A DNA stretch of 64,000 nucleotides, taken from NCBI RefSeq assembly GCF_003999195.1, contig NZ_RJVR01000323.1, positions 62,001-126,000 of the forward strand, in the 5' to 3' direction. The number at the start of each line of letters is the position of its first letter. Within the stretch, counting starts at the first letter, position 1. A model generated the notes under the pieces. It was not told the DNA's origin. It worked only from the letters and a program-made list of their open reading frames with translations, and ran no database searches. Positions 1-64,000 of this stretch are shown piece after piece. Source of the DNA: Streptomyces soli. Lineage in GTDB: Bacteria > Actinomycetota > Actinomycetes > Streptomycetales > Streptomycetaceae. Made by a program: the position numbers and the translations under genes.

Positions 1-26
1 GCTTCCGCGTCGAACTGACCGGCTGA
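1..26 (+). CDS. 3' end of an unidentified upstream gene (partial)
   Basis: The first bases read in one frame as FRVELTG followed by TGA at 24-26, which looks like the carboxyl end of a protein starting outside the window. Seven residues are too few to identify the family. A gap of 74 bases follows before the next gene, which shares this strand. Confidence 0.35.
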
Positions 27-100
27 GGCGCCCAGGCGAGGGCGGCATCACATCCCAGCCCGATGGGCGACCAGGTGAGGCGGCTGGCAGGATCACGCAT

Positions 101-820
101 ATGACTACCGCTGACAATGCCAACACCGCTCCCGCCCCCAAGGCCCCGGCCAAGGACCCCTGGGACCTGCCCGATGTCTCCGGCCTCGTGGTCGGCGTAC
201 TCGGCGGCACCGGCCCCCAGGGCCGCGGCCTCGCCTACCGGCTGGCCAGGGCCGGACAGCAGGTGATCGTCGGCTCGCGAGCCGACGAACGCGCCCAGGC
301 CACCGCCGGGGAACTGGGCCTGGGCGTCCAGGGCGCCGACAACGCGGAGACCGCGCGGCGCAGCGACATCGTGATCGTCGCCGTGCCGTGGGAAGGCCAT
401 GCCAAAACCCTGGAGTCCCTGCGCGAGGAGCTCGCCGGGAAACTGGTCGTCGACTGCGTGAACCCGCTGGGCTTCGACAAGAAGGGCGCGTACGCCCTGA
501 AGGTCGAGGAGGGCAGTGCCGCCGAGCAGGCCGCCGCGATCCTCACCGAATCGCGGGTCACCGCCGCCTTCCACCACCTGTCCGCCGTGACCCTTGAGGA
601 CCCGGCCGTCGAGGAGATCAATACCGACGTCCTCGTCCTCGGTGAGACCCGGGCCGACACCGACCTGGTCCAGGCCCTCGCCAACCGTATCCCCGGCATC
701 CGTGGCGTCTTCGCCGGACGCCTGCGCGGCGCCCACCAGGTCGAGGCGCTGGTCGCCAACCTGATCTCCGTCAACCGCCGCTACAAGGCCCACGCCGGCC
801 TGCGTGTCACCGACCTCTGA
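101..820 (+). CDS. npdG: NADPH-dependent F420 reductase (F420H2:NADP+ oxidoreductase)
   Basis: This 239-residue cytoplasmic protein should transfer hydride between NADPH and the deazaflavin cofactor F420, supplying F420H2 to actinobacterial reductases. A Rossmann nucleotide-binding segment is visible at residues 30-45 (VVGVLGGTGPQGRGLA), the NADP-binding signature of this family, followed by an SR pair suited to NADPH phosphate binding (GSRADER). The carboxyl half with VNPLGFDK and AFHHL fits F420-binding NpdG/FNO proteins. Compared with archaeal FNO it has an extra Pro/Ala-rich amino-terminal tail of about 20 residues. The ATG has an AGGA eight bases upstream. A strong inverted repeat follows the gene. 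Confidence 0.88.
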   Translation: MTTADNANTAPAPKAPAKDPWDLPDVSGLVVGVLGGTGPQGRGLAYRLARAGQQVIVGSRADERAQATAGELGLGVQGADNAETARRSDIVIVAVPWEGHAKTLESLREELAGKLVVDCVNPLGFDKKGAYALKVEEGSAAEQAAAILTESRVTAAFHHLSAVTLEDPAVEEINTDVLVLGETRADTDLVQALANRIPGIRGVFAGRLRGAHQVEALVANLISVNRRYKAHAGLRVTDL

Positions 821-857
821 CCGCGCCCGGGCATGGGGGACAATAGCCGGGTCTTAC

Positions 858-910
858 GACCTGGCGCACGACAGGGAGCGGGCCTGCGGCGCCCTGTCGT
901 GCACCAGGTC
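858..910. terminator. Near-perfect 19-bp inverted repeat after the F420 reductase gene
   Basis: The arms at 858-876 and 892-910 pair over 19 bp with one C/T difference and a 15-base GC-rich loop. The structure lies 37 bases after the stop of the F420 reductase gene and ends just before the next small gene. A hairpin without a U-tract is usual for a Streptomyces terminator. Because it abuts the next gene's start it could also be a read-through control element or a protein-binding palindrome. Confidence 0.6.
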
Positions 911-939
911 GTCACATGATCCGACAGGAGCCGCACCCC

Positions 940-1107
940 ATGCCCCGCCTCGCCCTTTACGCCTTCGTCGTCTGCGCCCTCTCCGCCGCCGCCGCCGTCG
1001 TCTCCTTCGTCCAGGGCAGTTGGCTCGGCGTCCTCTGGGTCCTCGTCGCAGGCCTGTCCAGCAACATGTGCTGGTACTACGTGCGGCGGGCCCGGCTCAA
1101 CCGCTGA
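940..1107 (+). CDS. Small membrane protein, two predicted TM segments
   Basis: This 55-residue protein begins MPRLALYAFV and has two hydrophobic stretches, LYAFVVCALSAAAAVVSFV and WLGVLWVLVAGLSSNMCW, ending in a basic tail (RRARLNR). I chose the ATG at 940 rather than the in-frame ATG at 916 because AGGAG at 926-930 lies nine bases before it, inside the longer version. It appears to be one of the short conserved integral membrane proteins common in Streptomyces, with no known function. Its last 11 bases overlap the tail of the convergent M50 protease gene. Confidence 0.6.
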   Translation: MPRLALYAFVVCALSAAAAVVSFVQGSWLGVLWVLVAGLSSNMCWYYVRRARLNR

Positions 1108-1900
1108 AGTAGTCGGTGCACTGCTGCGAGTCGCCCTGCCAGAAGCGGAACCACTCCTGACCGCAGATAGTGAACGCATCCTGCACCCCGAAGGTCCGCA
1201 TGATCCCGTCCACCAGGCCGAAGAACGCGGTGTTCACCTCCGGGATCCACAGGCAGCCGAACACCGCCAGCAGCCCGAACTGTGCGAACGGCTCCACCTG
1301 CCTGCGGAAGCTGTACGACAGCCACGGTTCCACGATCCCGTAGCCGTCCAGACCCGGCACCGGCAGCAGATTCAGGATCGCCGCCGTCACCTGCAGCATC
1401 GCCAGAAACGCCAGCGCCGACAAAAACGGCCCCGGCACGCTGTCAAACGCACCCAGCGCGAACGGCGCCAGCAGCACCAGCGCGCACGCCACATTCACCA
1501 ACGGCCCCGCGGCCGAGATCAGGCTGTGCTTCCACCGCCCGCTGATCCGCCCTCGCTCGATGAACACCGCCCCGCCAGGCAGCCCGATCCCGCCCAGGAT
1601 CACAAAGATCACCGGCAGCACGATGCTCAGCACCGCATGTGTGTATTTCAGGGGGTTGAGCGTCAGGTAGCCCTTCGCGCCGATCGTGATGTCCCCGCCG
1701 TGCAGCGCGGTCCGCGCGTGCGCGTACTCATGCAGACACAGCGTCACCACCCAACCCGTCACCACGAACAGGAACACCCCGAGCCCCGCATTCGCCGAGA
1801 AGCCCGTCCACGTAGCCCAGCCCGACACCCCCATGATCGCGACCAGCCCTATGAAGATCGGGCTGATCCGCTGCTCGCTACGCGTTGCTGCGGTGGTCAT
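1097..1900 (-). CDS. Site-2 protease family (M50) membrane metalloprotease
   Basis: A 267-residue polytopic membrane protein. The zinc motif HEXXH is HEYAH at residues 57-61, in a hydrophobic segment. The second metal-ligand region is LLPVPGLDGYG near residue 185, matching the LDG motif of site-2 proteases. SAAGPLVN is also typical of the family. It probably cleaves membrane-embedded substrates, although members of this short prokaryotic subgroup mostly lack known substrates. The ATG start has AGGAG eight bases upstream. The gene converges on, and slightly overlaps, the small membrane protein gene, and diverges from the SARP regulator across about 260 bases. Confidence 0.85.
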   Translation of the reverse strand: MTTAATRSEQRISPIFIGLVAIMGVSGWATWTGFSANAGLGVFLFVVTGWVVTLCLHEYAHARTALHGGDITIGAKGYLTLNPLKYTHAVLSIVLPVIFVILGGIGLPGGAVFIERGRISGRWKHSLISAAGPLVNVACALVLLAPFALGAFDSVPGPFLSALAFLAMLQVTAAILNLLPVPGLDGYGIVEPWLSYSFRRQVEPFAQFGLLAVFGCLWIPEVNTAFFGLVDGIMRTFGVQDAFTICGQEWFRFWQGDSQQCTDYFSG

Positions 1901-2020
1901 CTCGCGGGGCTCCTCTTACAGTCTTACGGGCGCAGTGCCCTGGCCGCCCGATCATGCCACTTGTCCGCCGACCGTACGAGTGCCGGTCCGCTCCGTGGCC
2001 CCCAGCGTGTGGCCGCGCCT

Positions 2021-2037
2021 CGCCCCTTCCCGAAACC
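2021..2037. repeat. 17-nt fragment of the dispersed hairpin element
   Basis: The sequence CGCCCCTTCCCGAAACC here is identical to part of the composite element at 39770-39944 and is the exact reverse complement of 8210-8226. It sits in the 260-base region between the M50 protease and the SARP gene, where I see no other gene. It is probably a truncated copy of the dispersed element. Confidence 0.6.
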
Positions 2038-2162
2038 TGTGGGGCCCAGGGGCCCAGCACTGCGAGGGCGGAGTCCGGGAATCCGGCAGCGGCGGGGTGA
2101 GGGACGACCACCCGTTGCGGCGATCGCGGAGAGCGCGGCGTCGAAGCAGGGAGAATGGGCGG

Positions 2163-5100
2163 GTGCACTACGGGATTTTGGGGACGACGCAGGCTTACCG
2201 GGACGACGGCAGCGCCGTGCCGTTGGCGGGGACGCGGTTGCGCGCACTGCTTGCGGCGCTGGCGCTGAGCGCGGGACGGGTGCGGACGACGGACGCTCTG
2301 ATCGGTGAGGTGTGGGACGGGGAGCCGCCGGCGGACGCGGCGGGGGCGCTGCAGGCGCTGGTGGGGCGGCTGCGCCGGGCGATCGGGCATGAGGCGATCG
2401 GCTCGGTGGACGGCGGTTACCGCCTCGCCGCCCGTCCCGACACAGTCGACGCGCACCGATTCGAGCGGCTCGTGGACGAAGGCGGCCAGGCCCTCGCCGA
2501 CGGCGACGCGGCGAAGGCCGCGAGCGCACTGGACGACGCCCTGGCGCTGTGGCGCGGCCCGGCTCTCGCCGACCTGCCCGACCGAGCCTCGGCAGCGCCC
2601 CGCTACGAGGCGCTGCGGCTGAACGCCCAGCGGCTCCGCCTCACCGCCGAGGTGACCCTCGGCCGGGCCGAGCGGGTGTTGCCCGAGCTGACCGTCCTGA
2701 CCGCCGCGCACCCCCTGAACGAGCCGCTGCAAGCACTCCGCATCCGCGCGCTGCGCGAGGCCGGCCGCCCGGCCGACGCGCTCGCCGCCTACGAGGAGGT
2801 CAGGCAGACCCTCGCCGAGGAGCTGGGCGCCGACCCCGGCGCCGAACTGCAAGTCCTGTACGCCGAGTTGCTGGCCGCCCCGGAACCGGTCACCCCCCGC
2901 GGGAGCGGCAATGCCCGGGCCCGCCTGACGAGCTTCGTGGGCCGCGAGGCCGACCTGGAGGCACTGCGCGCCGACTTGGCGACGGCAAGGCTCGTGACGC
3001 TGACCGGCCCCGGCGGCACAGGCAAGACGCGGCTGTCCCAGGAGGCCGGAGACCTGGAGGCGAACCGTTGGCCCGACGGCGTGTGGTTCGCGGAGCTGGC
3101 CCCGGTCGAAGACCCCCGCAACGTCCCGGAAGCGGTGGTCAACGCGCTGGGCCTGCGCGAGACGCAACTGCACGGCGGCTCGGCGGCCGAGGCCGCCATC
3201 GCGGCGAAGAACAAGGCGAAGGACGCGGCGCTGCAGCTCGCCGAATACTGCGCCGGGCGCCGCCTCCTGCTCGTACTGGACAACTGTGAGCACGTCATCG
3301 GCGCCGCTGCCGCGCTCGCCGAAGGGCTGCTGGAGTACTGCCCGGGGGTGGTGGTGCTGGCCACCAGCCGTGAACCGCTCGGCGTACCGGGAGAGTTGGT
3401 GCGGCCCGTGGACCCGCTGCCGGAACCGCCCGCGCTGCGGCTGCTCGCCGACCGGGGCGCGGCGGCGCGGCCGGGCTTCACACCGGACGAGGACCCGGAG
3501 GCCTGCGCGGAGCTGTGCCGCCGCCTGGACGGGTTGCCGCTGGCGATCGAGCTGGCCGCGGCCCGGCTGCGCGGGCTCACCCCGCGCCAGCTCGCGGACC
3601 GCCTCGACGACCGCTTCCGCATCCTGAACGCGGGCAGCCGGACCGTACTGCCGCGCCAGCAGACGCTGCGCGCGGTCGTCGACTGGAGCTGGGACCTGCT
3701 GGAGCCGGACGAGCGGGTGCTGCTGCGACGCCTCGCGGTCTTCGCGGGCGGCTGGACCCTCGAAGCCGTCGAGGAGGTCTGCGCCGGAGACGGCATCGAG
3801 GCCGCCGACACCGCCGCACTCCTCGGCTCCCTCGTCGACAAGTCACTCGTCCTCGCCGACCTCACCGAGGACGGCGCCCGCTACCGCATGCTGGAGACCA
3901 TCGCCGAGTACGCGGCCGAGCGCCTGGCCGCCGCGGGCGAGCGGCCCGCCGTCGAGCGCCGCCACATCACCCACTTCCGCGAGTACATCCGCACTGCCGA
4001 CCCCAAGCTGCGCGGCCCCGAGCAACTGGTCTGGCTGGACCGCCTGGAGCGCGAGCACGACAATCTCCGCGCCGCCCTGCGCCGGGCGATCGACGCCCGG
4101 GACGAGCACGAGGCGCTAGTCATCGCCCTGTCCTGCACCTGGTTCTGGGAGATGCGCAACTACCGTGCGGAGCTGCGCTCCTGGCCGGACGCGGTCGCCG
4201 CGATGAGCGACGCGGACCCCTTCGCGGAGTCCGAGCCGCTGGTACCGCTGGACCACGGGCCGCTGGACCGGCCGCCGCCGCTGGACCCCCTCCAGCTGCG
4301 GGAGGCCCGCCGCTGGGTGAAGCTGGCGGTCTACCTCGGCCACGAGGGCGACATGGAGCACTGGACCGACCCCGAGGCGGTCCGGATCGGCAAGGCCTTC
4401 GTGGCCGCCTATCCGCCCGAACTGCCGCAGTCCAGCGTGCGGCCGGGGCTGCTGCGGCCCTTCGGCTGTTTCATGAGCGGCCAGTTCGAGCGACTGGGTG
4501 AGCTGGCCGACGAGTCCGTGGCGAGCTGCCGCCGCCACGGCCGCGTATGGGAGCTGGCGTACATCCTGCAGCTGCGTGGCAAGGTCACGAACGACATCGC
4601 CGACAGCATGGAGCCCTCGATGAACGACCTCCGCGAGAGCCGTGCGCTCTTCGAGCGGGTCGGCGACATCTGGGGTGTGGCCGAGTGCCTTGGCGGCGAG
4701 GCCGAGACCACCGCCGGCCTCGGCGACTGGGTCCGTGCCGCCGAGTGCTGCCGCGAGGCGATAGCGCTGGCCATCCGGCTCGGCTCCCACCAGTACGTGC
4801 CGCAGCTGAACGTCCGGCTCGGCGGCGCCCTGGTCAACAGTGGTGAGGCGGAAGAGGGCGAACGCCTGCTCCGCTCCGGCATCGCCGACGCCGAGCGGTT
4901 CGGCGCCGGCGGCGACGGCGCCGGCCTCTACGGCCGGGTGCTGCTGACCGGGCTGCTCGGCCAGCGCGGCGACGTGGCCGAGGCGCACGCCCTGATGGAC
5001 CAGGTGCTCACCGACATGCCCGCGAGCCTTCCGTCGTTCATGAGCGGGCTGCTGCTGGGCATGAAGGGCTGGCTGCTGGGCATCGAAGACGACCCCGCCG

Positions 5101-5492
5101 GCGGGCTCGCGATGATCGCCGAGGGCATCGAGCGCCTCCTCGACCACCCCCTGGCCTCCGCCATCGCACCCCGGCTCGGCGTCCTGCTGCTCCCCATCGC
5201 GGTCGCCACCGTCGCGCGCCTCCCCGAGGCCGCAACCGGTTCGAACCGCGACCGCTTCCGCCGCGCAGCCGTCCTCTTGGGCGCCCAGCAGCGACTGCGC
5301 CTGTTCGCCATCCACCCGCCGCAGGCGGCCGCTGTTGCCGAGGCCGTGGAAACGCTGAAGCAGCGGCTGGGGGAGGAGGCGTACGAAGCCGCTTACGCGG
5401 AGGGCGCGGATACCGCCGACCTCACCATCGAGCGGGCGGTCGTCACGATGCGCGAGATGGTCACCCTGCCGGGCGCAGCCGCAGCACTGTGA
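2163..5492 (+). CDS. AfsR/SARP-type regulator with ATPase and TPR regions
   Basis: A 1109-residue multidomain regulator. Residues 1-95 form an OmpR-like DNA-binding domain and about 95-240 a bacterial transcriptional activator (BTAD) domain, including ELTVLTAAHPLNEPLQALR. An NB-ARC/AAA-like ATPase follows with Walker A GPGGTGKTR near 281-289 and Walker B LLLVLDNCEH near 370. The last 450 residues are helical and TPR-like. The GTG at 2163 is preferred over upstream in-frame codons because the protein then begins at VHYGILGTT, the usual SARP start, with AGGGAGA about ten bases before it. Such proteins activate secondary metabolism or differentiation, but no biosynthetic cluster lies beside it. 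Its end overlaps the convergent ligase gene by 32 bases. Confidence 0.88.
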   Translation: MHYGILGTTQAYRDDGSAVPLAGTRLRALLAALALSAGRVRTTDALIGEVWDGEPPADAAGALQALVGRLRRAIGHEAIGSVDGGYRLAARPDTVDAHRFERLVDEGGQALADGDAAKAASALDDALALWRGPALADLPDRASAAPRYEALRLNAQRLRLTAEVTLGRAERVLPELTVLTAAHPLNEPLQALRIRALREAGRPADALAAYEEVRQTLAEELGADPGAELQVLYAELLAAPEPVTPRGSGNARARLTSFVGREADLEALRADLATARLVTLTGPGGTGKTRLSQEAGDLEANRWPDGVWFAELAPVEDPRNVPEAVVNALGLRETQLHGGSAAEAAIAAKNKAKDAALQLAEYCAGRRLLLVLDNCEHVIGAAAALAEGLLEYCPGVVVLATSREPLGVPGELVRPVDPLPEPPALRLLADRGAAARPGFTPDEDPEACAELCRRLDGLPLAIELAAARLRGLTPRQLADRLDDRFRILNAGSRTVLPRQQTLRAVVDWSWDLLEPDERVLLRRLAVFAGGWTLEAVEEVCAGDGIEAADTAALLGSLVDKSLVLADLTEDGARYRMLETIAEYAAERLAAAGERPAVERRHITHFREYIRTADPKLRGPEQLVWLDRLEREHDNLRAALRRAIDARDEHEALVIALSCTWFWEMRNYRAELRSWPDAVAAMSDADPFAESEPLVPLDHGPLDRPPPLDPLQLREARRWVKLAVYLGHEGDMEHWTDPEAVRIGKAFVAAYPPELPQSSVRPGLLRPFGCFMSGQFERLGELADESVASCRRHGRVWELAYILQLRGKVTNDIADSMEPSMNDLRESRALFERVGDIWGVAECLGGEAETTAGLGDWVRAAECCREAIALAIRLGSHQYVPQLNVRLGGALVNSGEAEEGERLLRSGIADAERFGAGGDGAGLYGRVLLTGLLGQRGDVAEAHALMDQVLTDMPASLPSFMSGLLLGMKGWLLGIEDDPAGGLAMIAEGIERLLDHPLASAIAPRLGVLLLPIAVATVARLPEAATGSNRDRFRRAAVLLGAQQRLRLFAIHPPQAAAVAEAVETLKQRLGEEAYEAAYAEGADTADLTIERAVVTMREMVTLPGAAAAL

Positions 5493-6273
5493 TCAGCCCG
5501 TGCCGCCCGGTGCCCTGCAGCACCTCCACCGGCAGCGGCGCGTCGGGCCTGGGCGGGACGGGAAGCGCGGCCAGCTCCGCGCGCAGCCCGGCGTCGAGCG
5601 GCGCGGTGTCGACCGGCCCGTCGCCCAGGTCGACCACCAGCGACGACCCCGCCGTGCCGATCGCCACCGCGTCCTGGGGCACGCTGTGCCGCAGCTTCAG
5701 CCAGTCGCGCCGGCCAGGCCGGTACCGCTGGGCCCGGCCCTTGACGACCAGGCCCTCGATGCCGTTGGCGGCGAGCCCGGCATACCAGGACTCGGCCTCA
5801 GCGCGGTCCACGGTCACCGGGACCGGTTGGAGCGGCGGGCCGAGCGGGCCCAGCAGGGAGGTCAGGCCGAGGCGCCGCTCCTCGTACGGGCGGCTCCGCC
5901 AGTCCAGACCGTTGCAGGCCAGCAGGTCGAACGCCGCGTAGTTGGCGGCCGGCGTATGCAACCCGCGCAGCGACCGCTTCTGCAACGCACCGAAGTCCAG
6001 CTTGCCCTCCCGCCAGATCACCAGCTCGCCGTCCAGTACTGTGCCGGGCGGCAGTGCCTCGGCCGCCTCGGCGATCTCCGGGAAGGTGCCGGTGACCACC
6101 CGCCCGGACCGGGTCTGCAACCGCACCGGCCCGGTGAGCACCACCAGCCGGTGCCCGTCGAACTTCGGCTCGTACGCACACCCGCCGGGCATGTCGCCCG
6201 GCTCGGGCAGCCGCTCCACCCGCCGTGCCAGCACGACCTCCACGGGCTGCGGAATCGGGTGGCCGGTCGTCAC
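5461..6273 (-). CDS. ATP-dependent DNA ligase (short, LigC/LigD-like)
   Basis: A 270-residue protein with the nucleotidyltransferase motifs of ATP-dependent ligases: motif I EPKFDGHR with adenylated Lys near residue 37, DGELVIW (motif III region), EGLVVKG (motif IV) and DWLKLR (motif V). It would seal nicks during non-homologous end joining. The region after motif V is short and does not show a clear OB-fold, so the enzyme may be minimal. The GTG start overlaps the stop of the preceding polymerase-domain gene in GTGA, implying translational coupling. Together with Ku across the divergent promoter it forms a split version of the LigD system. Confidence 0.87.
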   Translation of the reverse strand: MTTGHPIPQPVEVVLARRVERLPEPGDMPGGCAYEPKFDGHRLVVLTGPVRLQTRSGRVVTGTFPEIAEAAEALPPGTVLDGELVIWREGKLDFGALQKRSLRGLHTPAANYAAFDLLACNGLDWRSRPYEERRLGLTSLLGPLGPPLQPVPVTVDRAEAESWYAGLAANGIEGLVVKGRAQRYRPGRRDWLKLRHSVPQDAVAIGTAGSSLVVDLGDGPVDTAPLDAGLRAELAALPVPPRPDAPLPVEVLQGTGRHGLITVLRLRPAG

Positions 6274-7172
6274 GGCAGCGTCCCCCTCCCGGCGTCGGCG
6301 TCCAGGCCGGCGGCCAGGTCACCGTGCTCCTCCACCCGCCGCATCACGTCCTCCGGCGCGAAGGCGAGGTCCTCCGGGCTCCGGCACGCGGCCACCTCGT
6401 CCCAGGTCACGGGCGTCGCGACCCCCGGCCGCTCCCGCACCCGCACCGTGTAGGGGCAGGCGGTGGTCTTCGCCGACGCGTTCTGGGACCAGTCGATCAG
6501 CACCTTGCCCGGGCGCAGGCTCTTGGTCATCGACACCACCACCAGCCCCGGGTGCTCGTCCCGCATCCGCGCCGCCAGCGCCTTCGCATAGCCGGTCGCC
6601 GCCTTTGCCGGGGCGGGCACGAGCGGAGCGTACAAGTGCAGCCCCTTGCTTCCGGACGTCACCGGATACGCCGTGAGCCCGTCGTCGTCCAGCATCTGCC
6701 GCAGCCGCTCCGCGACCCGGCAGCACACCACGAGGTCCGCCCCTTCCCCCGGGTCCAGGTCCAGCACCAGCCGGTCGTGCGCGTCCCTGCCCCCCTCGAC
6801 CTTCCACTGCGGCACATGCACCTCGAACGCTCCCAGGTTGGCCATCGCCACCAGCGCCGCCGTCGAGTCGACCACCACATGCGGCTGCGGGTCCTCCTTG
6901 TCCGACACCTCCGCCGTACGCACCCACTCGGGCGTACCGTTCGGCGGCCGCTTCGCGAACCAGATCTGCCCGTCCGGCCCCTCCGGCGCCCGTACGAAGG
7001 AGGCCGGCCGCCCGGTGGCATGCGGCACCAGCGCCGCTGCGACCTGCGCGTAGTAGTGCAGCAGCTGGGCCTTGGTGTGGCCGGAGGCCGGAAAGATCAC
7101 CTTGTCCAGGTGGGTCAGGACCACGCGGCGGCCGTCGACCTCCACGGCCTGCCGCTCGGGCGAGGTCGGCAT
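6270..7172 (-). CDS. LigD-type polymerase (primase-like) domain protein for NHEJ
   Basis: A 300-residue stand-alone LigD polymerase domain of the archaeo-eukaryotic primase fold. Recognisable are HVPQW, the metal-binding DLDPG near residue 140, SGSKGLHLY and a KVLIDWSQN segment, all typical of PolDom. It adds nucleotides at broken ends before ligation. The ATG at 7172 is preferred because GGGGA lies about ten bases upstream; a GTG at 7190 would add six residues. It is divergent from ku with only 32 bases between starts, so both promoters must overlap, and it is coupled to the ligase gene by a four-base overlap. Confidence 0.88.
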   Translation of the reverse strand: MPTSPERQAVEVDGRRVVLTHLDKVIFPASGHTKAQLLHYYAQVAAALVPHATGRPASFVRAPEGPDGQIWFAKRPPNGTPEWVRTAEVSDKEDPQPHVVVDSTAALVAMANLGAFEVHVPQWKVEGGRDAHDRLVLDLDPGEGADLVVCCRVAERLRQMLDDDGLTAYPVTSGSKGLHLYAPLVPAPAKAATGYAKALAARMRDEHPGLVVVSMTKSLRPGKVLIDWSQNASAKTTACPYTVRVRERPGVATPVTWDEVAACRSPEDLAFAPEDVMRRVEEHGDLAAGLDADAGRGTLP

Positions 7173-7204
7173 AGTCTGGAAAGTCCCCACAGGAGGACAA
7201 AAGT

Positions 7205-8122
7205 ATGCGAAGCATGTGGAAAGGGGCGATCGGCTTCGGCCTGGTATCCATCCCCGTCAAGCTCTACGCGGCCACAGAGGAGCACGGGGTCTCGCTCCAC
7301 CAGGTCCACGCCGTCGACGGCGGCCGCATCCGCATGAAGCGCACCTGCGAGAAATGCGGCAAGGAAGCCGCCTACGCCGAGATCGCCAAGGGCTACGAGG
7401 ACGACGCCGGCCGTACGGCCATCCTCACCGACGCGGACCTCGCGCAGCTCCCCCTGCCCAGCAAAAAGCTCATCGACGTCCTCGCCTTCGTCGACGAGGG
7501 CGACATTGACCCCCTCTCGCTCTCCCGCGCCTACTACGTCGGCGCCGAGGCGGCAGCCGCCAAGCCCTACGTCCTGCTCCGCGAGGCCCTCCTCAAGAGC
7601 GGCAAGTCCGCCGTCACCAAAATCGCCCTCCGCACCCGCGAATCCCTCGCCCTCCTCCGCGTCCACGACGACGTCCTCGTCCTCCACACCATGTACTGGC
7701 CCGACGAGATCCGCTCCGCCAGCGGCCTCGCCCCCTCGGACAACGTCACCGTCCGCCCCCAAGAGCTCAAAATGGCCGAAAGCCTCATGGAAACCCTCTC
7801 CGAGGACTTCGACCTCACTGCCCTCCACGACGAATACCAACACGCCCTCGACGAACTCGTCGCCGCCCGCCTCGAAGGCGAACCCGTACCCGAGGTCGCC
7901 GAAACCGCCGCCGCCCCCGACAACGTCATCGACCTCATGGCCGCCCTCCAGGCCAGCATCGACGCCCGCGCCGACGAGAAGAAGTCGACTGCACCGGCGA
8001 AGAAGGCTCCCGCCAAGAAGACTCCCGCCAAGAAGGCCGCCGCGAAGAAGGCTCCCGCCAAGAAGACAGCGGACAAGAAGGCCCCCGCCAAGAAGACAGC
8101 CGCCCGCAAGAAGGCCGGCTGA
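7205..8122 (+). CDS. ku: Ku protein with lysine-rich C-terminal tail
   Basis: A 305-residue bacterial Ku homologue, the homodimeric ring that binds double-strand ends and recruits the LigD-type polymerase and ligase. The core begins MWKGAIGFGLVSIPVKLY, a diagnostic Ku start, with YYVGAE and MYWPDEIR later. After about residue 255 comes a tail of repeated KKAPAKK/KKTPAKK units, a basic extension of the type that binds DNA in actinobacterial Ku. The ATG at 7205 has AGGAGG eight bases upstream. It is divergent from the polymerase and ligase genes. A second Ku lacking the tail lies at 57456. Confidence 0.93.
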   Translation: MRSMWKGAIGFGLVSIPVKLYAATEEHGVSLHQVHAVDGGRIRMKRTCEKCGKEAAYAEIAKGYEDDAGRTAILTDADLAQLPLPSKKLIDVLAFVDEGDIDPLSLSRAYYVGAEAAAAKPYVLLREALLKSGKSAVTKIALRTRESLALLRVHDDVLVLHTMYWPDEIRSASGLAPSDNVTVRPQELKMAESLMETLSEDFDLTALHDEYQHALDELVAARLEGEPVPEVAETAAAPDNVIDLMAALQASIDARADEKKSTAPAKKAPAKKTPAKKAAAKKAPAKKTADKKAPAKKTAARKKAG

Positions 8123-8142
8123 GGGGCGGCGGCCGCCAATTT

Positions 8143-8240
8143 CAGCCCGTCCGGCGTTTGAGGACCGGGGGGACCCCCACCCAGCCGCCAGGGTGGGGGA
8201 GAGCCCCTGGTTTCGGGAAGGGGCGGGGTGGGGGAGGACA
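8143..8240. repeat. Composite dispersed hairpin element (copy A)
   Basis: The 128-base gap after ku holds a composite repeat. It starts with 23 bases at 8143-8165 that are the exact reverse complement of 39922-39944, followed by a GC-rich hairpin (CACCCAGCCGCCAGGGTG core) and a GGTTTCGGGAAGGGGCG segment at 8210-8226, also found in reverse at 39780 and 2021. The element could end transcription between the convergent ku and PHP genes. Confidence 0.75.
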
Positions 8241-8250
8241 ACAGCCCCGG

Positions 8251-9309
8251 TCAGGCGGGGGCGCGGGTGCGGGTCCAGGTCAGGAGGCGGTCGGCGGGCC
8301 AGGTGTTGATGACGCGCGCCGGAGGGACACCGCATTCCTCGGCCCGCGCGCAGCCGTAGATCTGCCAGTCGAGTTGCCCCGGCGCATGCGCGTCGCTGTC
8401 GATGGAGAAGAGGACACCCGCGTCGAGGGCCTGGCGGAGCAGCCGCTGGGGCGGGTCGAGCCGCTCGGGCCGGCTGTTGATCTCGACGGCGGTGCCGTAG
8501 GCCTGGCAGCCGGCGAAGACCATGTCGGCGTCGAACTCCGACTCGGCCCGGAGCTTGCCCTCGTTACGACGGCCGTCGCCACCGGCGACCAGGCGCCCCG
8601 TGCAGTGCCCGAGCACATCAACATGCGGGCTGGCGACGGCGGCGACCATGCGCCGCGTCATCTCCGCCCGCCCCATCCGCAGCTTGCTGTGCACCGAGGC
8701 GACCACGACGTCCACGCGCTCCAGCAACTCGACGCTCTGGTCGAGGGAGCCGTCCGTCAGGATGTCGCACTCGATGCCGGTGAGCAGCCGGAAGGGCGCG
8801 AGCCGGGCGTTGAGTTCCGCGACCACGTCGAGCTGCTCCCGCAGGCGTTCCGCCGAGAGCCCCCGGGCGACGGTGAGGCGGGGGGAGTGGTCGGTGAGGG
8901 AGGCCCATTCGTGGCCAAGGTCAATGGCGGTACGGGCCATGGCCTCGATGGGGCTGCCGCCGTCGGACCAGTCGGAGTGCAGATGGCAGTCCCCCCGCAG
9001 CGCGGCCCGAAGAGCGTCGCCGCCCTCCACAGGCGGCCAGGAGGACTCCGCCTCGGCCTCCAGTTTGGCCAGATACCCCGGCACCCGGCCCGCCAGAGCC
9101 TCCCGTACGACCCCCGCGGTCTTCGGCCCGACCCCCTTGACCGACTCCAGCGTCCCGGCCTCGGCCCGCTCCTTCAGCTCATGCTCCGGCAGCGCGGCAA
9201 TCGCGGCCGCCGCCGTCCGGAAGGCCCTGACCCGGTACGTCGGCGCCTGGCCGCGCTCCAGCAGGAACGCGATCCGGTCAAGGGCCTCGACGGGCCCGAG
9301 GGGCTCCAT
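8251..9309 (-). CDS. PHP-domain protein with N-terminal helix-hairpin-helix (PolX-like, no polymerase core)
   Basis: A 352-residue protein. The first 85 residues resemble the HhH region of family X DNA polymerases (SVKGVGPKTAGVVREAL). The PHP metal-dependent phosphoesterase domain starts at about residue 108 with GDCHLHSDWSDGG and continues with TDHSPRL, GIECDI, SVHSK, HCTGR, EINSRPERLD and SDAHAPGQLD, so metal-ligating His/Asp/Glu residues appear complete. It resembles the exonuclease/phosphatase half of bacterial PolX without the nucleotidyltransferase palm. Its place next to the NHEJ genes suggests end-processing, which is inference. The ribosome binding site is weak. Confidence 0.83.
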   Translation of the reverse strand: MEPLGPVEALDRIAFLLERGQAPTYRVRAFRTAAAAIAALPEHELKERAEAGTLESVKGVGPKTAGVVREALAGRVPGYLAKLEAEAESSWPPVEGGDALRAALRGDCHLHSDWSDGGSPIEAMARTAIDLGHEWASLTDHSPRLTVARGLSAERLREQLDVVAELNARLAPFRLLTGIECDILTDGSLDQSVELLERVDVVVASVHSKLRMGRAEMTRRMVAAVASPHVDVLGHCTGRLVAGGDGRRNEGKLRAESEFDADMVFAGCQAYGTAVEINSRPERLDPPQRLLRQALDAGVLFSIDSDAHAPGQLDWQIYGCARAEECGVPPARVINTWPADRLLTWTRTRAPA

Positions 9310-9374
9310 AGGTCCAGGGTGCGCGCTGGTTGCGCTGACCGCGAACCGTCGCGCGCGCCCGACCGGCGGCGCAC

Positions 9375-9860
9375 ATGCTGGAGTTCATGACAGAGCTAGC
9401 AGATCGAGCGGATCGGGCAGCGACCCTCTACGAGGCCGTCGGCGGCACCGAAGGCCTTCGCCGGCTGAGCAACACCTTCTACGAAGCCGTCCTGGCCGAC
9501 CTACTCCTCGCCCCCGTCTTCGCCGACTTCACCCCCACCCACGTCGAGCACGTCACGGTCTGGCTCGCCGAGATCTTCGCCGGTCCGGCGGACTTCACCG
9601 CCGACCTCGGCGGCCATCAGGCGCTGCTCCGGGCCCACCTCGGGCTGTCGATCACCGAGGAGCAGCGGCTGCGCTGGATGGAGCTGATGGCGGCCGCGGT
9701 GGACAAGGAGCTTCCGGACGACGAGTTGCTGCGCCGCCGCGTCCTGGAGTACTTCGACTGGGGCACCCGGATCGCCCGTGACGTCTCCGCCGCCTCCGTG
9801 GGCGAAGACCTCGGCGACCCGGGGCCCACCCCACGCTGGGGCTGGGACGGCCTGGCCTGA
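9375..9860 (+). CDS. glbO: Group II truncated haemoglobin
   Basis: A 161-residue 2-on-2 globin of the HbO class. The B helix shows RRLSNTFYEAVLAD, the F-helix histidine is in GGHQALLRAH, and the group-specific tryptophan is in LRWMELM. It probably binds oxygen or NO and serves detoxification or redox balance. The carboxyl tail (GPTPRWGWDGLA) is usual for Streptomyces homologues. An ATG at 9387 (MTELADR) is an alternative start; neither has a well-spaced Shine-Dalgarno site, so the message may be leaderless. It diverges from the PHP gene. Confidence 0.85.
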   Translation: MLEFMTELADRADRAATLYEAVGGTEGLRRLSNTFYEAVLADLLLAPVFADFTPTHVEHVTVWLAEIFAGPADFTADLGGHQALLRAHLGLSITEEQRLRWMELMAAAVDKELPDDELLRRRVLEYFDWGTRIARDVSAASVGEDLGDPGPTPRWGWDGLA

Positions 9861-9878
9861 CTGTGACCCGCCCGGGGC

Positions 9879-10694
9879 TCAGGTCTTCTTGCGGAAGCGG
9901 GCCACCGCCAGCGGCGCCGTGATGAGAGTGATGCCCGCCGCCCAGGCGAGGGTCATCCACACGGAGTGGGCGACGGGTCCGCCGTTGATGAGGTTGCGGC
10001 TGGCGTCGGCGAGGTTGGAGAGGGGGTTGACCTCGGTGAAGGACTGGAGCCAGCCCGGCATCGTGGTCGGCTTGGTGAAGATCGAACTGCCGAACTGCAG
10101 CGGCATGACGACGATCATGGCGAGTCCCTGGACCGACTGGGGGGTCTTGGCGACAAGGCCCAGCAGGATGAAGATCCACATCAACGAGGCACCGAAAACG
10201 GTGGACAGGGCGACCGCCGCGAGCAGTCCGAAGACGCCCGTGGTGGCGTGCAGCCCGAGGATGAAGCCCATGGTCAGGAGGATGATCGTGGCGATGAGCG
10301 CGCGGCCGACCTCCACGACCATCTTGGCGATCAGCACCGACGACCGGGCTATCGGCATGGTCCGGAAGCGGTCCATGACGCCGGTCTTGAAGTCGGAGTT
10401 GATGCCGGTGCCGACCGCCATCGCGATGTTCATGCCCATCATCGCCATCAGGCCGGGGACCGTATAGTTGACGTACGCGCTCTGGCTGCCTTCGAGGGCG
10501 CCCCCGAAGACGTACACGAACAGCAACGTGAAGACGATCGGCATCAGTAGGGCGTCGAACATCGACTCCGGGTCCTGCTTGATCTGCATGACATTGCGGC
10601 GCACCAGCGCGCCGATGTGCCGGAGGTTCGCCCGCAGGCTGATGCGTCCCTCGGCGGGAGCGGGGGCGGGGCGGGTCAGTACGGTCGCGCTCAT
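9879..10694 (-). CDS. ABC-2 type permease, DrrB family
   Basis: A 271-residue integral membrane subunit with six hydrophobic segments, including FDALLMPIVFTLLFVYVFGG and MWIFILLGLVA. The sequence pattern is that of daunorubicin-resistance DrrB transporters. It should pair with the ATPase encoded just upstream to export a hydrophobic compound or lipid. The ATG at 10694 overlaps the ATPase stop in ATGA, and AAGGAG lies eight bases before it, so the two are translationally coupled. Confidence 0.88.
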   Translation of the reverse strand: MSATVLTRPAPAPAEGRISLRANLRHIGALVRRNVMQIKQDPESMFDALLMPIVFTLLFVYVFGGALEGSQSAYVNYTVPGLMAMMGMNIAMAVGTGINSDFKTGVMDRFRTMPIARSSVLIAKMVVEVGRALIATIILLTMGFILGLHATTGVFGLLAAVALSTVFGASLMWIFILLGLVAKTPQSVQGLAMIVVMPLQFGSSIFTKPTTMPGWLQSFTEVNPLSNLADASRNLINGGPVAHSVWMTLAWAAGITLITAPLAVARFRKKT

Positions 10695-11698
10695 GCCACG
10701 AGCTCCTTGTCTTCGTCGCGTACGTCGTCCTGTGCATCCGGGTCGCGTACGTCTTCGGGTGAGGCCTTCTGGCCGGTGATGGCGAGGAACACCTCGTCCA
10801 AGCTGGGCAGATGGGTGCCGATGCCGGCGATGGCGAAGCCGCGTGCGCCCAGGAGGCCGACGGCCTCGGTCAGTTGCTCGTCGCTGGTGATCGGAACGTT
10901 CAGCACGCCGGCGGCGTGGTCCGGCGTCGACCCGGCGAGCACCGCCGCCATCGCGGGGAGTGTGCCGGGGTCCACCGGGCGGATCTGCAGGGTGCGGCCG
11001 CCGACCTTGGCCTTGAGCTCGTCGACGCGGCCGGCGGCGATCACGCGGCCGCGGTCGAAGACCGTCAGCTCGTGCGCGAGCTGCTCGGCCTCCTCCATGT
11101 ACTGGGTGGTGAGCAGCACGGTCGCCCCCTCGGCGACCATCCGCTGGACCTCCTTCCACACCTCGTTGCGGGTGCGCGGGTCCAGCCCGGTCGTCGGCTC
11201 GTCCAGATACAGCACCGCGGGGTGCCCGATCATGCTGGCGGCCAGGTCGAGGCGGCGCCGCATGCCGCCCGAGTAGCCCTTGGCGGGCCGCTTGGCGGCC
11301 TCGGTGAGGGAGAAGCGCTCCAGCAGATCGCCGGCGCGGGCCCGGGCTTCCTTGCGGGACAGATCGAGCAGCCGCCCGATCATGTAGAGGTTCTCCCACC
11401 CCGACAGGGCCTCGTCCACTGACGCGTACTGCCCGGTCAGCCCGATCACCCGGCGCAGCTCGCGCGGCTGGCGCAGTACGTCGTACCCCGCCACCCGCGC
11501 CGTCCCGGCGTCCGGCTGGATCAGCGTCGACAGCACCCGCACCAGGGTGGTCTTCCCCGCCCCGTTGGGCCCCAGGACCCCGAGTACGGTGCCTTGCCGT
11601 ACGTCGAGGTCCACCCCGTCCAGCGCCTTGGTGGCGCCGTAGTGCTTTACCAGGCCGCGCACTTCAACGGCGTTCTCGTACGTCCTCCGCGTTGTCAT
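10691..11698 (-). CDS. ABC transporter ATP-binding protein, DrrA family
   Basis: A 335-residue ATPase with Walker A GPNGAGKTT near residue 43, the signature YSGGMRRRLD near 143, Walker B VLYLDEPTTGLD, and the carboxyl extension typical of daunorubicin-resistance ATPases (THLPSLDEVFLAITG). It energises the permease encoded immediately downstream. No regulator is adjacent in the same unit, and the ECF sigma/anti-sigma operon upstream is separated by about 50 bases, so read-through from it is possible. The substrate is unknown. Confidence 0.92.
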   Translation of the reverse strand: MTTRRTYENAVEVRGLVKHYGATKALDGVDLDVRQGTVLGVLGPNGAGKTTLVRVLSTLIQPDAGTARVAGYDVLRQPRELRRVIGLTGQYASVDEALSGWENLYMIGRLLDLSRKEARARAGDLLERFSLTEAAKRPAKGYSGGMRRRLDLAASMIGHPAVLYLDEPTTGLDPRTRNEVWKEVQRMVAEGATVLLTTQYMEEAEQLAHELTVFDRGRVIAAGRVDELKAKVGGRTLQIRPVDPGTLPAMAAVLAGSTPDHAAGVLNVPITSDEQLTEAVGLLGARGFAIAGIGTHLPSLDEVFLAITGQKASPEDVRDPDAQDDVRDEDKELVA

Positions 11699-11752
11699 GC
11701 GGCAACGATCGCGTGCCCCGCCGACACGGCGCCGACATACCGCCGACAGAAA

Positions 11753-12469
11753 TCAGGTGTTCACCGACACCAATCGTTCGCCCTTCGTCGTGACGACGTC
11801 CAGCCGGGTGATGTCGCTGGGCGACAGCCCGGCACCGCCTTCGATCGTCAGCGGCGTGGGCTGGGAGGCGGTGCCGTAGCCGGCGGCCGGGACGGACCAG
11901 GTGGAGACGGTCTGCTGGGAGCCGTCCTTGGCGATGGCGACCAGGCGACAGGTGAGGGGACCGGAGACGCCGGCGAGGGTGAGGTCGACCTGCGTGCCCC
12001 ACTTCTTGTCGGTGAGGCCGACGGTGGCCTTCACACCGGTGGAGGCGTCCTTGGCGGTGTGGGTCTCGCCGGCGATGGGGGTGGTGGAACCGGAGTTGCC
12101 GGAACTCGCCGCCAGATAGGCCGCGGACGGGCCACCGACGACCAGCACGGCCGCCGCCACCAGCGCGAGCCAGCGGCGGCGGCGTTGCACGCCGCGCTCC
12201 GTGCTGACCCGGTCGACCAGCTTGCGCAGCAGTGCGTCGCCGCTGGGCGGCACCGGTGATCCGGCGCCGGCCGGGCCGAGCTCGGCCAGGATGGGGACGA
12301 GCCCGCTCAGCTCGTCGAGCTGCTCCCCGCAGTCGGGGCAGACCGCGAGGTGGTGTTCGAAGCGTGCCATCTCGACGTCGTCGAGCACGCCGAGGACGTA
12401 CGCCCCGACGTCGACATGAGGGTCACGGGGATCATGGGGCGCCCCGGGCCCGGAACCGTAGACCGTCAC
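11753..12469 (-). CDS. Zinc-binding anti-sigma factor (membrane anchored)
   Basis: A 238-residue protein. The amino-terminal domain carries the ZAS motif H40-x3-C44-x2-C47 (HLAVCPDC), and one transmembrane helix lies near residues 98-118 (WLALVAAAVLVVGG). An extracytoplasmic domain of about 120 residues contains GVKATVGLTDKKWGTQVDLTLAGV, as in anti-sigma proteins that sense outside signals. It should hold the sigma factor encoded just upstream. The GTG start overlaps the sigma stop in GTGA, ensuring coupled expression. Confidence 0.88.
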   Translation of the reverse strand: MTVYGSGPGAPHDPRDPHVDVGAYVLGVLDDVEMARFEHHLAVCPDCGEQLDELSGLVPILAELGPAGAGSPVPPSGDALLRKLVDRVSTERGVQRRRRWLALVAAAVLVVGGPSAAYLAASSGNSGSTTPIAGETHTAKDASTGVKATVGLTDKKWGTQVDLTLAGVSGPLTCRLVAIAKDGSQQTVSTWSVPAAGYGTASQPTPLTIEGGAGLSPSDITRLDVVTTKGERLVSVNT

Positions 12470-13059
12470 GAGGTGGTCACACCCCTCTCCTCCAGTGCGA
12501 TTTTCAGTGAGCGAAGTGCGTAGAACACCCGCGAGCGGACAGTGCCCGGCGGGACGCCGAGCTCGGCGGCCGCCTCATTGACTGTACGACCCTTGAAATA
12601 GGTCTCGATCAGTACCTGGCGGTGAGCCTCGCTGAGGTCGTCCAGGGCGTCGGATATGGTCATCAGCCGCAAGGAACGGTCGAGTTCGTCCTCGGCGGGC
12701 AGTTGGTCGAGGGCTGCGGGGGAGGCCTCCGGAGGTCTGGCCTGACGGCTGCGGTGACCGTCGATGACGATCCGCCGTGCGACCGTTACCAACCAGGGCC
12801 GCAGAGACCGGGCAGCGGGGTCGAGCCGAGACGCGCTTTTCCAGGCCCGGAGCAACGTCTCCTGAACGACGTCCTCGGCCAGATAGCGGTCGCCGCCGAC
12901 CAGCCGCATGACATAAGCGAAGAGCGCGCCCGCATGGGCTTTGTACAGCTCCCGCATCAAATCTTCTTCCGGGGCTCTCCCGGCGCGGTGATCGGCCACG
13001 GCCCGATCCTGCCCTACCTGAGGCCGTCGGTCGAGTCCCATCAAAGCTTCCCCGATCAT
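12466..13059 (-). CDS. ECF (sigma-70 family) RNA polymerase sigma factor
   Basis: A 197-residue group IV sigma factor. Region 2 includes AEDVVQETLLRAWK and region 4 includes LSEAHRQVLIETYFKGRTVNEAAAELGVPPGTVRSRVFYALRSLK. The ATG at 13059 shares its A with the stop of the upstream lipoprotein gene (TGATG), which supports this start. A second ATG at 13041 has a better GGGGAAG site and would give 191 residues. It is followed by its cognate anti-sigma factor. The three-gene order lipoprotein, sigma, anti-sigma suggests the lipoprotein takes part in signalling or is the protected function, which is inference. Confidence 0.9.
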   Translation of the reverse strand: MIGEALMGLDRRPQVGQDRAVADHRAGRAPEEDLMRELYKAHAGALFAYVMRLVGGDRYLAEDVVQETLLRAWKSASRLDPAARSLRPWLVTVARRIVIDGHRSRQARPPEASPAALDQLPAEDELDRSLRLMTISDALDDLSEAHRQVLIETYFKGRTVNEAAAELGVPPGTVRSRVFYALRSLKIALEERGVTTS

Positions 13060-13619
13060 CAGTATCCTGACGGGTTGGTCGAGGTGCTGGGGCTGCTGCC
13101 TGCGGTCTCTCCAGCTTTCTGACCATCGGGGGTTGACACGTACCAGACCTGGCCGACGTCCTGTCCGTTGGTGTCGCCGGGTTGCTTGTCGCCCGTGTAC
13201 CGATACAGCGGCCAGCCATTGAGGGTGAGCTGCATGGTGCCGTCGGGGCGCTTGATGCTGCCGACGAGGTTCTGGTCCACGCCCATCACTTGCGTGTCGG
13301 AGACGGCCGCGGCGGCCGGCCACATGGTCGCGCACTGATCGACGCAGTTGGTGGTGGGTGGATTGTTCTTGTCGTTGTCGAAGCGGTAGAGCGTCCAGCC
13401 GCTGCCGTCGGTGACGATGTTGCCGCCGAGTGCGGCACTCTGCGCGCTCTTCAGGCCGGCGCTGGACTGCGGCTGGGACGGCGCGGGAGGCTGTGCGGGC
13501 ACCGAGTTCGACGGAGCCGTACTCGTCGTGGCGGACGAGCCGCAGGCAGTGGCGACGATCAGCATCGCCGCGGCGAACCCGCCCGCGACGGCGGATCGGC
13601 GCATGCTTGAAGTATTCAT
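13059..13619 (-). CDS. Lipoprotein with COG4315-type secreted repeats
   Basis: A 186-residue lipoprotein. The signal peptide ends in a lipobox (LIVATAC, Cys near residue 27), followed by a Ser/Pro/Gln-rich linker. Two related units follow: one with GWTLYRFDNDK and NCVDQCATMWP, the other with GWPLYRYTGDKQPGDTNGQ and VWYVSTPDG. This is the secreted repeat family typified by Streptomyces SCO0930-like lipoproteins, with no firmly known activity; the conserved Cys pair suggests a redox or metal role. The ATG has a GGGG-type site about eight bases upstream. It is first in the operon with the sigma and anti-sigma genes. Confidence 0.83.
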   Translation of the reverse strand: MNTSSMRRSAVAGGFAAAMLIVATACGSSATTSTAPSNSVPAQPPAPSQPQSSAGLKSAQSAALGGNIVTDGSGWTLYRFDNDKNNPPTTNCVDQCATMWPAAAAVSDTQVMGVDQNLVGSIKRPDGTMQLTLNGWPLYRYTGDKQPGDTNGQDVGQVWYVSTPDGQKAGETAGSSPSTSTNPSGY

Positions 13620-13770
13620 GTCACGGCCCCAGGCTGCTGCTTTGCTCGGCTTTCCGCTGTGAGCGGCGGACACCTGTAGATACGCGGCCGGGCCGGGCGC
13701 GGCTCAACGTGGCCGGAAAAAAGTTGCGTGCCCGGCAATCCGCGGACCGCCGGGCACCGAACACCACCTG

Positions 13771-14640
13771 TCAGTGGAAGCTGTGCTCCTCCGCCGGGTA
13801 CGCCCCGCCGATCACGTCCTCCGCGAAGGCCTGGGCGGCTCCGCCCAGCACCTCGCGCAGCTGGGCGTACTGCTTGACGAAGCGCGGCAGGCGGCCGCCG
13901 GTCATGCCCGCCATGTCCGTCCACACCAGCACCTGCGCGTCGCAGTTCGCGCCCGCGCCAATGCCGACGGTCGGGATGTGCAGAGAGGTGGTGACCTCGG
14001 CGGCCAGCTCGGCCGGGACCAGCTCCAAAACGACGGAGAAGGCGCCGGCGTCCTGCACGGCCTTGGCGTCGCGCAGCAGCTGGTGGGCCGCCTCGTCGCC
14101 GCGGCCCTGGACCGGGTAGCCGCCGAAGGCGTTGACGGACTGAGGGGTGAGGCCGATGTGCGCCATGACTGGGATGCCGGCCTGGACGAGCAGCTCGATC
14201 TGGTGGGCGGAGCGCTCGCCGCCCTCCAGCTTGACCGCGCCGCACCCGGCGTCCTTGACCAGCCGGGTGGCGCTGCGCAGTGCCTGCGTGGGGCTCTCCT
14301 GGTAGGAGCCGAAGGGCAGGTCGCCGATGACCATGGCGCGGCTGGTGCCTCGCACGACGGCCGCCGACAGCATCGTCATCTCGTCCATGGTGACCGGGAC
14401 GGTGCTTTCGTAGCCGAGGTGACAGTTGCCCATCGAGTCCCCGACCAGGAGTACGGGGATGCCGGCCTCGTCGAAGACGGAGGCGGTCATGGCGTCGTAG
14501 GCGGTGAGCATGGGCCATTTCTCGCCGCGCTCCTTGGCGGCGGCGATGTCCCGCACGGTGATGCGGCGGGTGCCCTTTCCTCCGTACAGCGCCTTGCTGC
14601 TGTCGGAGGGCTTTTGGGCAGCCGAAACGGGATGCGTCAT
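13771..14640 (-). CDS. panB: 3-methyl-2-oxobutanoate hydroxymethyltransferase
   Basis: A 289-residue enzyme that transfers a hydroxymethyl group from methylene-tetrahydrofolate to 2-oxoisovalerate, making ketopantoate for pantothenate and coenzyme A. Family motifs are LLVGDSMGNCHLGYESTVPVTMDEM near residues 65-90, GAVKLEGG, MAHIGLTPQSVNAFGGYPVQG and IPTVGIGAGANCDAQVLVW. The ATG is preceded by AAGGAG at eight bases. It stands alone and diverges from the MFS/TetR operon. Confidence 0.96.
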   Translation of the reverse strand: MTHPVSAAQKPSDSSKALYGGKGTRRITVRDIAAAKERGEKWPMLTAYDAMTASVFDEAGIPVLLVGDSMGNCHLGYESTVPVTMDEMTMLSAAVVRGTSRAMVIGDLPFGSYQESPTQALRSATRLVKDAGCGAVKLEGGERSAHQIELLVQAGIPVMAHIGLTPQSVNAFGGYPVQGRGDEAAHQLLRDAKAVQDAGAFSVVLELVPAELAAEVTTSLHIPTVGIGAGANCDAQVLVWTDMAGMTGGRLPRFVKQYAQLREVLGGAAQAFAEDVIGGAYPAEEHSFH

Positions 14641-14770
14641 TGCAACGGCTCCTTCGTCATCTCGAGGCGCCCTGACGGCGTCCCCGGACCACATCCATGC
14701 TGACACGCGCGGCCCCGACCGCAAAGGGGACGGTCACGTGATCCACAAGACGTACCGAGTTTGCCGAGCT

Positions 14771-14801
14771 TTTACGATACGAGACGGTGCCGTATCGTAA
14801 A
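14771..14801. promoter_or_regulatory. Perfect 10-bp inverted repeat operator (TetR candidate)
   Basis: TTTACGATAC at 14771-14780 and GTATCGTAAA at 14792-14801 are perfect inverted repeats separated by 11 bases, AT-rich against the surrounding GC-rich DNA. The site lies 19 bases before the MFS start, and the mRNA may be leaderless. Since the transporter gene overlaps a TetR regulator, this is the probable binding site of that repressor. Confidence 0.8.
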
Positions 14802-14820
14802 TCGGTCTAGCCTGGAACAC

Positions 14821-16422
14821 ATGTCGTCCCCTGCAACCTCACCGGCCCGAAGCGTTTCCGAGGCGGTCCACAACCGCCGCTGGGCCATCCTCACGGTGCT
14901 GCTCTTCAGCCTGCTGGTGGTGGTTCTCGACAACTCGATCCTGAATGTGGCGATGAAGACCATCGCCCAGCCCGCCCCGACCGGCCTGGGTGCCACCCAG
15001 AGCCAGCTGGAGTGGGCGATCAACTCCTACACGCTGGTCTTCGCGGGTCTGCTGTTCACCGCAGGGCTGCTCGGTGACCGGCTCGGCCGCAAGAAGACCC
15101 TGCTCCTCGGCATGTTCGTGTTCGGCGCGGGCTCCGCGCTCTCCGCGATGTCCGACTCCTCGGGGCAGCTCATCCTCTTCCGCGCCCTGATGGGCTTCGG
15201 CGGCGCCTTCATCATGCCCGCCACGCTCGCGATCATCATGAACGTCTTCGAGCGTGAGGAGCAGCCCCGGGCGATCGGCATCTGGGCCGGCGTCGTCGGC
15301 CTCGCCATCGCGATAGGCCCGATCACCGGCGGCCTGCTGCTCCAGCACTTCTGGTGGGGCTCGGTCTTCCTGGTCAACGTCCCCATCGTGATCGCCGGGA
15401 TCATCGCCATGATCCTCATCGTCCCCGACTCCCGGGACCCACGGCCCGGCCGCCTCGACCCGGTCGGCGTCCTGCTCTCCATCGTCGGCCTGGTCCTGCT
15501 GGTCTTCGGTATCATCAAGGGCGGCCAGCTCGGTGACTTCACCAACCCCGAGGCCTGGGGCGCCATACTCGGCGGACTCGCCGTTCTCGCGGCCTTCGTG
15601 CTGTACGAGAAGCGCAGCGACCACCCCGCGCTGGACGTCACGTACTTCCGCAACCGGCAGTTCTCCGCCTCCGTGGCCGCCATAGGCCTGGTCTTCTTCG
15701 CCCTCATGGGCGTGACCTTCTTCGTGGTCTTCTACACCCAGAGCGTGCGCGGCTACAGCGCCCTCCAGTCCGGCCTGCTGCTGCTTCCGCTCGCCGTCGC
15801 GCAGATGATCTTCGCGCCACGTGCCCGGCTGGCGGTCGACCGCTTCGGCCCGCGCGCGGTGTGTGCGGCGGGCATGCTCGTGACGGCCGTCGCCTTTTTC
15901 GGCTTCCTGCTGCTGGACGCGAACAGTCCGATCTGGATCCTCGAGGTGCTGTTCGCCCTGATGGGTGTCGCGATGGCGCACGTCATGCCGCCCGCCACCG
16001 TGATGATCATGTCCTCGCTGCCGCGGGAGAAGGCCGGTTCCGGATCGGCCGTCAACAACACCTTCCGGCAGGTCGGAGGGGCCATCGGGGTCGCGGTGCT
16101 CGGCTCGGTGATGTCGACCGCCTACCGCAACGGCATCGACAGCCACCTCAGCGTTCTGCCCGCCTCCGCCCGGCACGCCGCCGGTGAGTCCATCGAGGCC
16201 ACCCTCGCCGTCGCCGGGAAGCTCGGACCGGCTGGGCGGTCCCTGGTCGGGCCGGCCAACGACGCCTTCATCCACGCCATGCACATCACGGCCGTCTGCT
16301 CGGCCGTGGTGGCCCTGATCGGCGCGATCGTCGTCCTGGTCTTCCTGCCCCGCAAGGACGCCGCCCCGAGCGCTTCCGGCGGTGGTGAGCGCGAGGGCGA
16401 GCGGGTGGAGGCCGGCCGATGA
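14821..16422 (+). CDS. MFS drug exporter, DHA2 (EmrB/QacA) family
   Basis: A 533-residue transporter with about 14 hydrophobic segments. The first helix carries [19 protein letters not shown], the D1-type motif of 14-TM drug:H+ antiporters, and [15 protein letters not shown] is the loop 2-3 motif A. It probably exports a toxic small molecule across the plasma membrane. The ATG at 14821 is favoured over an earlier in-frame codon at 14761, which would run the coding frame through the operator. Its stop overlaps the start of the TetR gene (ATGA). Confidence 0.9.
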
Positions 16423-17057
16423 CCGCGCCAGGAGGTGTGGACGGCGGCGCCGAACCGGTCGAGGCCGCAATCGTGCAGCGTCGCGGGCGACCGCGCAGCG
16501 TCGCCGTGGACACGGCGGTCGTCGAGACCGTACTGCACCTCCTGGAGGAGGGCGCCACCATCGACGACCTCTCCATAGAGCGGATCGCACGCTGCGCGGG
16601 CGTCGGCAAGGCGACCCTCTACCGTCGGTGGTCGGGCAAGGACCAGCTGATGCTCGACGTTCTGCGCTCCATCGACGAAGAACCGCCGGCCCTGGAGGGC
16701 GTGTCGGTCCGCGACGACCTGGTCGTTCTCGTCGACACCATCAGGCGGCGCGGCCTCGCCAAGCGCACCTCCGCCGTCCTGCGCCAGATCATGGCTGCCC
16801 TGCAGAGCCGGCCCGAGCTGTGGGACCACTACCACCGTACCGTCATCGAAGCCCGCCGCCAGCAGGTGTACGAAGTGCTGAGCCGGGGCGTCCGCACCGG
16901 CGAACTGCGCGACGACATCGACCTGGAGATCCTCGGGGACCTCTTCTCCGGGCCGATGCTGGCCCGTTCGATGATGCGGCCCGGGACCACGCTGGAAGAG
17001 GGGCTGTCGGAACGTATGGTCGACGCGGTACTCGAAGGTGTACGCAAATCGGTCTGA
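16419..17057 (+). CDS. TetR family transcriptional regulator
   Basis: A 212-residue repressor with an amino-terminal helix-turn-helix around residues 35-80 ([28 protein letters not shown]) and a ligand-binding carboxyl domain ending in [25 protein letters not shown]. Its ATG overlaps the exporter stop by four bases. It most likely represses the exporter operon through the palindrome at 14771-14801 and is released by the exported compound or a relative of it. Confidence 0.92.
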
Positions 17058-17133
17058 ATGTAGTCGTTGTGTCACAGATGCGCGGTGTGGCGAGTCCCAC
17101 GGGAACCCGCCGCGCCGCGCGCCCCGTCCTCCA

Positions 17134-17159
17134 AGTGTCGATCCCCTATGGTCGACACT
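17134..17159. promoter_or_regulatory. Inverted repeat overlapping a putative -10 upstream of the EEP gene
   Basis: AGTGTCGA (17134-17141) and TCGACACT (17152-17159) form a perfect 8-bp inverted repeat with a 10-base spacer that contains TATGGT, a possible -10 box. It lies 31 bases before the EEP-family gene and about 75 bases after the TetR gene. A repressor bound here would block initiation. The protein that binds is unknown. Confidence 0.45.
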
Positions 17160-17190
17160 GCACTTGGCAAGACAGTGAGGACTCCCCCCC

Positions 17191-18228
17191 ATGACCCAGG
17201 CGTACCATCCGGACGTTTCCACCGACGGCGGCCCCGGGTCGCGCGGCACGGCGGACGCGTCCCGGCGCGGAGGACCCGGTGGGCGGTTCGGCTGGCGCAG
17301 AGAGGGCATGTGGCGACGCGGCATCGTCACCGCCGCCTGCGCCGTGGTGCTGGCGCTGCTGCTGATCCTCCACTCGAATGTACCCAACCGCATCGGCAAT
17401 CTGGGCAGCCTCCTCGAGACCTTCCTGCCCTGGCTGGGCTTGGCGATCCCGGTGCTGCTGGTCATCGGCCTGCTGCGCCGCTCGGCGATTGCGCTCATCG
17501 CCGTACTGCTGCCGCTCACGGTGTGGTTCAACCTCTTCGGTGGCCTGATCAGCGACAAGTCGGCGGCCGGCGGCAATCTGACCGTCCTGACGCACAACGT
17601 CAACGCGGAGAATCCGGACCCGGCGGCGACCGCCAAAGACGTCATTTCGGGCGGCGCCGACGTCGTCGCGCTGGAGGAGCTTCCGGACAATCAGGTCTCC
17701 ACGTATGTCGCGCAGCTGAAGAGCGCATACCCCTATCACGCCGTCAAGGGCACGGTCGGGCTGTGGAGCAAGTACCCCATCAGCGGCGTCAGGGCCGTGG
17801 ACCTCCGGCTCGGCTGGACCCGCGCCATGCGCGCCGCCGTCGCCACGCCGCACGGGAGCGTCGCGGTCTACGTAGCCCATCTGCCGTCGGTACGGGTCAA
17901 TTTCAGCCTCGGCTTCACCGCGAACGGGCGGGACCGCAGCGCCGACGCGCTCGGCTTGGCCATCGCGCAGGAGAAGCTGCCCGGCGTCATCCTGCTCGGC
18001 GACCTCAACGGCACCATGAACGACCGGGCGCTCGCCTCCATCACCTCACAGATGCGGTCCACGCAGGGCGTTGCGGGCGACGGCTTCGGCTTCAGCTGGC
18101 CGGCGAACTTCCCGATGGCGCGCATCGACCAGATCATGGTCAAGGGCATCCAGCCGACCAAGTCGTGGGTGCTTCCGGCGACGGGGAGCGACCACCGGCC
18201 GGTCGCGGCGCGGGTACAGATCGGTTAG
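17191..18228 (+). CDS. Endonuclease/exonuclease/phosphatase (EEP) family protein with N-terminal TM region
   Basis: A 345-residue protein. A Gly/Arg-rich cytoplasmic tail is followed by three hydrophobic helices (residues about 45-65, 73-92, 95-115). An EEP catalytic domain then carries THNVN, ALEELPDN (metal-binding Glu), VAHLPS, LLGDLNGT and GSDHRPVAA, the standard active-site motifs. The catalytic domain is predicted outside the membrane. Relatives hydrolyse phosphodiesters such as nucleic acids or phospholipids; the substrate here cannot be told. GTGAGGA lies about ten bases before the ATG. Confidence 0.85.
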   Translation: MTQAYHPDVSTDGGPGSRGTADASRRGGPGGRFGWRREGMWRRGIVTAACAVVLALLLILHSNVPNRIGNLGSLLETFLPWLGLAIPVLLVIGLLRRSAIALIAVLLPLTVWFNLFGGLISDKSAAGGNLTVLTHNVNAENPDPAATAKDVISGGADVVALEELPDNQVSTYVAQLKSAYPYHAVKGTVGLWSKYPISGVRAVDLRLGWTRAMRAAVATPHGSVAVYVAHLPSVRVNFSLGFTANGRDRSADALGLAIAQEKLPGVILLGDLNGTMNDRALASITSQMRSTQGVAGDGFGFSWPANFPMARIDQIMVKGIQPTKSWVLPATGSDHRPVAARVQIG

Positions 18229-18331
18229 CACGGTCGCAACCTGGCGTTTTCCGTGCGGGAAGATTTGTCTGAGAGACTTTGTTTGAAGGTTGAACATACT
18301 CTCGCCCCTCCGCACCGCTGGAAGGTCTCTC

Positions 18332-19543
18332 ATGCCCCTGGCCCTGCTGGCCCTGGCCATCTCGGCATTCGGCATCGGCACAACGGAGTTCGTGATGATG
18401 GGCCTGCTGCCCAACGTCGCCGACGATCTCCACACCTCGATCCCAACCGCCGGCTACCTCGTGTCCGCCTACGCCCTCGGCGTCGTCATCGGCGCCCCGC
18501 TGCTGGCCGCGCTCACGACCCGCATGCCGCGCAAGACCGTGCTGATCTCCCTCATGGGGCTCTTCACCGTTGGCAACGTCCTGTCCGCCCTCGCCCCCGG
18601 TTACGGCTGGCTCTTCGCCGGTCGCGTGCTGTCCGGGCTGCCGCACGGTGCCTTCTTCGGCGTCGGCGCGGTCGTCGCCGCCGGCATGGTCGAGCCCGCG
18701 CGGCGGGCCCGCGCGGTCTCCCTGATGATCGCCGGGCTCACCGTCGCCAACATCGTCGGCGTCCCCGTCGCCACCCTTATGGGCCAGCACCTTGGCTGGC
18801 GCGCGACCTTCCTCGCGGTCGGGGTCATCGGGCTCGCCGCCATCGCCAGCATCGCCCTGCTCGTGCCCCAGCTCCCGGCCGCGCCCGGCGCCGGGCTCCG
18901 TGGTGAGCTCGCCGCCTTCCGCAGCGCGCAGGTCTGGCTGGCCCTGGGCACGACGGTGTTCGGCTTCGCCGCGGTCTTCGCGGTCTACAGCTACATCACG
19001 CCGCTCCTCACGGACGTCGCCGGCTTCGGCGACAGCAGCGTCACGCTGGTGCTCGCGCTGTTCGGCGTCGGCGCGACGATAGGCAACCTGGTGGGTGGGC
19101 GCCTCGCCGACCGGGCCCTGCGGCCCTCGCTCATCGGCGGCCTCGGCGCGATGGCGATCGTCCTGGCGCTCTTCACGGTCACCGCACACGCGCAGTGGAG
19201 CGCGGCCCTTACGGTCGTCCTGCTCGGGATCGCCGCGTTCGCGGCCGGCTCCCCGATGATGGTCATGGTCATGGAGAAGGCCCGCCACGCGCCCAGCCTC
19301 GCCTCCTCCGCCAACCAGGCCGCCTTCAACCTCGCCAACGCCGGCGGTGCCTGGCTCGGCGGCCTCGTCATCGCCCACGGCTTCGGCTACACCGCCCCCG
19401 CCGTCCTCGGCTCCGCCCTCGCCCTCAGCGGCCTCGCCATCGCCACCACGGCGGCCCTCCTGGAGCGCCGTGCGCCGGAGGCGTCCCGCGTCATCGCCGG
19501 CGGCGCGGCTGCGTCGCCGGCGGCGCAGGCCGAGCGGGTCTAG
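18332..19543 (+). CDS. MFS exporter, DHA1 family (Cmx/AraJ-like)
   Basis: A 403-residue, 12-TM transporter starting MPLALLALAISAFGIGTTEFVMMGLLP, the characteristic amino terminus of chloramphenicol/arabinose-efflux type MFS proteins. LLAALTTRMPRKTVLI is the loop 2-3 motif and GLPHGAFFGVGAVVA the helix 5 region. GGAAGG lies six bases before the ATG at 18332; an upstream TTG at 18290 would add 14 residues and seems less likely. The 100 bases before it are locally AT-rich and probably hold the promoter. It converges on nadE. Confidence 0.88.
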   Translation: MPLALLALAISAFGIGTTEFVMMGLLPNVADDLHTSIPTAGYLVSAYALGVVIGAPLLAALTTRMPRKTVLISLMGLFTVGNVLSALAPGYGWLFAGRVLSGLPHGAFFGVGAVVAAGMVEPARRARAVSLMIAGLTVANIVGVPVATLMGQHLGWRATFLAVGVIGLAAIASIALLVPQLPAAPGAGLRGELAAFRSAQVWLALGTTVFGFAAVFAVYSYITPLLTDVAGFGDSSVTLVLALFGVGATIGNLVGGRLADRALRPSLIGGLGAMAIVLALFTVTAHAQWSAALTVVLLGIAAFAAGSPMMVMVMEKARHAPSLASSANQAAFNLANAGGAWLGGLVIAHGFGYTAPAVLGSALALSGLAIATTAALLERRAPEASRVIAGGAAASPAAQAERV

Positions 19544-19733
19544 CCCTCCCCTTGCACCCTCCCGGGTTGGGGGTAGGCCGGCCTCCCCCCGCTAGATCCG
19601 TACTTCGCGGGTGGCTGATTCAGGCGAACCGGGCGGCTCCCGGAAGCTGCGGCGCGATCGGATTCGATCGACATTCATGCTTCCTCACGCCGACTCGATA
19701 CACGCCGATCACCCGACCCGTCACACACTGGGA

Positions 19734-19776
19734 GGGGGTCCTCCCCACCCAGCCGCCAGGCTGGGGGAGGACCCCC
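19734..19776. terminator. Long GC-rich hairpin of the dispersed element (copy B)
   Basis: A 13-bp perfect outer stem (19734-19746 with 19764-19776) encloses an inner CCAGCC/GGCTGG stem with a GCCA loop. The core resembles the hairpins at 8170, 39800-39920 and inside the pullulanase gene. It lies in the roughly 285-base gap between the convergent MFS and nadE genes, so it may act as a bidirectional terminator. I see no gene in the rest of the gap. Confidence 0.7.
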
Positions 19777-19828
19777 AGCGGAACGCTCTCCCACAACCCG
19801 GTGGAACCGGTGAAAGCGAAGCGCAGCG

Positions 19829-21583
19829 CTACGCGTGCTCGCGCCAGCGGTTGGTGATGGGGAGGCGGCGGTCCTTGCCGAAGCCCTTGGCGGAGATCTT
19901 GGTGCCCGGAGGGTATTGGCGCCGCTTGTACTCCGCGGTGTCCACCATCCGCAGGGTGCGGGCGACGAGCTCGGCGTCGAAGCCTGCGGCGACGATGGCG
20001 TCGCGGCCCTGGTCCTGGTCGACGTAGAGCGCGAGGACGCGGTCGAGGATGTCGTAGTCGGGCAGGGAGTCGGTGTCGACCTGGCCGGGGCGGAGCTCGG
20101 CGCTGGGCGGCTTGGCGATGGAGTTCTCGGGGATGGGCGGGGTCTGGCCGCGCTCCTCCGCGGCGGCGTTGCGCCAGCGCGCCAGGCGGAAGATCAAGGT
20201 CTTGTAGACGTCCTTGATCGGCCCGTACGCGCCCACCGAGTCGCCGTACAGCGTCGAGTAGCCCACCGCCAGCTCGCTCTTGTTGCCCGGTGCGAGCACG
20301 ATGTGGCCCTCCTGGTTGGAGATGGCCATCAGGGTCGTGCCGCGCAGCCGGGACTGCAGGTTCTCCTCGGCCAGCCCGGTCAGGTGCAGTGCGCCCATGT
20401 ACGCGTCGAACATGGGCCCGATCGATACGGTCCGGAAGTTGAGCCCGGTGCGCCGGGCCAGCTCGGCGGCGTCGCCCTTGGAATGCTCGGAGGAGTATCG
20501 GGAGGGCATCGACACGCCGTACACGTTCGCTGCGCCGACCGCGTCGCAGGCGATGGCGGCGACCAGCGCGGAATCGATTCCGCCCGAGAGCCCGATGAGC
20601 ACCGACCGGAAGCCGTTCTTGGCGACGTAGGCCCGCAGACCCACCACCAGCGCGGTGTAGACCTCCTCGTCGTCGGCGAGGCGGGGCGCGTGACCGCCGC
20701 GCACTTCCACCTCGTAGGGCGGCAGAGACTCGGCCGACAGCACGACGTGCTCGATCTCCAGGCCGTCCTCGGCGACACCGCTCGGCGGCTCGGCAGCGGC
20801 AGTCGGCAGGTCGAGGTCGACAAGGACGCAGCCCTCCTCGAACTGCGGGGCGCGGGCGATGACTTCGCCGTCCTCGGAGACGACGATGGAGTCACCGTCG
20901 AAGACCAGCTCGTCCTGACCGCCCATCATGGCGACGTACGCGAGGCTGCAGCCGGCCTCCTGGGCGCGCTTGCGCACCAGCTCGAGGCGGGTGTCGTCCT
21001 TGGCGACCTCGTACGGAGAGGCGTTGATGGACAGCAGCAGCCCGGCCCCGGCGGTACGGGTGGCCGGCACGCGTCCGCCGTCCTGCCAGAGGTCCTCGCA
21101 GATCGCCAGGGCGACGTCGACACCCCGGACCCGCACCACCGGGAGGGTGTCGCCGGGCACGAAGTAGCGGAACTCGTCGAAGACCCCGTAGTTGGGCAGG
21201 TGGTGCTTGGCGAAGCGCAGCACCACGCGCCCGCCGTGCAGGACGGCCCCCGCGTTGCGCGGCGAACCGGCCGGCTGGCCGTAGCGGGGCTGGGCCTTCT
21301 CGCTGCGGTCGAGGTAGCCGACGACCACCGGCAGCTCGCCGAAGCCCTCGGCCGCCAGACGGGCGGCGAGCGCGTCCAGGGCGGCGCGGCTGGCCTCGAC
21401 GAAGGATGACCGCAGGGCGAGGTCCTCGACGGGATAGCCGGTCAGCGCCATCTCGGGGAAGGCCACCAGGTGGGCCCCCTGCTCGGCGGCGTGCCGGGTC
21501 CAGCGCACGATAGACTCGGCGTTCCCGGCGATGTCGCCGACGGTGGAATCGATCTGATTCAGGGCGAGGCGAAGTTGAGGCAC
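19829..21583 (-). CDS. nadE: Glutamine-hydrolysing NAD+ synthase
   Basis: A 584-residue two-domain enzyme that converts nicotinate adenine dinucleotide to NAD+. Residues 1-270 are a nitrilase-type glutaminase with Glu in VAFPEMALTGYP, Lys in RFAKHHLPNYGVFDE and Cys in ALAICEDLWQDGG. The synthetase domain carries the PP-loop GLSGGIDSALVAAIA near residue 330 and APGNKSELAVGYSTLYGD. The length matches actinobacterial NadE. The start is a GTG (VPQLRLALNQ). It lies 17 bases downstream of the multicopper oxidase gene and may be co-transcribed with it. Confidence 0.96.
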   Translation of the reverse strand: MPQLRLALNQIDSTVGDIAGNAESIVRWTRHAAEQGAHLVAFPEMALTGYPVEDLALRSSFVEASRAALDALAARLAAEGFGELPVVVGYLDRSEKAQPRYGQPAGSPRNAGAVLHGGRVVLRFAKHHLPNYGVFDEFRYFVPGDTLPVVRVRGVDVALAICEDLWQDGGRVPATRTAGAGLLLSINASPYEVAKDDTRLELVRKRAQEAGCSLAYVAMMGGQDELVFDGDSIVVSEDGEVIARAPQFEEGCVLVDLDLPTAAAEPPSGVAEDGLEIEHVVLSAESLPPYEVEVRGGHAPRLADDEEVYTALVVGLRAYVAKNGFRSVLIGLSGGIDSALVAAIACDAVGAANVYGVSMPSRYSSEHSKGDAAELARRTGLNFRTVSIGPMFDAYMGALHLTGLAEENLQSRLRGTTLMAISNQEGHIVLAPGNKSELAVGYSTLYGDSVGAYGPIKDVYKTLIFRLARWRNAAAEERGQTPPIPENSIAKPPSAELRPGQVDTDSLPDYDILDRVLALYVDQDQGRDAIVAAGFDAELVARTLRMVDTAEYKRRQYPPGTKISAKGFGKDRRLPITNRWREHA

Positions 21584-21600
21584 GACGCCCAGTGTAATCG

Positions 21601-23115
21601 TCAGTCCGACGCATAGCCCAGCACCGTCATCATGCCCCCCTCCGAGTGGTAGATGTTGTGGCAGTGCAGCATCCACAGCCCCGGATTGTCGGCGTCCAGG
21701 TCCACCGTCAGTTTCCGCCCGGGCAGGATGATCGCGGTGTCCTTCCGGGCCCCTCCGCCGGGCTGCGAGAAGGTGTGCCCGTGCAGATGCACCGGGTGCC
21801 ACATCCCGGTGTGGTTGGCGAACTCGAGCCGTACCCGCTCGCCCTTCCGCACCGCGTGCGGGGTGCTGTGGTGGTGGTCGTACGGCTGCCGGTCGAAGGC
21901 CCAGTCGTGCTGCCGCATGCTGCCGGTCAGCGTCAGCCGGATCGTACGGTCCGGGGCGCGGTCCGCCGGCCGCACGCTGTCGGCCGCCCGCATCAGATCC
22001 GCCGTGACCAGCGCCCCGTCCAGCTCCGCCGGGCGGGTGCCGGCCGCCGGTGCCGCGCCCATCGGCGAGGTGCGCAGCACGGCCAGCGCGGTCGGGCCCT
22101 TGCCCTCGGCCAGGGCGGTCAGCGGGAAGACGCCGTCGCCGGCGGTGACCAGGACGTCGTAGCGCTCGCCCATGCCGAGCAGCAGCGCGTCGGTTTCGGC
22201 CGGCTGCACGGGCTCGCCGTCGGTGTGCGTCACCGTCATGCGGTGGCCGCCGAGCGCGACCCGGAAGGCCGTGTCGCCGCCCGCGTTGATGAAGCGGATC
22301 CGGATCCGGTCGCCGGGCTTCGCCGTGAAGACCGAAGGGTCGTCCGCCGTACGGCCGTTGACCAGGTACAGCGGGTAGTCCACATGCCCCGGCTCGCCAC
22401 GGCCGAGCAGGACGCTTCGCGGCCTCTGCCCCAGCATCCTGCTCGGGTGGGTGGCCGGGCCGCCCATCAGCTCGGCCATGACCGCGTCCGGGGTGCTGCC
22501 GTCCACCCCGTCGAGCCAGTCGTCGAGCACGACCGTCCACTCCCTGTCGTACGACAGCGGCTCCCTCGGGTCCTCCACGATGAGCGGCGCGTACAGCCCC
22601 CGGTCCACCTGTACCCCGGTGTGCGGATGGAACCAGTACGTCCCCGGCCGGTCCACGGCGAAGCGGTACGCGAACTCGCCGCCCGGCGCGATCGGCGCCT
22701 GGGTCAGGTCCGGCACGCCGTCCATGTCGTTGCGCAGGGCCAGGCCGTGCCAGTGGGCGGAGGTCGTGTCGGGCAGATGGTTGACCACGCTGGCGGCGAG
22801 AGTGTCGCCGGCAGTCAGCCGGATCTCGGTGCCGGGCAGCTCGCCCCCATACGTCCAGGTCCGTACGCTCCGGCCGCCGCCGAGCTCCACCGGTCCCTCC
22901 ACCGCCGTCAGCCGCACCTCCCGGACGGTGCCGTTCGTCGTCCGCAGGCGCTCCACGGCCGCGACCTCGGGCCCGTTCGGGCTGACGAAGCGGCCGGGGG
23001 AGTCCCCGGGGTCCGGCGCCGCGTTGTCGCTGCGGTTCTGGGCGGTGCGGGTACAGGCGGCCAGTGCGGCTGCCCCGGTGAGGGCGAGCGTGGCTCGCCG
23101 GGTGTGCATGGCCAT
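21601..23115 (-). CDS. Multicopper oxidase (secreted, lipoprotein-like signal)
   Basis: A 504-residue laccase-like oxidase. The amino terminus MHTRRATLALTGAAALAAC is a signal peptide, and LAAC could be a lipobox. All four copper-binding motifs are present: HWHG near residue 122, WFHPHTG near 162, HPVHLHGHTF near 433 and HCHNIYHSEGGM near 485, where Met suits the type 1 site. It should couple oxidation of copper or phenolic substrates to oxygen reduction outside the membrane. No copper regulator is adjacent. It diverges from glnA2. Confidence 0.92.
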   Translation of the reverse strand: MAMHTRRATLALTGAAALAACTRTAQNRSDNAAPDPGDSPGRFVSPNGPEVAAVERLRTTNGTVREVRLTAVEGPVELGGGRSVRTWTYGGELPGTEIRLTAGDTLAASVVNHLPDTTSAHWHGLALRNDMDGVPDLTQAPIAPGGEFAYRFAVDRPGTYWFHPHTGVQVDRGLYAPLIVEDPREPLSYDREWTVVLDDWLDGVDGSTPDAVMAELMGGPATHPSRMLGQRPRSVLLGRGEPGHVDYPLYLVNGRTADDPSVFTAKPGDRIRIRFINAGGDTAFRVALGGHRMTVTHTDGEPVQPAETDALLLGMGERYDVLVTAGDGVFPLTALAEGKGPTALAVLRTSPMGAAPAAGTRPAELDGALVTADLMRAADSVRPADRAPDRTIRLTLTGSMRQHDWAFDRQPYDHHHSTPHAVRKGERVRLEFANHTGMWHPVHLHGHTFSQPGGGARKDTAIILPGRKLTVDLDADNPGLWMLHCHNIYHSEGGMMTVLGYASD

Positions 23116-23305
23116 GGGGACAGCTCACAGCCGCAGCCCGACGAACGCACCGCACGTTGCGCCGGACCGGGCCCGATTCACCGGAACGGCCCACATCCTG
23201 CCCGTGACCATGGGTCGCCGTCGGCCTCGCGCCTCAGGTCGAAGCGCCTGGAGATCGTCCGCGCACCTTCTGGCCATCTGGTGACCCGTCTGGCGGAGTG
23301 GGTGC

Positions 23306-23321
23306 GTAATGTGGAGGAAAC
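23306..23321 (+). promoter_or_regulatory. Candidate GlnR-box half upstream of glnA2
   Basis: GTAAT-N6-GAAAC at 23306-23321 closely fits the Streptomyces GlnR half-box gTnAc-N6-GaAAc. It lies about 90 bases before the glnA2 start, in the divergent region shared with the multicopper oxidase gene. A second half-box is not obvious next to it, so regulation by GlnR is only suggested. Confidence 0.4.
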
Positions 23322-23410
23322 CACAAGGGGCGATACTGGCATGCCCCACTGAATGCCGCCGAATGCCCTGGCTGTGGTGCACAGGCCGTATGACCTGCAA
23401 GGATGTAGCT

Positions 23411-24772
23411 ATGGACAAGCAGCAGGAGTTCGTTCTTCGTACGCTGGAGGAGCGGGACATCCGCTTCGTGCGGCTGTGGTTCACCGACGTGCTCGGCTAT
23501 CTGAAGTCGGTGGCCGTGGCGCCCGCGGAGCTGGAGCAGGCGTTCGACGAGGGGATCGGTTTCGACGGGTCGGCGATCGAGGGCTTCGCGCGCGTCTACG
23601 AGTCGGACATGATCGCGAAGCCGGATCCGAGCACCTTCCAGATCCTGCCCTGGCGCGCCGAGGCCCCCGGCACCGCGCGGATGTTCTGCGACATCCTCAT
23701 GCCGGACGGCTCCCCGTCCTTCGCGGACCCGCGCTATGTGCTCAAGCGCGCGCTGGCGAAGACCTCCGACCTCGGCTTCACCTTCTACACCCACCCCGAG
23801 ATCGAGTTCTTCCTGCTCAAGGACAAGCCGACGGACGGCACGCGCCCCACGCCCGCCGACACCTCCGGCTACTTCGACCACACCCCGCACAACATCGGGC
23901 AGGACTTCCGCCGGCAGGCCATCACCATGCTGGAGTCGATGGGCATCTCGGTGGAGTTCTCCCACCACGAGGGCGCCCCCGGCCAGCAGGAGATCGACCT
24001 GCGGTACGCGGACGCGCTGTCCACCGCCGACAACATCATGACCTTCCGCCTGGTCATGAAGCAGGTCGCGCTGGAGCAGGGCGTGGAGGCCACCTTCATG
24101 CCCAAGCCGTTCAGCGATCACCCCGGCTCCGGCATGCACACGCACCTCTCGCTCTTCGAGGGCGACCGCAACGCCTTCTACGAGTCCGGCTCGGAGTTCC
24201 AGCTCAGCAAGGTCGGCCGTTCCTTCATCGCGGGCCTGCTCAAGCACGCCGGCGAGATCTCGGCCGTCACCAACCAGTGGGTCAACTCGTACAAGCGCAT
24301 CTGGGGCGGCTCCCAGCGCACCGCCGGCGCCGGCGGCGAGGCCCCCTCCTACATCTGCTGGGGCCACAACAACCGCTCCGCCCTCGTCCGCGTCCCCATG
24401 TACAAGCCCGGTAAGACCGGCTCCACCCGCGTCGAGGTCCGCTCCATCGACACCGGCGCCAACCCCTACCTGGCCTACGCCGTCCTGGTCGCCGCCGGCC
24501 TCAAGGGCATCGAGGAGGGCTACGAGCTCCCCCCGGGCGCCGACGACGACGTCTGGGCGCTCACCGACGCGGAGCGCCGCGCGCTCGGCATCGAGCCGCT
24601 GCCGCAGAACCTCGGCGAGGCCATCACTTTGATGGAGCGTAGCGAGCTGGTCGCGGAGACGCTCGGCGAGCACGTCTTCGACTTCTTCCTCCGCAACAAG
24701 AAGCAGGAGTGGGAGGAGTACCGCTCCGAGGTCACCGCCTTCGAGCTGCGGAAGAACCTCCCCGTTCTGTAG
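23411..24772 (+). CDS. glnA2: Glutamine synthetase type I-like protein (GlnA2, probable gamma-glutamylpolyamine synthetase)
   Basis: A 453-residue GS-I family protein. Family motifs include GFDGSAIEGF near residue 55, EIEFFLL, HHEGAPGQQEIDL, MPKPF and GSGMHTHLSL. The segment before GSGMH reads FSDHP where classical GlnA has an Asn that binds glutamate, and it is shorter than the 469-residue primary GlnA. Both fit the GlnA2 type, shown in S. coelicolor to glutamylate polyamines rather than ammonia. A Tyr in EGYELPP sits where GlnA is adenylylated. AAGGA lies eight bases before the ATG. The true assimilatory GlnA is not in this window. Confidence 0.85.
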   Translation: MDKQQEFVLRTLEERDIRFVRLWFTDVLGYLKSVAVAPAELEQAFDEGIGFDGSAIEGFARVYESDMIAKPDPSTFQILPWRAEAPGTARMFCDILMPDGSPSFADPRYVLKRALAKTSDLGFTFYTHPEIEFFLLKDKPTDGTRPTPADTSGYFDHTPHNIGQDFRRQAITMLESMGISVEFSHHEGAPGQQEIDLRYADALSTADNIMTFRLVMKQVALEQGVEATFMPKPFSDHPGSGMHTHLSLFEGDRNAFYESGSEFQLSKVGRSFIAGLLKHAGEISAVTNQWVNSYKRIWGGSQRTAGAGGEAPSYICWGHNNRSALVRVPMYKPGKTGSTRVEVRSIDTGANPYLAYAVLVAAGLKGIEEGYELPPGADDDVWALTDAERRALGIEPLPQNLGEAITLMERSELVAETLGEHVFDFFLRNKKQEWEEYRSEVTAFELRKNLPVL

Positions 24773-24794
24773 AAGTCAAGACCCGGTGATCGCC

Positions 24795-24823
24795 GGACGG
24801 GTGCGTTGAGCGTGGCTGTCCGG
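24795..24823. repeat. 29-bp imperfect palindrome, copy 1
   Basis: A 29-base unit beginning GGACGGG, with GCGTTGAGCG in the middle and ending CTGTCCGG; a second copy at 25230-25258 differs at three positions. The outer 8 bp (CGCCGGAC/GTCCGGCG, 24791-24825) pair. It lies just after the glnA2 stop. The two copies bracket the small secreted protein gene. Confidence 0.7.
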
Positions 24824-24845
24824 CGAGTCGAACAACTCATGAAAC

Positions 24846-24875
24846 GGGCGCCGGGGCATTGCTGCCCCGGCGCCC
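24846..24875. terminator. Perfect 13-bp hairpin between glnA2 and the small secreted protein gene
   Basis: GGGCGCCGGGGCA (24846-24858), a TTGC loop and TGCCCCGGCGCCC (24863-24875) form a perfect 13-bp GC-rich hairpin. Positioned between two convergent genes, 73 bases after glnA2 and 13 bases after the secreted protein gene, it is a good bidirectional terminator. Confidence 0.85.
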
Positions 24876-24888
24876 GAGATCTGTCGGG

Positions 24889-25140
24889 TTATTTCTTGGT
24901 GCAGACCTTGTGCGGCTTGACCCAGACCTTCATGGTCTTGCCGTTCTTGCGGACTTTCTTGTAGTAGCCCTTGACGGTGTGGCACTTCTTCATGCTGGTG
25001 CCGTGAGGGCTCGTAGCGGCCACGCTGGTGCCTGCCGTCGGCGCCGCGAAGGCGGTAACCGTCGAGGCCATGACTGCTCCGCCGGCCAGCACTGCTGCGG
25101 CGGTACCGGTGGCAAGAGCGCGTGCGATTCGGCTTCCCAT
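24889..25140 (-). CDS. Small secreted basic protein
   Basis: An 83-residue protein with a signal peptide (RIARALATGTAAAVLAGGAVMASTVTAFA, cleavage near AFA-AP). The mature part is about 50 residues and ends in a strongly basic region with many Lys residues and two Cys (KKCHTVKGYYKKVRKNGK, then KPHKVCTKK). The ATG at 25140 is chosen because GGAAGG lies eight bases upstream. I do not recognise a family. The cationic, Cys-containing mature part could be a wall-binding or antimicrobial-like peptide, but nothing shows that directly. Confidence 0.7.
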   Translation of the reverse strand: MGSRIARALATGTAAAVLAGGAVMASTVTAFAAPTAGTSVAATSPHGTSMKKCHTVKGYYKKVRKNGKTMKVWVKPHKVCTKK

Positions 25141-25229
25141 TTCTCGCAACCTTCCCTGATCGGCATCCCCCTGTGCCATTCTGCATCGTCTCGTCCCACA
25201 CGCATCTCGAGCACCATTGGCACCACGGC

Positions 25230-25258
25230 GGACGGGCGCGTTGAGCGCGCCTGTCCGG
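25230..25258. repeat. 29-bp imperfect palindrome, copy 2
   Basis: This second copy of the unit at 24795-24823 differs in three of 29 bases and has a better internal palindrome (GGACGGGCGCG with CGCGCCTGTCC). It sits in the 142-base gap between the small secreted protein gene and the Mop-like gene, about 24 bases before the latter's start. Confidence 0.7.
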
Positions 25259-25282
25259 CTGTCGCGTGTTTACGGTGTGCCC

Positions 25283-25711
25283 ATGGGCCTGAGTATTCGC
25301 AACCAGATCGCCGGCACCGTCCTGTCCGTCGAGCCCGGCGAGGTGATGGCGGTGGTCAAGGTCGCCCTGGGGCGGGGGGAGTTGACGGCCGTGGTGACGA
25401 AGGAGGCCGTGAGGGAGCTGGGGATTGTGCCGGGTGGGGCGGTGACGGGGCTGGTGAAGGCGACCGAGGTGGCGGTGGCGACGGGGCCGGTGGAGGGGCT
25501 GAGCATCCGTAATCGGCTCGCCGGGACGGTGGTGGGGGTCGCGGCGGGCGAGGCCATGGCGACGGTGCGGATCGCGGTGGCGGATTCGGGGGTCGAGCTG
25601 ACCGCGGCGATCACCCGGGATGCCGTGGCGGATCTCGGGATCGGGGAGGGGGCGAGTGTCGTGGCGCTGATCAAGGCGACGGACGTCGCCTTGTCGACGC
25701 GACCGGTCTAG
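25283..25711 (+). CDS. Molybdopterin/molybdate-binding protein with two TOBE (Mop) domains
   Basis: A 142-residue protein made of two tandem copies of a 70-residue Mop domain: LSIRNQIAGTV to GLVKATEVAV and LSIRNRLAGTV to ALIKATDVAL. Such di-Mop proteins bind molybdate or tungstate oxyanions in the cytoplasm for storage or sensing. No molybdate transporter gene is next to it. No Shine-Dalgarno site is visible before the ATG, so the transcript may be leaderless. Its stop directly abuts the convergent pterin dehydratase stop. Confidence 0.88.
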   Translation: MGLSIRNQIAGTVLSVEPGEVMAVVKVALGRGELTAVVTKEAVRELGIVPGGAVTGLVKATEVAVATGPVEGLSIRNRLAGTVVGVAAGEAMATVRIAVADSGVELTAAITRDAVADLGIGEGASVVALIKATDVALSTRPV

Positions 25712-26032
25712 TCAGGCGTGGACGCGGGTGTGGGAGCCGATGACGGTCTCCAGCCGGCGGGCCAGCTCCGTGTCGAGAGCGGTGATGCCGCCTGCGTCGT
25801 GCGTGGTGAGCGTGAAGTGCAGCTTGTTGTAGCGCACGTCGACGTCGGGGTGGTGGTTGAGCTTCTCGGCCTCGATCGCGACGTCGTTCAGGATGCGAAT
25901 GGCTGACGGGAAGTCCCGGGCCTCGACATCACGGCGGAGGGTGACTCCCTCCTGCCGCCACTGCGGGAGGTCCTTGAGGGCTTCCTGGATCTCGGATTCG
26001 TCGAGCAGGTCCAGGGGGTCCAGTTCGGGCAT
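25712..26032 (-). CDS. 4a-hydroxytetrahydrobiopterin dehydratase (PCD/DCoH)
   Basis: A 106-residue enzyme that dehydrates 4a-hydroxytetrahydropterin, recycling the cofactor of aromatic amino acid hydroxylases. The active-site pattern is EKLNHHPDVDVRYNKLHFTLTTHD without long interruption, near residues 60-80, including the conserved paired His. The ATG at 26032 is preferred to a GTG at 26041 because of GCAGG eight bases upstream. Its stop codon is adjacent to the stop of the convergent Mop gene with no spacer. Confidence 0.9.
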   Translation of the reverse strand: MPELDPLDLLDESEIQEALKDLPQWRQEGVTLRRDVEARDFPSAIRILNDVAIEAEKLNHHPDVDVRYNKLHFTLTTHDAGGITALDTELARRLETVIGSHTRVHA

Positions 26033-26071
26033 GTCGCACACCTGCCTTCGGTTCCGTTTCCGCTGTCCCTT

Positions 26072-27100
26072 TCAGCCTACGTACGCGGGGGCCAGAGCGG
26101 CGGTCATGAGCCGCCGGGCGTGGCCCGTGCCGTCGGCGGGCACGGTCCACAGGTCGGCGCCGTAGTCGCCGGGGAGGGCGTAGACGACGGTGCGGCCGTC
26201 GGCCTGCCAGACGACCTGGTCGTCGACGCTGCGGGTCTCGGCGAGCGGGGTTTCGCGCATCGTGCGCAGGTCGAGTACGTAGAGCCGCCAGGGCGCGTCC
26301 GGGGAGCGGCCCTGGACGCGCTTTTTGAAGACGAGGCGGTCGCCGGCGGGGGAGAGGGAGGGGCATTCGACGTTTGTACGGAGGGTGCGCACCGTGTGGG
26401 TGACGGTGTCGCCGCGTACGAGGTGGGTGCTGCCGCCGGTGGCGAGGGTCGCGTAGAAGTGGGTGTCGTCGGCGAAGGTGACGCCCCAGAAGTTGGTGTC
26501 GGATGCGTGGTGGGTGCGGCCCTGCTTGAGGATGTGGAAGCTTTCGAGGTTGGGCTGGAGGCGCCAGGTGCGGGTGTCGAGGATGGAGGTGCGGGTGGAG
26601 AAGTTCGTGCCCGCGTACGAATCGCCGCTGACGAAGACGGTCCAGGCCACCATGCGCCCGTCCGGGGAGACCCGGGCCCGGGTCGGGATCCCGGCGAGGG
26701 CGTAGTGGCGCAGCTCGTGCAGGCCCGCGTCGAGCACGACGGCCCGGTACGTGTCCTGGACGGCTCCGCGCACTGCCTGGAGGCAGATGCCGGTGCCGCC
26801 GGCCGCGTAGAAGCGCAGGCACTTCACGCCGGAGGCGGTGCGCTTGCCGCCGGGAGTGGTGGCGGGGACGGTCGCGAGCTCGTCGCGGTGCGGGCCCCAG
26901 GCCATGTTGCGGAAGGCGAGCTTCCGTTCACCGGAGGCGGGCGTCAGGGCCACCGTCCCGGCTGCCACGGCCGGGCCGCCGGCCTGCGGGCGGTCCTTGC
27001 GCGCCGCCCGGTCGGCGGCGTGCAGCACGGAGGCCGTGGCGACGGCCGCCAACACGGCGAGGGCCGTGAGCAGGATGAGCACGCGGTTACGGGTCGTCAT
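26072..27100 (-). CDS. Membrane-anchored TolB-like beta-propeller protein
   Basis: A 342-residue protein with an amino-terminal signal anchor (RVLILLTALAVLAAVATASVL). The rest is rich in propeller-like repeats: ARVSPDGRMVAW, CPSLSPAGDRLVFKKR, VVWQADGRTVVYALPG, the WD40-like Tol-Pal pattern. The start ATG overlaps the stop of the upstream MFS gene (ATGA). It is the last gene in a unit of phosphoesterase, MFS and propeller protein. The function is unknown; an extracytoplasmic binding role is plausible. Confidence 0.78.
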   Translation of the reverse strand: MTTRNRVLILLTALAVLAAVATASVLHAADRAARKDRPQAGGPAVAAGTVALTPASGERKLAFRNMAWGPHRDELATVPATTPGGKRTASGVKCLRFYAAGGTGICLQAVRGAVQDTYRAVVLDAGLHELRHYALAGIPTRARVSPDGRMVAWTVFVSGDSYAGTNFSTRTSILDTRTWRLQPNLESFHILKQGRTHHASDTNFWGVTFADDTHFYATLATGGSTHLVRGDTVTHTVRTLRTNVECPSLSPAGDRLVFKKRVQGRSPDAPWRLYVLDLRTMRETPLAETRSVDDQVVWQADGRTVVYALPGDYGADLWTVPADGTGHARRLMTAALAPAYVG

Positions 27101-28359
27101 GCGGTGGCCTCCGGTCGCAGCCCTGCGGCGGTCGCCGCGCAGACCGCCAGTGCCACGGCGGCCGTGATCAGCGCCGTACGGTCGCCCCAGGCCGTCCAGG
27201 CGGCGCCGAAGGCGATCGATGCGGCGAAGCGGGCCGCCGCCTGGCCGGTCTGGACGATGGCCAGCCCGCTCGCCCGCAGTTCGGCAGGCACCGCCCCGGA
27301 AGCGGCGGCCATGAGGACGCCGTCCGTGGCCGCGTAGAAGGCACCGTGCAGAACGAGGACGGCGTACACGGGCCCGTGCGCGAGCAGCAGCCCGTACGCG
27401 GCGAGCAGCGCGAGGTGCCCGCCCAGGAACACCCGCCACCGCCCCAGCCGGTCGGCCAGCCGGCCCAGCGGCACCGCGAGCGCCAGGAATGTGGCCGCCG
27501 TGCCGAGCGGGAGCAGCGCGAACCATCGGTCCGGGACGCCCAGCCGGTGCTGGAGCAGCAGATAGATGAAGGCGTCGCTCACCGTGGCCAGTCCGAGCAG
27601 CAGCGCGCACGTGGTCAGCCGTCGCACGTCGCGGCGGCTCAGCAACGCGAGGGCGGCCCGCAGCGACGGCACCGGAGCGGCCCCTCCGTCTCGGGGAGGG
27701 GCCGCAGGCGCGAGCCCCCGGCCCGGCACGAACAGCAGCAGCACCAGAACCCCGACCGCCGCCACGCAGAAGCTGACGGTGAACACGGCGTCGTAGCCCT
27801 CCGCCGCCTGCCGCAGGATCAGGAAGGCGGCGAGGGGGCCGAGCAGCGCGCCCGTGGTGTCCATGGCGCGGTGGACGCCGAAGGCGCGGCCACGGGCCTC
27901 GGGAGCCGTCGACAGCGAGATCAGGGCGTCGCGCGGGGCGGTCCGCAGGCCCTTGCCGGTGCGGTCGGCGGCGAGGACGGCGCCGATCAGCGGAAGGCTG
28001 TGGACCGCCAGGAGCGCGGGCTTGCAGACGGCCGAGAGGCCGTATCCGACGGCGGCCACCGTCTTGTGCCGTCCGCTGCCCCGGTCGGCGAGGTGGCCGC
28101 CGACGAGCCGGACGAGGGCGCTGAAACCGTTGTAGACGCCGTCGAGGAGGCCGAAGCCGAGCGGGGTCAGGCCGAGGCCGGTGACGAGATAGAGCGGCAG
28201 GACGGCGGTGACCATCTCCGAGGAGACGTCGGTGATGAGGCTGACCGTGCCCAGGGCGAGGACGGTCGGGGCTATGGCGGCGGCACGGGACCGAGGCCCG
28301 GGGCGCGTTGCGCTCCGGGCCTCGGCCTCGGGGGTGCCGCGGCTGTCCGCGACATACAC
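27097..28359 (-). CDS. MFS transporter
   Basis: A 420-residue transporter with about 12 hydrophobic helices. SLITDVSSEMVTAVLPLYL near residues 40-58 and GKGLRTAPRDALIS are typical of a prokaryotic MFS subgroup with unknown substrates. The GTG start lies one base after the stop of the phosphoesterase gene, and its own stop overlaps the next start by four bases, so all three genes are likely translated from one mRNA. Confidence 0.85.
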   Translation of the reverse strand: MYVADSRGTPEAEARSATRPGPRSRAAAIAPTVLALGTVSLITDVSSEMVTAVLPLYLVTGLGLTPLGFGLLDGVYNGFSALVRLVGGHLADRGSGRHKTVAAVGYGLSAVCKPALLAVHSLPLIGAVLAADRTGKGLRTAPRDALISLSTAPEARGRAFGVHRAMDTTGALLGPLAAFLILRQAAEGYDAVFTVSFCVAAVGVLVLLLFVPGRGLAPAAPPRDGGAAPVPSLRAALALLSRRDVRRLTTCALLLGLATVSDAFIYLLLQHRLGVPDRWFALLPLGTAATFLALAVPLGRLADRLGRWRVFLGGHLALLAAYGLLLAHGPVYAVLVLHGAFYAATDGVLMAAASGAVPAELRASGLAIVQTGQAAARFAASIAFGAAWTAWGDRTALITAAVALAVCAATAAGLRPEATA

Positions 28360-28360
28360 C

Positions 28361-29239
28361 TCAGGACCAGATGCCGGTGATGTCGGAGGCGGAGGCGGCG
28401 TTGCCGGCGTGCGCGGAGAGGCCGGCCATGTCCTCCAGGGTCCGCAGCAGGCTGTAGTGGTTGTACGTCGTCGAGGACGACGAGCCCGCTGTGACCTGCT
28501 GCCCGTAGAAGACGGTCGGGATCTTGTTGCCGGACAGCCGGTTGTCCTCGTCGAAGGTCACGACGAGGAGGCTGTTGTGGGCCTTGGCCCAGGTCGCGTA
28601 GGCGCCCAGGTTGTTCTTCAGCCAGGTGTCACCGGTCGCGACCGAGCAGTCGTGCATGTCGCTGCAGAGGTTCGGCACGACGAAGGAGACCTTGGGCAGC
28701 GTCGTGTAGTCCGTGGGGAACTGCGCGAAGGTGTGGGCGCTGGAGGTCGGCACATTGCTGAAGCCGAACCAGGGGTTGTGCTTCTGCGCATAGTTCCCGC
28801 TGCTGCAGGTGGTCGAACCGGCGCTCGGCAGCGACTCGTTGTAGCTGCCCCAGGTCTTGCCGGCGGCTATCAGCTCGGAGGCGAGATTGGGGGCGGAGCT
28901 GAAGCCGGGCGTGTAGCAGCTGTCGTCGGTGATGCCCTGGGTCGCGCCGGAGAAGAGCGCGAAGTAGTTGGGCTGACTGGGGTGGGTCTCGGCGTAGGAG
29001 GCGGTGAGGTTGGCGCCGCCGGTCTTGAGCGAGTTGATGTAGGGGGCGCTGGAGCTGCCGATGACCTGGCTGTACGCATGGTTCTCGAAGACCACCACGA
29101 CCGTGTGGTCGGGGGTGGGCACGCTGCTCGCCGAGGGCTCCATCCGAGTGCCGCTGAGACCGGCCCACAGGCCGATCGCCAGGCCGACGAGCAGGAGGGC
29201 GGTGGAGAGAGCGGTGAAGGTGCGTTGTCGGCCGGTCAC
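28361..29239 (-). CDS. Secreted phosphoesterase (acid phosphatase/phospholipase C superfamily)
   Basis: A 292-residue protein with an amino-terminal membrane segment (FTALSTALLLVGLAIGLWAGL) followed by VVVFENHAYSQVIG, with the conserved ENH metal/active-site motif of AcpA/PLC-like phosphoesterases, then HPSQPNYFALFSG, PNLCSDMHDC and VTFDEDN. It would cleave phosphate esters outside the membrane. The GTG start has GGAGG seven bases upstream. It leads the three-gene unit with the MFS and propeller genes and diverges from glnE. Confidence 0.86.
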   Translation of the reverse strand: MTGRQRTFTALSTALLLVGLAIGLWAGLSGTRMEPSASSVPTPDHTVVVVFENHAYSQVIGSSSAPYINSLKTGGANLTASYAETHPSQPNYFALFSGATQGITDDSCYTPGFSSAPNLASELIAAGKTWGSYNESLPSAGSTTCSSGNYAQKHNPWFGFSNVPTSSAHTFAQFPTDYTTLPKVSFVVPNLCSDMHDCSVATGDTWLKNNLGAYATWAKAHNSLLVVTFDEDNRLSGNKIPTVFYGQQVTAGSSSSTTYNHYSLLRTLEDMAGLSAHAGNAASASDITGIWS

Positions 29240-29481
29240 GGCTGACCTCCGTTGAGTGTGGGGGGAACGGAAACGCGCAGGGTCAAGGCTAGGAGCAGGC
29301 TGTGAGGGCCGGAAGCCCGGAGAGGTAAAGCTCTGGGGAACGCTCAGGTGCGTACTGGGGACTGTGTGCCACCGGCTGCGTGCTGTGGGCTGACCTCGGC
29401 CGGGCAGCAGCGGTTAGGCTCTGCACGGGCGAGTCAGGGACGATCGGCCCAGCTCGGAGGCAGAGAGGCGGTGGGGTCGGC

Positions 29482-32457
29482 GTGCCGGAAGGGCGACGGG
29501 ACAGCAGGTTCGGACGGCTGCTGCGACACGGCTTCACGGACGCGGCGACGGCGGAACGGCTGCTGAACACCCCGGAGCTTTCGTCCGTACGGAGCGATTC
29601 GGTGCTCCTCGACGCCCTGGGCGCGACCGCCGACCCCGACGAGGCGCTGCTCGGCCTCGTACGGCTGGTGGAGGCCCTGGACCCGGGCGAGCGGCGGACC
29701 TTCCTGGACACCCTCACCTCCGCCAAGCCGCTGCGCGACCGGTTGCTCGGGGTGCTGGGCGCGTCGGCGGCCCTCGCCGACCACCTGGCGCGACACCCCC
29801 GCGACTGGCACGCCCTGGTGACGTACGAGTCGGCGGACCTGCATCCGGGGGTCGAGGACTTCGAACGGGTGCTCGGGGACGCGGCCGATCCGGACGCGCT
29901 GCGGGCCGCCTACCGGCGCTGCATGCTGGGCATCGCGGCACGGGATGTGTGCGGGACCAGCGACCTGGTGTGGACGGCGGCGGAGCTGGCCGACCTGGCC
30001 ACGGCGACGCTGCGGACGGCGCTGGCCATAGCGGCCTCGGAGGCGCCGCACGACGCGGCGGCGTGCCGGCTGGCCGTGATCGGCATGGGCAAGTGCGGCG
30101 GCCACGAGCTCAACTACATCTCGGACGTGGACGTCATCTTCGTCGCCGAGCCCGCGGATCCCGCGGGCTGCGTTTCGGAGAGCGCCGCCCTGCAGGCCGC
30201 GACCCGGCTCGCCTCGCGGATGATGCGGATCTGCTCGGACACCACCGCCGAGGGCAGCATCTGGCAGGTCGACGCCAATCTGCGGCCCGAGGGCAAGAAC
30301 GGCCCGCTGGTACGGACGCTCAGCAGCCACATCGCCTACTACCGGCGGTGGGCGAAGACCTGGGAGTTCCAGGCACTCCTCAAGGCCCGGCCGGTGGCCG
30401 GTGACGCGGCGCTGGGCAACGAGTACGTGGAGGCGCTGGCGCCGATGGTCTGGCAGGCCGCCGAGCGCGAGCACTTCGTCCAGGACGTGCAGCAGATGCG
30501 GCGCCGGGTGGTCGACAACATCCCGCCCGCGCGTGTCGAGCGCGAATTGAAGCTCGGCCCCGGCGGGCTGCGCGACGTCGAGTTCGCGGTGCAGCTGTTG
30601 CAGTTGGTGCACGGCAGGACCGACACCTCGCTGCGCAGCGGCACCACGCTGACCGCGCTGGGCCGGCTCGCGGAGGGCGGCTACGTCGGCCGGGCGGACG
30701 CGGCCTCGCTGGACGCGGCGTACCGCTTCCTTCGGTCCATGGAGCACCACATCCAGCTGCACAGGCTGCGCCGTACGCACCTCGTGCCCGATGACCCCGC
30801 CGACCTGCGGCGGCTCGGCCGCTCGCTGGGCTTCCGGGGTGACCCGGTCACCGAGCTGCGGAGGGAGTGGCGGCGGCACGCCGTCGAGGTGCGGCGGCTG
30901 CACGAGAAGCTCTTCTACCGGCCGCTGCTGGACGCCGTCGCCCAACTCGCGCCCGGCGAGGCGGGGCTCTCGGCGGCCGCGGCCAAGCATCGGCTGGAGG
31001 CCCTGGGTTACGCCGACCCCGCCGCCGCCCTGCGGCACCTGGAGGCGCTGGCCTCCGGCGTGAGCCGCAAGGCGGCCATCCAGCGCACCCTGCTGCCGGT
31101 CCTGCTGGGGTGGTTCGCCGACTCCGCCGACCCGGACGCCGGGCTGCTCGGCTTCCGCAGGGTGTCGGACGCGCTGGGGCGTACGCCCTGGTACCTGCGG
31201 CTGCTGCGGGACGAGGGCGCCGCGGCGGAGAACCTTGCCCGGGTCCTGTCCTCCGGCCGGCTCGCCCCCGACCTGCTGATGCGCGCCCCCGAGGCGGTCG
31301 CCCTGCTCGCCGACGACGAGGGCCTGCGCCCGCGCGGCCGCACCGCCCTCGACCAGGAGGTGCTGGCCGCCGTCCACCGGGCCGTCACTCCCGAGCAGGC
31401 GGTCGCGGCGGTACGCGGGGTGCGGCGGCGGGAGCTGTTCCGTACGGCGGCCGCCGACCTGATCGGCGTCCACCGCGACTACACCGACGCCGACGCGATG
31501 GGCGCCGCCCTGACCGACATCAATGCCGCCGCCATCACCGGCGCCCTGCAGGCGGCCGTCAACGCGGTCGAGGCGGAGACCGGCGAGCCACTGCCCACCC
31601 GGATCGCCGTCATCGGGATGGGCCGCTTCGGCGGTCACGAGCTGGGCTACGGCTCGGATGCGGACGTGCTCTTCGTGCACGACCCGTACAAGGGGGTGGA
31701 CGAGGCCAAGGCTTCGCGGGCCGCCCTGAAGGTCGTCAACGAGCTGCGGCGGCTGCTGCAGATCCCGACCGCCGACCCGCCGCTTCTGGTGGACGCCGAC
31801 CTGCGCCCCGAGGGTAAGAGCGGCCCGCTGGTGCGGACGCTGGCCTCGTACGAGGCGTACTACCGGCGCTGGTCACTGGTCTGGGAACGGCACGCGCTGC
31901 TCCGCGCCGAGCCGGTGGCCGGGGACGAGGAGTTGGCGGCGCGCTTCCTGAAGCTGATCCAGCCGCTGCGGTATCCCAGCGGCGGGCTCACCGAGGAGGA
32001 GGTGCGCGACATCCGGCGCCTCAAGGCCCGCATGGAGGCGGAGCGCCTGCCGCGCGGCGCCGACCCGACGACCCACGCCAAGCTCGGGCGGGGCGGCCTG
32101 AGCGACGTCGAGTGGACGGTGCAGTTGGTCCAGTTGCAGCACGCCGACCGCGAGCCGGGCCTGCGCACGACCCGTACGCGGGCCGCGCTCGCCGCCGCCC
32201 GGGCGGCCGGGCTGCTGGACGCCGAGGACGCCGAGGTCCTCGACACCGCCTGGGTGCTGGCCACCCGGGTCCGCAACGCCGTGATGCTGGTCCGGGGCCG
32301 GCCCGGCGACACCTTCCCCTCCGACGGGCGTGAGCTCGCGGCGGTCGGGCGCTACCTGGGCTATGGGCCCGGCCGCGTCGGCGAGATGCTCGACGACTAC
32401 CGCCGGGTCACCCGGCGCGCCCGGGGCGTCGTGGAGGCCCGCTTCTACGGAGCGTGA
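29482..32457 (+). CDS. glnE: Glutamine synthetase adenylyltransferase/deadenylase
   Basis: A 991-residue bifunctional enzyme that adds or removes AMP on the active-site-loop Tyr of GlnA. Two nucleotidyltransferase domains are visible: GKCGGHELNYISDVDVIF near residue 202 (deadenylase half) and GRFGGHELGYGSDADVLF near 712 (adenylylase half). Each is followed by DANLRPEGKNGPLVR or DADLRPEGKSGPLVR and a downstream helical domain with GPGGLRDVEF or GRGGLSDVEW. The GTG at 29482 is favoured because the protein then begins shortly before FGRLLRHGFTD, as in homologues. It lies between glnA2 and glnII, both on this window. Confidence 0.95.
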   Translation: MPEGRRDSRFGRLLRHGFTDAATAERLLNTPELSSVRSDSVLLDALGATADPDEALLGLVRLVEALDPGERRTFLDTLTSAKPLRDRLLGVLGASAALADHLARHPRDWHALVTYESADLHPGVEDFERVLGDAADPDALRAAYRRCMLGIAARDVCGTSDLVWTAAELADLATATLRTALAIAASEAPHDAAACRLAVIGMGKCGGHELNYISDVDVIFVAEPADPAGCVSESAALQAATRLASRMMRICSDTTAEGSIWQVDANLRPEGKNGPLVRTLSSHIAYYRRWAKTWEFQALLKARPVAGDAALGNEYVEALAPMVWQAAEREHFVQDVQQMRRRVVDNIPPARVERELKLGPGGLRDVEFAVQLLQLVHGRTDTSLRSGTTLTALGRLAEGGYVGRADAASLDAAYRFLRSMEHHIQLHRLRRTHLVPDDPADLRRLGRSLGFRGDPVTELRREWRRHAVEVRRLHEKLFYRPLLDAVAQLAPGEAGLSAAAAKHRLEALGYADPAAALRHLEALASGVSRKAAIQRTLLPVLLGWFADSADPDAGLLGFRRVSDALGRTPWYLRLLRDEGAAAENLARVLSSGRLAPDLLMRAPEAVALLADDEGLRPRGRTALDQEVLAAVHRAVTPEQAVAAVRGVRRRELFRTAAADLIGVHRDYTDADAMGAALTDINAAAITGALQAAVNAVEAETGEPLPTRIAVIGMGRFGGHELGYGSDADVLFVHDPYKGVDEAKASRAALKVVNELRRLLQIPTADPPLLVDADLRPEGKSGPLVRTLASYEAYYRRWSLVWERHALLRAEPVAGDEELAARFLKLIQPLRYPSGGLTEEEVRDIRRLKARMEAERLPRGADPTTHAKLGRGGLSDVEWTVQLVQLQHADREPGLRTTRTRAALAAARAAGLLDAEDAEVLDTAWVLATRVRNAVMLVRGRPGDTFPSDGRELAAVGRYLGYGPGRVGEMLDDYRRVTRRARGVVEARFYGA

Positions 32458-32469
32458 TAAGGAAGACCC

Positions 32470-33309
32470 TCAGCCCCCGGCCGGTACCGGCACGCGGCTC
32501 GGGAGGCGGTAGGCGAAGCCGCCGTACACCGCCCAGGAGACGGCGAAGCCGACGCTCAGGCAGAGGGCGCCGCCGAAGGCGTCCAGCCAGAAGTGGTTGG
32601 CGGTGGAGACGATGACGAGCAGGGTGACGACCGGGTAGAGCAGGCCGAGCACCTTGACCCAGAGGGTACCGGCGAGCATCGCGATGGTGATGCCGCACCA
32701 CAGGGACCAGCCGATGTGCATGGAGGGCATGGCGGCGTACTGGTTGGAGACATGGGCCAGGTCGCCGGAGGCCATGGAGCCCCAGGTGTGGTGGACCTTG
32801 ACCGTGTCGACGAAGCCGCCGTCCATGAGCCGGGGCGGGGCGAGCGGGAAGCAGTAGTAGCCGACCAGGGCGATGCCGGTGGTGACGAAGAGGACGAGCC
32901 GCGTGGAGGCGTAACGCCCGGGGTGCTTGCGGAAGAGCCAGACCAGGACGCTCAGGGTGACGATGAAGTGCAGGGTGGCGTAGTAGTAGTTCATTCCGAT
33001 GATCAGCCAGGGCACCGAGTTCGCGGCGTGGTTGATGCCGTGCTCGATGGCCAGATTGAGGGAGCGTTCGAAGTTCCAGACCTGGTCGGCGTGGTGCAGC
33101 GCGTCTTCCTTCTGCTCGGGCACGGCGTTGCGTACCAGCGAGTAGAGCCGGTAGCTGACCGCGATCAGCAGCATCTCGAACCAGAGACGGGGTCGCCGGG
33201 GTGCCCTGAAGCGTTGCATGAGAGTGCGGGTGCCCTCCGTACGGCCCTCGTACTCGGACTGGCGCAGAGGTGTCCGGTCTCTTACGATCTTCGTCGTCGT
33301 TTCCCCCAT
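32470..33309 (-). CDS. PAP2 superfamily membrane phosphatase / inositolphosphotransferase-like
   Basis: A 279-residue polytopic membrane protein. PAP2 motifs are present as YPLAP-like FPLAPPRLM, AAMPSMHIGWSLW (active-site His) and STANHFWLDAFGG (second His and Asp). These resemble the actinobacterial group related to inositol phosphorylceramide synthases. It may act on lipid phosphates or phospho-inositol lipids. An upstream ATG at 33327 is possible. It converges on glnE with 12 bases between stops and lies downstream of malR on the same strand. Confidence 0.86.
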   Translation of the reverse strand: MGETTTKIVRDRTPLRQSEYEGRTEGTRTLMQRFRAPRRPRLWFEMLLIAVSYRLYSLVRNAVPEQKEDALHHADQVWNFERSLNLAIEHGINHAANSVPWLIIGMNYYYATLHFIVTLSVLVWLFRKHPGRYASTRLVLFVTTGIALVGYYCFPLAPPRLMDGGFVDTVKVHHTWGSMASGDLAHVSNQYAAMPSMHIGWSLWCGITIAMLAGTLWVKVLGLLYPVVTLLVIVSTANHFWLDAFGGALCLSVGFAVSWAVYGGFAYRLPSRVPVPAGG

Positions 33310-33345
33310 GGGGCGATAGTCTGCCATGCACCCGCGGGGCCTCGA

Positions 33346-34446
33346 TCAACCCCCGGTAGGATTCTGTGCATCCCTTGTATGTCTGGCGGATACCTGCTGG
33401 ACGGGCAGCGCCATGGCCTGCGCGGACTGCCCGCCGGGCCCGGAAGCGGTGGAGCCGCGAACCACCAGCTCGGGCAGGAAGACGAACTCGCTGTGCGGGG
33501 CCGGGGTGCCGCCGATCTCCTCCAGCAGGGCCCGGACGGCCGCTTGGCCCATCGCGGTGACCGGCTGGCGGATGGTGGTGAGCGGCGGATCGGTGAAGGC
33601 GATGAGCGGTGAGTCGTCGAAGCCGACGACCGAAACATCACCCGGTACGGTGAGGCCGTGCTGCCGTGCTGCCCGGATCGCGCCGAGGGCCATCATGTCG
33701 GAGGCGGTGACTATCGCCGTGCAGCCCGCGTCCAGCAGGGCCGAGGCGGCGGCCTGGCCGCCCTCGAGGGTGAAGAGCGAGTGCTGGATGAGCTGTTCGG
33801 CCTCTGCGGGCGGCAGGCCGAGGACGTCCTCCATGGAGCGTACGAAGCCCTGGATCTTGCGCAGCACCGGGACGTAGCGCTTCGGGCCGACCGCGAGCCC
33901 GATCCGCTCGTGGCCGAGTGCCGCCAGATGGGTGACGGCGAGCCGCATCGCGCCCCGGTCGTCGGGGGAGATGAAGGGGGCCTTGACCTTGTCGGTGAAG
34001 CCGTTGATGAGGGCGAAGGGCACGCCCTGGCCGTGCAGCCGCTCGTAGCGCTCCATGTCGGCGGTGGAGTCGGCGTGCAGACCGGAGACAAAGATGATGC
34101 CGGCGACGCCGCGCTCGACGAGCATCTCGACGAGTTCGTCCTCGGTCGAGCCGCCCGGGGTCTGGGTTGCGAGCACCGGCGTGTAGCCCTGCCGGGTCAG
34201 GGCCTGCCCGATCACCTGCGCGAATGCGGGGAAGATCGGGTTTTCCAGCTCGGGCGTGATCAGGCCGACCAGACCTTCGCTGCGCTGCCGCAGCCGCACC
34301 GGCCGTTCGTAGCCGAGCAGGTCGAGCGAGGTCAGCACGGACTGACGGGTGGCGGCGGACACTCCGGGCTTGCCGTTGAGCACACGGCTGACCGTCGCCT
34401 CGCTGACCCCCGCCTGTGCTGCGATGTCGGCAAGCCTGGCGGTCAC
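33346..34446 (-). CDS. malR: LacI family repressor of the maltose/maltodextrin locus
   Basis: A 366-residue LacI/GalR repressor. The helix-turn-helix TARLADIAAQAGVSEATVSRVLNGKPG is at the very start, followed by the hinge (LRQRSEGLVGLITPEL) and the periplasmic-binding-like ligand domain (DVSVVGFDDSPLIAFTDPPLTTIRQP). The GTG at 34446 is chosen by analogy with known MalR proteins and the paralogue at 41651; an ATG at 34470 would add eight residues. It should bind the YTGC-N6-TTGC sites near malE and aglA and release on maltodextrin. It lies 25 bases after the glucosidase gene. Confidence 0.88.
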   Translation of the reverse strand: MTARLADIAAQAGVSEATVSRVLNGKPGVSAATRQSVLTSLDLLGYERPVRLRQRSEGLVGLITPELENPIFPAFAQVIGQALTRQGYTPVLATQTPGGSTEDELVEMLVERGVAGIIFVSGLHADSTADMERYERLHGQGVPFALINGFTDKVKAPFISPDDRGAMRLAVTHLAALGHERIGLAVGPKRYVPVLRKIQGFVRSMEDVLGLPPAEAEQLIQHSLFTLEGGQAAASALLDAGCTAIVTASDMMALGAIRAARQHGLTVPGDVSVVGFDDSPLIAFTDPPLTTIRQPVTAMGQAAVRALLEEIGGTPAPHSEFVFLPELVVRGSTASGPGGQSAQAMALPVQQVSARHTRDAQNPTGG

Positions 34447-34471
34447 AGGACTGGACCTTACCGGTCGCATC

Positions 34472-36142
34472 TCAGACCGCCCACCAGACACAGGAATCCG
34501 CTGGAACACGGACCATTTCACCCTCGACGGCCACCGGCTCCGAGGCGAGCACCGGCCGCCCCGGCACCGGCAGTTCGACCGCGTGGCCGAGCAGGTTGAC
34601 CGTACAGACGAAGCCCGGCCGGGCGAAGGACAGGACGCCCTCCGGGCTGTCCAGCCAGCTCAGCGAGCCGTCGCCGAGCCCCGGCAGCTCCCGGCGCAGC
34701 CGCAGCGCGGCCCGGTACAGCTCCAGCGTGGACGCTGGGTTGCCCGTCTCCACCTCGACCGAGAGATCCTTCCACTCCGGCGGCTGCGGCAGCCAGCTGT
34801 CGCCCGGGCCGAAGCCGTAGGGAGGCCGGTCCCCGGACCACGGCAGCGGCACCCTGCAGCCGTCGCGCAGGCCCTCCTGGCCGTTGTCGCGGAAGAAGGA
34901 CGGGTCCTGGCGCACCTCGTCCGGCAGGTCGGTGACCTCGGGCAGTCCGAGTTCCTCGCCCTGGTAGAGGTACGTGGAGCCAGGCAGCGCCAGCATCAGC
35001 AGCGCCGCCGCCCGGGCCCGGCGCAGGCCGCGTTCGCCGCCGCCGTAGCGGGTCGGGTGGCGTACGACGTCGTGGTTGGACAACACCCAGGTGGCGGGGG
35101 CGCCGACCGGGGCCATGGCCCTGAGGGTCTCGTCGATGACGGCGCGCAGCCCGGCGGCGTCCCAGCCGGCCATGACGTACTCGAAGTTGAAGGCCTGGTG
35201 CAGCTCGTCGGGGCGCAGGTAGCGGGCGCTGCGCTCCAGGGTGGGCGTCCAGGCCTCGGCGACGGCGATCCTCCCCCAGCCTCCGGCCGGGGGGACCCCC
35301 ACGCCGGGGTACTCGTCGAGGATCCGCCGCCAGTCGCGGTAGATCTCGTGGACGCCGTCCTGGTCGAAGAACGGCAACTCCTGGGTGTTGAGCAGGCCCA
35401 TCTCCTCGTTGCGGCCGATGTCGGGCAGGCCGGCAGCCTTGACCAGGCCGTGGGCGACGTCGACGCGGAAGCCGTCGATGCCGAGGTCGAGCCAGAAGCG
35501 CAGGATGGAGCGGAACTCGTCGCGGACGGCGGGGTGCTCCCAGTTGAAGTCGGGCTGCTCGGGGGCGAAGAGGTGCAGGTACCACTCCTCCTGCGCGCCG
35601 TCCGGGTCGGTCACACGGGTCCAGGCGGGGCCGCCGAAGAGCGAGTTCCAGTCGTTGGGCGGGAGTTCGCCGTGCGCGCCCTTGCCGGGGCGGAAGTGGA
35701 AGCGCTCGCGCAGCGGGGAGCCGGGGCCCTCGCGCAGTGCCTGCTTGAACCATTCGTGCTGGTCGGAGCAGTGGTTGGGGACCAGGTCCACGATCACCCG
35801 CAGGCCCAGCGCGTGGGCGTCGCGCACCAGGTCGTCGGCGTCTGTCAGGGTGCCGAACATCGGGTCGACGGCGCGGTAGTCGGCCACGTCGTAGCCGCCG
35901 TCGGCTTGCGGGGAGGCGTAGAAGGGGGTCAGCCAGACGGCGTCGACGCCGAGACCCTTCAGATACGGCAACCGGGCCCGGGCACCCGGCAGATCGCCGA
36001 TGCCGTCGCCGTTGCCATCGGCGAAGGAGCGCACGTACACCTGGTAGATGACAGCGCTCCGCCACCACCCGGCGCCGCCGGTGCCCTCGCCGGGTCGGCC
36101 GGCCGAGCGGTCGTGGACGTCGGGGGCGAGCTCCTGGGTCAT
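34472..36142 (-). CDS. aglA: Alpha-glucosidase, GH13 (first copy)
   Basis: A 556-residue cytoplasmic enzyme without a signal peptide that would hydrolyse maltose and short maltodextrins. GH13 regions: DLVPNHCSD, GFRVDVAHG (nucleophile Asp), AVAEAW (acid/base Glu) and LSNHDVVRH. It is closely similar to the second copy at 40014. Before the Glu region it contains VGVPPAGGWG, about nine residues absent from the paralogue and encoded by a hairpin repeat element (35271-35302). GAGGGA lies seven bases before the ATG. It is divergent from malE and followed by malR. Confidence 0.9.
   Translation of the reverse strand: MTQELAPDVHDRSAGRPGEGTGGAGWWRSAVIYQVYVRSFADGNGDGIGDLPGARARLPYLKGLGVDAVWLTPFYASPQADGGYDVADYRAVDPMFGTLTDADDLVRDAHALGLRVIVDLVPNHCSDQHEWFKQALREGPGSPLRERFHFRPGKGAHGELPPNDWNSLFGGPAWTRVTDPDGAQEEWYLHLFAPEQPDFNWEHPAVRDEFRSILRFWLDLGIDGFRVDVAHGLVKAAGLPDIGRNEEMGLLNTQELPFFDQDGVHEIYRDWRRILDEYPGVGVPPAGGWGRIAVAEAWTPTLERSARYLRPDELHQAFNFEYVMAGWDAAGLRAVIDETLRAMAPVGAPATWVLSNHDVVRHPTRYGGGERGLRRARAAALLMLALPGSTYLYQGEELGLPEVTDLPDEVRQDPSFFRDNGQEGLRDGCRVPLPWSGDRPPYGFGPGDSWLPQPPEWKDLSVEVETGNPASTLELYRAALRLRRELPGLGDGSLSWLDSPEGVLSFARPGFVCTVNLLGHAVELPVPGRPVLASEPVAVEGEMVRVPADSCVWWAV
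35271..35302 (-). repeat. In-frame hairpin element inside the first alpha-glucosidase gene
   Basis: On the minus strand, GTGGGGGTCCCCCC, GGCCGGAGGC and TGGGGGAG follow one another and form a GC-rich hairpin of the dispersed family. The paralogue at 40014 reads EYDGERIGVAEAW where this gene reads EYPG, then VGVPPAGGWG, then RIAVAEAW, so a net 27-base in-frame insertion is inferred. Confidence 0.8.
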
Positions 36143-36222
36143 AGGGGTCCCTCGTGAGTCGGGCCTGGCGGAAGCAGTCCGTGAGCGAGTGAAGCAATGC
36201 GTTTCAGGAATTTGCGGAAGGA

Positions 36223-36240
36223 TACGCAATAGCTTGCAGC
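36223..36240 (-). promoter_or_regulatory. Candidate MalR operator for the first alpha-glucosidase gene
   Basis: On the minus strand the sequence GCTGCAAGCTATTGCGTA contains CTGC-N6-TTGC and the palindromic view TGCAA-N4-TTGCG. It lies about 80 bases before the aglA start. The same pattern recurs before malE and in the region before the pullulanase gene. Confidence 0.6.
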
Positions 36241-36310
36241 AGGGGGAGCGTGCCACGTCAAGTCTTCCGACGGCAACCGTGAGGACACGCGGATGTAACG
36301 ATCAGAAGAT

Positions 36311-36351
36311 CTTGCAAGTCTTTGCAGCAAGGTCTTTCATCGGCCTTACAT
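36311..36351 (+). promoter_or_regulatory. malE promoter with overlapping MalR operator
   Basis: CTTGCAAGTCTTTGCAGC at 36311-36328 contains TTGC-N6-TTGC and TGCAA-N4-TTGCA. TTGCAG (36322-36327) as -35 and TTACAT (36346-36351) as -10 are 18 bases apart, so a repressor on the motif would cover the -35 region. The 316-base divergent region between aglA and malE contains no gene. Confidence 0.65.
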
Positions 36352-36458
36352 CCCTGTTACTTTCACCGACAGCCCGACGGCCGCAAAGGTGCAGTCGGCA
36401 GGGGGGAGGCGTCATCGCATCCCTGACCATCACGGGCTTTCACCTCAAGGAGAACCTC

Positions 36459-37730
36459 ATGCGGCGTGGCATAGCGGCCACAGCGCTGGTGGCGTCCGTC
36501 GCCCTCGCGGCGACGGCGTGCGGCGGCAGTGGCAGCGGTGACAAGGCAAGCGGCCCCGTCACCATCACCTGGTGGGACACGTCGAACTCCACCAACGAGG
36601 CCCCGACGTACAAGGCCTTGGTCAACGAGTTCAACAAGGCGAACCCGTCCATCAAGGTCAAGTACGTCAACGTCCCCTTCGACTCGGCGCAGAACAAGTT
36701 CGACACCGCCGCAGGCAGCAAGGGCGCCCCCGACGTGCTGCGCTCCGAGGTGGGCTGGACCCCCGCCTTCGCCAAGAAGGGCTACTTCCTGGCCCTGGAC
36801 GGCACCGCCGCGCTCGCCGACAAGAGCAAGTTCCAGGCCAGCCTCGTCACGCAGGCCCAGTACGACGGCAAGACGTACGGTGTGCCGCTGGTCACCGACA
36901 CCCTCGCCCTGGTCTACAACAAGGCCCTCTTCAAGAAGGCCGGCATCACCGCCGCCCCCAAGACCTGGGACGAGCTGAAGGCCGACGCCAAGCTCGTCAA
37001 CCAGAAGGCCAAGGTCGACGGCTTCTGGCTGAACACCGCCGCCTACTACGCGCAGCCGTTCCTGTACGGCGAGGGTGTCGACATGGTGGACACCGCCAGC
37101 AAGAAGATCACCATCAACGGTGCCGCCGCCAAGAAGGGTCTCGCGACCTGGCAGAGCATGTTCTCCGGCACCGGCCTGCACAAGGCCGACATCACCGCCG
37201 ACGCTTACGCCCACATTGAGGACGCCTTCGTCAACGGCAAGGTCGCCTCGATCATCCAGGGCCCGTGGGAGATCACCAACTTCTACAAGGGCTCGGCCTT
37301 CTCGGACAAGAGCAACCTCGGCATCGCCGTCCTCCCGGCCGGCTCCTCCGGCTCGGCCGGCGCCCCCACCGGTGGTCACAACCTCGCGGTCTACGCGGGC
37401 TCGGACAGCGCCCATCAGCAGGCCTCGATCAAGTTCGTCACATGGATGACCTCAGCGAAGACCCAGACGCAGATCGCGCTGAAGAACGCCACCCTGCCGA
37501 CCCGCTCGGACGCCTACACCGCCGCGGTCACCGCCGACCCGGGTGTCGCCGGCTTCCAGTCGGTGCTGCCCTCCGCCCAACCGCGTCCCGCGCTGCCCGA
37601 GTACAGCTCGCTGTGGGGCCCCCTCGGCACCGAGCTGACCAAGGTCGCCGGCGGCAAGGAGAGCCTGGACAGCGGCCTCAGCAACGCCGACACGGCCATG
37701 GCCAAGCTCCTCCCCGACTACAGCAAGTGA
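36459..37730 (+). CDS. malE: Maltose/maltodextrin ABC transporter, substrate-binding lipoprotein
   Basis: A 423-residue solute-binding protein. The signal peptide ends in lipobox LAATAC with Cys at residue 21. The family 1 fold is indicated by VTITWWDTSNSTNEAPTYK at the start of the mature part, APDVLRSEVGWTPAFAKKG, YGVPLVTDTLALVYNKALF and IIQGPWEITNF. It catches maltodextrins outside the membrane and delivers them to MalFG. AAGGAG lies six bases before the ATG. It is the first gene of malEFG behind a MalR-controlled promoter. Confidence 0.94.
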   Translation: MRRGIAATALVASVALAATACGGSGSGDKASGPVTITWWDTSNSTNEAPTYKALVNEFNKANPSIKVKYVNVPFDSAQNKFDTAAGSKGAPDVLRSEVGWTPAFAKKGYFLALDGTAALADKSKFQASLVTQAQYDGKTYGVPLVTDTLALVYNKALFKKAGITAAPKTWDELKADAKLVNQKAKVDGFWLNTAAYYAQPFLYGEGVDMVDTASKKITINGAAAKKGLATWQSMFSGTGLHKADITADAYAHIEDAFVNGKVASIIQGPWEITNFYKGSAFSDKSNLGIAVLPAGSSGSAGAPTGGHNLAVYAGSDSAHQQASIKFVTWMTSAKTQTQIALKNATLPTRSDAYTAAVTADPGVAGFQSVLPSAQPRPALPEYSSLWGPLGTELTKVAGGKESLDSGLSNADTAMAKLLPDYSK

Positions 37731-37808
37731 TGTGAGCGGCCGCCGGTCCCGCCCCCACCGGGAGGACCGGCGGCCGGCCCGTTGTCGAATCCGAGAAGGT
37801 GTCCCACG

Positions 37809-38813
37809 ATGACAGTCGCCGTCGAGGGCGGCGCGGCTGCAAAGAGCCGCGGTGCCCAGGGGCCGCGTAACGGCCCGTTCGAGCGTCTCAGGCGCTCCTA
37901 CCAGAAGCACTGGTACGCGTACGTGATGATCGCCCCGGTGGTCGTCGTGCTCGGCGTGCTGGTCGGGTACCCACTCATCCAGGGCCTCTACCTGACGCTC
38001 ACCGACGCCAACAGCCTCAACTCGTCACGCACCATCGGCGTCAACCACATCGACGCCACCTACCACTTCATCGGCTTCGGCAACTACGCCGACATCCTGT
38101 GGGGCCCCACCTCCTGGGACCGCTTCTGGTCGCACTTCATCTGGACCATCTTCTGGACCTTCGCCTGCGTGGTCCTGCACTACACCCTGGGCCTGGCCCT
38201 CGCCCTGCTGCTCAACGAGAAGCTGCGAGGCCGCACCTTCTACCGGATGATGCTGATTCTGCCCTGGGCGGTGCCGACCTTCGTCACCGTTTTCTCCTGG
38301 CGGATCATGCTCAGCGACTCCGGGGTGATCAACTCCGTACTCGGCGGTCTCCATCTGCCACAGCCGCAATGGCTGGAGGACACCACCTTTCAGCGCACGG
38401 CCGCGATCATGGTCAACACCTGGTGCGGTGTCCCCTTCATGATCGTCTCGCTGCTCGGCGGCCTCCAATCCATCCCGGGCGAGCTGTACGAAGCCGCCGA
38501 GATGGACGGCGCCAACGCCTGGCAGCGCTTCCGCAACGTCACGCTGCCCGGACTGCGCTCGGTCAGCAGCACCGTGGTCCTGCTCGGCGTCATCTGGACC
38601 TTCAACCAGTTCGCCATCATCTACCTGCTGTTCGGCTCCAACGCGCCCGACGTGCAGATCCTGGTGACCTGGGCCTACTACCTCGGCTTCGGACAGCAGC
38701 CACGCGACTTCGCCCAGTCCGCCGCGTACGGCGTTCTGCTGCTGGCCATCCTGATCGTCTTCACCTCCTTCTACCGACGCTGGCTGGCCCGCAATGAGCA
38801 GCTCGCCGGCTGA
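37809..38813 (+). CDS. malF: Maltose/maltodextrin ABC transporter permease
   Basis: A 334-residue membrane permease with about six helices. The EAA loop that docks the ATPase is ELYEAAEMDGANAWQRF, followed by VTLPGLR, near residue 240. It pairs with MalG as the channel of the importer. The ATG at 37809 follows AAGG by about ten bases, and it lies 78 bases after malE. No ATPase gene is present in the operon; in Streptomyces MsiK, encoded elsewhere, usually serves. Confidence 0.94.
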   Translation: MTVAVEGGAAAKSRGAQGPRNGPFERLRRSYQKHWYAYVMIAPVVVVLGVLVGYPLIQGLYLTLTDANSLNSSRTIGVNHIDATYHFIGFGNYADILWGPTSWDRFWSHFIWTIFWTFACVVLHYTLGLALALLLNEKLRGRTFYRMMLILPWAVPTFVTVFSWRIMLSDSGVINSVLGGLHLPQPQWLEDTTFQRTAAIMVNTWCGVPFMIVSLLGGLQSIPGELYEAAEMDGANAWQRFRNVTLPGLRSVSSTVVLLGVIWTFNQFAIIYLLFGSNAPDVQILVTWAYYLGFGQQPRDFAQSAAYGVLLLAILIVFTSFYRRWLARNEQLAG

Positions 38814-38832
38814 AAAGGAAGGGACCACCACC

Positions 38833-39759
38833 ATGAGCACCACCACCGAGATCACCGCCCCCGGCGCCGCCGAGCCCGCCCCCGCCGCCGGTTCCGGGCG
38901 ATCCGGCCGACCGGGCCGGGTGCGGCGCCGCGGAGAGCGCAGCCGTACGGCCACGGCCCTGACGCACGGCGCGCTGATCACCGCCAGCCTCGTCGCGGTC
39001 TTCCCGATCGCCTGGCTGATCTTCCTGTCGCTCGGCCCGGACAAGGACGACTACCTGCACCCAGGCCGGATCCTCGGCAAGTGGGGCTTCGACAACTACT
39101 CGTTCGTCCTGCAGCACACCAGCTTCTTCACCTGGTTCGGCAACACCTGCCTCGTGGCCTTCGCCACCAGCGTGATCGGCGTCGGCATCGCCGCGACCAC
39201 CGGCTACGCGGTGTCCCGGATGCGCTTCCCCGGCTACCGGAAGTTCATGTGGGTCCTGCTGGTCACCCAGATGTTCCCGATCGCGGTGCTGATCGTCCCG
39301 ATGTACACGATCCTCGGCGATCTCGGCCTGATCGACACCTACGGCGGCCTCGTCCTGGTCTACTGCACCACCGCCGTGCCGTACTGCGCCTGGCTGCTCA
39401 AGGGGTACTTCGACACCATCCCCTTCGAGATCGACGAAGCCGGCCGCGTCGACGGCCTCAGCCCCCTCGGCACCTTCTGGCGCCTCATCCTCCCCCTGGC
39501 CCGCCCCGGCCTGGCCGTTGCGGCCTTCTACACCTGCCTCACAGCGTGGGGCGAGGTCGCCTTCGCCAACACCTTCATGCTCGACGACCAGAAGTACACG
39601 CTTGCGGTGGGCCTGAGCAGCTTCATCAGCGAGCACGACTCGCAGTGGAACTACATGGCGGCGACGGCTGTGCTCATCGCTATCCCGGTCAGTCTTGTCT
39701 TCTACGTCGTCCAGAAGCACTTGGTCACCGGTCTCACCGCCGGCGCGGCGAAGTCCTGA
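38833..39759 (+). CDS. malG: Maltose/maltodextrin ABC transporter permease
   Basis: A 308-residue permease with an extended Ala/Pro/Arg-rich amino-terminal tail and six helices. The EAA motif is FEIDEAGRVDGLSPLGTFW near residue 210, followed by RLILPLARPGL. AAGGAAGGGA lies about nine bases upstream of the ATG, and the start is 19 bases after malF, so the genes are co-transcribed. A cluster of hairpin repeats follows it and separates it from the second glucosidase gene. Confidence 0.94.
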   Translation: MSTTTEITAPGAAEPAPAAGSGRSGRPGRVRRRGERSRTATALTHGALITASLVAVFPIAWLIFLSLGPDKDDYLHPGRILGKWGFDNYSFVLQHTSFFTWFGNTCLVAFATSVIGVGIAATTGYAVSRMRFPGYRKFMWVLLVTQMFPIAVLIVPMYTILGDLGLIDTYGGLVLVYCTTAVPYCAWLLKGYFDTIPFEIDEAGRVDGLSPLGTFWRLILPLARPGLAVAAFYTCLTAWGEVAFANTFMLDDQKYTLAVGLSSFISEHDSQWNYMAATAVLIAIPVSLVFYVVQKHLVTGLTAGAAKS

Positions 39760-39769
39760 CGCCGGGGGT

Positions 39770-39944
39770 TCCCCCACCCCGCCCCTTCCCGAAACCGGGC
39801 TCTCCCCCAAACCTTCGTTTGGGTGGGGGTCCTCCCCCAACCTGGCGGCTGGGGGGGTCCCCCCGGCCGAAGGCTGGGGGAGTGCCCCCACCGGCCGAAG
39901 GCTGGGGGAGAGTGCCCCCAGGTCCTCAAACGCCGGACGGGCTG
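39770..39944. repeat. Cluster of tandem hairpin elements (composite copy C)
   Basis: The gap of 254 bases between malG and the second glucosidase gene is nearly filled by repeats. In order they are CGCCCCTTCCCGAAACC (39780 on), a CCCAAAC-CTTC-GTTTGGG hairpin, a second imperfect hairpin, and two tandem units with core GGCCGAAGGCTGGGGGAG. The last 23 bases (39922-39944) are the reverse complement of 8143-8165. They may attenuate transcription after malG. Confidence 0.8.
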
Positions 39945-40013
39945 ATTTTGCCGGCCACGGCCCGCAGGCCGTTCACGAACCGCACCCCCACGCACCCGCG
40001 AACCAAGGACGTC

Positions 40014-41627
40014 ATGACCCAGCACCTGGACCTCGACCAGGCCCTGACAGAAGCCGAGCCCACCGACACCGGTTGGTGGCGGGACGCCGTTATCTACCAG
40101 GTGTATCCACGCAGCTTCGCCGACGGCAACGGCGATGGCATGGGCGACATCCCCGGCATACGGGAGCGCCTGCCGTACCTGAGGGACCTCGGGGTGGACG
40201 CCGTATGGCTGAGCCCGTTCTACGCCTCGCCGCAGGCGGACGCGGGCTACGACGTCGCCGACTACCGAGCGATCGACCCGATGTTCGGGACGCTGCATGA
40301 CGCGGACGGCCTGATCCGTGACGCTCACCGGCTCGGCCTGCGTGTCATCGTGGACCTGGTCCCCAACCACTCCTCCGACCAGCACGAGTGGTTCAAGCGG
40401 GCACTGCGCGAGGGCCCCGGCTCGGCGTTGCGGTCCCGGTATCACTTCCTGCCGGGCAAGGGCGAGAACGGCGAACTCCCCCCGAATGACTGGGAGTCCG
40501 TCTTCGGTGGGCCGGCGTGGACGCGGGCGGAGGACGGGGAGTGGTTCCTGCACCTGTTCGCGCCCGAGCAGCCGGACTTCAACTGGGAGCATGCCGCCGT
40601 CCGCGACGAGTTCCGCTCGATTCTGCGCTTCTGGCTGGACATGGGCGTGGACGGGTTCCGGATCGATGTCGCCCATGGCCTGGTGAAGGCCGAGGGGTTG
40701 CCCGACATCGGCGACCATGAGCAGCTGAAGCTGCTTGGCAACGATGTCCTGCCCTTCTTCGACCAGGACGGGGTGCACGAGATCTACCGTTCGTGGCGGC
40801 TGATCCTGGAGGAGTACGACGGTGAGCGCATCGGCGTCGCCGAGGCGTGGACGCCCACCGTCGACCGCACCGCGAACTACCTGCGGCCGGACGAGCTGCA
40901 CCAGGCGTTCAACTTCCAGTATCTGAGCACTGGTTGGGACGCGGTGGCGCTGCGGGAAGTCATCGACCTGTCGCTGGACGCGATGCGGCCGGTCGGCGCG
41001 CCGACGACGTGGGTGCTGTCCAACCACGACGTCGTACGGCACCTCACCCGCCTCGGCGGCGGGGTGCGGCGGGCGAGGGCGGCCTCGCTGCTGATGCTGG
41101 CGCTGCCCGGCTCCGCGTACATCTACCAGGGCGAGGAGCTGGGCCTGCCGGAGGTCACCGGGCTGCCGGACGAGGTCCGCCAGGACCCGGCGTTCTTCCG
41201 GGCCGCGGGGCAGGACGGGTTCCGGGACGGGTGCCGGGTGCCGATGCCGTGGACGGCGGAGGGGACGTCGTACGGATTCGGGGCGGGCGGGAGCTGGCTG
41301 CCGCAGCCGGCGGAGTGGGAGCTGCTCAGCGTCGAGGCACAGAGCGGCGACCCGGACTCCACGCTGGAGCTGTACCGCAGCGCGCTGGCCGTGCGTCGCG
41401 CCCACGCCGGGCTCGGCGCCGGAACGGCGGTGGAGTGGACCGAGGCCCCGGCGGGGGTGCTGGCCTTCCGCCGGCCCGGCGGCTTCGCGTGCACGGTGAA
41501 CACCACGGGCGAGCCGGTGACGATCCAGGCCCCCGGCAGGGTGCTGCTGGCCAGTGCGCCGGTCGAGGTGGAGCCGGAAGGCGTCATCGCACTTCCGGCC
41601 GACACGACCGTTTGGTGGGCTGTGTGA
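40014..41627 (+). CDS. aglA2: Alpha-glucosidase, GH13 (second copy)
   Basis: A 537-residue cytoplasmic GH13 enzyme, a close paralogue of the 34472-36142 product. Catalytic regions: DLVPNHSSD, GFRIDVAHG (Asp near 217), IGVAEAW (Glu near 275) and LSNHDVVRH (Asp near 338). It ends DTTVWWAV, as the first copy ends SCVWWAV. It probably splits imported maltodextrins to glucose. AAGGA precedes the ATG closely. It follows malG on the same strand and is followed by a second LacI gene, repeating the aglA-malR order on the other side of malEFG. Confidence 0.9.
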   Translation: MTQHLDLDQALTEAEPTDTGWWRDAVIYQVYPRSFADGNGDGMGDIPGIRERLPYLRDLGVDAVWLSPFYASPQADAGYDVADYRAIDPMFGTLHDADGLIRDAHRLGLRVIVDLVPNHSSDQHEWFKRALREGPGSALRSRYHFLPGKGENGELPPNDWESVFGGPAWTRAEDGEWFLHLFAPEQPDFNWEHAAVRDEFRSILRFWLDMGVDGFRIDVAHGLVKAEGLPDIGDHEQLKLLGNDVLPFFDQDGVHEIYRSWRLILEEYDGERIGVAEAWTPTVDRTANYLRPDELHQAFNFQYLSTGWDAVALREVIDLSLDAMRPVGAPTTWVLSNHDVVRHLTRLGGGVRRARAASLLMLALPGSAYIYQGEELGLPEVTGLPDEVRQDPAFFRAAGQDGFRDGCRVPMPWTAEGTSYGFGAGGSWLPQPAEWELLSVEAQSGDPDSTLELYRSALAVRRAHAGLGAGTAVEWTEAPAGVLAFRRPGGFACTVNTTGEPVTIQAPGRVLLASAPVEVEPEGVIALPADTTVWWAV

Positions 41628-41650
41628 CCTCGCTCGCATAAAGTCGGGCC

Positions 41651-42646
41651 GTGAACACAGCGCGACTTGCGGACATCGCGGCACAGGCAGGGGTCAGTGA
41701 GGCCACCGCCAGCCGCGTCATGAACGGGAAGCCCGGAGTCGCCGCCGCCACCCGGCAGAAGGTGCTGGCGGCGCTCGACGTCCTCGGCTACGAGCGGCCA
41801 CTGCGGCTGCGGCAGCGCAGCGCCGGGCAGATCGGGCTGATCACCCCTGAGCTGAGCAACCCGATCTTCCCGGCCTTCGCACAGGTCATCGAGCAGAATC
41901 TGACCGGCTGCGGCTACACGGCCGTGCTCTGCACCCAGCATCCCGGGGGCGCCACCGAGGACGAGCTGGTGGAGGCGCTGGCCGAGCGCGGCGTCATGGG
42001 CATCGTCTTCCTGTCCGGACTGCACGCCGACCTGAACTCCGACCCCGAGCGCTACGCCAAGCTTGTCGGCCGGGGCGTTCCGTACGTCCTGATAAACGGA
42101 TACAACCCGGCCGTCGCCGGGCCCTTCGTGTCACCGGACGACCGGGCCTCGGCCCGGATGGCCGTGCAGCATCTCGTCGACCTCGGCCATGAGCGGATCG
42201 GGCTCGCCGTCGGGCCGAATCGTTTCGTGCCGGTGCGGCGCAAGGTGGAGGGCTTCATGGCGGCGCTGGGGGAGGGGGCGCTGGTGCAGCACACCCTCTT
42301 CTCGGTCGAGGGCGGCCACGCGGCGGCCGGCGCGCTGCTCGACAAGGGCTGCACCGGCGTCGTCTGCGGCAGCGACCTGATGGCCCTGGGCGCTGTACGG
42401 GCGGCGCGCGAGCGCGGGTTGACGGTGCCGGGCGACGTCTCGGTGGTGGGCTACGACGACTCGCCGCTGGTCGCGTTCACCGACCCGCCGCTCACCACGA
42501 TCCGGCAGCCGGTCGAGGCGATGGGCGCGGCCGCGGTCAACGCGCTGCTGGAGGAGATCGGCGGAAACCCGGTGCAGCGCGCCGAGTTCGTCTTCCAGAC
42601 CGAGCTGGTCGTACGCGGTTCCACCGCCCAGGCGCGCCCGCGCTGA
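41651..42646 (+). CDS. LacI family regulator (MalR paralogue)
   Basis: A 331-residue LacI repressor highly similar to MalR. The helix-turn-helix reads TARLADIAAQAGVSEATASRVMNGKPG and the ligand domain DVSVVGYDDSPLVAFTDPPLTTIRQPVEAMG. The recognition helix differs from MalR mainly by T-to-A in SEATASRV, so both may see related operators. It is 35 residues shorter than MalR, lacking its carboxyl tail. The start is a GTG without a clear ribosome binding site, 23 bases after the glucosidase gene. Confidence 0.9.
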   Translation: MNTARLADIAAQAGVSEATASRVMNGKPGVAAATRQKVLAALDVLGYERPLRLRQRSAGQIGLITPELSNPIFPAFAQVIEQNLTGCGYTAVLCTQHPGGATEDELVEALAERGVMGIVFLSGLHADLNSDPERYAKLVGRGVPYVLINGYNPAVAGPFVSPDDRASARMAVQHLVDLGHERIGLAVGPNRFVPVRRKVEGFMAALGEGALVQHTLFSVEGGHAAAGALLDKGCTGVVCGSDLMALGAVRAARERGLTVPGDVSVVGYDDSPLVAFTDPPLTTIRQPVEAMGAAAVNALLEEIGGNPVQRAEFVFQTELVVRGSTAQARPR

Positions 42647-42840
42647 ACGGTGGTTGGTCGAGGCCTGGCCCGGGGCCTGCCCCAGGGTGGGGCGGGCGGG
42701 GTGGTGATGTCGACCCCGGGCCCTGCCTCGGTCTTGGGAACCGGGCCGATCGGCCGGGCGCGTGGGACCTGCGCAGTGAACCCCCGTACTCCGCGCGGAC
42801 CCCCGGCCGATCGGACCGGGCTGGAGAGGAACGTAACAGC

Positions 42841-42897
42841 GATGCAAGCCCTTGCGAAAGCCCTCGGTTAGAAACTTTCTGCAAGATCATGCAAGGA
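42841..42897. promoter_or_regulatory. Cluster of MalR-like operator motifs
   Basis: Plus-strand ATGCAAGCCCTTGCGA (42842-42857) has ATGC-N6-TTGC and TGCAA-N4-TTGCG. Minus-strand CTTGCATGATCTTGCAG (42895-42879) has TTGC-N6-TTGC. They flank the AT-richer CGGTTAGAAACTTTCT. No intact gene starts directly after this cluster; the pullulanase start is 410 bases away, with a remnant of an amylase between. Confidence 0.55.
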
Positions 42898-42902
42898 TTC
42901 CT

Positions 42903-43001
42903 TTACTTCCAGGTGTCGCTGGTCGTGTATCCCGACGAGGTGCCGGTGCTGTACGAGCGGTTGCTCCCGGACTCCCAGGTCACGTTCCCGTTGGCGTCAC
43001 G
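42903..43001 (-). pseudogene. Remnant of a CBM20 starch-binding domain (amylase C-terminus)
   Basis: On the minus strand the last 32 codons before TAA read DANGNVTWESGSNRSYS and then TGTSSGYTTSDTWK, the typical end of the CBM20 domain of secreted alpha-amylases. Upstream the frame dissolves into unrelated sequence, so only the carboxyl tail survives. It indicates that an amylase gene once lay here on the minus strand and was deleted. The rest of the roughly 660-base region to the pullulanase holds only control sites. Confidence 0.75.
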
Positions 43002-43119
43002 TGGGTGGCGGAAGCGCCGGCCAAAGCGCTTGTGCGGTAGTTGAGGGGCGCCCTGTGTGTCTCCGCAGCCCGGCGCACCTGTCCCTGAATTCGGGGCCGG
43101 GATCCGATCCCTGGAAATC

Positions 43120-43160
43120 TTTGCGACATCTTGCTGTAAGGCCTGCGTAAGCGATACCGT
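43120..43160 (+). promoter_or_regulatory. Pullulanase promoter with MalR-like operator
   Basis: TTTGCGACATCTTGCTG contains TTGC-N6-TTGC, as in the malE operator. TTGCTG (43131-43136) as -35 and TACCGT (43155-43160) as -10 are 18 bases apart, the same geometry as at malE. The leader to the GTG start would be about 140 bases and contains a further inverted repeat (GTCCGG...CCGGAC). Confidence 0.6.
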
Positions 43161-43306
43161 CCGGCTCACAGTCCGGCACCGACGCCGGACGGCACCCGGC
43201 TCATGCGCGTGGGTACCGGGCGCGAGCGTCACTGGCGGTGGGGCCTGGCTCCGGGACCGCCAGCGGCACAACCGTCCGCACACGGATTCCGCAAGGAGAT
43301 CGCCCC

Positions 43307-46300
43307 GTGGCCCAGCAGCCCTGGCTGTCTGTGTTCGCTGCGCGCGCCCGGCGCGCGCGCGGCAGACGCATCACCGTAGCCGTCGCCCTGGCGGCACTCG
43401 CCGCCGCCTTCGTGCAGCCCGTCGCCGCCCACGCGGCCACCCCGCCGGCCCCGCCGTTCGACAGGACGCTGGTCACGCAGGCCGCCGCCCGCAACGACCT
43501 GACCCGCGAGCAGTTCTACTTCGTCATGCCGGACCGTTTCGCCAACGGCGACACGTCCAACGACAAGGGCGGCCTCACCGGCACCCGGCTCACCACCGGC
43601 TACGACCCCACCGACAAGGGCTTCTACCAGGGCGGCGACCTCAAGGGCCTGACAAAGCGGCTGGACTACATCAAGGGCCTCGGCACCACCTCCATATGGA
43701 TGGCGCCGATCTTCAAGAACAAGGCCGTCCAGGGGACCGGTGATGGGGGCACTCCCCACTCCGCCGGCTACCACGGCTACTGGATCACCGACTTCACCCA
43801 GGTCGACCCGCACTTCGGCACCAACGCCGATCTGAAGAACCTGATCTCCAAGGCCCACGCCAAGGGCATGAAGGTCTTCTTCGACGTCATCACCAACCAC
43901 ACCGCCGACGTCGTGGACTACGAGCAGCAGTCCTACGGCTACCTCTCCAAGGGCGCCTTCCCGTACCTGACCAAGGACGGCGTGCCCTTCAACGACTCGG
44001 ACTACGCGGACGGGACGAAGGCCTTCCCGGCCGTGGACACCGGCTCCTTCCCGTACACCCCGACGGTCACCTCCCGGAGCAAGGTCCCGTCCTGGCTCAA
44101 CGACCCGACCATGTACCACAACCGGGGCAACTCCACCTTCGCCGGCGAGAGCGCCGACCAGGGCGACTTCTCCGGCCTCGACGATCTGTGGACCGAGCGC
44201 CCCGAGGTCGTCAAGGGCATGGAGAAGATCTACGAGAAGTGGGTCAGGGACTTCGACATCGACGGCTTCCGGATCGACACCGTCAAGCACGTCGACATGG
44301 CCTTCTGGACCCAGTGGGCCACCGCCCTGGACACGTACGCGGCCCGGCACGGCCGCAAGAACTTCTTCCAGTTCGGCGAGGTGTACTCCTCCGACACATC
44401 CGTCACTTCGCCCTACGTCACCCAGGGCAAGCTCGACGCGACCCTCGACTTCCCCTTCCAGGAAGCCGCCCGCGAATACGTCTCGCAGGGCGCCTCGGCG
44501 GCCAAGCTGTCGAGTGTCTTCGCCGACGACTACAAGTACACGTCCGGCAAGTCCAACGCCTATGAGCAGGTCACCTTCCTCGGCAACCACGACATGGGCC
44601 GCATCGGGTACTTCCTCAAGACCGACAACCCCGGCGCCACCGACGCCGAGCTGGTCCAGAAGGACAAGCTCGCCAACGAGCTGATGTTCCTCAGCCGGGG
44701 CAACCCCGTCGTCTACTACGGCGACGAGCAGGGCTTCACCGGCTCCGGCGGCGACAAGGACGCCCGCCAGACCATGTTCGGGTCGAAGGTCGCCGACTAC
44801 CTCGACGACGACGAGCTCGGCACCGACCGCACCGCCGCCTCCGACGCGTACGACACGAGCGCGACGCTCTACCGCTCCATCGCCGACCTGGCCAAGCTGC
44901 GCAAGCAGAACCCCGCCCTCACTGACGGCGTCCAGGTCGAGCGTTACGCGGCCGACGGGGCCGGCGTCTACGCCTTCTCGCGCACCCTCGCCTCGGACGG
45001 CGTGGAGTACGTCGTCGCCGTCAACAACGCGACGACCGCCAAGAGCGTGGACCTGTCCACGTACTCGTCCGGAGTGACCTTCAAGGAGATCTACGGCGGC
45101 TCGGGCGACGTCACCTCCGGCGCCGACAAGAAGATCACCGTCGACGTCCCGGCCATGTCCGCCGTGGTCTACAAAGCGACGAAGCGCCTTGCCGACGCGA
45201 ACGGAACTCCCGCCATCACCCTCACCGCCCCCGACGCGGGCGCCACCGGCACCGTCACTGTCTCCGCCGGCATCGACGCCCCGGCGCTGAGCCGCGTCGT
45301 CTTCGCCGCCCAGGTCGGCAACGGCGACTGGCAGGTCCTCGGCTCCGCCGACCACGCCCCGTACAAGGTGACGCAGAGCATCGGCGCCGATGTCGCACCC
45401 GGAACGGCCGTCCGCTACAAGGCTGTTGTCGTCGACACCGGCGGCCGTACGGCAAGCGCCCTCGCACAGACGACCAGCGGCACCCCGGCCGCCCCGGCGA
45501 CCCCGACCGCCACCCAGCGGGACTACGCGATCGTCCACTACAAGCGCACCGACGGTGACTACACCGACTGGCGGCTCTACACCTGGGGCGACATCGCCGA
45601 CGGCGAGTCCACCACCTGGCCCGAGGGCCACAACTTCATCGGCCGCGACGCGTACGGCGCCTTCGCCTACGTCAAACTCAAGGAGGGCGCGAGCAACGTC
45701 GGCTTCCTCGTCATCGACAAGGACGGCAACAAGGACGTCTCCGCCGACCGCACCATCGACGTCAGCCAGACCGGCGAGGTCTGGGTCTCGCAGGGCAACG
45801 CGGACGTCCTGACGAAGGCCCCCGCCGGCGCCTACCCCGCCCTGGGGGCACCTCCCAGCCGCCAGGCTGGGGGAGACACCACAAAGGCGGTCATCCACTA
45901 CCACCGCGTCGACGGCGACTACTCCGGCTGGGGCCTGCACGTCTGGACCGGCGCCGCCACCCCCACCGACTGGTCCAGCCCCCTGGCCCCGGTGAAGACT
46001 GACGCCTATGGCGCGGTCTTCGAGGTACCCCTCACGGACGGGGCGACATCGCTCAGCTACATCATCCACAAGGGCGACGCCAAGGATCTCGACGCCGACC
46101 AGTCCCTGGACCTGTCGACGTACGGGCACGAGGTGTGGCTCCTGAACGGAACCCAGAAATACCTGCTGCCGTCCACCGCCGGCTCCTCTGCCGACCTCGA
46201 CCTCTCCGCCGCCAAGGCCCAGTGGATCGACCGGAACACCGTCGCCTGGGACACCAGCACCACGGCAGCCGCCAGCTACCAGCTCGTCTACGCCCCCGAC

Positions 46301-48835
46301 GGCGGCATCACGGTGAAGGACGGTGCCCTGTCCAGCGAGGGCCACTGGCTTCGCCTCCAGCCGGTATCCGGCGGTCTCACCGACGCCCAGAAGCAGCGGT
46401 TCCCGCAGCTCAAGAACTACGCCGCCTTCACCGTCGACCCGCGCGACCGCGACCGTATCGGCAACGCCCTGACCAGCCAGGTCATCGCCACCCAGCGGCT
46501 CGCCAACGGCGCCCTGCTCGCCGCCACCGGCGTCCAGACGCAAGGCGTTCTGGACGACCTCTACGCCGCCAAGGCCGGCAAGGCCTCACTCGGCCCGGTC
46601 TTCAGGGACGGCACGCCGACGCTCTCCGTCTGGGCGCCCACCGCCCAGTCCGTCGCCCTGGACCTGGGGGCACCTCCCAGAGGAAGCTCTGGGGGAGGCA
46701 CGACGGTCGCCATGAAGCGGGACGCCGCCAGCGGCGTCTGGAGCGTCACCGGCAGGAAGTCCTGGACCGGCAAGCCCTACCGGTACGTGGTCAAGGTGTG
46801 GGCGCCCAGCACGCAGAAGGTCGTCACCAACAAGGTCACCGACCCCTACTCGGTCGCCCTCACCACCGACTCCAAGCGCAGCCTCGTCGTCGACCTGGAC
46901 GCCAAGTCCCTTGCGCCCAGCGGCTGGTCGAGCCTCGCCAAACCCAAGGCCGTCTCCCTCAACAACGCCCAGATCCAGGAACTCCACATCCGCGACTTCT
47001 CCTCCGAGGACACCACCGTCCCGGCGGCGGACCGCGGTAAGTACACCGCCTTCACCGACACCGACTCGGCGGGCATGAAGCACCTGAAGGCGCTCGCCAA
47101 GTCCGGGGTCAGTTACGTCCACCTCCTCCCGGCCTTCGACTTCGCGACGGTCGCGGAGAACGCGGCGGATCAGGCGGTGCCGGACTGCGACCTCTCCTCG
47201 TACGCCGCCGACTCCGACAAGCAGCAGGAATGCGTCAGCGCGGTCGCGGCCAAGGACGCGTACAACTGGGGCTACGACCCACTCCACTACACCGTGCCGG
47301 AAGGCTCGTACAGCACCGACCCCGAGGGGACGAAGCGCACCGTCGAATTCCGCAGGATGGTGCAGAGCCTCAACACGGCAGGTCTGCGGGTCGTCATGGA
47401 CGTGGTCTACAACCACACCGCCGCCTCGGGTGAGGACGACAACTCCGTCCTCGACCAGATCGTGCCCGGCTACTACCAGCGGCTGCTGGCCGACGGCTCG
47501 GTGGCCAACTCCACGTGCTGCAGTAATACGGCGACCGAGAACGCGATGATGGGCAACCTGGTCGTCGACTCCGTCGTCACCTGGGCCAAGGAGTACAAGG
47601 TCGACGGCTTCCGCTTCGACCTCATGGGCCACCAGCCCAAGGCGAACCTCCTCGCTGTGCGGAAGGCGCTGGACGCGCTGACGCTCAAGAAGGACGGCGT
47701 CGACGGCAAGAAGATCATCATGTACGGCGAGGGCTGGAACTTCGGCGAGGTCGCCGACGACGCCCGGTTTGTCCAGGCCACCCAGAAGAACATGGCCGGC
47801 ACCGGCATCGCCACCTTCTCCGACCGCGCCCGCGACGCCGTCCGCGGCGGCGGCCCCTTCGACTCCGACCCCGGCGTCCAGGGCTTCGCCTCCGGCCTCT
47901 ACACCGACCCCAACACCTCGACGTCCAACGGCACCGAGGCCGAGCAGAAGTCCCGCCTCCTCCACTACCAGGACCTCATCAAGGTGGGCCTGACCGGCAA
48001 CCTGAAGGACTTCACGTTCACCGACTCCTCCGGCAAGGAGGTCAAGGGCTCCGAGGTCGACTACAACGGCACGGGCGCCGGCTACGCGGACGCCCCGGGC
48101 GATTCGGTGGCGTACGTGGACGCCCACGACAACGAGACCCTCTACGACGCCCTCGCCTACAAGCTCCCCTCCGGCACCTCGGCGGACGACCGCGCCCGCA
48201 TGCAGGTGCTGGCCGAGGCGACGGCGGCGCTGTCCCAGGGACCGGCGCTGTACCAGGCCGGTTCCGACCTCCTGCGCTCCAAGTCCTTCGACCGCGACTC
48301 GTACGACTCCGGCGACTGGTTCAACGCCATCCACTGGGACTGCTCCACCGGCAACGGCTTCGGCCGCGGTCTGCCGCCGGCGACGGGCAACCAGTCCAAG
48401 TGGCCTTACGCCAAGCCCCTGCTGGGCATCACGTCCCTCAAGGCGGTCTGCGCGCAGATGGACTGGGCCACGGCGGCCTACCAGGATCTCCTCAAGATCC
48501 GCTCCACGGAGCCCGCCTTCGGCCTGACCACCACCTCGGCGGTCCAGGACCAGCTCTCCTTCCCGCTTTCGGGTCATGGGGGCACCTCCCAGACGAAGTC
48601 TGGGGGAGAGACTCCTGGCGTCATCACCATGAAGCTCGGCAAGCTCCTCGTCGTCTTCAACGCCACCCCCAAGTCCCAGGCGCAGACGGTTGCTTCACTG
48701 TCCGGCAAGCCCTACACCCTTCACCCCGTCCAGGCCTCCGGCTCCGACCCCGTCGTCAAGACGGCCTCGTACGACTCCGCCTCCGGCACCTTCACCGTCC
48801 CGGGTCGCACAGTGGCGGTCTACGTGCAGAAGTAA
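43307..48835 (+). CDS. pulA: Secreted bifunctional alpha-amylase/pullulanase
   Basis: A 1842-residue exoenzyme. Signal peptide: residues 1-45 ([24 protein letters not shown]). About 60-500 is a GH13 alpha-amylase domain with [29 protein letters not shown] and LGNHDMGR. About 735-1000 holds two CBM41/PUD-like starch-binding units ([15 protein letters not shown] and [15 protein letters not shown]). About 1010-1842 is a pullulanase domain with signature [26 protein letters not shown] and YGEGWNFGE. It should cut alpha-1,4 and alpha-1,6 links of starch outside the cell. AAGGAG lies eight bases before the GTG. Several hairpin elements are translated within it. Confidence 0.93.
43744..43758 (+). 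repeat. Partial hairpin element inside the pullulanase gene
   Basis: ATGGGGGCACTCCCC resembles the left part of the 33-nt elements further along the gene and encodes GDGGTPH between QGT and SAGYHGYW. It may be a worn or truncated copy. The case is weaker than for the three full copies. Confidence 0.45.
45843..45875 (+). repeat. In-frame 33-nt hairpin element in the pullulanase gene, copy 1
   Basis: TGGGGGCACCTCCCAG is followed by CCGCCAGG and CTGGGGGAG. The inner stem pairs CCCAGCC with GGCTGGG. It encodes [12 protein letters not shown] in the linker between the two starch-binding units. The length is a multiple of three and the frame stays open. Confidence 0.85.
46665..46697 (+). repeat. 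In-frame 33-nt hairpin element in the pullulanase gene, copy 2
   Basis: The same 16-base head and 9-base tail as copy 1 enclose AGGAAGCT, so the inner stem is CCCAGAG with CTCTGGG. Both sides of the stem changed together relative to copy 1. It encodes [12 protein letters not shown] in the domain before the pullulanase catalytic region. Confidence 0.85.
48577..48608 (+). repeat. In-frame 32-nt hairpin element in the pullulanase gene, copy 3
   Basis: The head and tail are as in the other copies, with inner stem CCCAGAC and GTCTGGG around a short GAA-type loop. It encodes [11 protein letters not shown] between FPLSGH and [10 protein letters not shown], near the carboxyl end. Confidence 0.8.
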
Positions 48836-48850
48836 CCGCCCGGCGAACAC

Positions 48851-48896
48851 CGAAGGCCGGTCCGCTCCCGACGCATCGGGAGCGGACCGGCCTTCG
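48851..48896. terminator. Perfect 21-bp hairpin after the pullulanase gene
   Basis: The arms 48851-48871 and 48876-48896 are fully complementary over 21 bp with a CGCA loop, 15 bases after the pullulanase stop. No U-tract follows, as is common in Streptomyces. It is a strong terminator candidate. Confidence 0.88.
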
Positions 48897-48917
48897 GCCC
48901 TCATGGCGGACCCGTAG

Positions 48918-49082
48918 GTCCGTCGCCGTACCGTGCACTTCATCAGCACGGGGCTGCGCTCGGCCTCGCTCAAACCGGTGATCGACCGGGTCTACGAGGG
49001 CATCGAGCAGGTTGCCGACGTCCATCGCCGCATGGAGTCCAACGAGCAGTTCGGCAAGATCGTGGTGACCGTCCGGCACTGA
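48918..49082 (+). pseudogene. C-terminal remnant of a zinc-type alcohol dehydrogenase/quinone oxidoreductase
   Basis: An open frame of 54 codons, bounded by an in-frame TAG at 48915, ends SLKPVIDRVYEGIEQVADVH and then RRMESNEQFGKIVVTVRH before TGA. This is the characteristic carboxyl end of medium-chain zinc-type dehydrogenases (KPVIDR..., FGKIVV). Nothing of the catalytic or Rossmann domains is present. It is sandwiched between two perfect terminator hairpins, so it is most likely a leftover of a deletion. Confidence 0.7.
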
Positions 49083-49125
49083 CGTACCGAGGGCGCCCGT
49101 CATGTCGACGGGCGCCCTCGGTACG
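49083..49125. terminator. Perfect 19-bp hairpin between the dehydrogenase remnant and glnII
   Basis: The arms 49083-49101 and 49107-49125 are perfectly complementary over 19 bp, with a five-base loop. It begins at the base after the remnant's stop codon and lies 19 bases beyond the glnII stop on the other strand, so it can serve both directions. Confidence 0.88.
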
Positions 49126-49144
49126 AACAGAAGCGCGGAACGGA

Positions 49145-50164
49145 TCAGACGAGGTCGGCCTCGACCAGCGCCGCGCCGCACGTGCCGACGATCAGACGGG
49201 TCACGACGTAGGGGTCGACGTTCGCGTTGGGACGCCGGTCCTCGATGTAGCCCTTCTTGTCGACCTCGACCTGCCACGGGATACGAACCGAGGCACCGCG
49301 GTTGGAGACGCCGTAGCTGTACTCGTTCCACGGGGCGGTCTCGTGGGCGCCGGTGAGGCGCTCCTCGACTCCGGTGCCGTAGTTCGTGATGTGCTCGAGC
49401 GGCTTGTCGCCCTTGCCGAGGGACTCGGCCGCGACGATGATCGCGTCGTAGTCCTCGCGCATCTTCTTGGTGGAGAAGTTGGTGTGCGCGCCCGCGCCGT
49501 TCCAGTCGCCCTTGGCCGGCTTGGCGTCCAGGGTCGCGGAGATGCCGAAGTCCTCGGCGGTGCGGTAGAGCAGCCAGCGCGCGACCCACAGCTGGTCGGA
49601 GACGTCGAGCGGGGAGAGCGGGCCGACCTGGAACTCCCACTGGCCGGGCATGACCTCGGCGTTGATGCCGGAGATGCCGAGGCCGGCAGCGAGGCAGTTG
49701 TCGAGGTGCTTCTCGACGACCGGGCGGCCGAAGATCTCGTCGGCGCCGACGCCGCAGTAGTAGCCGCCCTGCGGGGCCGGGTAGCCGCCGATCGGGAAGC
49801 CGAGGGGGCGCGAGCCCTCGAAGAAGGTGTACTCCTGCTCGATGCCGAACAGGGACTCCTGAGCCGCGTACTTCTCTGCGACCGGGCGGAGCAGCGCACG
49901 GGTGTTGGAGTCGTGCGGGGTGCCGTCGATGTTGAAGACCTCGCACATGACGAGGATGCTGTCGCCGCCGCGGATCGGGTCCTTGTAGGTGGCGACCGGC
50001 TTGAGCACGCGGTCCGAAGCGTGGCCCTCGGCCTGGTTGGTGCTGGAACCGTCGAAGCCCCAGGTGCCCGGCTCTTCGCCGTCGGCGATGATCTTGGTCT
50101 TCGAGCGGAGCTTGGCGGTCGGCTCGGTGCCGTCGATCCAGATGTACTCAGCCTTGTAGGGCAC
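49145..50164 (-). CDS. glnII: Glutamine synthetase type II (eukaryotic-like)
   Basis: A 339-residue GS-II enzyme that forms glutamine from glutamate and ammonia. Motifs: WGFDGSSTNQAEG near residue 40, EQEYTFFEG, GINAEVMPGQWEFQVGP, KGDWNGAGAHTNFSTKKMR and GVSNRGASVRIP. The length and lack of an adenylylation Tyr motif fit GlnII, which escapes GlnE control. The GTG at 50164 is chosen because AAGGATGAGG is correctly placed for it; the ATG at 50173 would put AAGG against the codon. Possible GlnR-binding repeats lie upstream. Confidence 0.95.
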   Translation of the reverse strand: MPYKAEYIWIDGTEPTAKLRSKTKIIADGEEPGTWGFDGSSTNQAEGHASDRVLKPVATYKDPIRGGDSILVMCEVFNIDGTPHDSNTRALLRPVAEKYAAQESLFGIEQEYTFFEGSRPLGFPIGGYPAPQGGYYCGVGADEIFGRPVVEKHLDNCLAAGLGISGINAEVMPGQWEFQVGPLSPLDVSDQLWVARWLLYRTAEDFGISATLDAKPAKGDWNGAGAHTNFSTKKMREDYDAIIVAAESLGKGDKPLEHITNYGTGVEERLTGAHETAPWNEYSYGVSNRGASVRIPWQVEVDKKGYIEDRRPNANVDPYVVTRLIVGTCGAALVEADLV

Positions 50165-50229
50165 GGGCCTCATCCTTAACAAACGCGGGCTTTGCGGGTG
50201 CATTGGGCTATGCCGCAGCGTCACAACCT

Positions 50230-50271
50230 GCGATTTCTCAACCATTGCCCCGGTGTTAACCCACTGTGAAC
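50230..50271 (-). promoter_or_regulatory. Candidate GlnR boxes upstream of glnII
   Basis: On the minus strand GTTCAC, five bases, GTTAAC, six bases and GCAAT follow one another (50271 to 50244), then GGTTGAGAAAT. This resembles the gTnAc-N6-GaAAc repeats bound by GlnR before Streptomyces glnII. The match is imperfect, and the exact box register is uncertain. Confidence 0.5.
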
Positions 50272-50346
50272 GAGTCTACGAATGTCTGGGAATGCGAGCC
50301 GGGTGGCCACAGGAGCCCCGGTAATCACCGGTAATAGGGTGGGGGT

Positions 50347-50706
50347 ATGCCGCACATCACAGTGGACTACACCGAAACCCTCACCGAGGCGTTCGACCGG
50401 CAGGCCTTCGCCCTCGAACTGCACCCGCTCGTCGCCGACATCGCCACGACCAAGGTGGAGGCCTGCAAGACCCGCTTCCGCCGGGTCGACGAGGCGGTCA
50501 TCGCCGACGGCGCCCCCGGACACGCCCTGATCCACATCGAGCTGGCACTGCTGGCCGGGCGCACTCCGGAGACCAAGTCCGAACTCACCGCCGCCGTCCT
50601 GGACCTGGCCCGCCGCCACACCGCCGCCACCCCCGGACTGAGCGTCTCGACCTCGGTCGACGTCTCCGACCTCGGCCCGGCGTACGTACGCCACACGGAG
50701 TCGTAA
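50347..50706 (+). CDS. 5-carboxymethyl-2-hydroxymuconate isomerase-like protein (tautomerase fold)
   Basis: A 119-residue protein starting MPHITVDYTETL, with Pro directly after the initiator as in tautomerase/CHMI enzymes where Pro1 is the catalytic base. CKTRFRRVDEAVIADG and HIELALLAGRTPETK also fit the CHMI family. It would isomerise enol/keto forms of a dicarboxylate in aromatic catabolism, but no such pathway genes are near. TAATAGGGT about 15 bases upstream may be a -10 box. The next gene follows after two bases. Confidence 0.78.
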   Translation: MPHITVDYTETLTEAFDRQAFALELHPLVADIATTKVEACKTRFRRVDEAVIADGAPGHALIHIELALLAGRTPETKSELTAAVLDLARRHTAATPGLSVSTSVDVSDLGPAYVRHTES

Positions 50707-50708
50707 TC

Positions 50709-51572
50709 ATGCGCTTCGGACTTCTCGGCACCGGCCCCTGGGCCGACATCGCCCACGCGCCCGCACTCGCCGCACACCCCGACGCCGAGTTCACCGGCGT
50801 GTGGGGCCGCCGTCCCGAGGCCGCCGCCGCGCTCGCGGAGCGCCACGGCACGCGGGCGTACGAAGACGTCGATGCGCTGCTCGCCGACGTGGACGCCGTC
50901 GCCATCGCGCTGCCGCCCGACGTGCAGGCGGACCTCGCCGTACGGGCCGCTTCCGCCGGCCGCCACCTCCTGCTCGACAAGCCGCTCGCCACGACCGCCG
51001 ACGCGGCGCGCAAGGTCGCCGATGCGGCGCGGGCGGCCGGGGTCGCGTCCGTCGTCTTCTTCACCCTGCGTTTCGAGGCCGAGTCCGCCGCCTGGATCGA
51101 CGCCCGTGCGGCGGAGGACGGCTGGTTCACCGCCCGCGCCGACTGGCTCGGCTCGGTCTTCTCCGCCGGCGACAGCCCGTTCGCGGCCTCCCCCTGGCGC
51201 CGCGAGAAGGGCGCCCTGTGGGACGTCGGGCCGCATGCCCTGTCCGCCCTGCTGCCCGTCCTCGGCGACGTCACCGAACTGACCGCTGCCCCCGGCCCCG
51301 GCGACACCGTCCACCTCGTCCTCCGGCACACCGGCGGCGCCTCCAGCACCGCCACCCTCAGCCTCACCGCCCCGCCCGAGGCCGCCGGCGTCGCCGTCGA
51401 ACTACGCGGTACAGCGGGCGTCTTCACCCTCCCCGGCCGTGGCGCCGGCCCCGTCGTGGCCTTCGGCAACGCCATCCACGCCCTCACCGAAGCCGCCCGC
51501 ACCGGCCGCCCCCACCCCTGCGACGCCCACTTCGCCCTACGTGTCACGGAACTTCTGGCTTCCGCCGAATAG
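50709..51572 (+). CDS. Gfo/Idh/MocA family oxidoreductase
   Basis: A 287-residue NAD(P)-dependent oxidoreductase. The Rossmann start is RFGLLGTGPWADIAHAPAL, and the conserved catalytic/cofactor segment is HLLLDKPLATTADAA (usually EKP; here DKP). The second domain shows ALWDVGPHALSALLPVLG with the usual DxGxH-like pattern. The substrate, likely a sugar or cyclitol, is not evident. It is two bases downstream of the CHMI-like gene and so in its operon. Confidence 0.87.
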   Translation: MRFGLLGTGPWADIAHAPALAAHPDAEFTGVWGRRPEAAAALAERHGTRAYEDVDALLADVDAVAIALPPDVQADLAVRAASAGRHLLLDKPLATTADAARKVADAARAAGVASVVFFTLRFEAESAAWIDARAAEDGWFTARADWLGSVFSAGDSPFAASPWRREKGALWDVGPHALSALLPVLGDVTELTAAPGPGDTVHLVLRHTGGASSTATLSLTAPPEAAGVAVELRGTAGVFTLPGRGAGPVVAFGNAIHALTEAARTGRPHPCDAHFALRVTELLASAE

Positions 51573-51610
51573 CTCTGGCGGCCGGGGGCGGAGGTGCCTA
51601 TCGTCATGGT

Positions 51611-51991
51611 ATGGCTGCGGATTGGTGGTCGATCGAGGTCCTGAACGCCCCCGGGACCCCGGCTGCCGGGTGGCGTGACGCGTATGCGCCCGCGCTCGTC
51701 GAATCGGCTGTGACGAACCGGGCGTTGGCGTGGGAATGGCACGGGTTCAGCTGGGGTGTGGTCTTCGAGCTGCGCTTCGCTACCGAGGAGCACTGGCAGG
51801 CGTGGCACGCCCGCCCCGGGACCCGGGCGGCTCTCGACGCCGTTCCGGACCCGGTCGCCGGGCTGCTCGTCCATCGCGGCCGGGGCGGCGCCTCGGCCGC
51901 GTACGTACCCCGTCGCCCGCGGCGCTCGCCGGGGGCCGAGGCTCTGGAGCTGCCGGTTCAGCCGGCCATGGACCACGCTGCGATGACGTAG
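51611..51991 (+). CDS. Conserved hypothetical protein, Trp-rich N-terminal half
   Basis: A 126-residue protein starting MAADWWSIEVLNAPGTPA. It is rich in Trp (WHGFSWGVVFELRF, HWQAWHARPG), which suggests a compact ligand-binding fold, with a basic Pro/Arg tail (VPRRPRRSPGAEA). I do not recognise the family. Third-position GC bias and a normal start support it as coding. Its end overlaps the tail of a small minus-strand membrane protein gene by 34 bases. Confidence 0.6.
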   Translation: MAADWWSIEVLNAPGTPAAGWRDAYAPALVESAVTNRALAWEWHGFSWGVVFELRFATEEHWQAWHARPGTRAALDAVPDPVAGLLVHRGRGGASAAYVPRRPRRSPGAEALELPVQPAMDHAAMT

Positions 51992-52080
51992 ACCATCCCG
52001 GCCAGCCAGGCCACCCCCACCGCGCCCGCCACCGCCAGGCCCGCGGCGACCGCGCGGTCGGTCCGTCGTATCTCGTTCAT
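51958..52080 (-). CDS. Very small single-span membrane protein (40 residues)
   Basis: On the minus strand a 40-residue frame reads MNEIRRTDRAVAAGLAV, then AGAVGVAWLAGMVYVIAAW, ending SMAG and TGA. The charged head and a single hydrophobic helix make a plausible short membrane protein of a kind common in Streptomyces. GGCAGG lies about 11 bases before the ATG. It overlaps the preceding plus-strand gene tail to tail. Confidence 0.5.
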   Translation of the reverse strand: MNEIRRTDRAVAAGLAVAGAVGVAWLAGMVYVIAAWSMAG

Positions 52081-52192
52081 GCGGTGCAGCCTGCCGGGCG
52101 CGGCCGCCGAGCGCATGAGTGCGGATACTCAGATGTCGGCCGGGCCCACGGCGGTGCGGTTGTGCCGGTCACCGCCGTGGGCCCGTCCGCGG

Positions 52193-52942
52193 TCAGCCCT
52201 TGGTCGGGTGGTCCGCACTCGGCTTCGAGTCCTGCCCCGGTCCGTAGCCGGTGGCCGGCCTGGAATCCTGGCCGGGCCTGGAGGCCTGGCCGGGCCTGGA
52301 GGCCTGGCCGGGCCTGGAGGCCTGGCCGGGCCTGGAGTCCTGCCCAGGCCTGGAGGCCTGCCCAGGCCTGGAGTCCGGACCGGCTCCCGGCCTGTGCTGC
52401 TCGCCCGGCCTCTGCTGGTCGTGCGGTTGCGCGCCCGTGCCGATTGCCGGATGGGGGATCGACGTGATGTCCGAGATCCGCTTCGCGGCGAAGTCGGACT
52501 GCACGCTCAGGTAGCTGAACGTGCGCTGCGCGCCGCTGCCCCACGTGAGCCGTACGAGGCTCCACACGTGGCCCGCATCACTCTTGTCGTACTTGACCGC
52601 CCACGCGGTCGGCACGTTCTGCGCGCGCAGCACACCGTCCGCGTGGGAGCGATGCTCCCAGATCGCGAGGCGCTGTTGCAGCCTGCCGGTGAGGTAGTGC
52701 TTGCGCAGCTCCCCGGTGAGCCGGCTGCGGCTCGAGTCGTGGACGGCGTCGATGTACGCGCCGTAGAAGCTCGCCACCTGGTCGGTCGGCGAGCCCGTGA
52801 TGCCGCTCCGGACGACGGCAGCCGGCCCCGGTCCCTGCGGCCCGGGCGGTGGCGCCTGCTGCGCGGCCGCTGGGATGGTGAAAGCCGCCACCAGAGCGGC
52901 GGCGGCGAGAAGAGTGCGGCGGACCGTGCGAGTGCTGGTCAT
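52193..52942 (-). CDS. Secreted protein with C-terminal SRPGQ hexapeptide repeats
   Basis: A 249-residue protein with a signal peptide ([20 protein letters not shown]), then a Pro/Gly linker, then a globular region of about 125 residues ([26 protein letters not shown] without long gaps, [22 protein letters not shown]). The tail carries about seven hexamer units SRPGQ(A/D). The DNA behind them is an 18-bp tandem repeat. The globular part resembles nuclear-transport-factor-2-like or DUF-type secreted domains, but I cannot name it. The repeats may span or bind the wall. Confidence 0.75.
52257..52375. repeat. 18-bp tandem repeat (coding minisatellite)
   Basis: About seven tandem copies of an 18-base unit based on GGCCTGGAGGCCTGGCCG encode SRPGQ(A/D) hexamers on the minus strand. 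The central copies are identical at the DNA level and the outer ones show a few substitutions. The length is a multiple of three, so copy number can change without a frameshift. Confidence 0.9.
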
Positions 52943-53059
52943 GGCGATCGGTGCCCTTTCACGTGCCGGAATGAGCGAATTCACCCAGAAGGTGACGCCT
53001 TATCCTGTGCGATCCGATACGTCATGGCCGGTTGTACACGCGGCGAGTGCCCGACAGTC

Positions 53060-53875
53060 CTACGAAAGGCCCTGCCGCCCCGGCCCGGCGTAACGGGCGG
53101 GCGGGTCGCCGACCGCCGCTGTGAAGTCGCGGGTGAGGTGGGCCTGGTCCGCGTAGCCGAGGTCGGCGGCGAGGGCGGCCCAGTCGATGCCGACGCCCTG
53201 GTCGGCGCGGGCGGCGGCCTCGTGGAGCCGGGCCCTGCGCAGCACCCACTTCGGGCTCGCGCCGACGTACTCGGCGAAGATCCGCTGCAGGCGCCGTACC
53301 GACAGGCCGAGGTCGGCCGCGACCTGGTCGACGCGGAACGTGGAGGGCTCGGCGGTGATCCGCTCGACCATCAGCCCCACCTCGAGCGCGACCGGGTCGG
53401 GCCGGGCGGGCAGCCGGGGGAGCAGGAAGCTCTCGGCCAGGCCGGCCATCGCGGCGCCGTCCTGGCCGGTTCCGAGGACCGTGCGGCCGGTCACCTCGGC
53501 CTCGGGCCCGAACACCTCCGACGCGGGCACCCGCCGGTCCGCGAAGTCCGCGACGGGCCTGCCGGCGAAGGGCCGGAAGGCGCCCGGCCGGAACTTCACG
53601 CCGAGCACCTGGCCCACGCCTTCGAGGCGCCGTACGAACAGCCCCCGGTCGACGCCGTACACCAGCGGCACCGGCTCCTCGAAGACCAGGTGGACGTTCG
53701 GATGCGCCAGCACCTTCGTCTCGTACGGCGGCCTGCCGCGCAGATCCCAGCGGACGTGCCAGTAGAACTCCACGTAGGGCGCGGCCTCGGGCCCCGGCTC
53801 GTGCCGTACGAGGGTGCTGACCTGCGCCGTCTCGCCGGGGTGGAGCACGCCGCGGCCCATGTCGCGTTTGTTCAA
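53060..53875 (-). CDS. AraC family transcriptional regulator
   Basis: A 271-residue regulator. The amino-terminal half (PYVEFYWHVRWDLRG, VHLVFEEP, GVKFRPGAFRPF) is the sensor domain found in many actinobacterial AraC proteins. The carboxyl half has two helix-turn-helix motifs: TFRVDQVAADLGLSVRRLQRIFAEYVG and IDWAALAADLGYADQAHLTRDF. A TTG at 53875 has GGAGG seven bases upstream and is preferred; the ATG at 53860 lacks a site. It is divergent from the TIGR03086-like gene, which it may control. Confidence 0.86.
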   Translation of the reverse strand: MNKRDMGRGVLHPGETAQVSTLVRHEPGPEAAPYVEFYWHVRWDLRGRPPYETKVLAHPNVHLVFEEPVPLVYGVDRGLFVRRLEGVGQVLGVKFRPGAFRPFAGRPVADFADRRVPASEVFGPEAEVTGRTVLGTGQDGAAMAGLAESFLLPRLPARPDPVALEVGLMVERITAEPSTFRVDQVAADLGLSVRRLQRIFAEYVGASPKWVLRRARLHEAAARADQGVGIDWAALAADLGYADQAHLTRDFTAAVGDPPARYAGPGRQGLS

Positions 53876-53910
53876 GACCAGCCTCCGCCCATGCCCCTAG
53901 CGTCCCATCC

Positions 53911-54501
53911 ATGGAGACACCCATGGAGAACCTGCACGCATACATGACCGAAGCCGCCGCCGAGGCGGCCCGTATCGCCCGTGGCGTCACGCCCGACCAG
54001 CTGTCCGCGCCGACCCCCTGCGACAAGTGGGACACGCGGACGCTGGTCAACCACTGGGTCCTCTACGCCTCCCACGGCCTGGAGCACCGCGCCCTGCGCA
54101 AGCAGCTCCCCGAGGCGCTCACCGAGCGCGACTTCGCCGCGGACCCGGACTGGGCGGAGGCGTACGCGGCGCAGCTGGACCGCGCGGTCGCGGCCTGGGC
54201 GGACCCGGCGGTGTGGGAGGGGGAGGTGGACCTCGGCTTCGCGAAGATGCCGGCGGCCGAGATCGCCTCGCTCGTCGTCAAGGAGACCGTCGTGCACGGC
54301 TGGGACGTGGCCCGGGCCACCGGCCAGGAGTACCGCTGCTCCGACGGGCTCGGGGAGCTGATCCTCGAGGTCGTGGACGAACACGCCGAGGTTTACCGCC
54401 AGTACGAGGGCTTTGCCGAGCCCGTCCCGTTGCCGGACCCGGACTCGGCGACCGCCTTCGAGCGCGCGCTGGCCCTCTCGGGTCGTACGCCTAGGCGTTG
54501 A
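53911..54501 (+). CDS. TIGR03086 family (DinB-like, mycothiol-dependent type) metal-binding protein
   Basis: A 196-residue protein. The DinB/maleylpyruvate-isomerase-like amino-terminal fold is shown by LSAPTPCDKWDTRTLVNHW and LVVKETVVHGWDVARATGQ, where the His residues bind metal. This family includes mycothiol-dependent enzymes of actinobacteria. The substrate is unknown. It is divergent from the AraC gene with only about 35 bases between starts. An internal ATG at 53923 is an alternative start. The end overlaps uppP tail to tail by 11 bases. Confidence 0.82.
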   Translation: METPMENLHAYMTEAAAEAARIARGVTPDQLSAPTPCDKWDTRTLVNHWVLYASHGLEHRALRKQLPEALTERDFAADPDWAEAYAAQLDRAVAAWADPAVWEGEVDLGFAKMPAAEIASLVVKETVVHGWDVARATGQEYRCSDGLGELILEVVDEHAEVYRQYEGFAEPVPLPDPDSATAFERALALSGRTPRR

Positions 54502-55327
54502 GCACGCCGGTGCCCAGCAGGCCGAACAGCAGCACGCCGATGATCAGCCGGTAGATCACGAACGCGTTGAAGGAGTGCTTGGCCACGAACTTCAGCAGCC
54601 AGGCGATGGACGCGTAAGCGACCAGGAACGACACCAGCGTGCCGACCGCGAGCGGCGCGGCACCGACGCCGGCGCCGACCGCGTCCTTGAGCTCGTACAG
54701 GCCGGCGCCGGTGAGCGCGGGGATGCCGAGGAAGAAGGAGAGGCGGGTGGCGGCGACGCGGTCGAGGTCCAGGACGAGGGCCGTGGACATGGTGGCGCCG
54801 GAGCGGGAGAAGCCGGGGAAGAGCAGCGCGAGGATCTGGGAGGAGCCGACGAGCATCGCGTCCTTGAAGGTGGTGTCGTCCTCACTTCGCTTGTGGCGGC
54901 CCATCTGGTCCGCGCACCACATCACGATGCTGCCGACGATCAGGGAGCCCGCCACCACCCACAGTGAGCCCAGGACGCCGTCGATCAGCGGCTTGGCGGC
55001 GAGGCCGACGATCACGATCGGGATGGTCGCGTAGATGACCCACCAGGCGAACTTGTAGTCGTGGTGGTAGCGCTCCTCGCGGTTGCGCAGGCCGCGGAAC
55101 CAGGCGGAGACGATCCGCACGATGTCCTTGAAGAAGTACACGAGCACCGCGGCGATCGCCCCGACCTGGATGACCGCGGTGAAGGCCACCACCGACGGGT
55201 TGTTGACCGGGATGTCCATCAGCCCCTCCGTGATCTTGAGGTGGCCGGTCGAGGACACGGGCAGGAACTCGGTCACCCCCTCCACGACGCCGAGCACCGC
55301 GGCTTGGCTGATACTGATCGCGCTCAT
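54491..55327 (-). CDS. uppP: Undecaprenyl-diphosphatase
   Basis: A 278-residue BacA-type enzyme that dephosphorylates undecaprenyl pyrophosphate so that the lipid carrier can be reused in wall synthesis. It has about eight helices and the two active-site motifs: VVEGVTEFLPVSSTGHL near residues 14-30 and FPGFSRSGATMSTAL near 170. It can confer bacitracin resistance. An ATG at 55336 would add three residues. Confidence 0.95.
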   Translation of the reverse strand: MSAISISQAAVLGVVEGVTEFLPVSSTGHLKITEGLMDIPVNNPSVVAFTAVIQVGAIAAVLVYFFKDIVRIVSAWFRGLRNREERYHHDYKFAWWVIYATIPIVIVGLAAKPLIDGVLGSLWVVAGSLIVGSIVMWCADQMGRHKRSEDDTTFKDAMLVGSSQILALLFPGFSRSGATMSTALVLDLDRVAATRLSFFLGIPALTGAGLYELKDAVGAGVGAAPLAVGTLVSFLVAYASIAWLLKFVAKHSFNAFVIYRLIIGVLLFGLLGTGVLNA

Positions 55328-55485
55328 GGGACCCATCTCTGCGGAGTTCGTGGGACGGCCTGGAGTCAGACCCTACGTAGTGTAGGGGCTTGCCAATGGG
55401 TGGCTGCGCACAGTCTGCAACAAGCCCGCGGCGGCCCCGCACCGAGGCTGCCTTATTGACGGCGTGACGTGCAGCCGCGACTGTA

Positions 55486-55753
55486 ATGGACATGACTAGA
55501 CGGGCCGCTTTACTGGGTACCGTCCTCGCGCTCGTCGCGGCCCTCGCCTTCGGCGGCGCCCGCCGGCACCCCCATCGCGGCCGCCGCCGAGCCCGGCGGC
55601 ACCGGCAGCCGGCGCCTCCTGCTCACCGCTCCCGCCGCCTCCGGCACGCTCCACTACGCCCTGGTCGCCAACACGGCGGGGGCCACGCCGTCGGCGGCGC
55701 TTCGGGCTGCCGCGCAGAGCGAGCTGGCGGCGTGGGCGGCGAGTCACTTCTGA
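55486..55753 (+). pseudogene. Secreted protein gene split by an apparent frameshift
   Basis: Frame 1 from ATG 55486 encodes a good signal peptide (MTRRAALLGTVLALVAALAFGGA) and then turns into an Arg-rich, unlikely sequence. From about 55555 the next frame reads AGTPIAAAAEPGG, LLLTAPAASGTLHYALVAN and ends ELAAWAASHF at 55753. Removing one base in the GCCCGCC run near 55558 would join the two parts into an 88-residue secreted protein. It is either a one-base insertion mutant or a sequencing error. Confidence 0.6.
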
Positions 55754-55877
55754 CTCTTGCGACCCATCTGCACCGAAAGTGACGGGGATTGACATATACC
55801 CATAAAGGAAAGATGAGCGCACAATAGTGGTGAATCAGCTCGGTCAGACTTGCAAGCAAATGAAGGAGGCGAGTCGT

Positions 55878-56324
55878 ATGGCCGACGTCTCTCACCGCCC
55901 AGGCGATATCTCCGGTCACCCCGATGTGACGGAGATGCGCGACCGCTACGCCCGTGTGCTGGGCGGGCGGGATGTCGTTCTCGTGGACGGCCCGGTGCTT
56001 CTCGCCGGCCTCTACTGCGCCATCTCCCCCTGGACGGTCCACTTCTCGGGTGCCCAGCCGCAGCTGGCGTTCAACAACCTCATCCTCGGCATCGCCATCG
56101 CCGTGCTCGGGTTCGGGCTCGCGATGGGTCCCGCCAGGATGTACGGCCTGAGCTGGGCCCTGGCCGCAGTGGGCGTCTGGCTGATCGTCGCCCCGTGGGT
56201 CGTCGGCAGCAACCCGACGACCGGAACGATCGTCAACAACATCATCGTCGGCGCCATCACCTGCCTCCTCGGCCTCGCAGCGGCCGCCATGCTGATGCGG
56301 GCCACCCGCCGGCCAACCGCCTGA
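55878..56324 (+). CDS. SPW-repeat membrane protein
   Basis: A 148-residue protein with four hydrophobic segments in two repeats. Each repeat includes the SPW-type motif: AISPWTVHFSG near residue 50 and APWVVGSNP near 110. AAGGAGG lies eight bases before the ATG at 55878. SPW-repeat proteins are small bacterial membrane proteins of unknown function. It stands alone in a plus-strand run. Confidence 0.85.
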   Translation: MADVSHRPGDISGHPDVTEMRDRYARVLGGRDVVLVDGPVLLAGLYCAISPWTVHFSGAQPQLAFNNLILGIAIAVLGFGLAMGPARMYGLSWALAAVGVWLIVAPWVVGSNPTTGTIVNNIIVGAITCLLGLAAAAMLMRATRRPTA

Positions 56325-56413
56325 CCCCAGAGAGGAAGCCGGGCCGTCGCGCGAGCGGCGGCCTGTCCGTTTGCCTCCGTGCCGGTCGGGCCGAGCGGGC
56401 AGAATCCGGCCTT

Positions 56414-57295
56414 ATGGAACTGCGCCAGCTCGAATACTTCGTCGCCGTCTCCGAAGAGGCGAGCTTCACCAAGGCCGCCGCCCGCCTGCACGTGGCGCAG
56501 CCGGGGGTGAGCGCACAGATCCGGCAACTGGAACGCGAGTTGGGCCAGCCGCTGTTCGACCGCTCGGGGCGGACCGTACGGCTCACGGAGGTTGGGGCCG
56601 CCGTCATGCCGTTCGCCCGGGCGGCGCTCGGGGCGGTCACCGGGGCGAGGCTCGCCGTGGACGAGCTGGCGGGGCTGGTGCGCGGTCACGCGGCCGTGGG
56701 CATGGTCGCGTCGTGCGGGCCGCTGGGCCTGCCGGGTCTGCTGGCGGAGTTCCATCGCGTACACCCGGGCGTCGAGATCAGCCTCACCGAGGCCAACTCC
56801 GACGTCCTGCTGGACGGCATCCAGAGCGGCCGGCTCGACGTGGCCGTGGTGGGTCTGGCCACGGACCCCCCACCGGGGATCGAGGTCCAGGTCGTCGTCG
56901 ACGAAGCACTCGTCGCGGCCGTGGCCCCGGACGACCCCCTGGCCGGCAGCCGTATGGTCCGCCTGGACGCCCTCCAGGACCGCGCCCTGATCACCCTCAC
57001 CAGGGGCACCGGACTGCGCACCGCCGTCGACAGCGCCTGCGCCAAGGCCGGCTTCCGGCCGCGTATCGCCTTCGAGGCCAGTGACCCGAACATCCTGGCC
57101 GACCTGGCCGCGCAGGGCCTCGGCGTGGCGATCCTCCCCGAATCCCTCGGCGCCGCCCGCACCGCCGACCTACGCCCCCTCACCGTCACCGCCCCGGCCC
57201 TGCGGTCCAAACTCGCCCTCGCCTGGCGCGCGGACACCGCGCCCGGCCCCGCCGCCCGAGCCCTGATCCGGCACGCCCGCGCCGCACTACGGTGA
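56414..57295 (+). CDS. LysR family transcriptional regulator
   Basis: A 293-residue regulator starting MELRQLEYFVAVSEEASFTKAAARLHVAQPGVS, the standard winged helix-turn-helix of LysR proteins, followed by the linker helix and a substrate-binding domain (GLPGLLAEFHRVHPGVEISL, GLGVAILPESLG). LysR genes often face their target; the gene after it in the same direction is ku2, and the target is not clear. Confidence 0.93.
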   Translation: MELRQLEYFVAVSEEASFTKAAARLHVAQPGVSAQIRQLERELGQPLFDRSGRTVRLTEVGAAVMPFARAALGAVTGARLAVDELAGLVRGHAAVGMVASCGPLGLPGLLAEFHRVHPGVEISLTEANSDVLLDGIQSGRLDVAVVGLATDPPPGIEVQVVVDEALVAAVAPDDPLAGSRMVRLDALQDRALITLTRGTGLRTAVDSACAKAGFRPRIAFEASDPNILADLAAQGLGVAILPESLGAARTADLRPLTVTAPALRSKLALAWRADTAPGPAARALIRHARAALR

Positions 57296-57455
57296 CGGTG
57301 CCTGGGGCAGGCGTAGCAGGCGCCCGTACAGCGCCTGCGTTCCGGCTGAGCCGCGCGACCCCGTGCGCCCGGGAGGGGTAGGACCCCGGCTCAGCCACAA
57401 GCCCTATGGCCCATCCCACCGCGCGCCGCGACCGCCGAGCCTTCAGGATGGCAGT

Positions 57456-58214
57456 ATGCGCGCTGTCTGGTCGGGTTACGTCAGCTTCGGCCTGGTCAGC
57501 GTGCCCGTGCAGCTCTTCTCCGCCACCCAGGAGGCGCGCCCCCGCTTCCACGAGGTGCACGAGGCGGACGGCTCGCGGGTGCGGCACAAGCGGTGGTGCG
57601 AGGCCGAGTCCCGGGAGATCTCGCAGCAGGAGGTGGCGCGGGGCTGGACAGCCCCGGACGGCCGGATGGTGGTACTGCGGGACGAGGACCTCGAGCACCT
57701 GCCACTGCCCACCAGGAAGACCATCGACCTGCTGGGCTTCGTGGACATCGAGGACGTCGACCCCGTGATGTACGCCAAACCGTACTGGGCAGGCCCGAAC
57801 GGACCCAGCGCCCAACGGCCTTACGCCCTTCTGGTGGAGTCCCTCGCGCGCTCCGGCCGCGTCGGCGTGGCCAAGCTGGCGCTGCGCACCCGGGAGCGCC
57901 TGGCGATCCTCAGACCGCGCCTTGGCGTCCTGGCCTGCCACACCCTGTGGTGGCCGGAGGAGATCCGCGAACCCGACGACCTCACCAGCTCGGCGCCCGT
58001 GTCGGACGTGGAGCTGGCCATGGCGGAGATGTTGATTGACCAGCTCGCCGGCGTCGACATCGGCGGGCTGCATGACGACTACGCGGCCGCGCTCGAGCAG
58101 GCCGTGACCGCGCGGCTGGAAGGCGGGGAGCTGGCCGAGCCCCCGGAGCCGGTACCCGCCGTGGACCTGATGGCCGCGCTGGTGGAGTCGATCCGGCAGG
58201 CGGGGCGGCAGTGA
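57456..58214 (+). CDS. Second Ku protein, short form without basic tail
   Basis: A 252-residue Ku homologue starting MRAVWSGYVSFGLVSVPVQLF, with core segments YAKPYWAGPNGPSAQRPYALL and LWWPEEIREPDDL. It ends shortly after DLMAALVESIRQAGRQ, the conserved end of the core. It lacks the Lys/Ala/Pro repeats of the Ku at 7205. Streptomyces often keep several Ku paralogues used at different stages; this one has no ligase or polymerase gene near it. AGGATGG lies about eight bases upstream of the ATG. Confidence 0.92.
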   Translation: MRAVWSGYVSFGLVSVPVQLFSATQEARPRFHEVHEADGSRVRHKRWCEAESREISQQEVARGWTAPDGRMVVLRDEDLEHLPLPTRKTIDLLGFVDIEDVDPVMYAKPYWAGPNGPSAQRPYALLVESLARSGRVGVAKLALRTRERLAILRPRLGVLACHTLWWPEEIREPDDLTSSAPVSDVELAMAEMLIDQLAGVDIGGLHDDYAAALEQAVTARLEGGELAEPPEPVPAVDLMAALVESIRQAGRQ

Positions 58215-58289
58215 CCCGCGGTAGCCAGTGGCCGTTACCAGCGGACTGCCGGCGGTGGATCTGATGTCCACTCGGCCGAGTCTGTAGAG

Positions 58290-58317
58290 TGATTGGCCTG
58301 GACGGCATGGCCAATCA
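58290..58317. promoter_or_regulatory. Perfect 9-bp inverted repeat upstream of the MocR gene
   Basis: TGATTGGCC (58290-58298) and GGCCAATCA (58309-58317) are perfect inverted repeats with a 10-base spacer, 15 bases before the MocR start. This is a likely autoregulatory operator or the target of another repressor. Confidence 0.7.
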
Positions 58318-58332
58318 TGGGAGAGTGGCACG

Positions 58333-59778
58333 GTGACGGAGACACGGCTCGGCGCCCGGCAGCTCGCCGCACTGCTGCCCGACCCGGCGGGGGCACGGCC
58401 CGCGTACCGCCATCTCGCGCAGGCGGTCGGCGCGTTGATCCTGGACGGCCGGATCGGGCTGCACGTGAAGCTGCCGGCCGAGCGGGAGCTCGCCCCGGCG
58501 CTGCGGACGAGCCGGGCCACGGTCACGGCGGCGTACGACCTGCTCCGGGAGAGGGGTTACGCCCGCAGCAGGCGCGGCTCCGGGACCTTCACCGCGCTCC
58601 CGGAGGACCTGCGGCCGGCCGCCGTCAACCGGCTGCTGAGCACCGAGGACACCGCCATCGACCTGGCGAAGGCCGCCCCCGGGATCCCCGAGCAGGTGCT
58701 CACCGACGCCCTCGCCGAGATCACGCCCAGGATGGCCGAGTACGCCCACACCCCCGGCTACCACCCCTACGGTTTGCCCGAGCTGCGCGCCGCCGTCGCC
58801 GACCGCTACACCGCGCGCGGCCTGGCCACCCTGCCGCAGCAGATCCTGATCACCTCAGGGGCGCAGCACGCCCTCACCCTCGTGCTCGGGCTGCTCTGCG
58901 GGCCCGGCGACCGCGTGCTGATCGAGAACCCGACGTACGCCAACGCCCTGGACGCCATCCGCCGCGCCGGGCTGCGCATCGCCCCCGTACCGGTCACCGA
59001 CGACGGCTGGGACAGCGAGATCATCGAGTCGACCTGCCGCCAGGCCGTGCCCCGCCTCGCCTACCTGATCCCCGACTTCCAGAACCCGACCGGCTGCCTC
59101 ATGCCCGACGAGCAGCGCGCCCGGGTCCTGCGGGCCACCCGGCAGTCCGGCACCCTGCTGGTCGTCGACGAGACCACCACCGCCATGGCGCTCGACGTCT
59201 CCGCGCCGGCGCCCATCGCGAGCGTCGCGGGGCGCGGTGAGAGCGACCACGTCATCACCATCGGCTCGATGAGCAAGACCCATTGGGGCGGCCTGCGCGT
59301 CGGCTGGCTGCGCGCCCCCTCCGGGCTCGTCACCGAACTGGCGGGCCAGCGCGTCGCCTCCGACATGGCGGGCGCGGTCCTGGACCAACTGCTGTCGGTG
59401 GTGCTCCTCGCCCGCGACGGCGAGCTGATGCCGGCCCGGCTGGAGCGGCTGCGCGAGCAACGCGCCGCCCTCACCGCCGCCCTGGCCCGGCACCTCCCGC
59501 AGTGGAGCCGCCCGTCGCCGCCCGGGGGCCTCGGGCTCTGGGTCGACCTGGGCGAGCCCATCGGTTCTGCCCTGGCGGAGCGGGCCCTCGACTACGGCGT
59601 ACGGATCGAGAGCGGTACCCAGTTCGCCGCCCACCCCGGCACGCTGGAGCACCGGCTGCGCATCCCGTACACCCTGCCCGCCGACACCCTCGACGAGGCC
59701 GTACGCCGCATGGCCGCCGCCCTCGCCACCGGCCTGCCGCCGTCCCCGGGCGCGGAACGGCCGCGCTGGGTCGCCTGA
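58333..59778 (+). CDS. MocR-type regulator (GntR HTH fused to aminotransferase-like domain)
   Basis: A 481-residue fusion. A GntR winged helix lies at residues 25-90 (KLPAERELAPALRTSRATVTAAYDLL). The rest is a fold-type I PLP aminotransferase-like domain with YHPYGLPELRAAVADRY, PDFQNPTGC, VVDETT and GSMSKTHWGGLRVGW (PLP Lys). Such proteins bind PLP as an effector and regulate vitamin B6, amine or YczE-type genes. It is the YczR-like group by pattern. Immediately after its stop lies the remnant of a transporter gene on the other strand. Confidence 0.9.
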   Translation: MTETRLGARQLAALLPDPAGARPAYRHLAQAVGALILDGRIGLHVKLPAERELAPALRTSRATVTAAYDLLRERGYARSRRGSGTFTALPEDLRPAAVNRLLSTEDTAIDLAKAAPGIPEQVLTDALAEITPRMAEYAHTPGYHPYGLPELRAAVADRYTARGLATLPQQILITSGAQHALTLVLGLLCGPGDRVLIENPTYANALDAIRRAGLRIAPVPVTDDGWDSEIIESTCRQAVPRLAYLIPDFQNPTGCLMPDEQRARVLRATRQSGTLLVVDETTTAMALDVSAPAPIASVAGRGESDHVITIGSMSKTHWGGLRVGWLRAPSGLVTELAGQRVASDMAGAVLDQLLSVVLLARDGELMPARLERLREQRAALTAALARHLPQWSRPSPPGGLGLWVDLGEPIGSALAERALDYGVRIESGTQFAAHPGTLEHRLRIPYTLPADTLDEAVRRMAAALATGLPPSPGAERPRWVA

Positions 59779-59889
59779 TCAGGCCGGCTCGGGCTTCCGT
59801 ACGAACGTGGGCGCGGCCAGCGCCATCAGCCCCGCCATGAGCCCCCAGAACGGCGCGCTGACCCGCGCCACGGTGATCCCCGACGCGCC
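59779..59889 (-). pseudogene. C-terminal remnant of a BenE-like transporter
   Basis: On the minus strand, 36 codons before TGA read GASGITVARVSAPFWGL, then MAGLMALAAPTFVRKPEPA. ASGIT and FWGLMAGL fit the end of BenE/YdcO-type benzoate:H+ symporters, though the short length leaves doubt. The frame stops making sense at about 59889, where the XRE-cupin remnant on the other strand begins. Confidence 0.6.
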
Positions 59890-60314
59890 CCACCGTCGAG
59901 ACCCTCTACGCCCTCACGGGACAACTCGGCGTACCCCTGGCCGCCGTCCTCCCCGAGCCCACCACACCCGGCGCGAAGACCCTGCACGGCGCCGCCGTGT
60001 CCGCCACCCTCCTGGAGGCCTTCGCAGACGCCGACGGCACCACCACCGAGCTCTACCGCCTCCACATCCGCCCCGGCCGCACCCAGACCTCCCCGCCGCA
60101 TCCGCCCGGCACTGTCGAGTACCTGACCGTCTTCTCCGGCACTGCCCAAGTCGGTCCGGCCGAGGTGCCGTTGACGGCCGGGCAGGGCCGTCACGTCGGC
60201 TGGTCCGCAGACGTCCCGCACACCTACGCGGCGGTCGGCGAGGTCGACGTCGAGGCCGCTCTGCTCATCCGAAGTCCGGTTCTGATCAGGGGATTTGTCA
60301 GCGGCACGGGGTAA
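59883..60314 (+). pseudogene. XRE-cupin regulator remnant lacking its HTH domain
   Basis: The frame reads RPTVETLYALTGQLGVPLAAVLPEP, the end of an XRE helix-turn-helix domain, and then a cupin domain (ELYRLHIRPGRTQTSPPH, VEYLTVFSGTAQVG, PHTYAAVGEVDVEAALLI). An in-frame stop lies just before it at 59874, so no start or DNA-binding part exists. Such XRE-cupin proteins often lie next to BenE-like transporters, as ydcN and ydcO do in E. coli. A translation start at GTG 59997 would give a cupin-only protein. Confidence 0.7.
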
Positions 60315-60362
60315 AATCGAAGGAGTGAGCGAGAGTTCGCCGACCGCCTCAGGAGGTTGCCC

Positions 60363-60632
60363 ATGACCGCTTCCGCAACCCTGACCACTCCTCTGACTAC
60401 ATCTCCGAAGAAGAAGCCCCTGCCCGCCGGACAGCCGCGCGAGTGGTACGTGTCCCACAACCGCCGGCTGAAGGCCATGCGCCTGGCCATCGCCCTGCTC
60501 GACGCCGGCGTCTACACCCCCGCCCAGGCCCACAATGTGCGGATACGTTCCACCGCGGCGCGCATCGGCGTGCACCCGCCGTCCAACACCACCTGCCACC
60601 TGGTCCGTTCACTGATCCGCCACCACGCCTGA
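60363..60632 (+). CDS. Conserved hypothetical small basic protein
   Basis: An 89-residue basic protein: a Thr/Pro/Lys-rich head, then REWYVSHNRRLKAMRLAIALLDAGVY, ARIGVHPPSNTTCHLVRSL and RHHA. It has no membrane segment. AGGAGG at 60351-60356 precedes the ATG by six bases and TAAAAT at 60312 may be a -10 box. It is similar in style to short conserved Streptomyces proteins of unknown role. I cannot assign a family. Confidence 0.65.
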   Translation: MTASATLTTPLTTSPKKKPLPAGQPREWYVSHNRRLKAMRLAIALLDAGVYTPAQAHNVRIRSTAARIGVHPPSNTTCHLVRSLIRHHA

Positions 60633-60688
60633 CCCGACTGCCCGACTGCCTGCCCGCCGGCGCGCACGCGGCGGCGGGCAGGCAGTCA

Positions 60689-61087
60689 ATCAGAGCCGGA
60701 TGACGACCAGGGCCGACTCGTCCCGTCCGCCGAGGCCTGGATCCGGAACGCCTTCGTGTACGCAGCCTCCCAGGTGAGGACGACCTGGGTGATTGACTGG
60801 GTCGACCCCAGATCGACCTGGAGTCACTGCGGATCGCTGAATGCGCTGGACCAGCGGGTGCCGGTGTCGCCGTCCACGGCCGCGGACGCGGGCGAGCCCG
60901 CGTTCTCGGTCGAGGACGCCGTCGCGGCCTTCCCCTGGGAGAGCAGGACGGGATCGGCGGCCACGGCCTGTTGAGGCGTGCTCGTCAGGCCGAGTACGGC
61001 GATCATCAGGAACCCGAGAAGGGCAGCCAGCCGTGACCTCGACGTCGATGCGCGTCGGCGTCGTCTCGCGTACCGCGTCTGGGACAT
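60689..61087 (-). pseudogene. Discoidin-domain secreted protein gene with a nonsense mutation
   Basis: From ATG 61087 a signal peptide (LAALLGFLMIAVLGLTSTPQQAVA) leads into an F5/8C (discoidin) domain: LLSQGKAATASSTENAG and AVDGDTGTRWSSAFSDPQ. TGA at 60826-60824 stands where the paralogue at 61136 has TGG (DPQW). The frame continues with LQVDLGSTQSITQVVLTWEA and then decays to a stop at 60689. It is a broken partial duplicate of the neighbouring GH16 gene's first domain. AAGGG lies about nine bases before the ATG. Confidence 0.8.
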
Positions 61088-61135
61088 GGTGGCTGCCCTT
61101 CTCTTGCGGGTGTGGGGGGAGTGGGGGGCTGGGGG

Positions 61136-63298
61136 TTACTGCGAGACGCGCACGTAGTCGATCAGCATCTTCTGCGGGAAGACGGTCGAGGCGTCCGGAG
61201 CGCCGGGCCAGTCACCGCCCACCGCGTTGTTGAGGATGATGTAGAACGGGTGGTCGTACACCCAGGGGCCCCTGGTCTGTTCCAGGGTCGAACGCTCCAC
61301 GGTGAAGAAGGCGTTGCCGTCCACCGAGAAGGTCATGTGGCTGGAGTCCCAGTCCAGGGCGTAGGCGTGGAAGGCGCTCGCGAAGTCGCTGCCCGCGACC
61401 GTGTAGGGCAGGCCGTAGCCGGCGGCGCCGAAGTAGGCGGGTGCGTGAATGGTGGAGTAGACCGAGTCCGCGACCTTGCCGACGTGCTCCATGATGTCGA
61501 TCTCACCGCAGTTGGGCCACGGCGTACCGGTCTTGAAGTTGGAGCCGAGCAGCCAGAACGCGGGCCACAGCCCCTGGGTGCCGGTGACCTTGATGCGGGC
61601 CTCGACATGGCCGTAGGTGAAGTTGAAGTGGTCGGAGGTGTTGATCCGGCCGGAGGTGTACTGGCAGGTCGTGCTGCCGCTCAGCGGGTCCGTGGGGCAG
61701 CTGGAACCGGGGGTGACCTCCTTGCGGGCCTCCAGGACCAGATTGCCGCTCCCGTCCTGGTAGGCGTTCTTGTTGTTGGTGTAGTACTCCAGTTCGTTGT
61801 TCACGCCGGCGCCCGCGTCGGCCGTCCACTTGGAGGAGTCCGGGGTGGTCCCGGAGGCCGCGTTGAACTCGTCGCTCCACACCACGTGTTCCGGGTTGCC
61901 GGGGTTCGGCGGGAGAGCCGGGGGAGCGGTGGGGTTGCCGCCGGTGCCGTAGACGTCGAAGGTCCACAGGGAGTAGCCGTAGGCGCTGCTGCGGGCGGTG
62001 CCGTACATCCGCACGTACCGGCCGTTGCCGTCGACGGTCAGGGTCTCCTTGAAGCCCTTGCCAGTGGTGGTGGAGTAGATGCTCGTCCAGTTGGTGCCGT
62101 CGGACGAGACCTGGATCTGGTACGCGGTCGCGTAGGCCGGGTCCCACTGCAGGACGACCTTGTCGATGTGCGCGGTGGCTCCCAGGTCCACGGCGATCCA
62201 GCCGGGGTCCACCCAGCCGTTGGTGTCACTGGTCGCCCAGCGGGTGGCCGGGTCCTCGTCGAACGCCTTGGCCGGGGTGCAGCCGGAGCAGTTGGCGCTG
62301 TCCTGGTAGGTGGAGGCGGTGGCCGGCTTGCCGTACGAGAGCAGTACGGAGCCGTTCGTCGGCGGGGTGGTGGTGCCGGTGGTGAAGACCTGGAACTCCC
62401 AGAGGGAGTAGCCGTACTGGGTGGCGCGCTGGGTCCCGTACATACGGATGTAGCGGCCGGTGCCGGAGAGGGTGATCAGCTCGGTCGCGCCCGGGCCGGT
62501 GGTCGTGGAGTGGACGCTGGTCCAGTTGGCGCCGTCGGTGGAGACTTGGATCTGGTATGCGGTCGCGTACGCGGTCTCCCAGCTGAGCTGGACCCCGCAG
62601 ATGGACTGGCTCGAGCCGAGGTCGACCTGGAGCCACTGCGGGTCGGAGGCGGCGGAGGACCAGCGGGTGCCTGTGTTGCCGTCGACCGCTGCCGAGGCGG
62701 GGGTGCCGGAGTTCTCGGTGGACGACGCGGTGGCGGTCTTGTTGAGTGCCGCGTTGGTGGTGCCGCAGCCCGCGTCGGCGGTGCCGGCGGTGCCGTAGAC
62801 CTGGAATTCCCAGAGCGAGTAGCCGTATTGGGTCGCGCGCTGGGTGCCGTATACGCGGACGTAGCGGCCGGTGCCGGTGACGTTAAGGGTCTCGGTGCCG
62901 CCGGCGCCGGTGGTGGTGGACCGGATGCTGGTCCAGTTGGTGCCGTCTGTGGAGGTCTGGATCTGGTAGGCGGTCGCGTACGCGGTCTCCCAGTTCAGGA
63001 TGACCTGGCTGATCGTGGCGGCCGCGCCGAGGTCGACCTGGAGCCACTGCGGGTCGGAGGCGGCGGAGGACCAGCGGGTGCCCGTGTTGCCGTCGACCGC
63101 GGCGGAGGCGGGAGTGCCGGCGTTCTCGACCGAGGAGGCGGTCGCCGTCTTCCCCTGGGAGAGCAGCGTCGCGGCGGCCTGGGCCGGTGAGCCGGTCACG
63201 GCCACCGCGAGGACCGCCACGAGAGCGGAGACGACGGCCAGGGCGATGCTGCGGTAGCTCAGGCGTCTTGCGATGGGGGTGGGGGGACTGCCTGTCAT
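61136..63298 (-). CDS. Secreted GH16 beta-glucanase with three discoidin (CBM32) domains
   Basis: A 720-residue exoenzyme. The signal peptide is about residues 1-40 (ALAVVSALVAVLAVAVTGSPAQA). Three F5/8C domains follow, each with a TRW...DPQW or DPGW segment, a VDLG motif and YGYSLW near its end. From about 470 a GH16 domain carries VVWSDEFNAASG, WPAFWLLGSNF and the catalytic EIDIMEH. It should cleave beta-1,3- or mixed-link glucans such as laminarin, fungal or algal wall. GAGGAG lies six bases before the ATG. It diverges from the LacI gene that likely controls it. Confidence 0.92.
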   Translation of the reverse strand: MTGSPPTPIARRLSYRSIALAVVSALVAVLAVAVTGSPAQAAATLLSQGKTATASSVENAGTPASAAVDGNTGTRWSSAASDPQWLQVDLGAAATISQVILNWETAYATAYQIQTSTDGTNWTSIRSTTTGAGGTETLNVTGTGRYVRVYGTQRATQYGYSLWEFQVYGTAGTADAGCGTTNAALNKTATASSTENSGTPASAAVDGNTGTRWSSAASDPQWLQVDLGSSQSICGVQLSWETAYATAYQIQVSTDGANWTSVHSTTTGPGATELITLSGTGRYIRMYGTQRATQYGYSLWEFQVFTTGTTTPPTNGSVLLSYGKPATASTYQDSANCSGCTPAKAFDEDPATRWATSDTNGWVDPGWIAVDLGATAHIDKVVLQWDPAYATAYQIQVSSDGTNWTSIYSTTTGKGFKETLTVDGNGRYVRMYGTARSSAYGYSLWTFDVYGTGGNPTAPPALPPNPGNPEHVVWSDEFNAASGTTPDSSKWTADAGAGVNNELEYYTNNKNAYQDGSGNLVLEARKEVTPGSSCPTDPLSGSTTCQYTSGRINTSDHFNFTYGHVEARIKVTGTQGLWPAFWLLGSNFKTGTPWPNCGEIDIMEHVGKVADSVYSTIHAPAYFGAAGYGLPYTVAGSDFASAFHAYALDWDSSHMTFSVDGNAFFTVERSTLEQTRGPWVYDHPFYIILNNAVGGDWPGAPDASTVFPQKMLIDYVRVSQ

Positions 63299-63326
63299 GG
63301 CGTCTCCTCTCGATAGTCGCCAGGCT

Positions 63327-63342
63327 GAGAGAGCGCTCTCTC
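63327..63342. promoter_or_regulatory. Perfect palindromic operator upstream of the GH16 gene
   Basis: GAGAGAGCGCTCTCTC is a perfect 16-bp palindrome 28 bases before the GH16 start. Its centre GAGCGCTC is the core of CebR/LacI-type operators in Streptomyces (TGGGAGCGCTCCCA). The LacI regulator beginning at 63585 is the likely binder. Confidence 0.8.
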
Positions 63343-63543
63343 GGTCCTTGCGATGATTGCGGCGCTGTTGCTTACATGTCAACAAGTAGGACGCGATTCG
63401 GCGTAAGCCTTCATTAGTTGACGTTCAACTCGCCCAACGCGCAGGCCATTTGCCGGACTTGACGGGATACGGGGCGTCGATGGGTTGCGGGTCGTTTCCG
63501 ATGCCTCGACACTTCGTATGCGATGCCCTCTGGCCGGCTCTCC

Positions 63544-63559
63544 GGGGGAGCGCTCTCCC
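63544..63559. promoter_or_regulatory. Second GAGCGCTC-type operator before the LacI gene
   Basis: GGGGGAGCGCTCTCCC is a nearly perfect palindrome with the same GAGCGCTC core as the site at 63327, 25 bases before the LacI start. TATAAA at 63576 may be the -10 of the LacI gene. It suggests autoregulation. The rest of the 286-base region shows no gene. Confidence 0.7.
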
Positions 63560-63584
63560 GGGTAAGTGGCCAGGGTATAAAGGC

Positions 63585-64000
63585 ATGATGAGCTCCGATC
63601 CGCCGCCGCTGCCCCGTCCGGCCACCCTGGAGGACGTCGCACTCGTGGCGGGCGTCTCCCGGGCCACCGTGTCCCGGGTGATCAACGGTGCGCAGACCGT
63701 CGACCCGGCCATGCGACGCGCCGTCAAGCGTGCCATCGCCGACACCCGCTACGTACCGAACCGGGCCGCCCGCTCCCTGGTCACCCGGCGCACGGGCTCC
63801 ATCGCCCTGGTCGTCTCCGAGCGGGAGCAGCGGGAGGTCACGGACGCCTTCCTGGGGCGGATGTTCACCGACCCCCACTTCGGCAGGGTCGTCAGCGGCG
63901 TACTCGATGTCCTGCGCCCGGCGGGCGCCCAGATGCTGCTGATGCTCGCCGACGACGACGCCTCCCGCACCCAGCTCGTCAGCTACCTGCGCCAGGGTCA
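63585..64000 (+). CDS. LacI family regulator (5' part, runs off the window)
   Basis: The first 138 codons are present. After MMSSDPPPLPRP the helix-turn-helix reads ATLEDVALVAGVSRATVSRVING and the hinge region RYVPNRAARSLVTRRTGSIALVVSE, then the start of the ligand domain (VLDVLRPAGAQMLLMLADDD). It is divergent from the GH16 beta-glucanase gene, and two palindromes with the LacI core lie between them, so it most likely represses glucanase production until its sugar inducer appears. ATG at 63588 is an alternative start. Confidence 0.92.
   Translation, partial: MMSSDPPPLPRPATLEDVALVAGVSRATVSRVINGAQTVDPAMRRAVKRAIADTRYVPNRAARSLVTRRTGSIALVVSEREQREVTDAFLGRMFTDPHFGRVVSGVLDVLRPAGAQMLLMLADDDASRTQLVSYLRQG

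Follow-up and report, generated by a model that had tools for sequence, protein, structure and literature searches.

On sequence comparison, the pullulanase gene in a 64,000-nt stretch of Streptomyces soli DNA (contig NZ_RJVR01000323.1, positions 62,001 to 126,000; referred to below as the window) hosts three members of a short mobile hairpin family of Streptomycetaceae, most copies of which are intergenic and a minority of which are translated. The best explanation, to which we give a probability of roughly 0.8, is that these hairpins enter genes by a 4-nt replacement, pass two filters, one acting on the DNA and one on the peptide, and afterwards may decay in frame. The relevant features of the window are collected in Table 1.

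Table 1. Hairpin elements, relatives, and host genes in the window (positions from the first letter of the window).
Feature	Position	Strand	Description
Pullulanase host gene	43238..48835	+	ORF, 1865 aa; Pfam alpha-amylase, PUD, Pullulanase_N2, CBM_48, Pullul_strch_C
Element 1	45843..45875	+	TGGGGGCACCTCCC-AGCCGCCAGGCT-GGGGGAG; 11-residue reading between two PUD domains; net +30 nt
Element 2	46665..46697	+	Middle AGAGGAAGCTCT; 11-residue reading inside CBM_48; net +27 nt versus most orthologues
Element 3	48577..48608	+	Middle AGACGAAGTCT; 10-residue reading inside Pullul_strch_C; net +27 nt versus most orthologues
15-nt palindrome TGGGGGCACTCCCCA	43744..43758	+	In pullulanase; A. glaucinigra (L031) carries a full copy at this codon; possible remnant
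Related element, head GGGGGTCCCCCC	35271..35301	-	In-frame reading GVGVPPAGGWGR; codon score on both sides plus ORF
GH13 alpha-glucosidase-like gene	34472-36256	-	Host of the related element at 35271..35301
Intergenic cluster	39800..39915	.	Related hairpins with other heads
Related hairpin	19742..19769	+	In noncoding DNA; shares the AGCCGCCAGGCT middle but not the head
Related hairpin	8167..8201	+	Different head; directly downstream of a Ku gene

The head GGGGGCACCTCCC and the tail GGGGGAG do not differ among elements 1 to 3, and the inner arms are complementary within each copy (AGCC/GGCT, AGAG/CTCT, and AGAC/GTCT); the shared ends and compensated inner stems claimed in the initial annotation were all found where it had placed them. 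Folded as RNA, each element pairs over 9 bp (-15 to -19 kcal/mol) and leaves its 5' GGGGG single-stranded; a search of the whole window against Rfam at the gathering score returned no matches. All three lie in frame within the pullulanase ORF. The Gly/Pro/Ser-rich inserts had also been located at or near domain boundaries, which holds for element 1 only, since elements 2 and 3 fall inside Pfam domains. In a structure prediction covering 1,117 aa, the three elements occupy low-confidence coil; the model is poor (mean pLDDT, 54.6) and hints weakly that they may be situated in loops.

The peptide stretches had been expected to be absent from orthologues, and in an alignment of pullulanases from Streptomyces and Actinacidiphila, 80 of 80 sequences did lack all three. 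They are missing likewise from G049, the nearest relative examined (85% identity), against which the net gain at element 2 is 24 nt; the nearest named orthologue, from Actinacidiphila glaucinigra, is 78% identical. Copies at other places in the gene were found in seven loci (L031, L070, L144, L146, L149, L151, and L152). Empty and filled sites were also compared for PheT, PheS, HutH, RsgA, LeuS, PcrA, AcnA, and NuoG, in up to 20 genomes. An assembly artefact was ruled out, as genomes assembled into a single contig, G001 and G113 among them, also contain copies. Judged by these alignments, the three pullulanase elements are insertions. The 15-nt palindrome upstream in the same gene could be what is left of a full copy or could have arisen independently; the loci from the closest relatives (L131 to L154) stop before its site.

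A search by head and tail of the genome to which the window belongs (G000; 9.4 Mb, 412 contigs) gave 54 exact copies, against none for a reversed-pattern control, and a looser head raised the count to 87; G015 has 88 copies with a slightly looser head. Across the family, the exact 34-nt form occurs in 17 of 200 genomes and a looser form in 41 of 298. Together with the absence of the inserts from orthologues, these copies bear out the proposal of a dispersed, REP-like mobile palindrome able to insert in frame into coding DNA. By codon score, the majority of copies retrieved from G000, G015, and G019 are noncoding, the in-gene share being estimated from fetched loci and not from whole-genome annotation. 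Among 60 copies from G015 and G019, 32 lie strictly within another palindrome, GGGGCGCG^GGGAACTGCGCG; unoccupied versions of it exist too, the retrieved loci containing 50 empty and 22 filled strings. The palindrome GGGGCGCGGGGAACTGCGCG is common between genes (L164 to L223) and a frequent location of the hairpin.

The family had been said to occur between genes in the window as well. Intergenic relatives are indeed present, but with other heads; within the window, the exact head is confined to the three pullulanase copies. The Ku gene preceding one of these relatives is one of two separate Ku genes in the window, at 7175-8119 (+) and 57267-58211 (+) (Pfam Ku, E values of 7e-45 and 3e-41); the first has a histone-like tail rich in lysine-alanine.

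In-gene copies were assigned with a codon score built from the 80 pullulanase orthologues. Of 165 distinct copies scored, 35 were flanked by coding sequence on both sides; loci were fetched regardless of coding context, and owing to pattern choice and shared descent the copies are not independent events. Thirty-four of the 35 lie in the plus orientation, the exception (L125) being a weak call, and none is frameshifted. The right end falls in one codon phase in all 34 plus-oriented copies and the left end in 31, against 3. The dominant reading frame, GGTSQ...GSGGG, accounts for 31 of the 35, and on these scores in-gene copies are nearly always read as a glycine-rich Gly/Ser linker; the element brings in rare codons (TCT, used for 1.1% of Ser, and GGA, used for 4.9% of Gly). 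Besides pullulanase, identified with Pfam, family models identified LeuS, PheT, PcrA, and RsgA as hosts, while PheS, HutH, AcnA, NuoG, Rho, a chitinase, a protein kinase, an ABC ATPase, and others were recognized by characteristic motifs. Several of these host genes are usually essential. Tandem in-frame copies with a 30-nt period occur in PheS (three copies; L167, G015) and NuoG (two copies; L232, G005).

The suggestion that the palindrome spreads when its length keeps the frame needs adjusting: the frame is kept, but by units of length 1 mod 3 and not by multiples of three. Such lengths, mostly 31, 34, or 37 nt, make up 31 of 35 in-gene copies, compared with 35 of 118 noncoding ones (Fisher P = 4e-10). 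Because such a unit replaces 4 nt, it adds 27, 30, or 33 nt overall. For the typical in-gene unit, the 34-nt TGGGGGNACCTCCCAGGCCGNAGGCTCTGGGGGA, comparison with near empty sites gave a replacement of exactly 4 nt and a net gain of 30 in 24 of 24 pairs, several of which share one site and are not all independent; L397, a 31-nt unit whose alignment is one base off, was left out of this count. The replaced bases are mostly SRAC ahead of GGC, that is, an Asp or Asn codon ahead of Gly: CAAC in PheT and AcnA, GGAC in HutH and LeuS, CGAC in RsgA and HutH, and GAAC or CAAC at pullulanase site B. Some of the relatives compared have GAAT, CACC, or AAAC at this position. Among the pullulanase elements of the window, element 3 belongs to the 4-nt kind, and elements 1 and 2, described as 32-nt units, replace about 2 and about 5 nt.

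A neutral comparison is provided by G000, in which one IS200-type transposase gene carries a copy (L124, G000:C355:8281-8672) and a sister does not (L161). The flanks are 98 to 100% identical, and CC[AG]GAGTACG has become CC[31 nt]GAGTACG, a net gain of 29 that breaks the frame. This one case shows, at the level of sequence, that the insertion event itself need not respect frame, and selection would thus account for frame keeping in working genes. About 2 nt were replaced both here and at the intergenic palindrome site, so there may be two insertion modes, with 2-nt and 4-nt replacement. Target-site duplication is absent; the neutral pair has instead 2 nt of target replaced, and in-gene sites 4 nt. 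We considered whether selection alone could explain the in-gene pattern, with insertion promiscuous in position and deletion length and only the copies at Asp-Gly or Asn-Gly, in the Gly/Ser frame and frame keeping, being left. The out-of-frame neutral copy with its different replacement length, the unequal replacements at elements 1 and 2, and the coil placement in the poor model of the window's pullulanase all agree with this reading, which is a serious candidate at somewhat under even odds. Exact nucleotide recurrence across genera and a constant loss of 4 nt, where 1 or 7 nt would also preserve the frame, count against it. Against the 4-nt replacement reading counts that, inside genes, 4 nt is one of few frame-keeping losses available to a 34-nt unit.

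Recurrence was examined at sites shared between genomes. In the pullulanase tree, each of four site B carriers (L070, L144, L146, and L151) groups with non-carriers, and G080 holds a further site B copy; in the pheST tree, the PheT carriers G009, G055, G056, and G113 are scattered. HutH copies in G001, G013, G022, G229, and G266 and PcrA copies in G013, G015, G113, and G232 give the same picture by presence and absence. Since flanking sequences of shared sites track species and inner sequences at one site vary between genera (GGCCGGAGGC, GGCATTCGGC, and GGCTTTCGGC), repeated insertion is favoured over transfer or a single ancient gain. The two gene trees suggest that the same nucleotide position has probably been struck repeatedly in different lineages. 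That the insertions are instead ancient and vertically inherited, or spread by recombination between species, would fit the relatedness of some carriers and the remnants seen beside full copies (HutH in G001 and G012, PheS in G015 and G042), but we regard it as unlikely, given the non-carrier sisters and the behaviour of flanks and inner sequences. Part of the recurrence could also stem from turns at Asp-Gly and Asn-Gly being structurally permissive, from copies of long standing that were lost many times, or from gene conversion acting locally.

The initial annotation read the covariation as a sign of selection on the hairpin instead of the peptide. The covariation itself is real: across 52 distinct middles, swapping the arms weakens folding for 11-mers (-14.8 real versus -12.0 swapped; standard deviation, 0.5) and 12-mers (-13.5 versus -11.9; standard deviation, 0.33), with no clear difference for 14-mers. 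The conclusion drawn from it does not hold as worded, since pairing has been lost with the frame kept in HutH of G012, PheS of G042, and PcrA of G013 and G113, and arm covariation among copies can be explained by different source copies. The peptide appears to matter as well, because 34 of the 35 in-gene copies share an orientation and 31 of them a frame. We infer that the hairpin is important for spreading and the peptide for survival. At shared sites, 0 to 1 of 9 to 10 four-fold positions differ inside the element, and in the flanks the share is about one fifth to two fifths. Recent independent copies would account for this no less than constraint. Taken with the rare codons and the stable hairpin, the scarcity of four-fold changes might also point to a host function, in which the translated hairpin pauses ribosomes or supplies a useful linker. 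We consider this highly improbable: the distribution is patchy, with the element missing from most orthologues of each host gene, copies decay, and the majority are intergenic.

Candidate mobilisers were sought among the copy-rich genomes. Y1 transposases, reverse transcriptases, and IS110 transposases were each rejected, being missing from some of them: no Y1_Tnp match was found in G009, G015, G018, or G019 (16 to 88 copies; drafts that may be incomplete), no reverse transcriptase (PF00078) in the drafts of G015, G018, G019, and G007, and no IS110 transposase (PF01548) in those of G018 and G009. A RAYT/REP system, in which REP elements are moved by a Y1 transposase (IS200-like or RAYT), would suit the size, the palindromic form, the mainly intergenic spread with occasional in-gene copies, and the 18 Y1_Tnp matches, fragments included, in G000. 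The four genomes without a Y1 match, the lack of a GTAG or CGTC tag, and the replacement of target bases make it quite improbable here.

Under the 4-nt replacement reading that we prefer, a subset of units enters genes by swapping exactly 4 nt, usually the SRAC of SRAC|GGC; as comparison with empty sites shows, a flexible Gly/Ser linker thereby takes the place of an Asp or Asn codon ahead of Gly, with the frame preserved. The first filter would be the moving machinery, acting on the hairpin, as its fixed ends and covarying arms suggest; the second would be purifying selection, which by retaining tolerated peptides would leave the observed pattern of one frame, one orientation, and no frameshifts in working genes. 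Some copies decay afterwards through in-frame deletion. We would guess that the mover is either an unrecognised nuclease or some repair or replication process of the host, with the extruded hairpin as donor and 2 to 5 nt of target swapped. Tentatively, and at less than an even chance, the stronger form would have an unrecognised, Y1-independent system targeting SRAC|GGC, swapping exactly four bases, and repeatedly making Gly/Ser linkers of Asp/Asn-Gly turns in enzymes, usually essential ones among them, at one and the same nucleotide across genera.

This is the same kind of phenomenon as Rickettsia palindromic elements (RPEs) and intragenic REPs, with differences in tag, Y1 link, length, and target behaviour. 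RPEs, of about 100 to 150 bp, are translated in frame in unrelated protein-coding genes (PMC10969869); the hairpins resemble them, on sequence grounds, in lying in frame in unrelated genes and being absent from orthologues, but their units measure 31 to 37 nt, their hosts belong to a high-GC actinomycete family, one frame predominates, and the target loss is a defined 4 nt. GTAG- and CGTC-tagged REPs are mostly intergenic palindromes of 20 to 40 bp, some of them inside UvrD/Rep helicase and tRNA synthetase genes, with same-site insertion of intragenic copies in recB only (PMC3733652). The Streptomycetaceae hairpins fall in this size range, are dispersed and mostly intergenic, and occur in PcrA, LeuS, PheS, and PheT; unlike those REPs, they end in TGGGGG and GGGGGA(G), lack a GTAG/CGTC tag, are not consistently accompanied by a Y1 gene, and show recurrent same-site insertion. 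Neither Streptomyces nor Actinobacteria turned up in a text search of that paper. The Cod-2 repeats of Corynebacterium diphtheriae, compared here by description, are likewise very small structured repeats in actinobacterial coding sequences (32 nt), but yield different peptides in different frames (PMC2267715), whereas the hairpins have one dominant frame. Like MITEs, the hairpins are short, non-autonomous, dispersed, and palindromic; unlike them, they replace target bases and lack a target-site duplication. Literature searches by sequence (head, tail, intergenic palindrome, and GGTSQ peptides) gave nothing relevant, the head string occurring in an unrelated axolotl paper, and text searches on Streptomyces palindromes and RAYT gave no description of the family; coverage was partial in both, and an earlier description is possible.

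The family appears to offer a clear case of mobile DNA writing peptide linkers into working enzymes, including tRNA synthetases, Rho, PcrA, and RsgA, which are apparently unbroken. Recurrent nucleotide use and base-exact empty and filled sites make the movement of REP-like palindromes testable, and annotators and structural biologists may read GGTSQ...GSGGG stretches in Streptomyces-like proteins as inserted DNA. Repeats of other kinds were also seen in the window: three copies of diverged direct repeats of 227 to 300 nt at 60720-63166, and, in a short gene at 52193-52984 (-), a C-terminal run of the six-residue repeats ASRPGQ and DSRPGQ.
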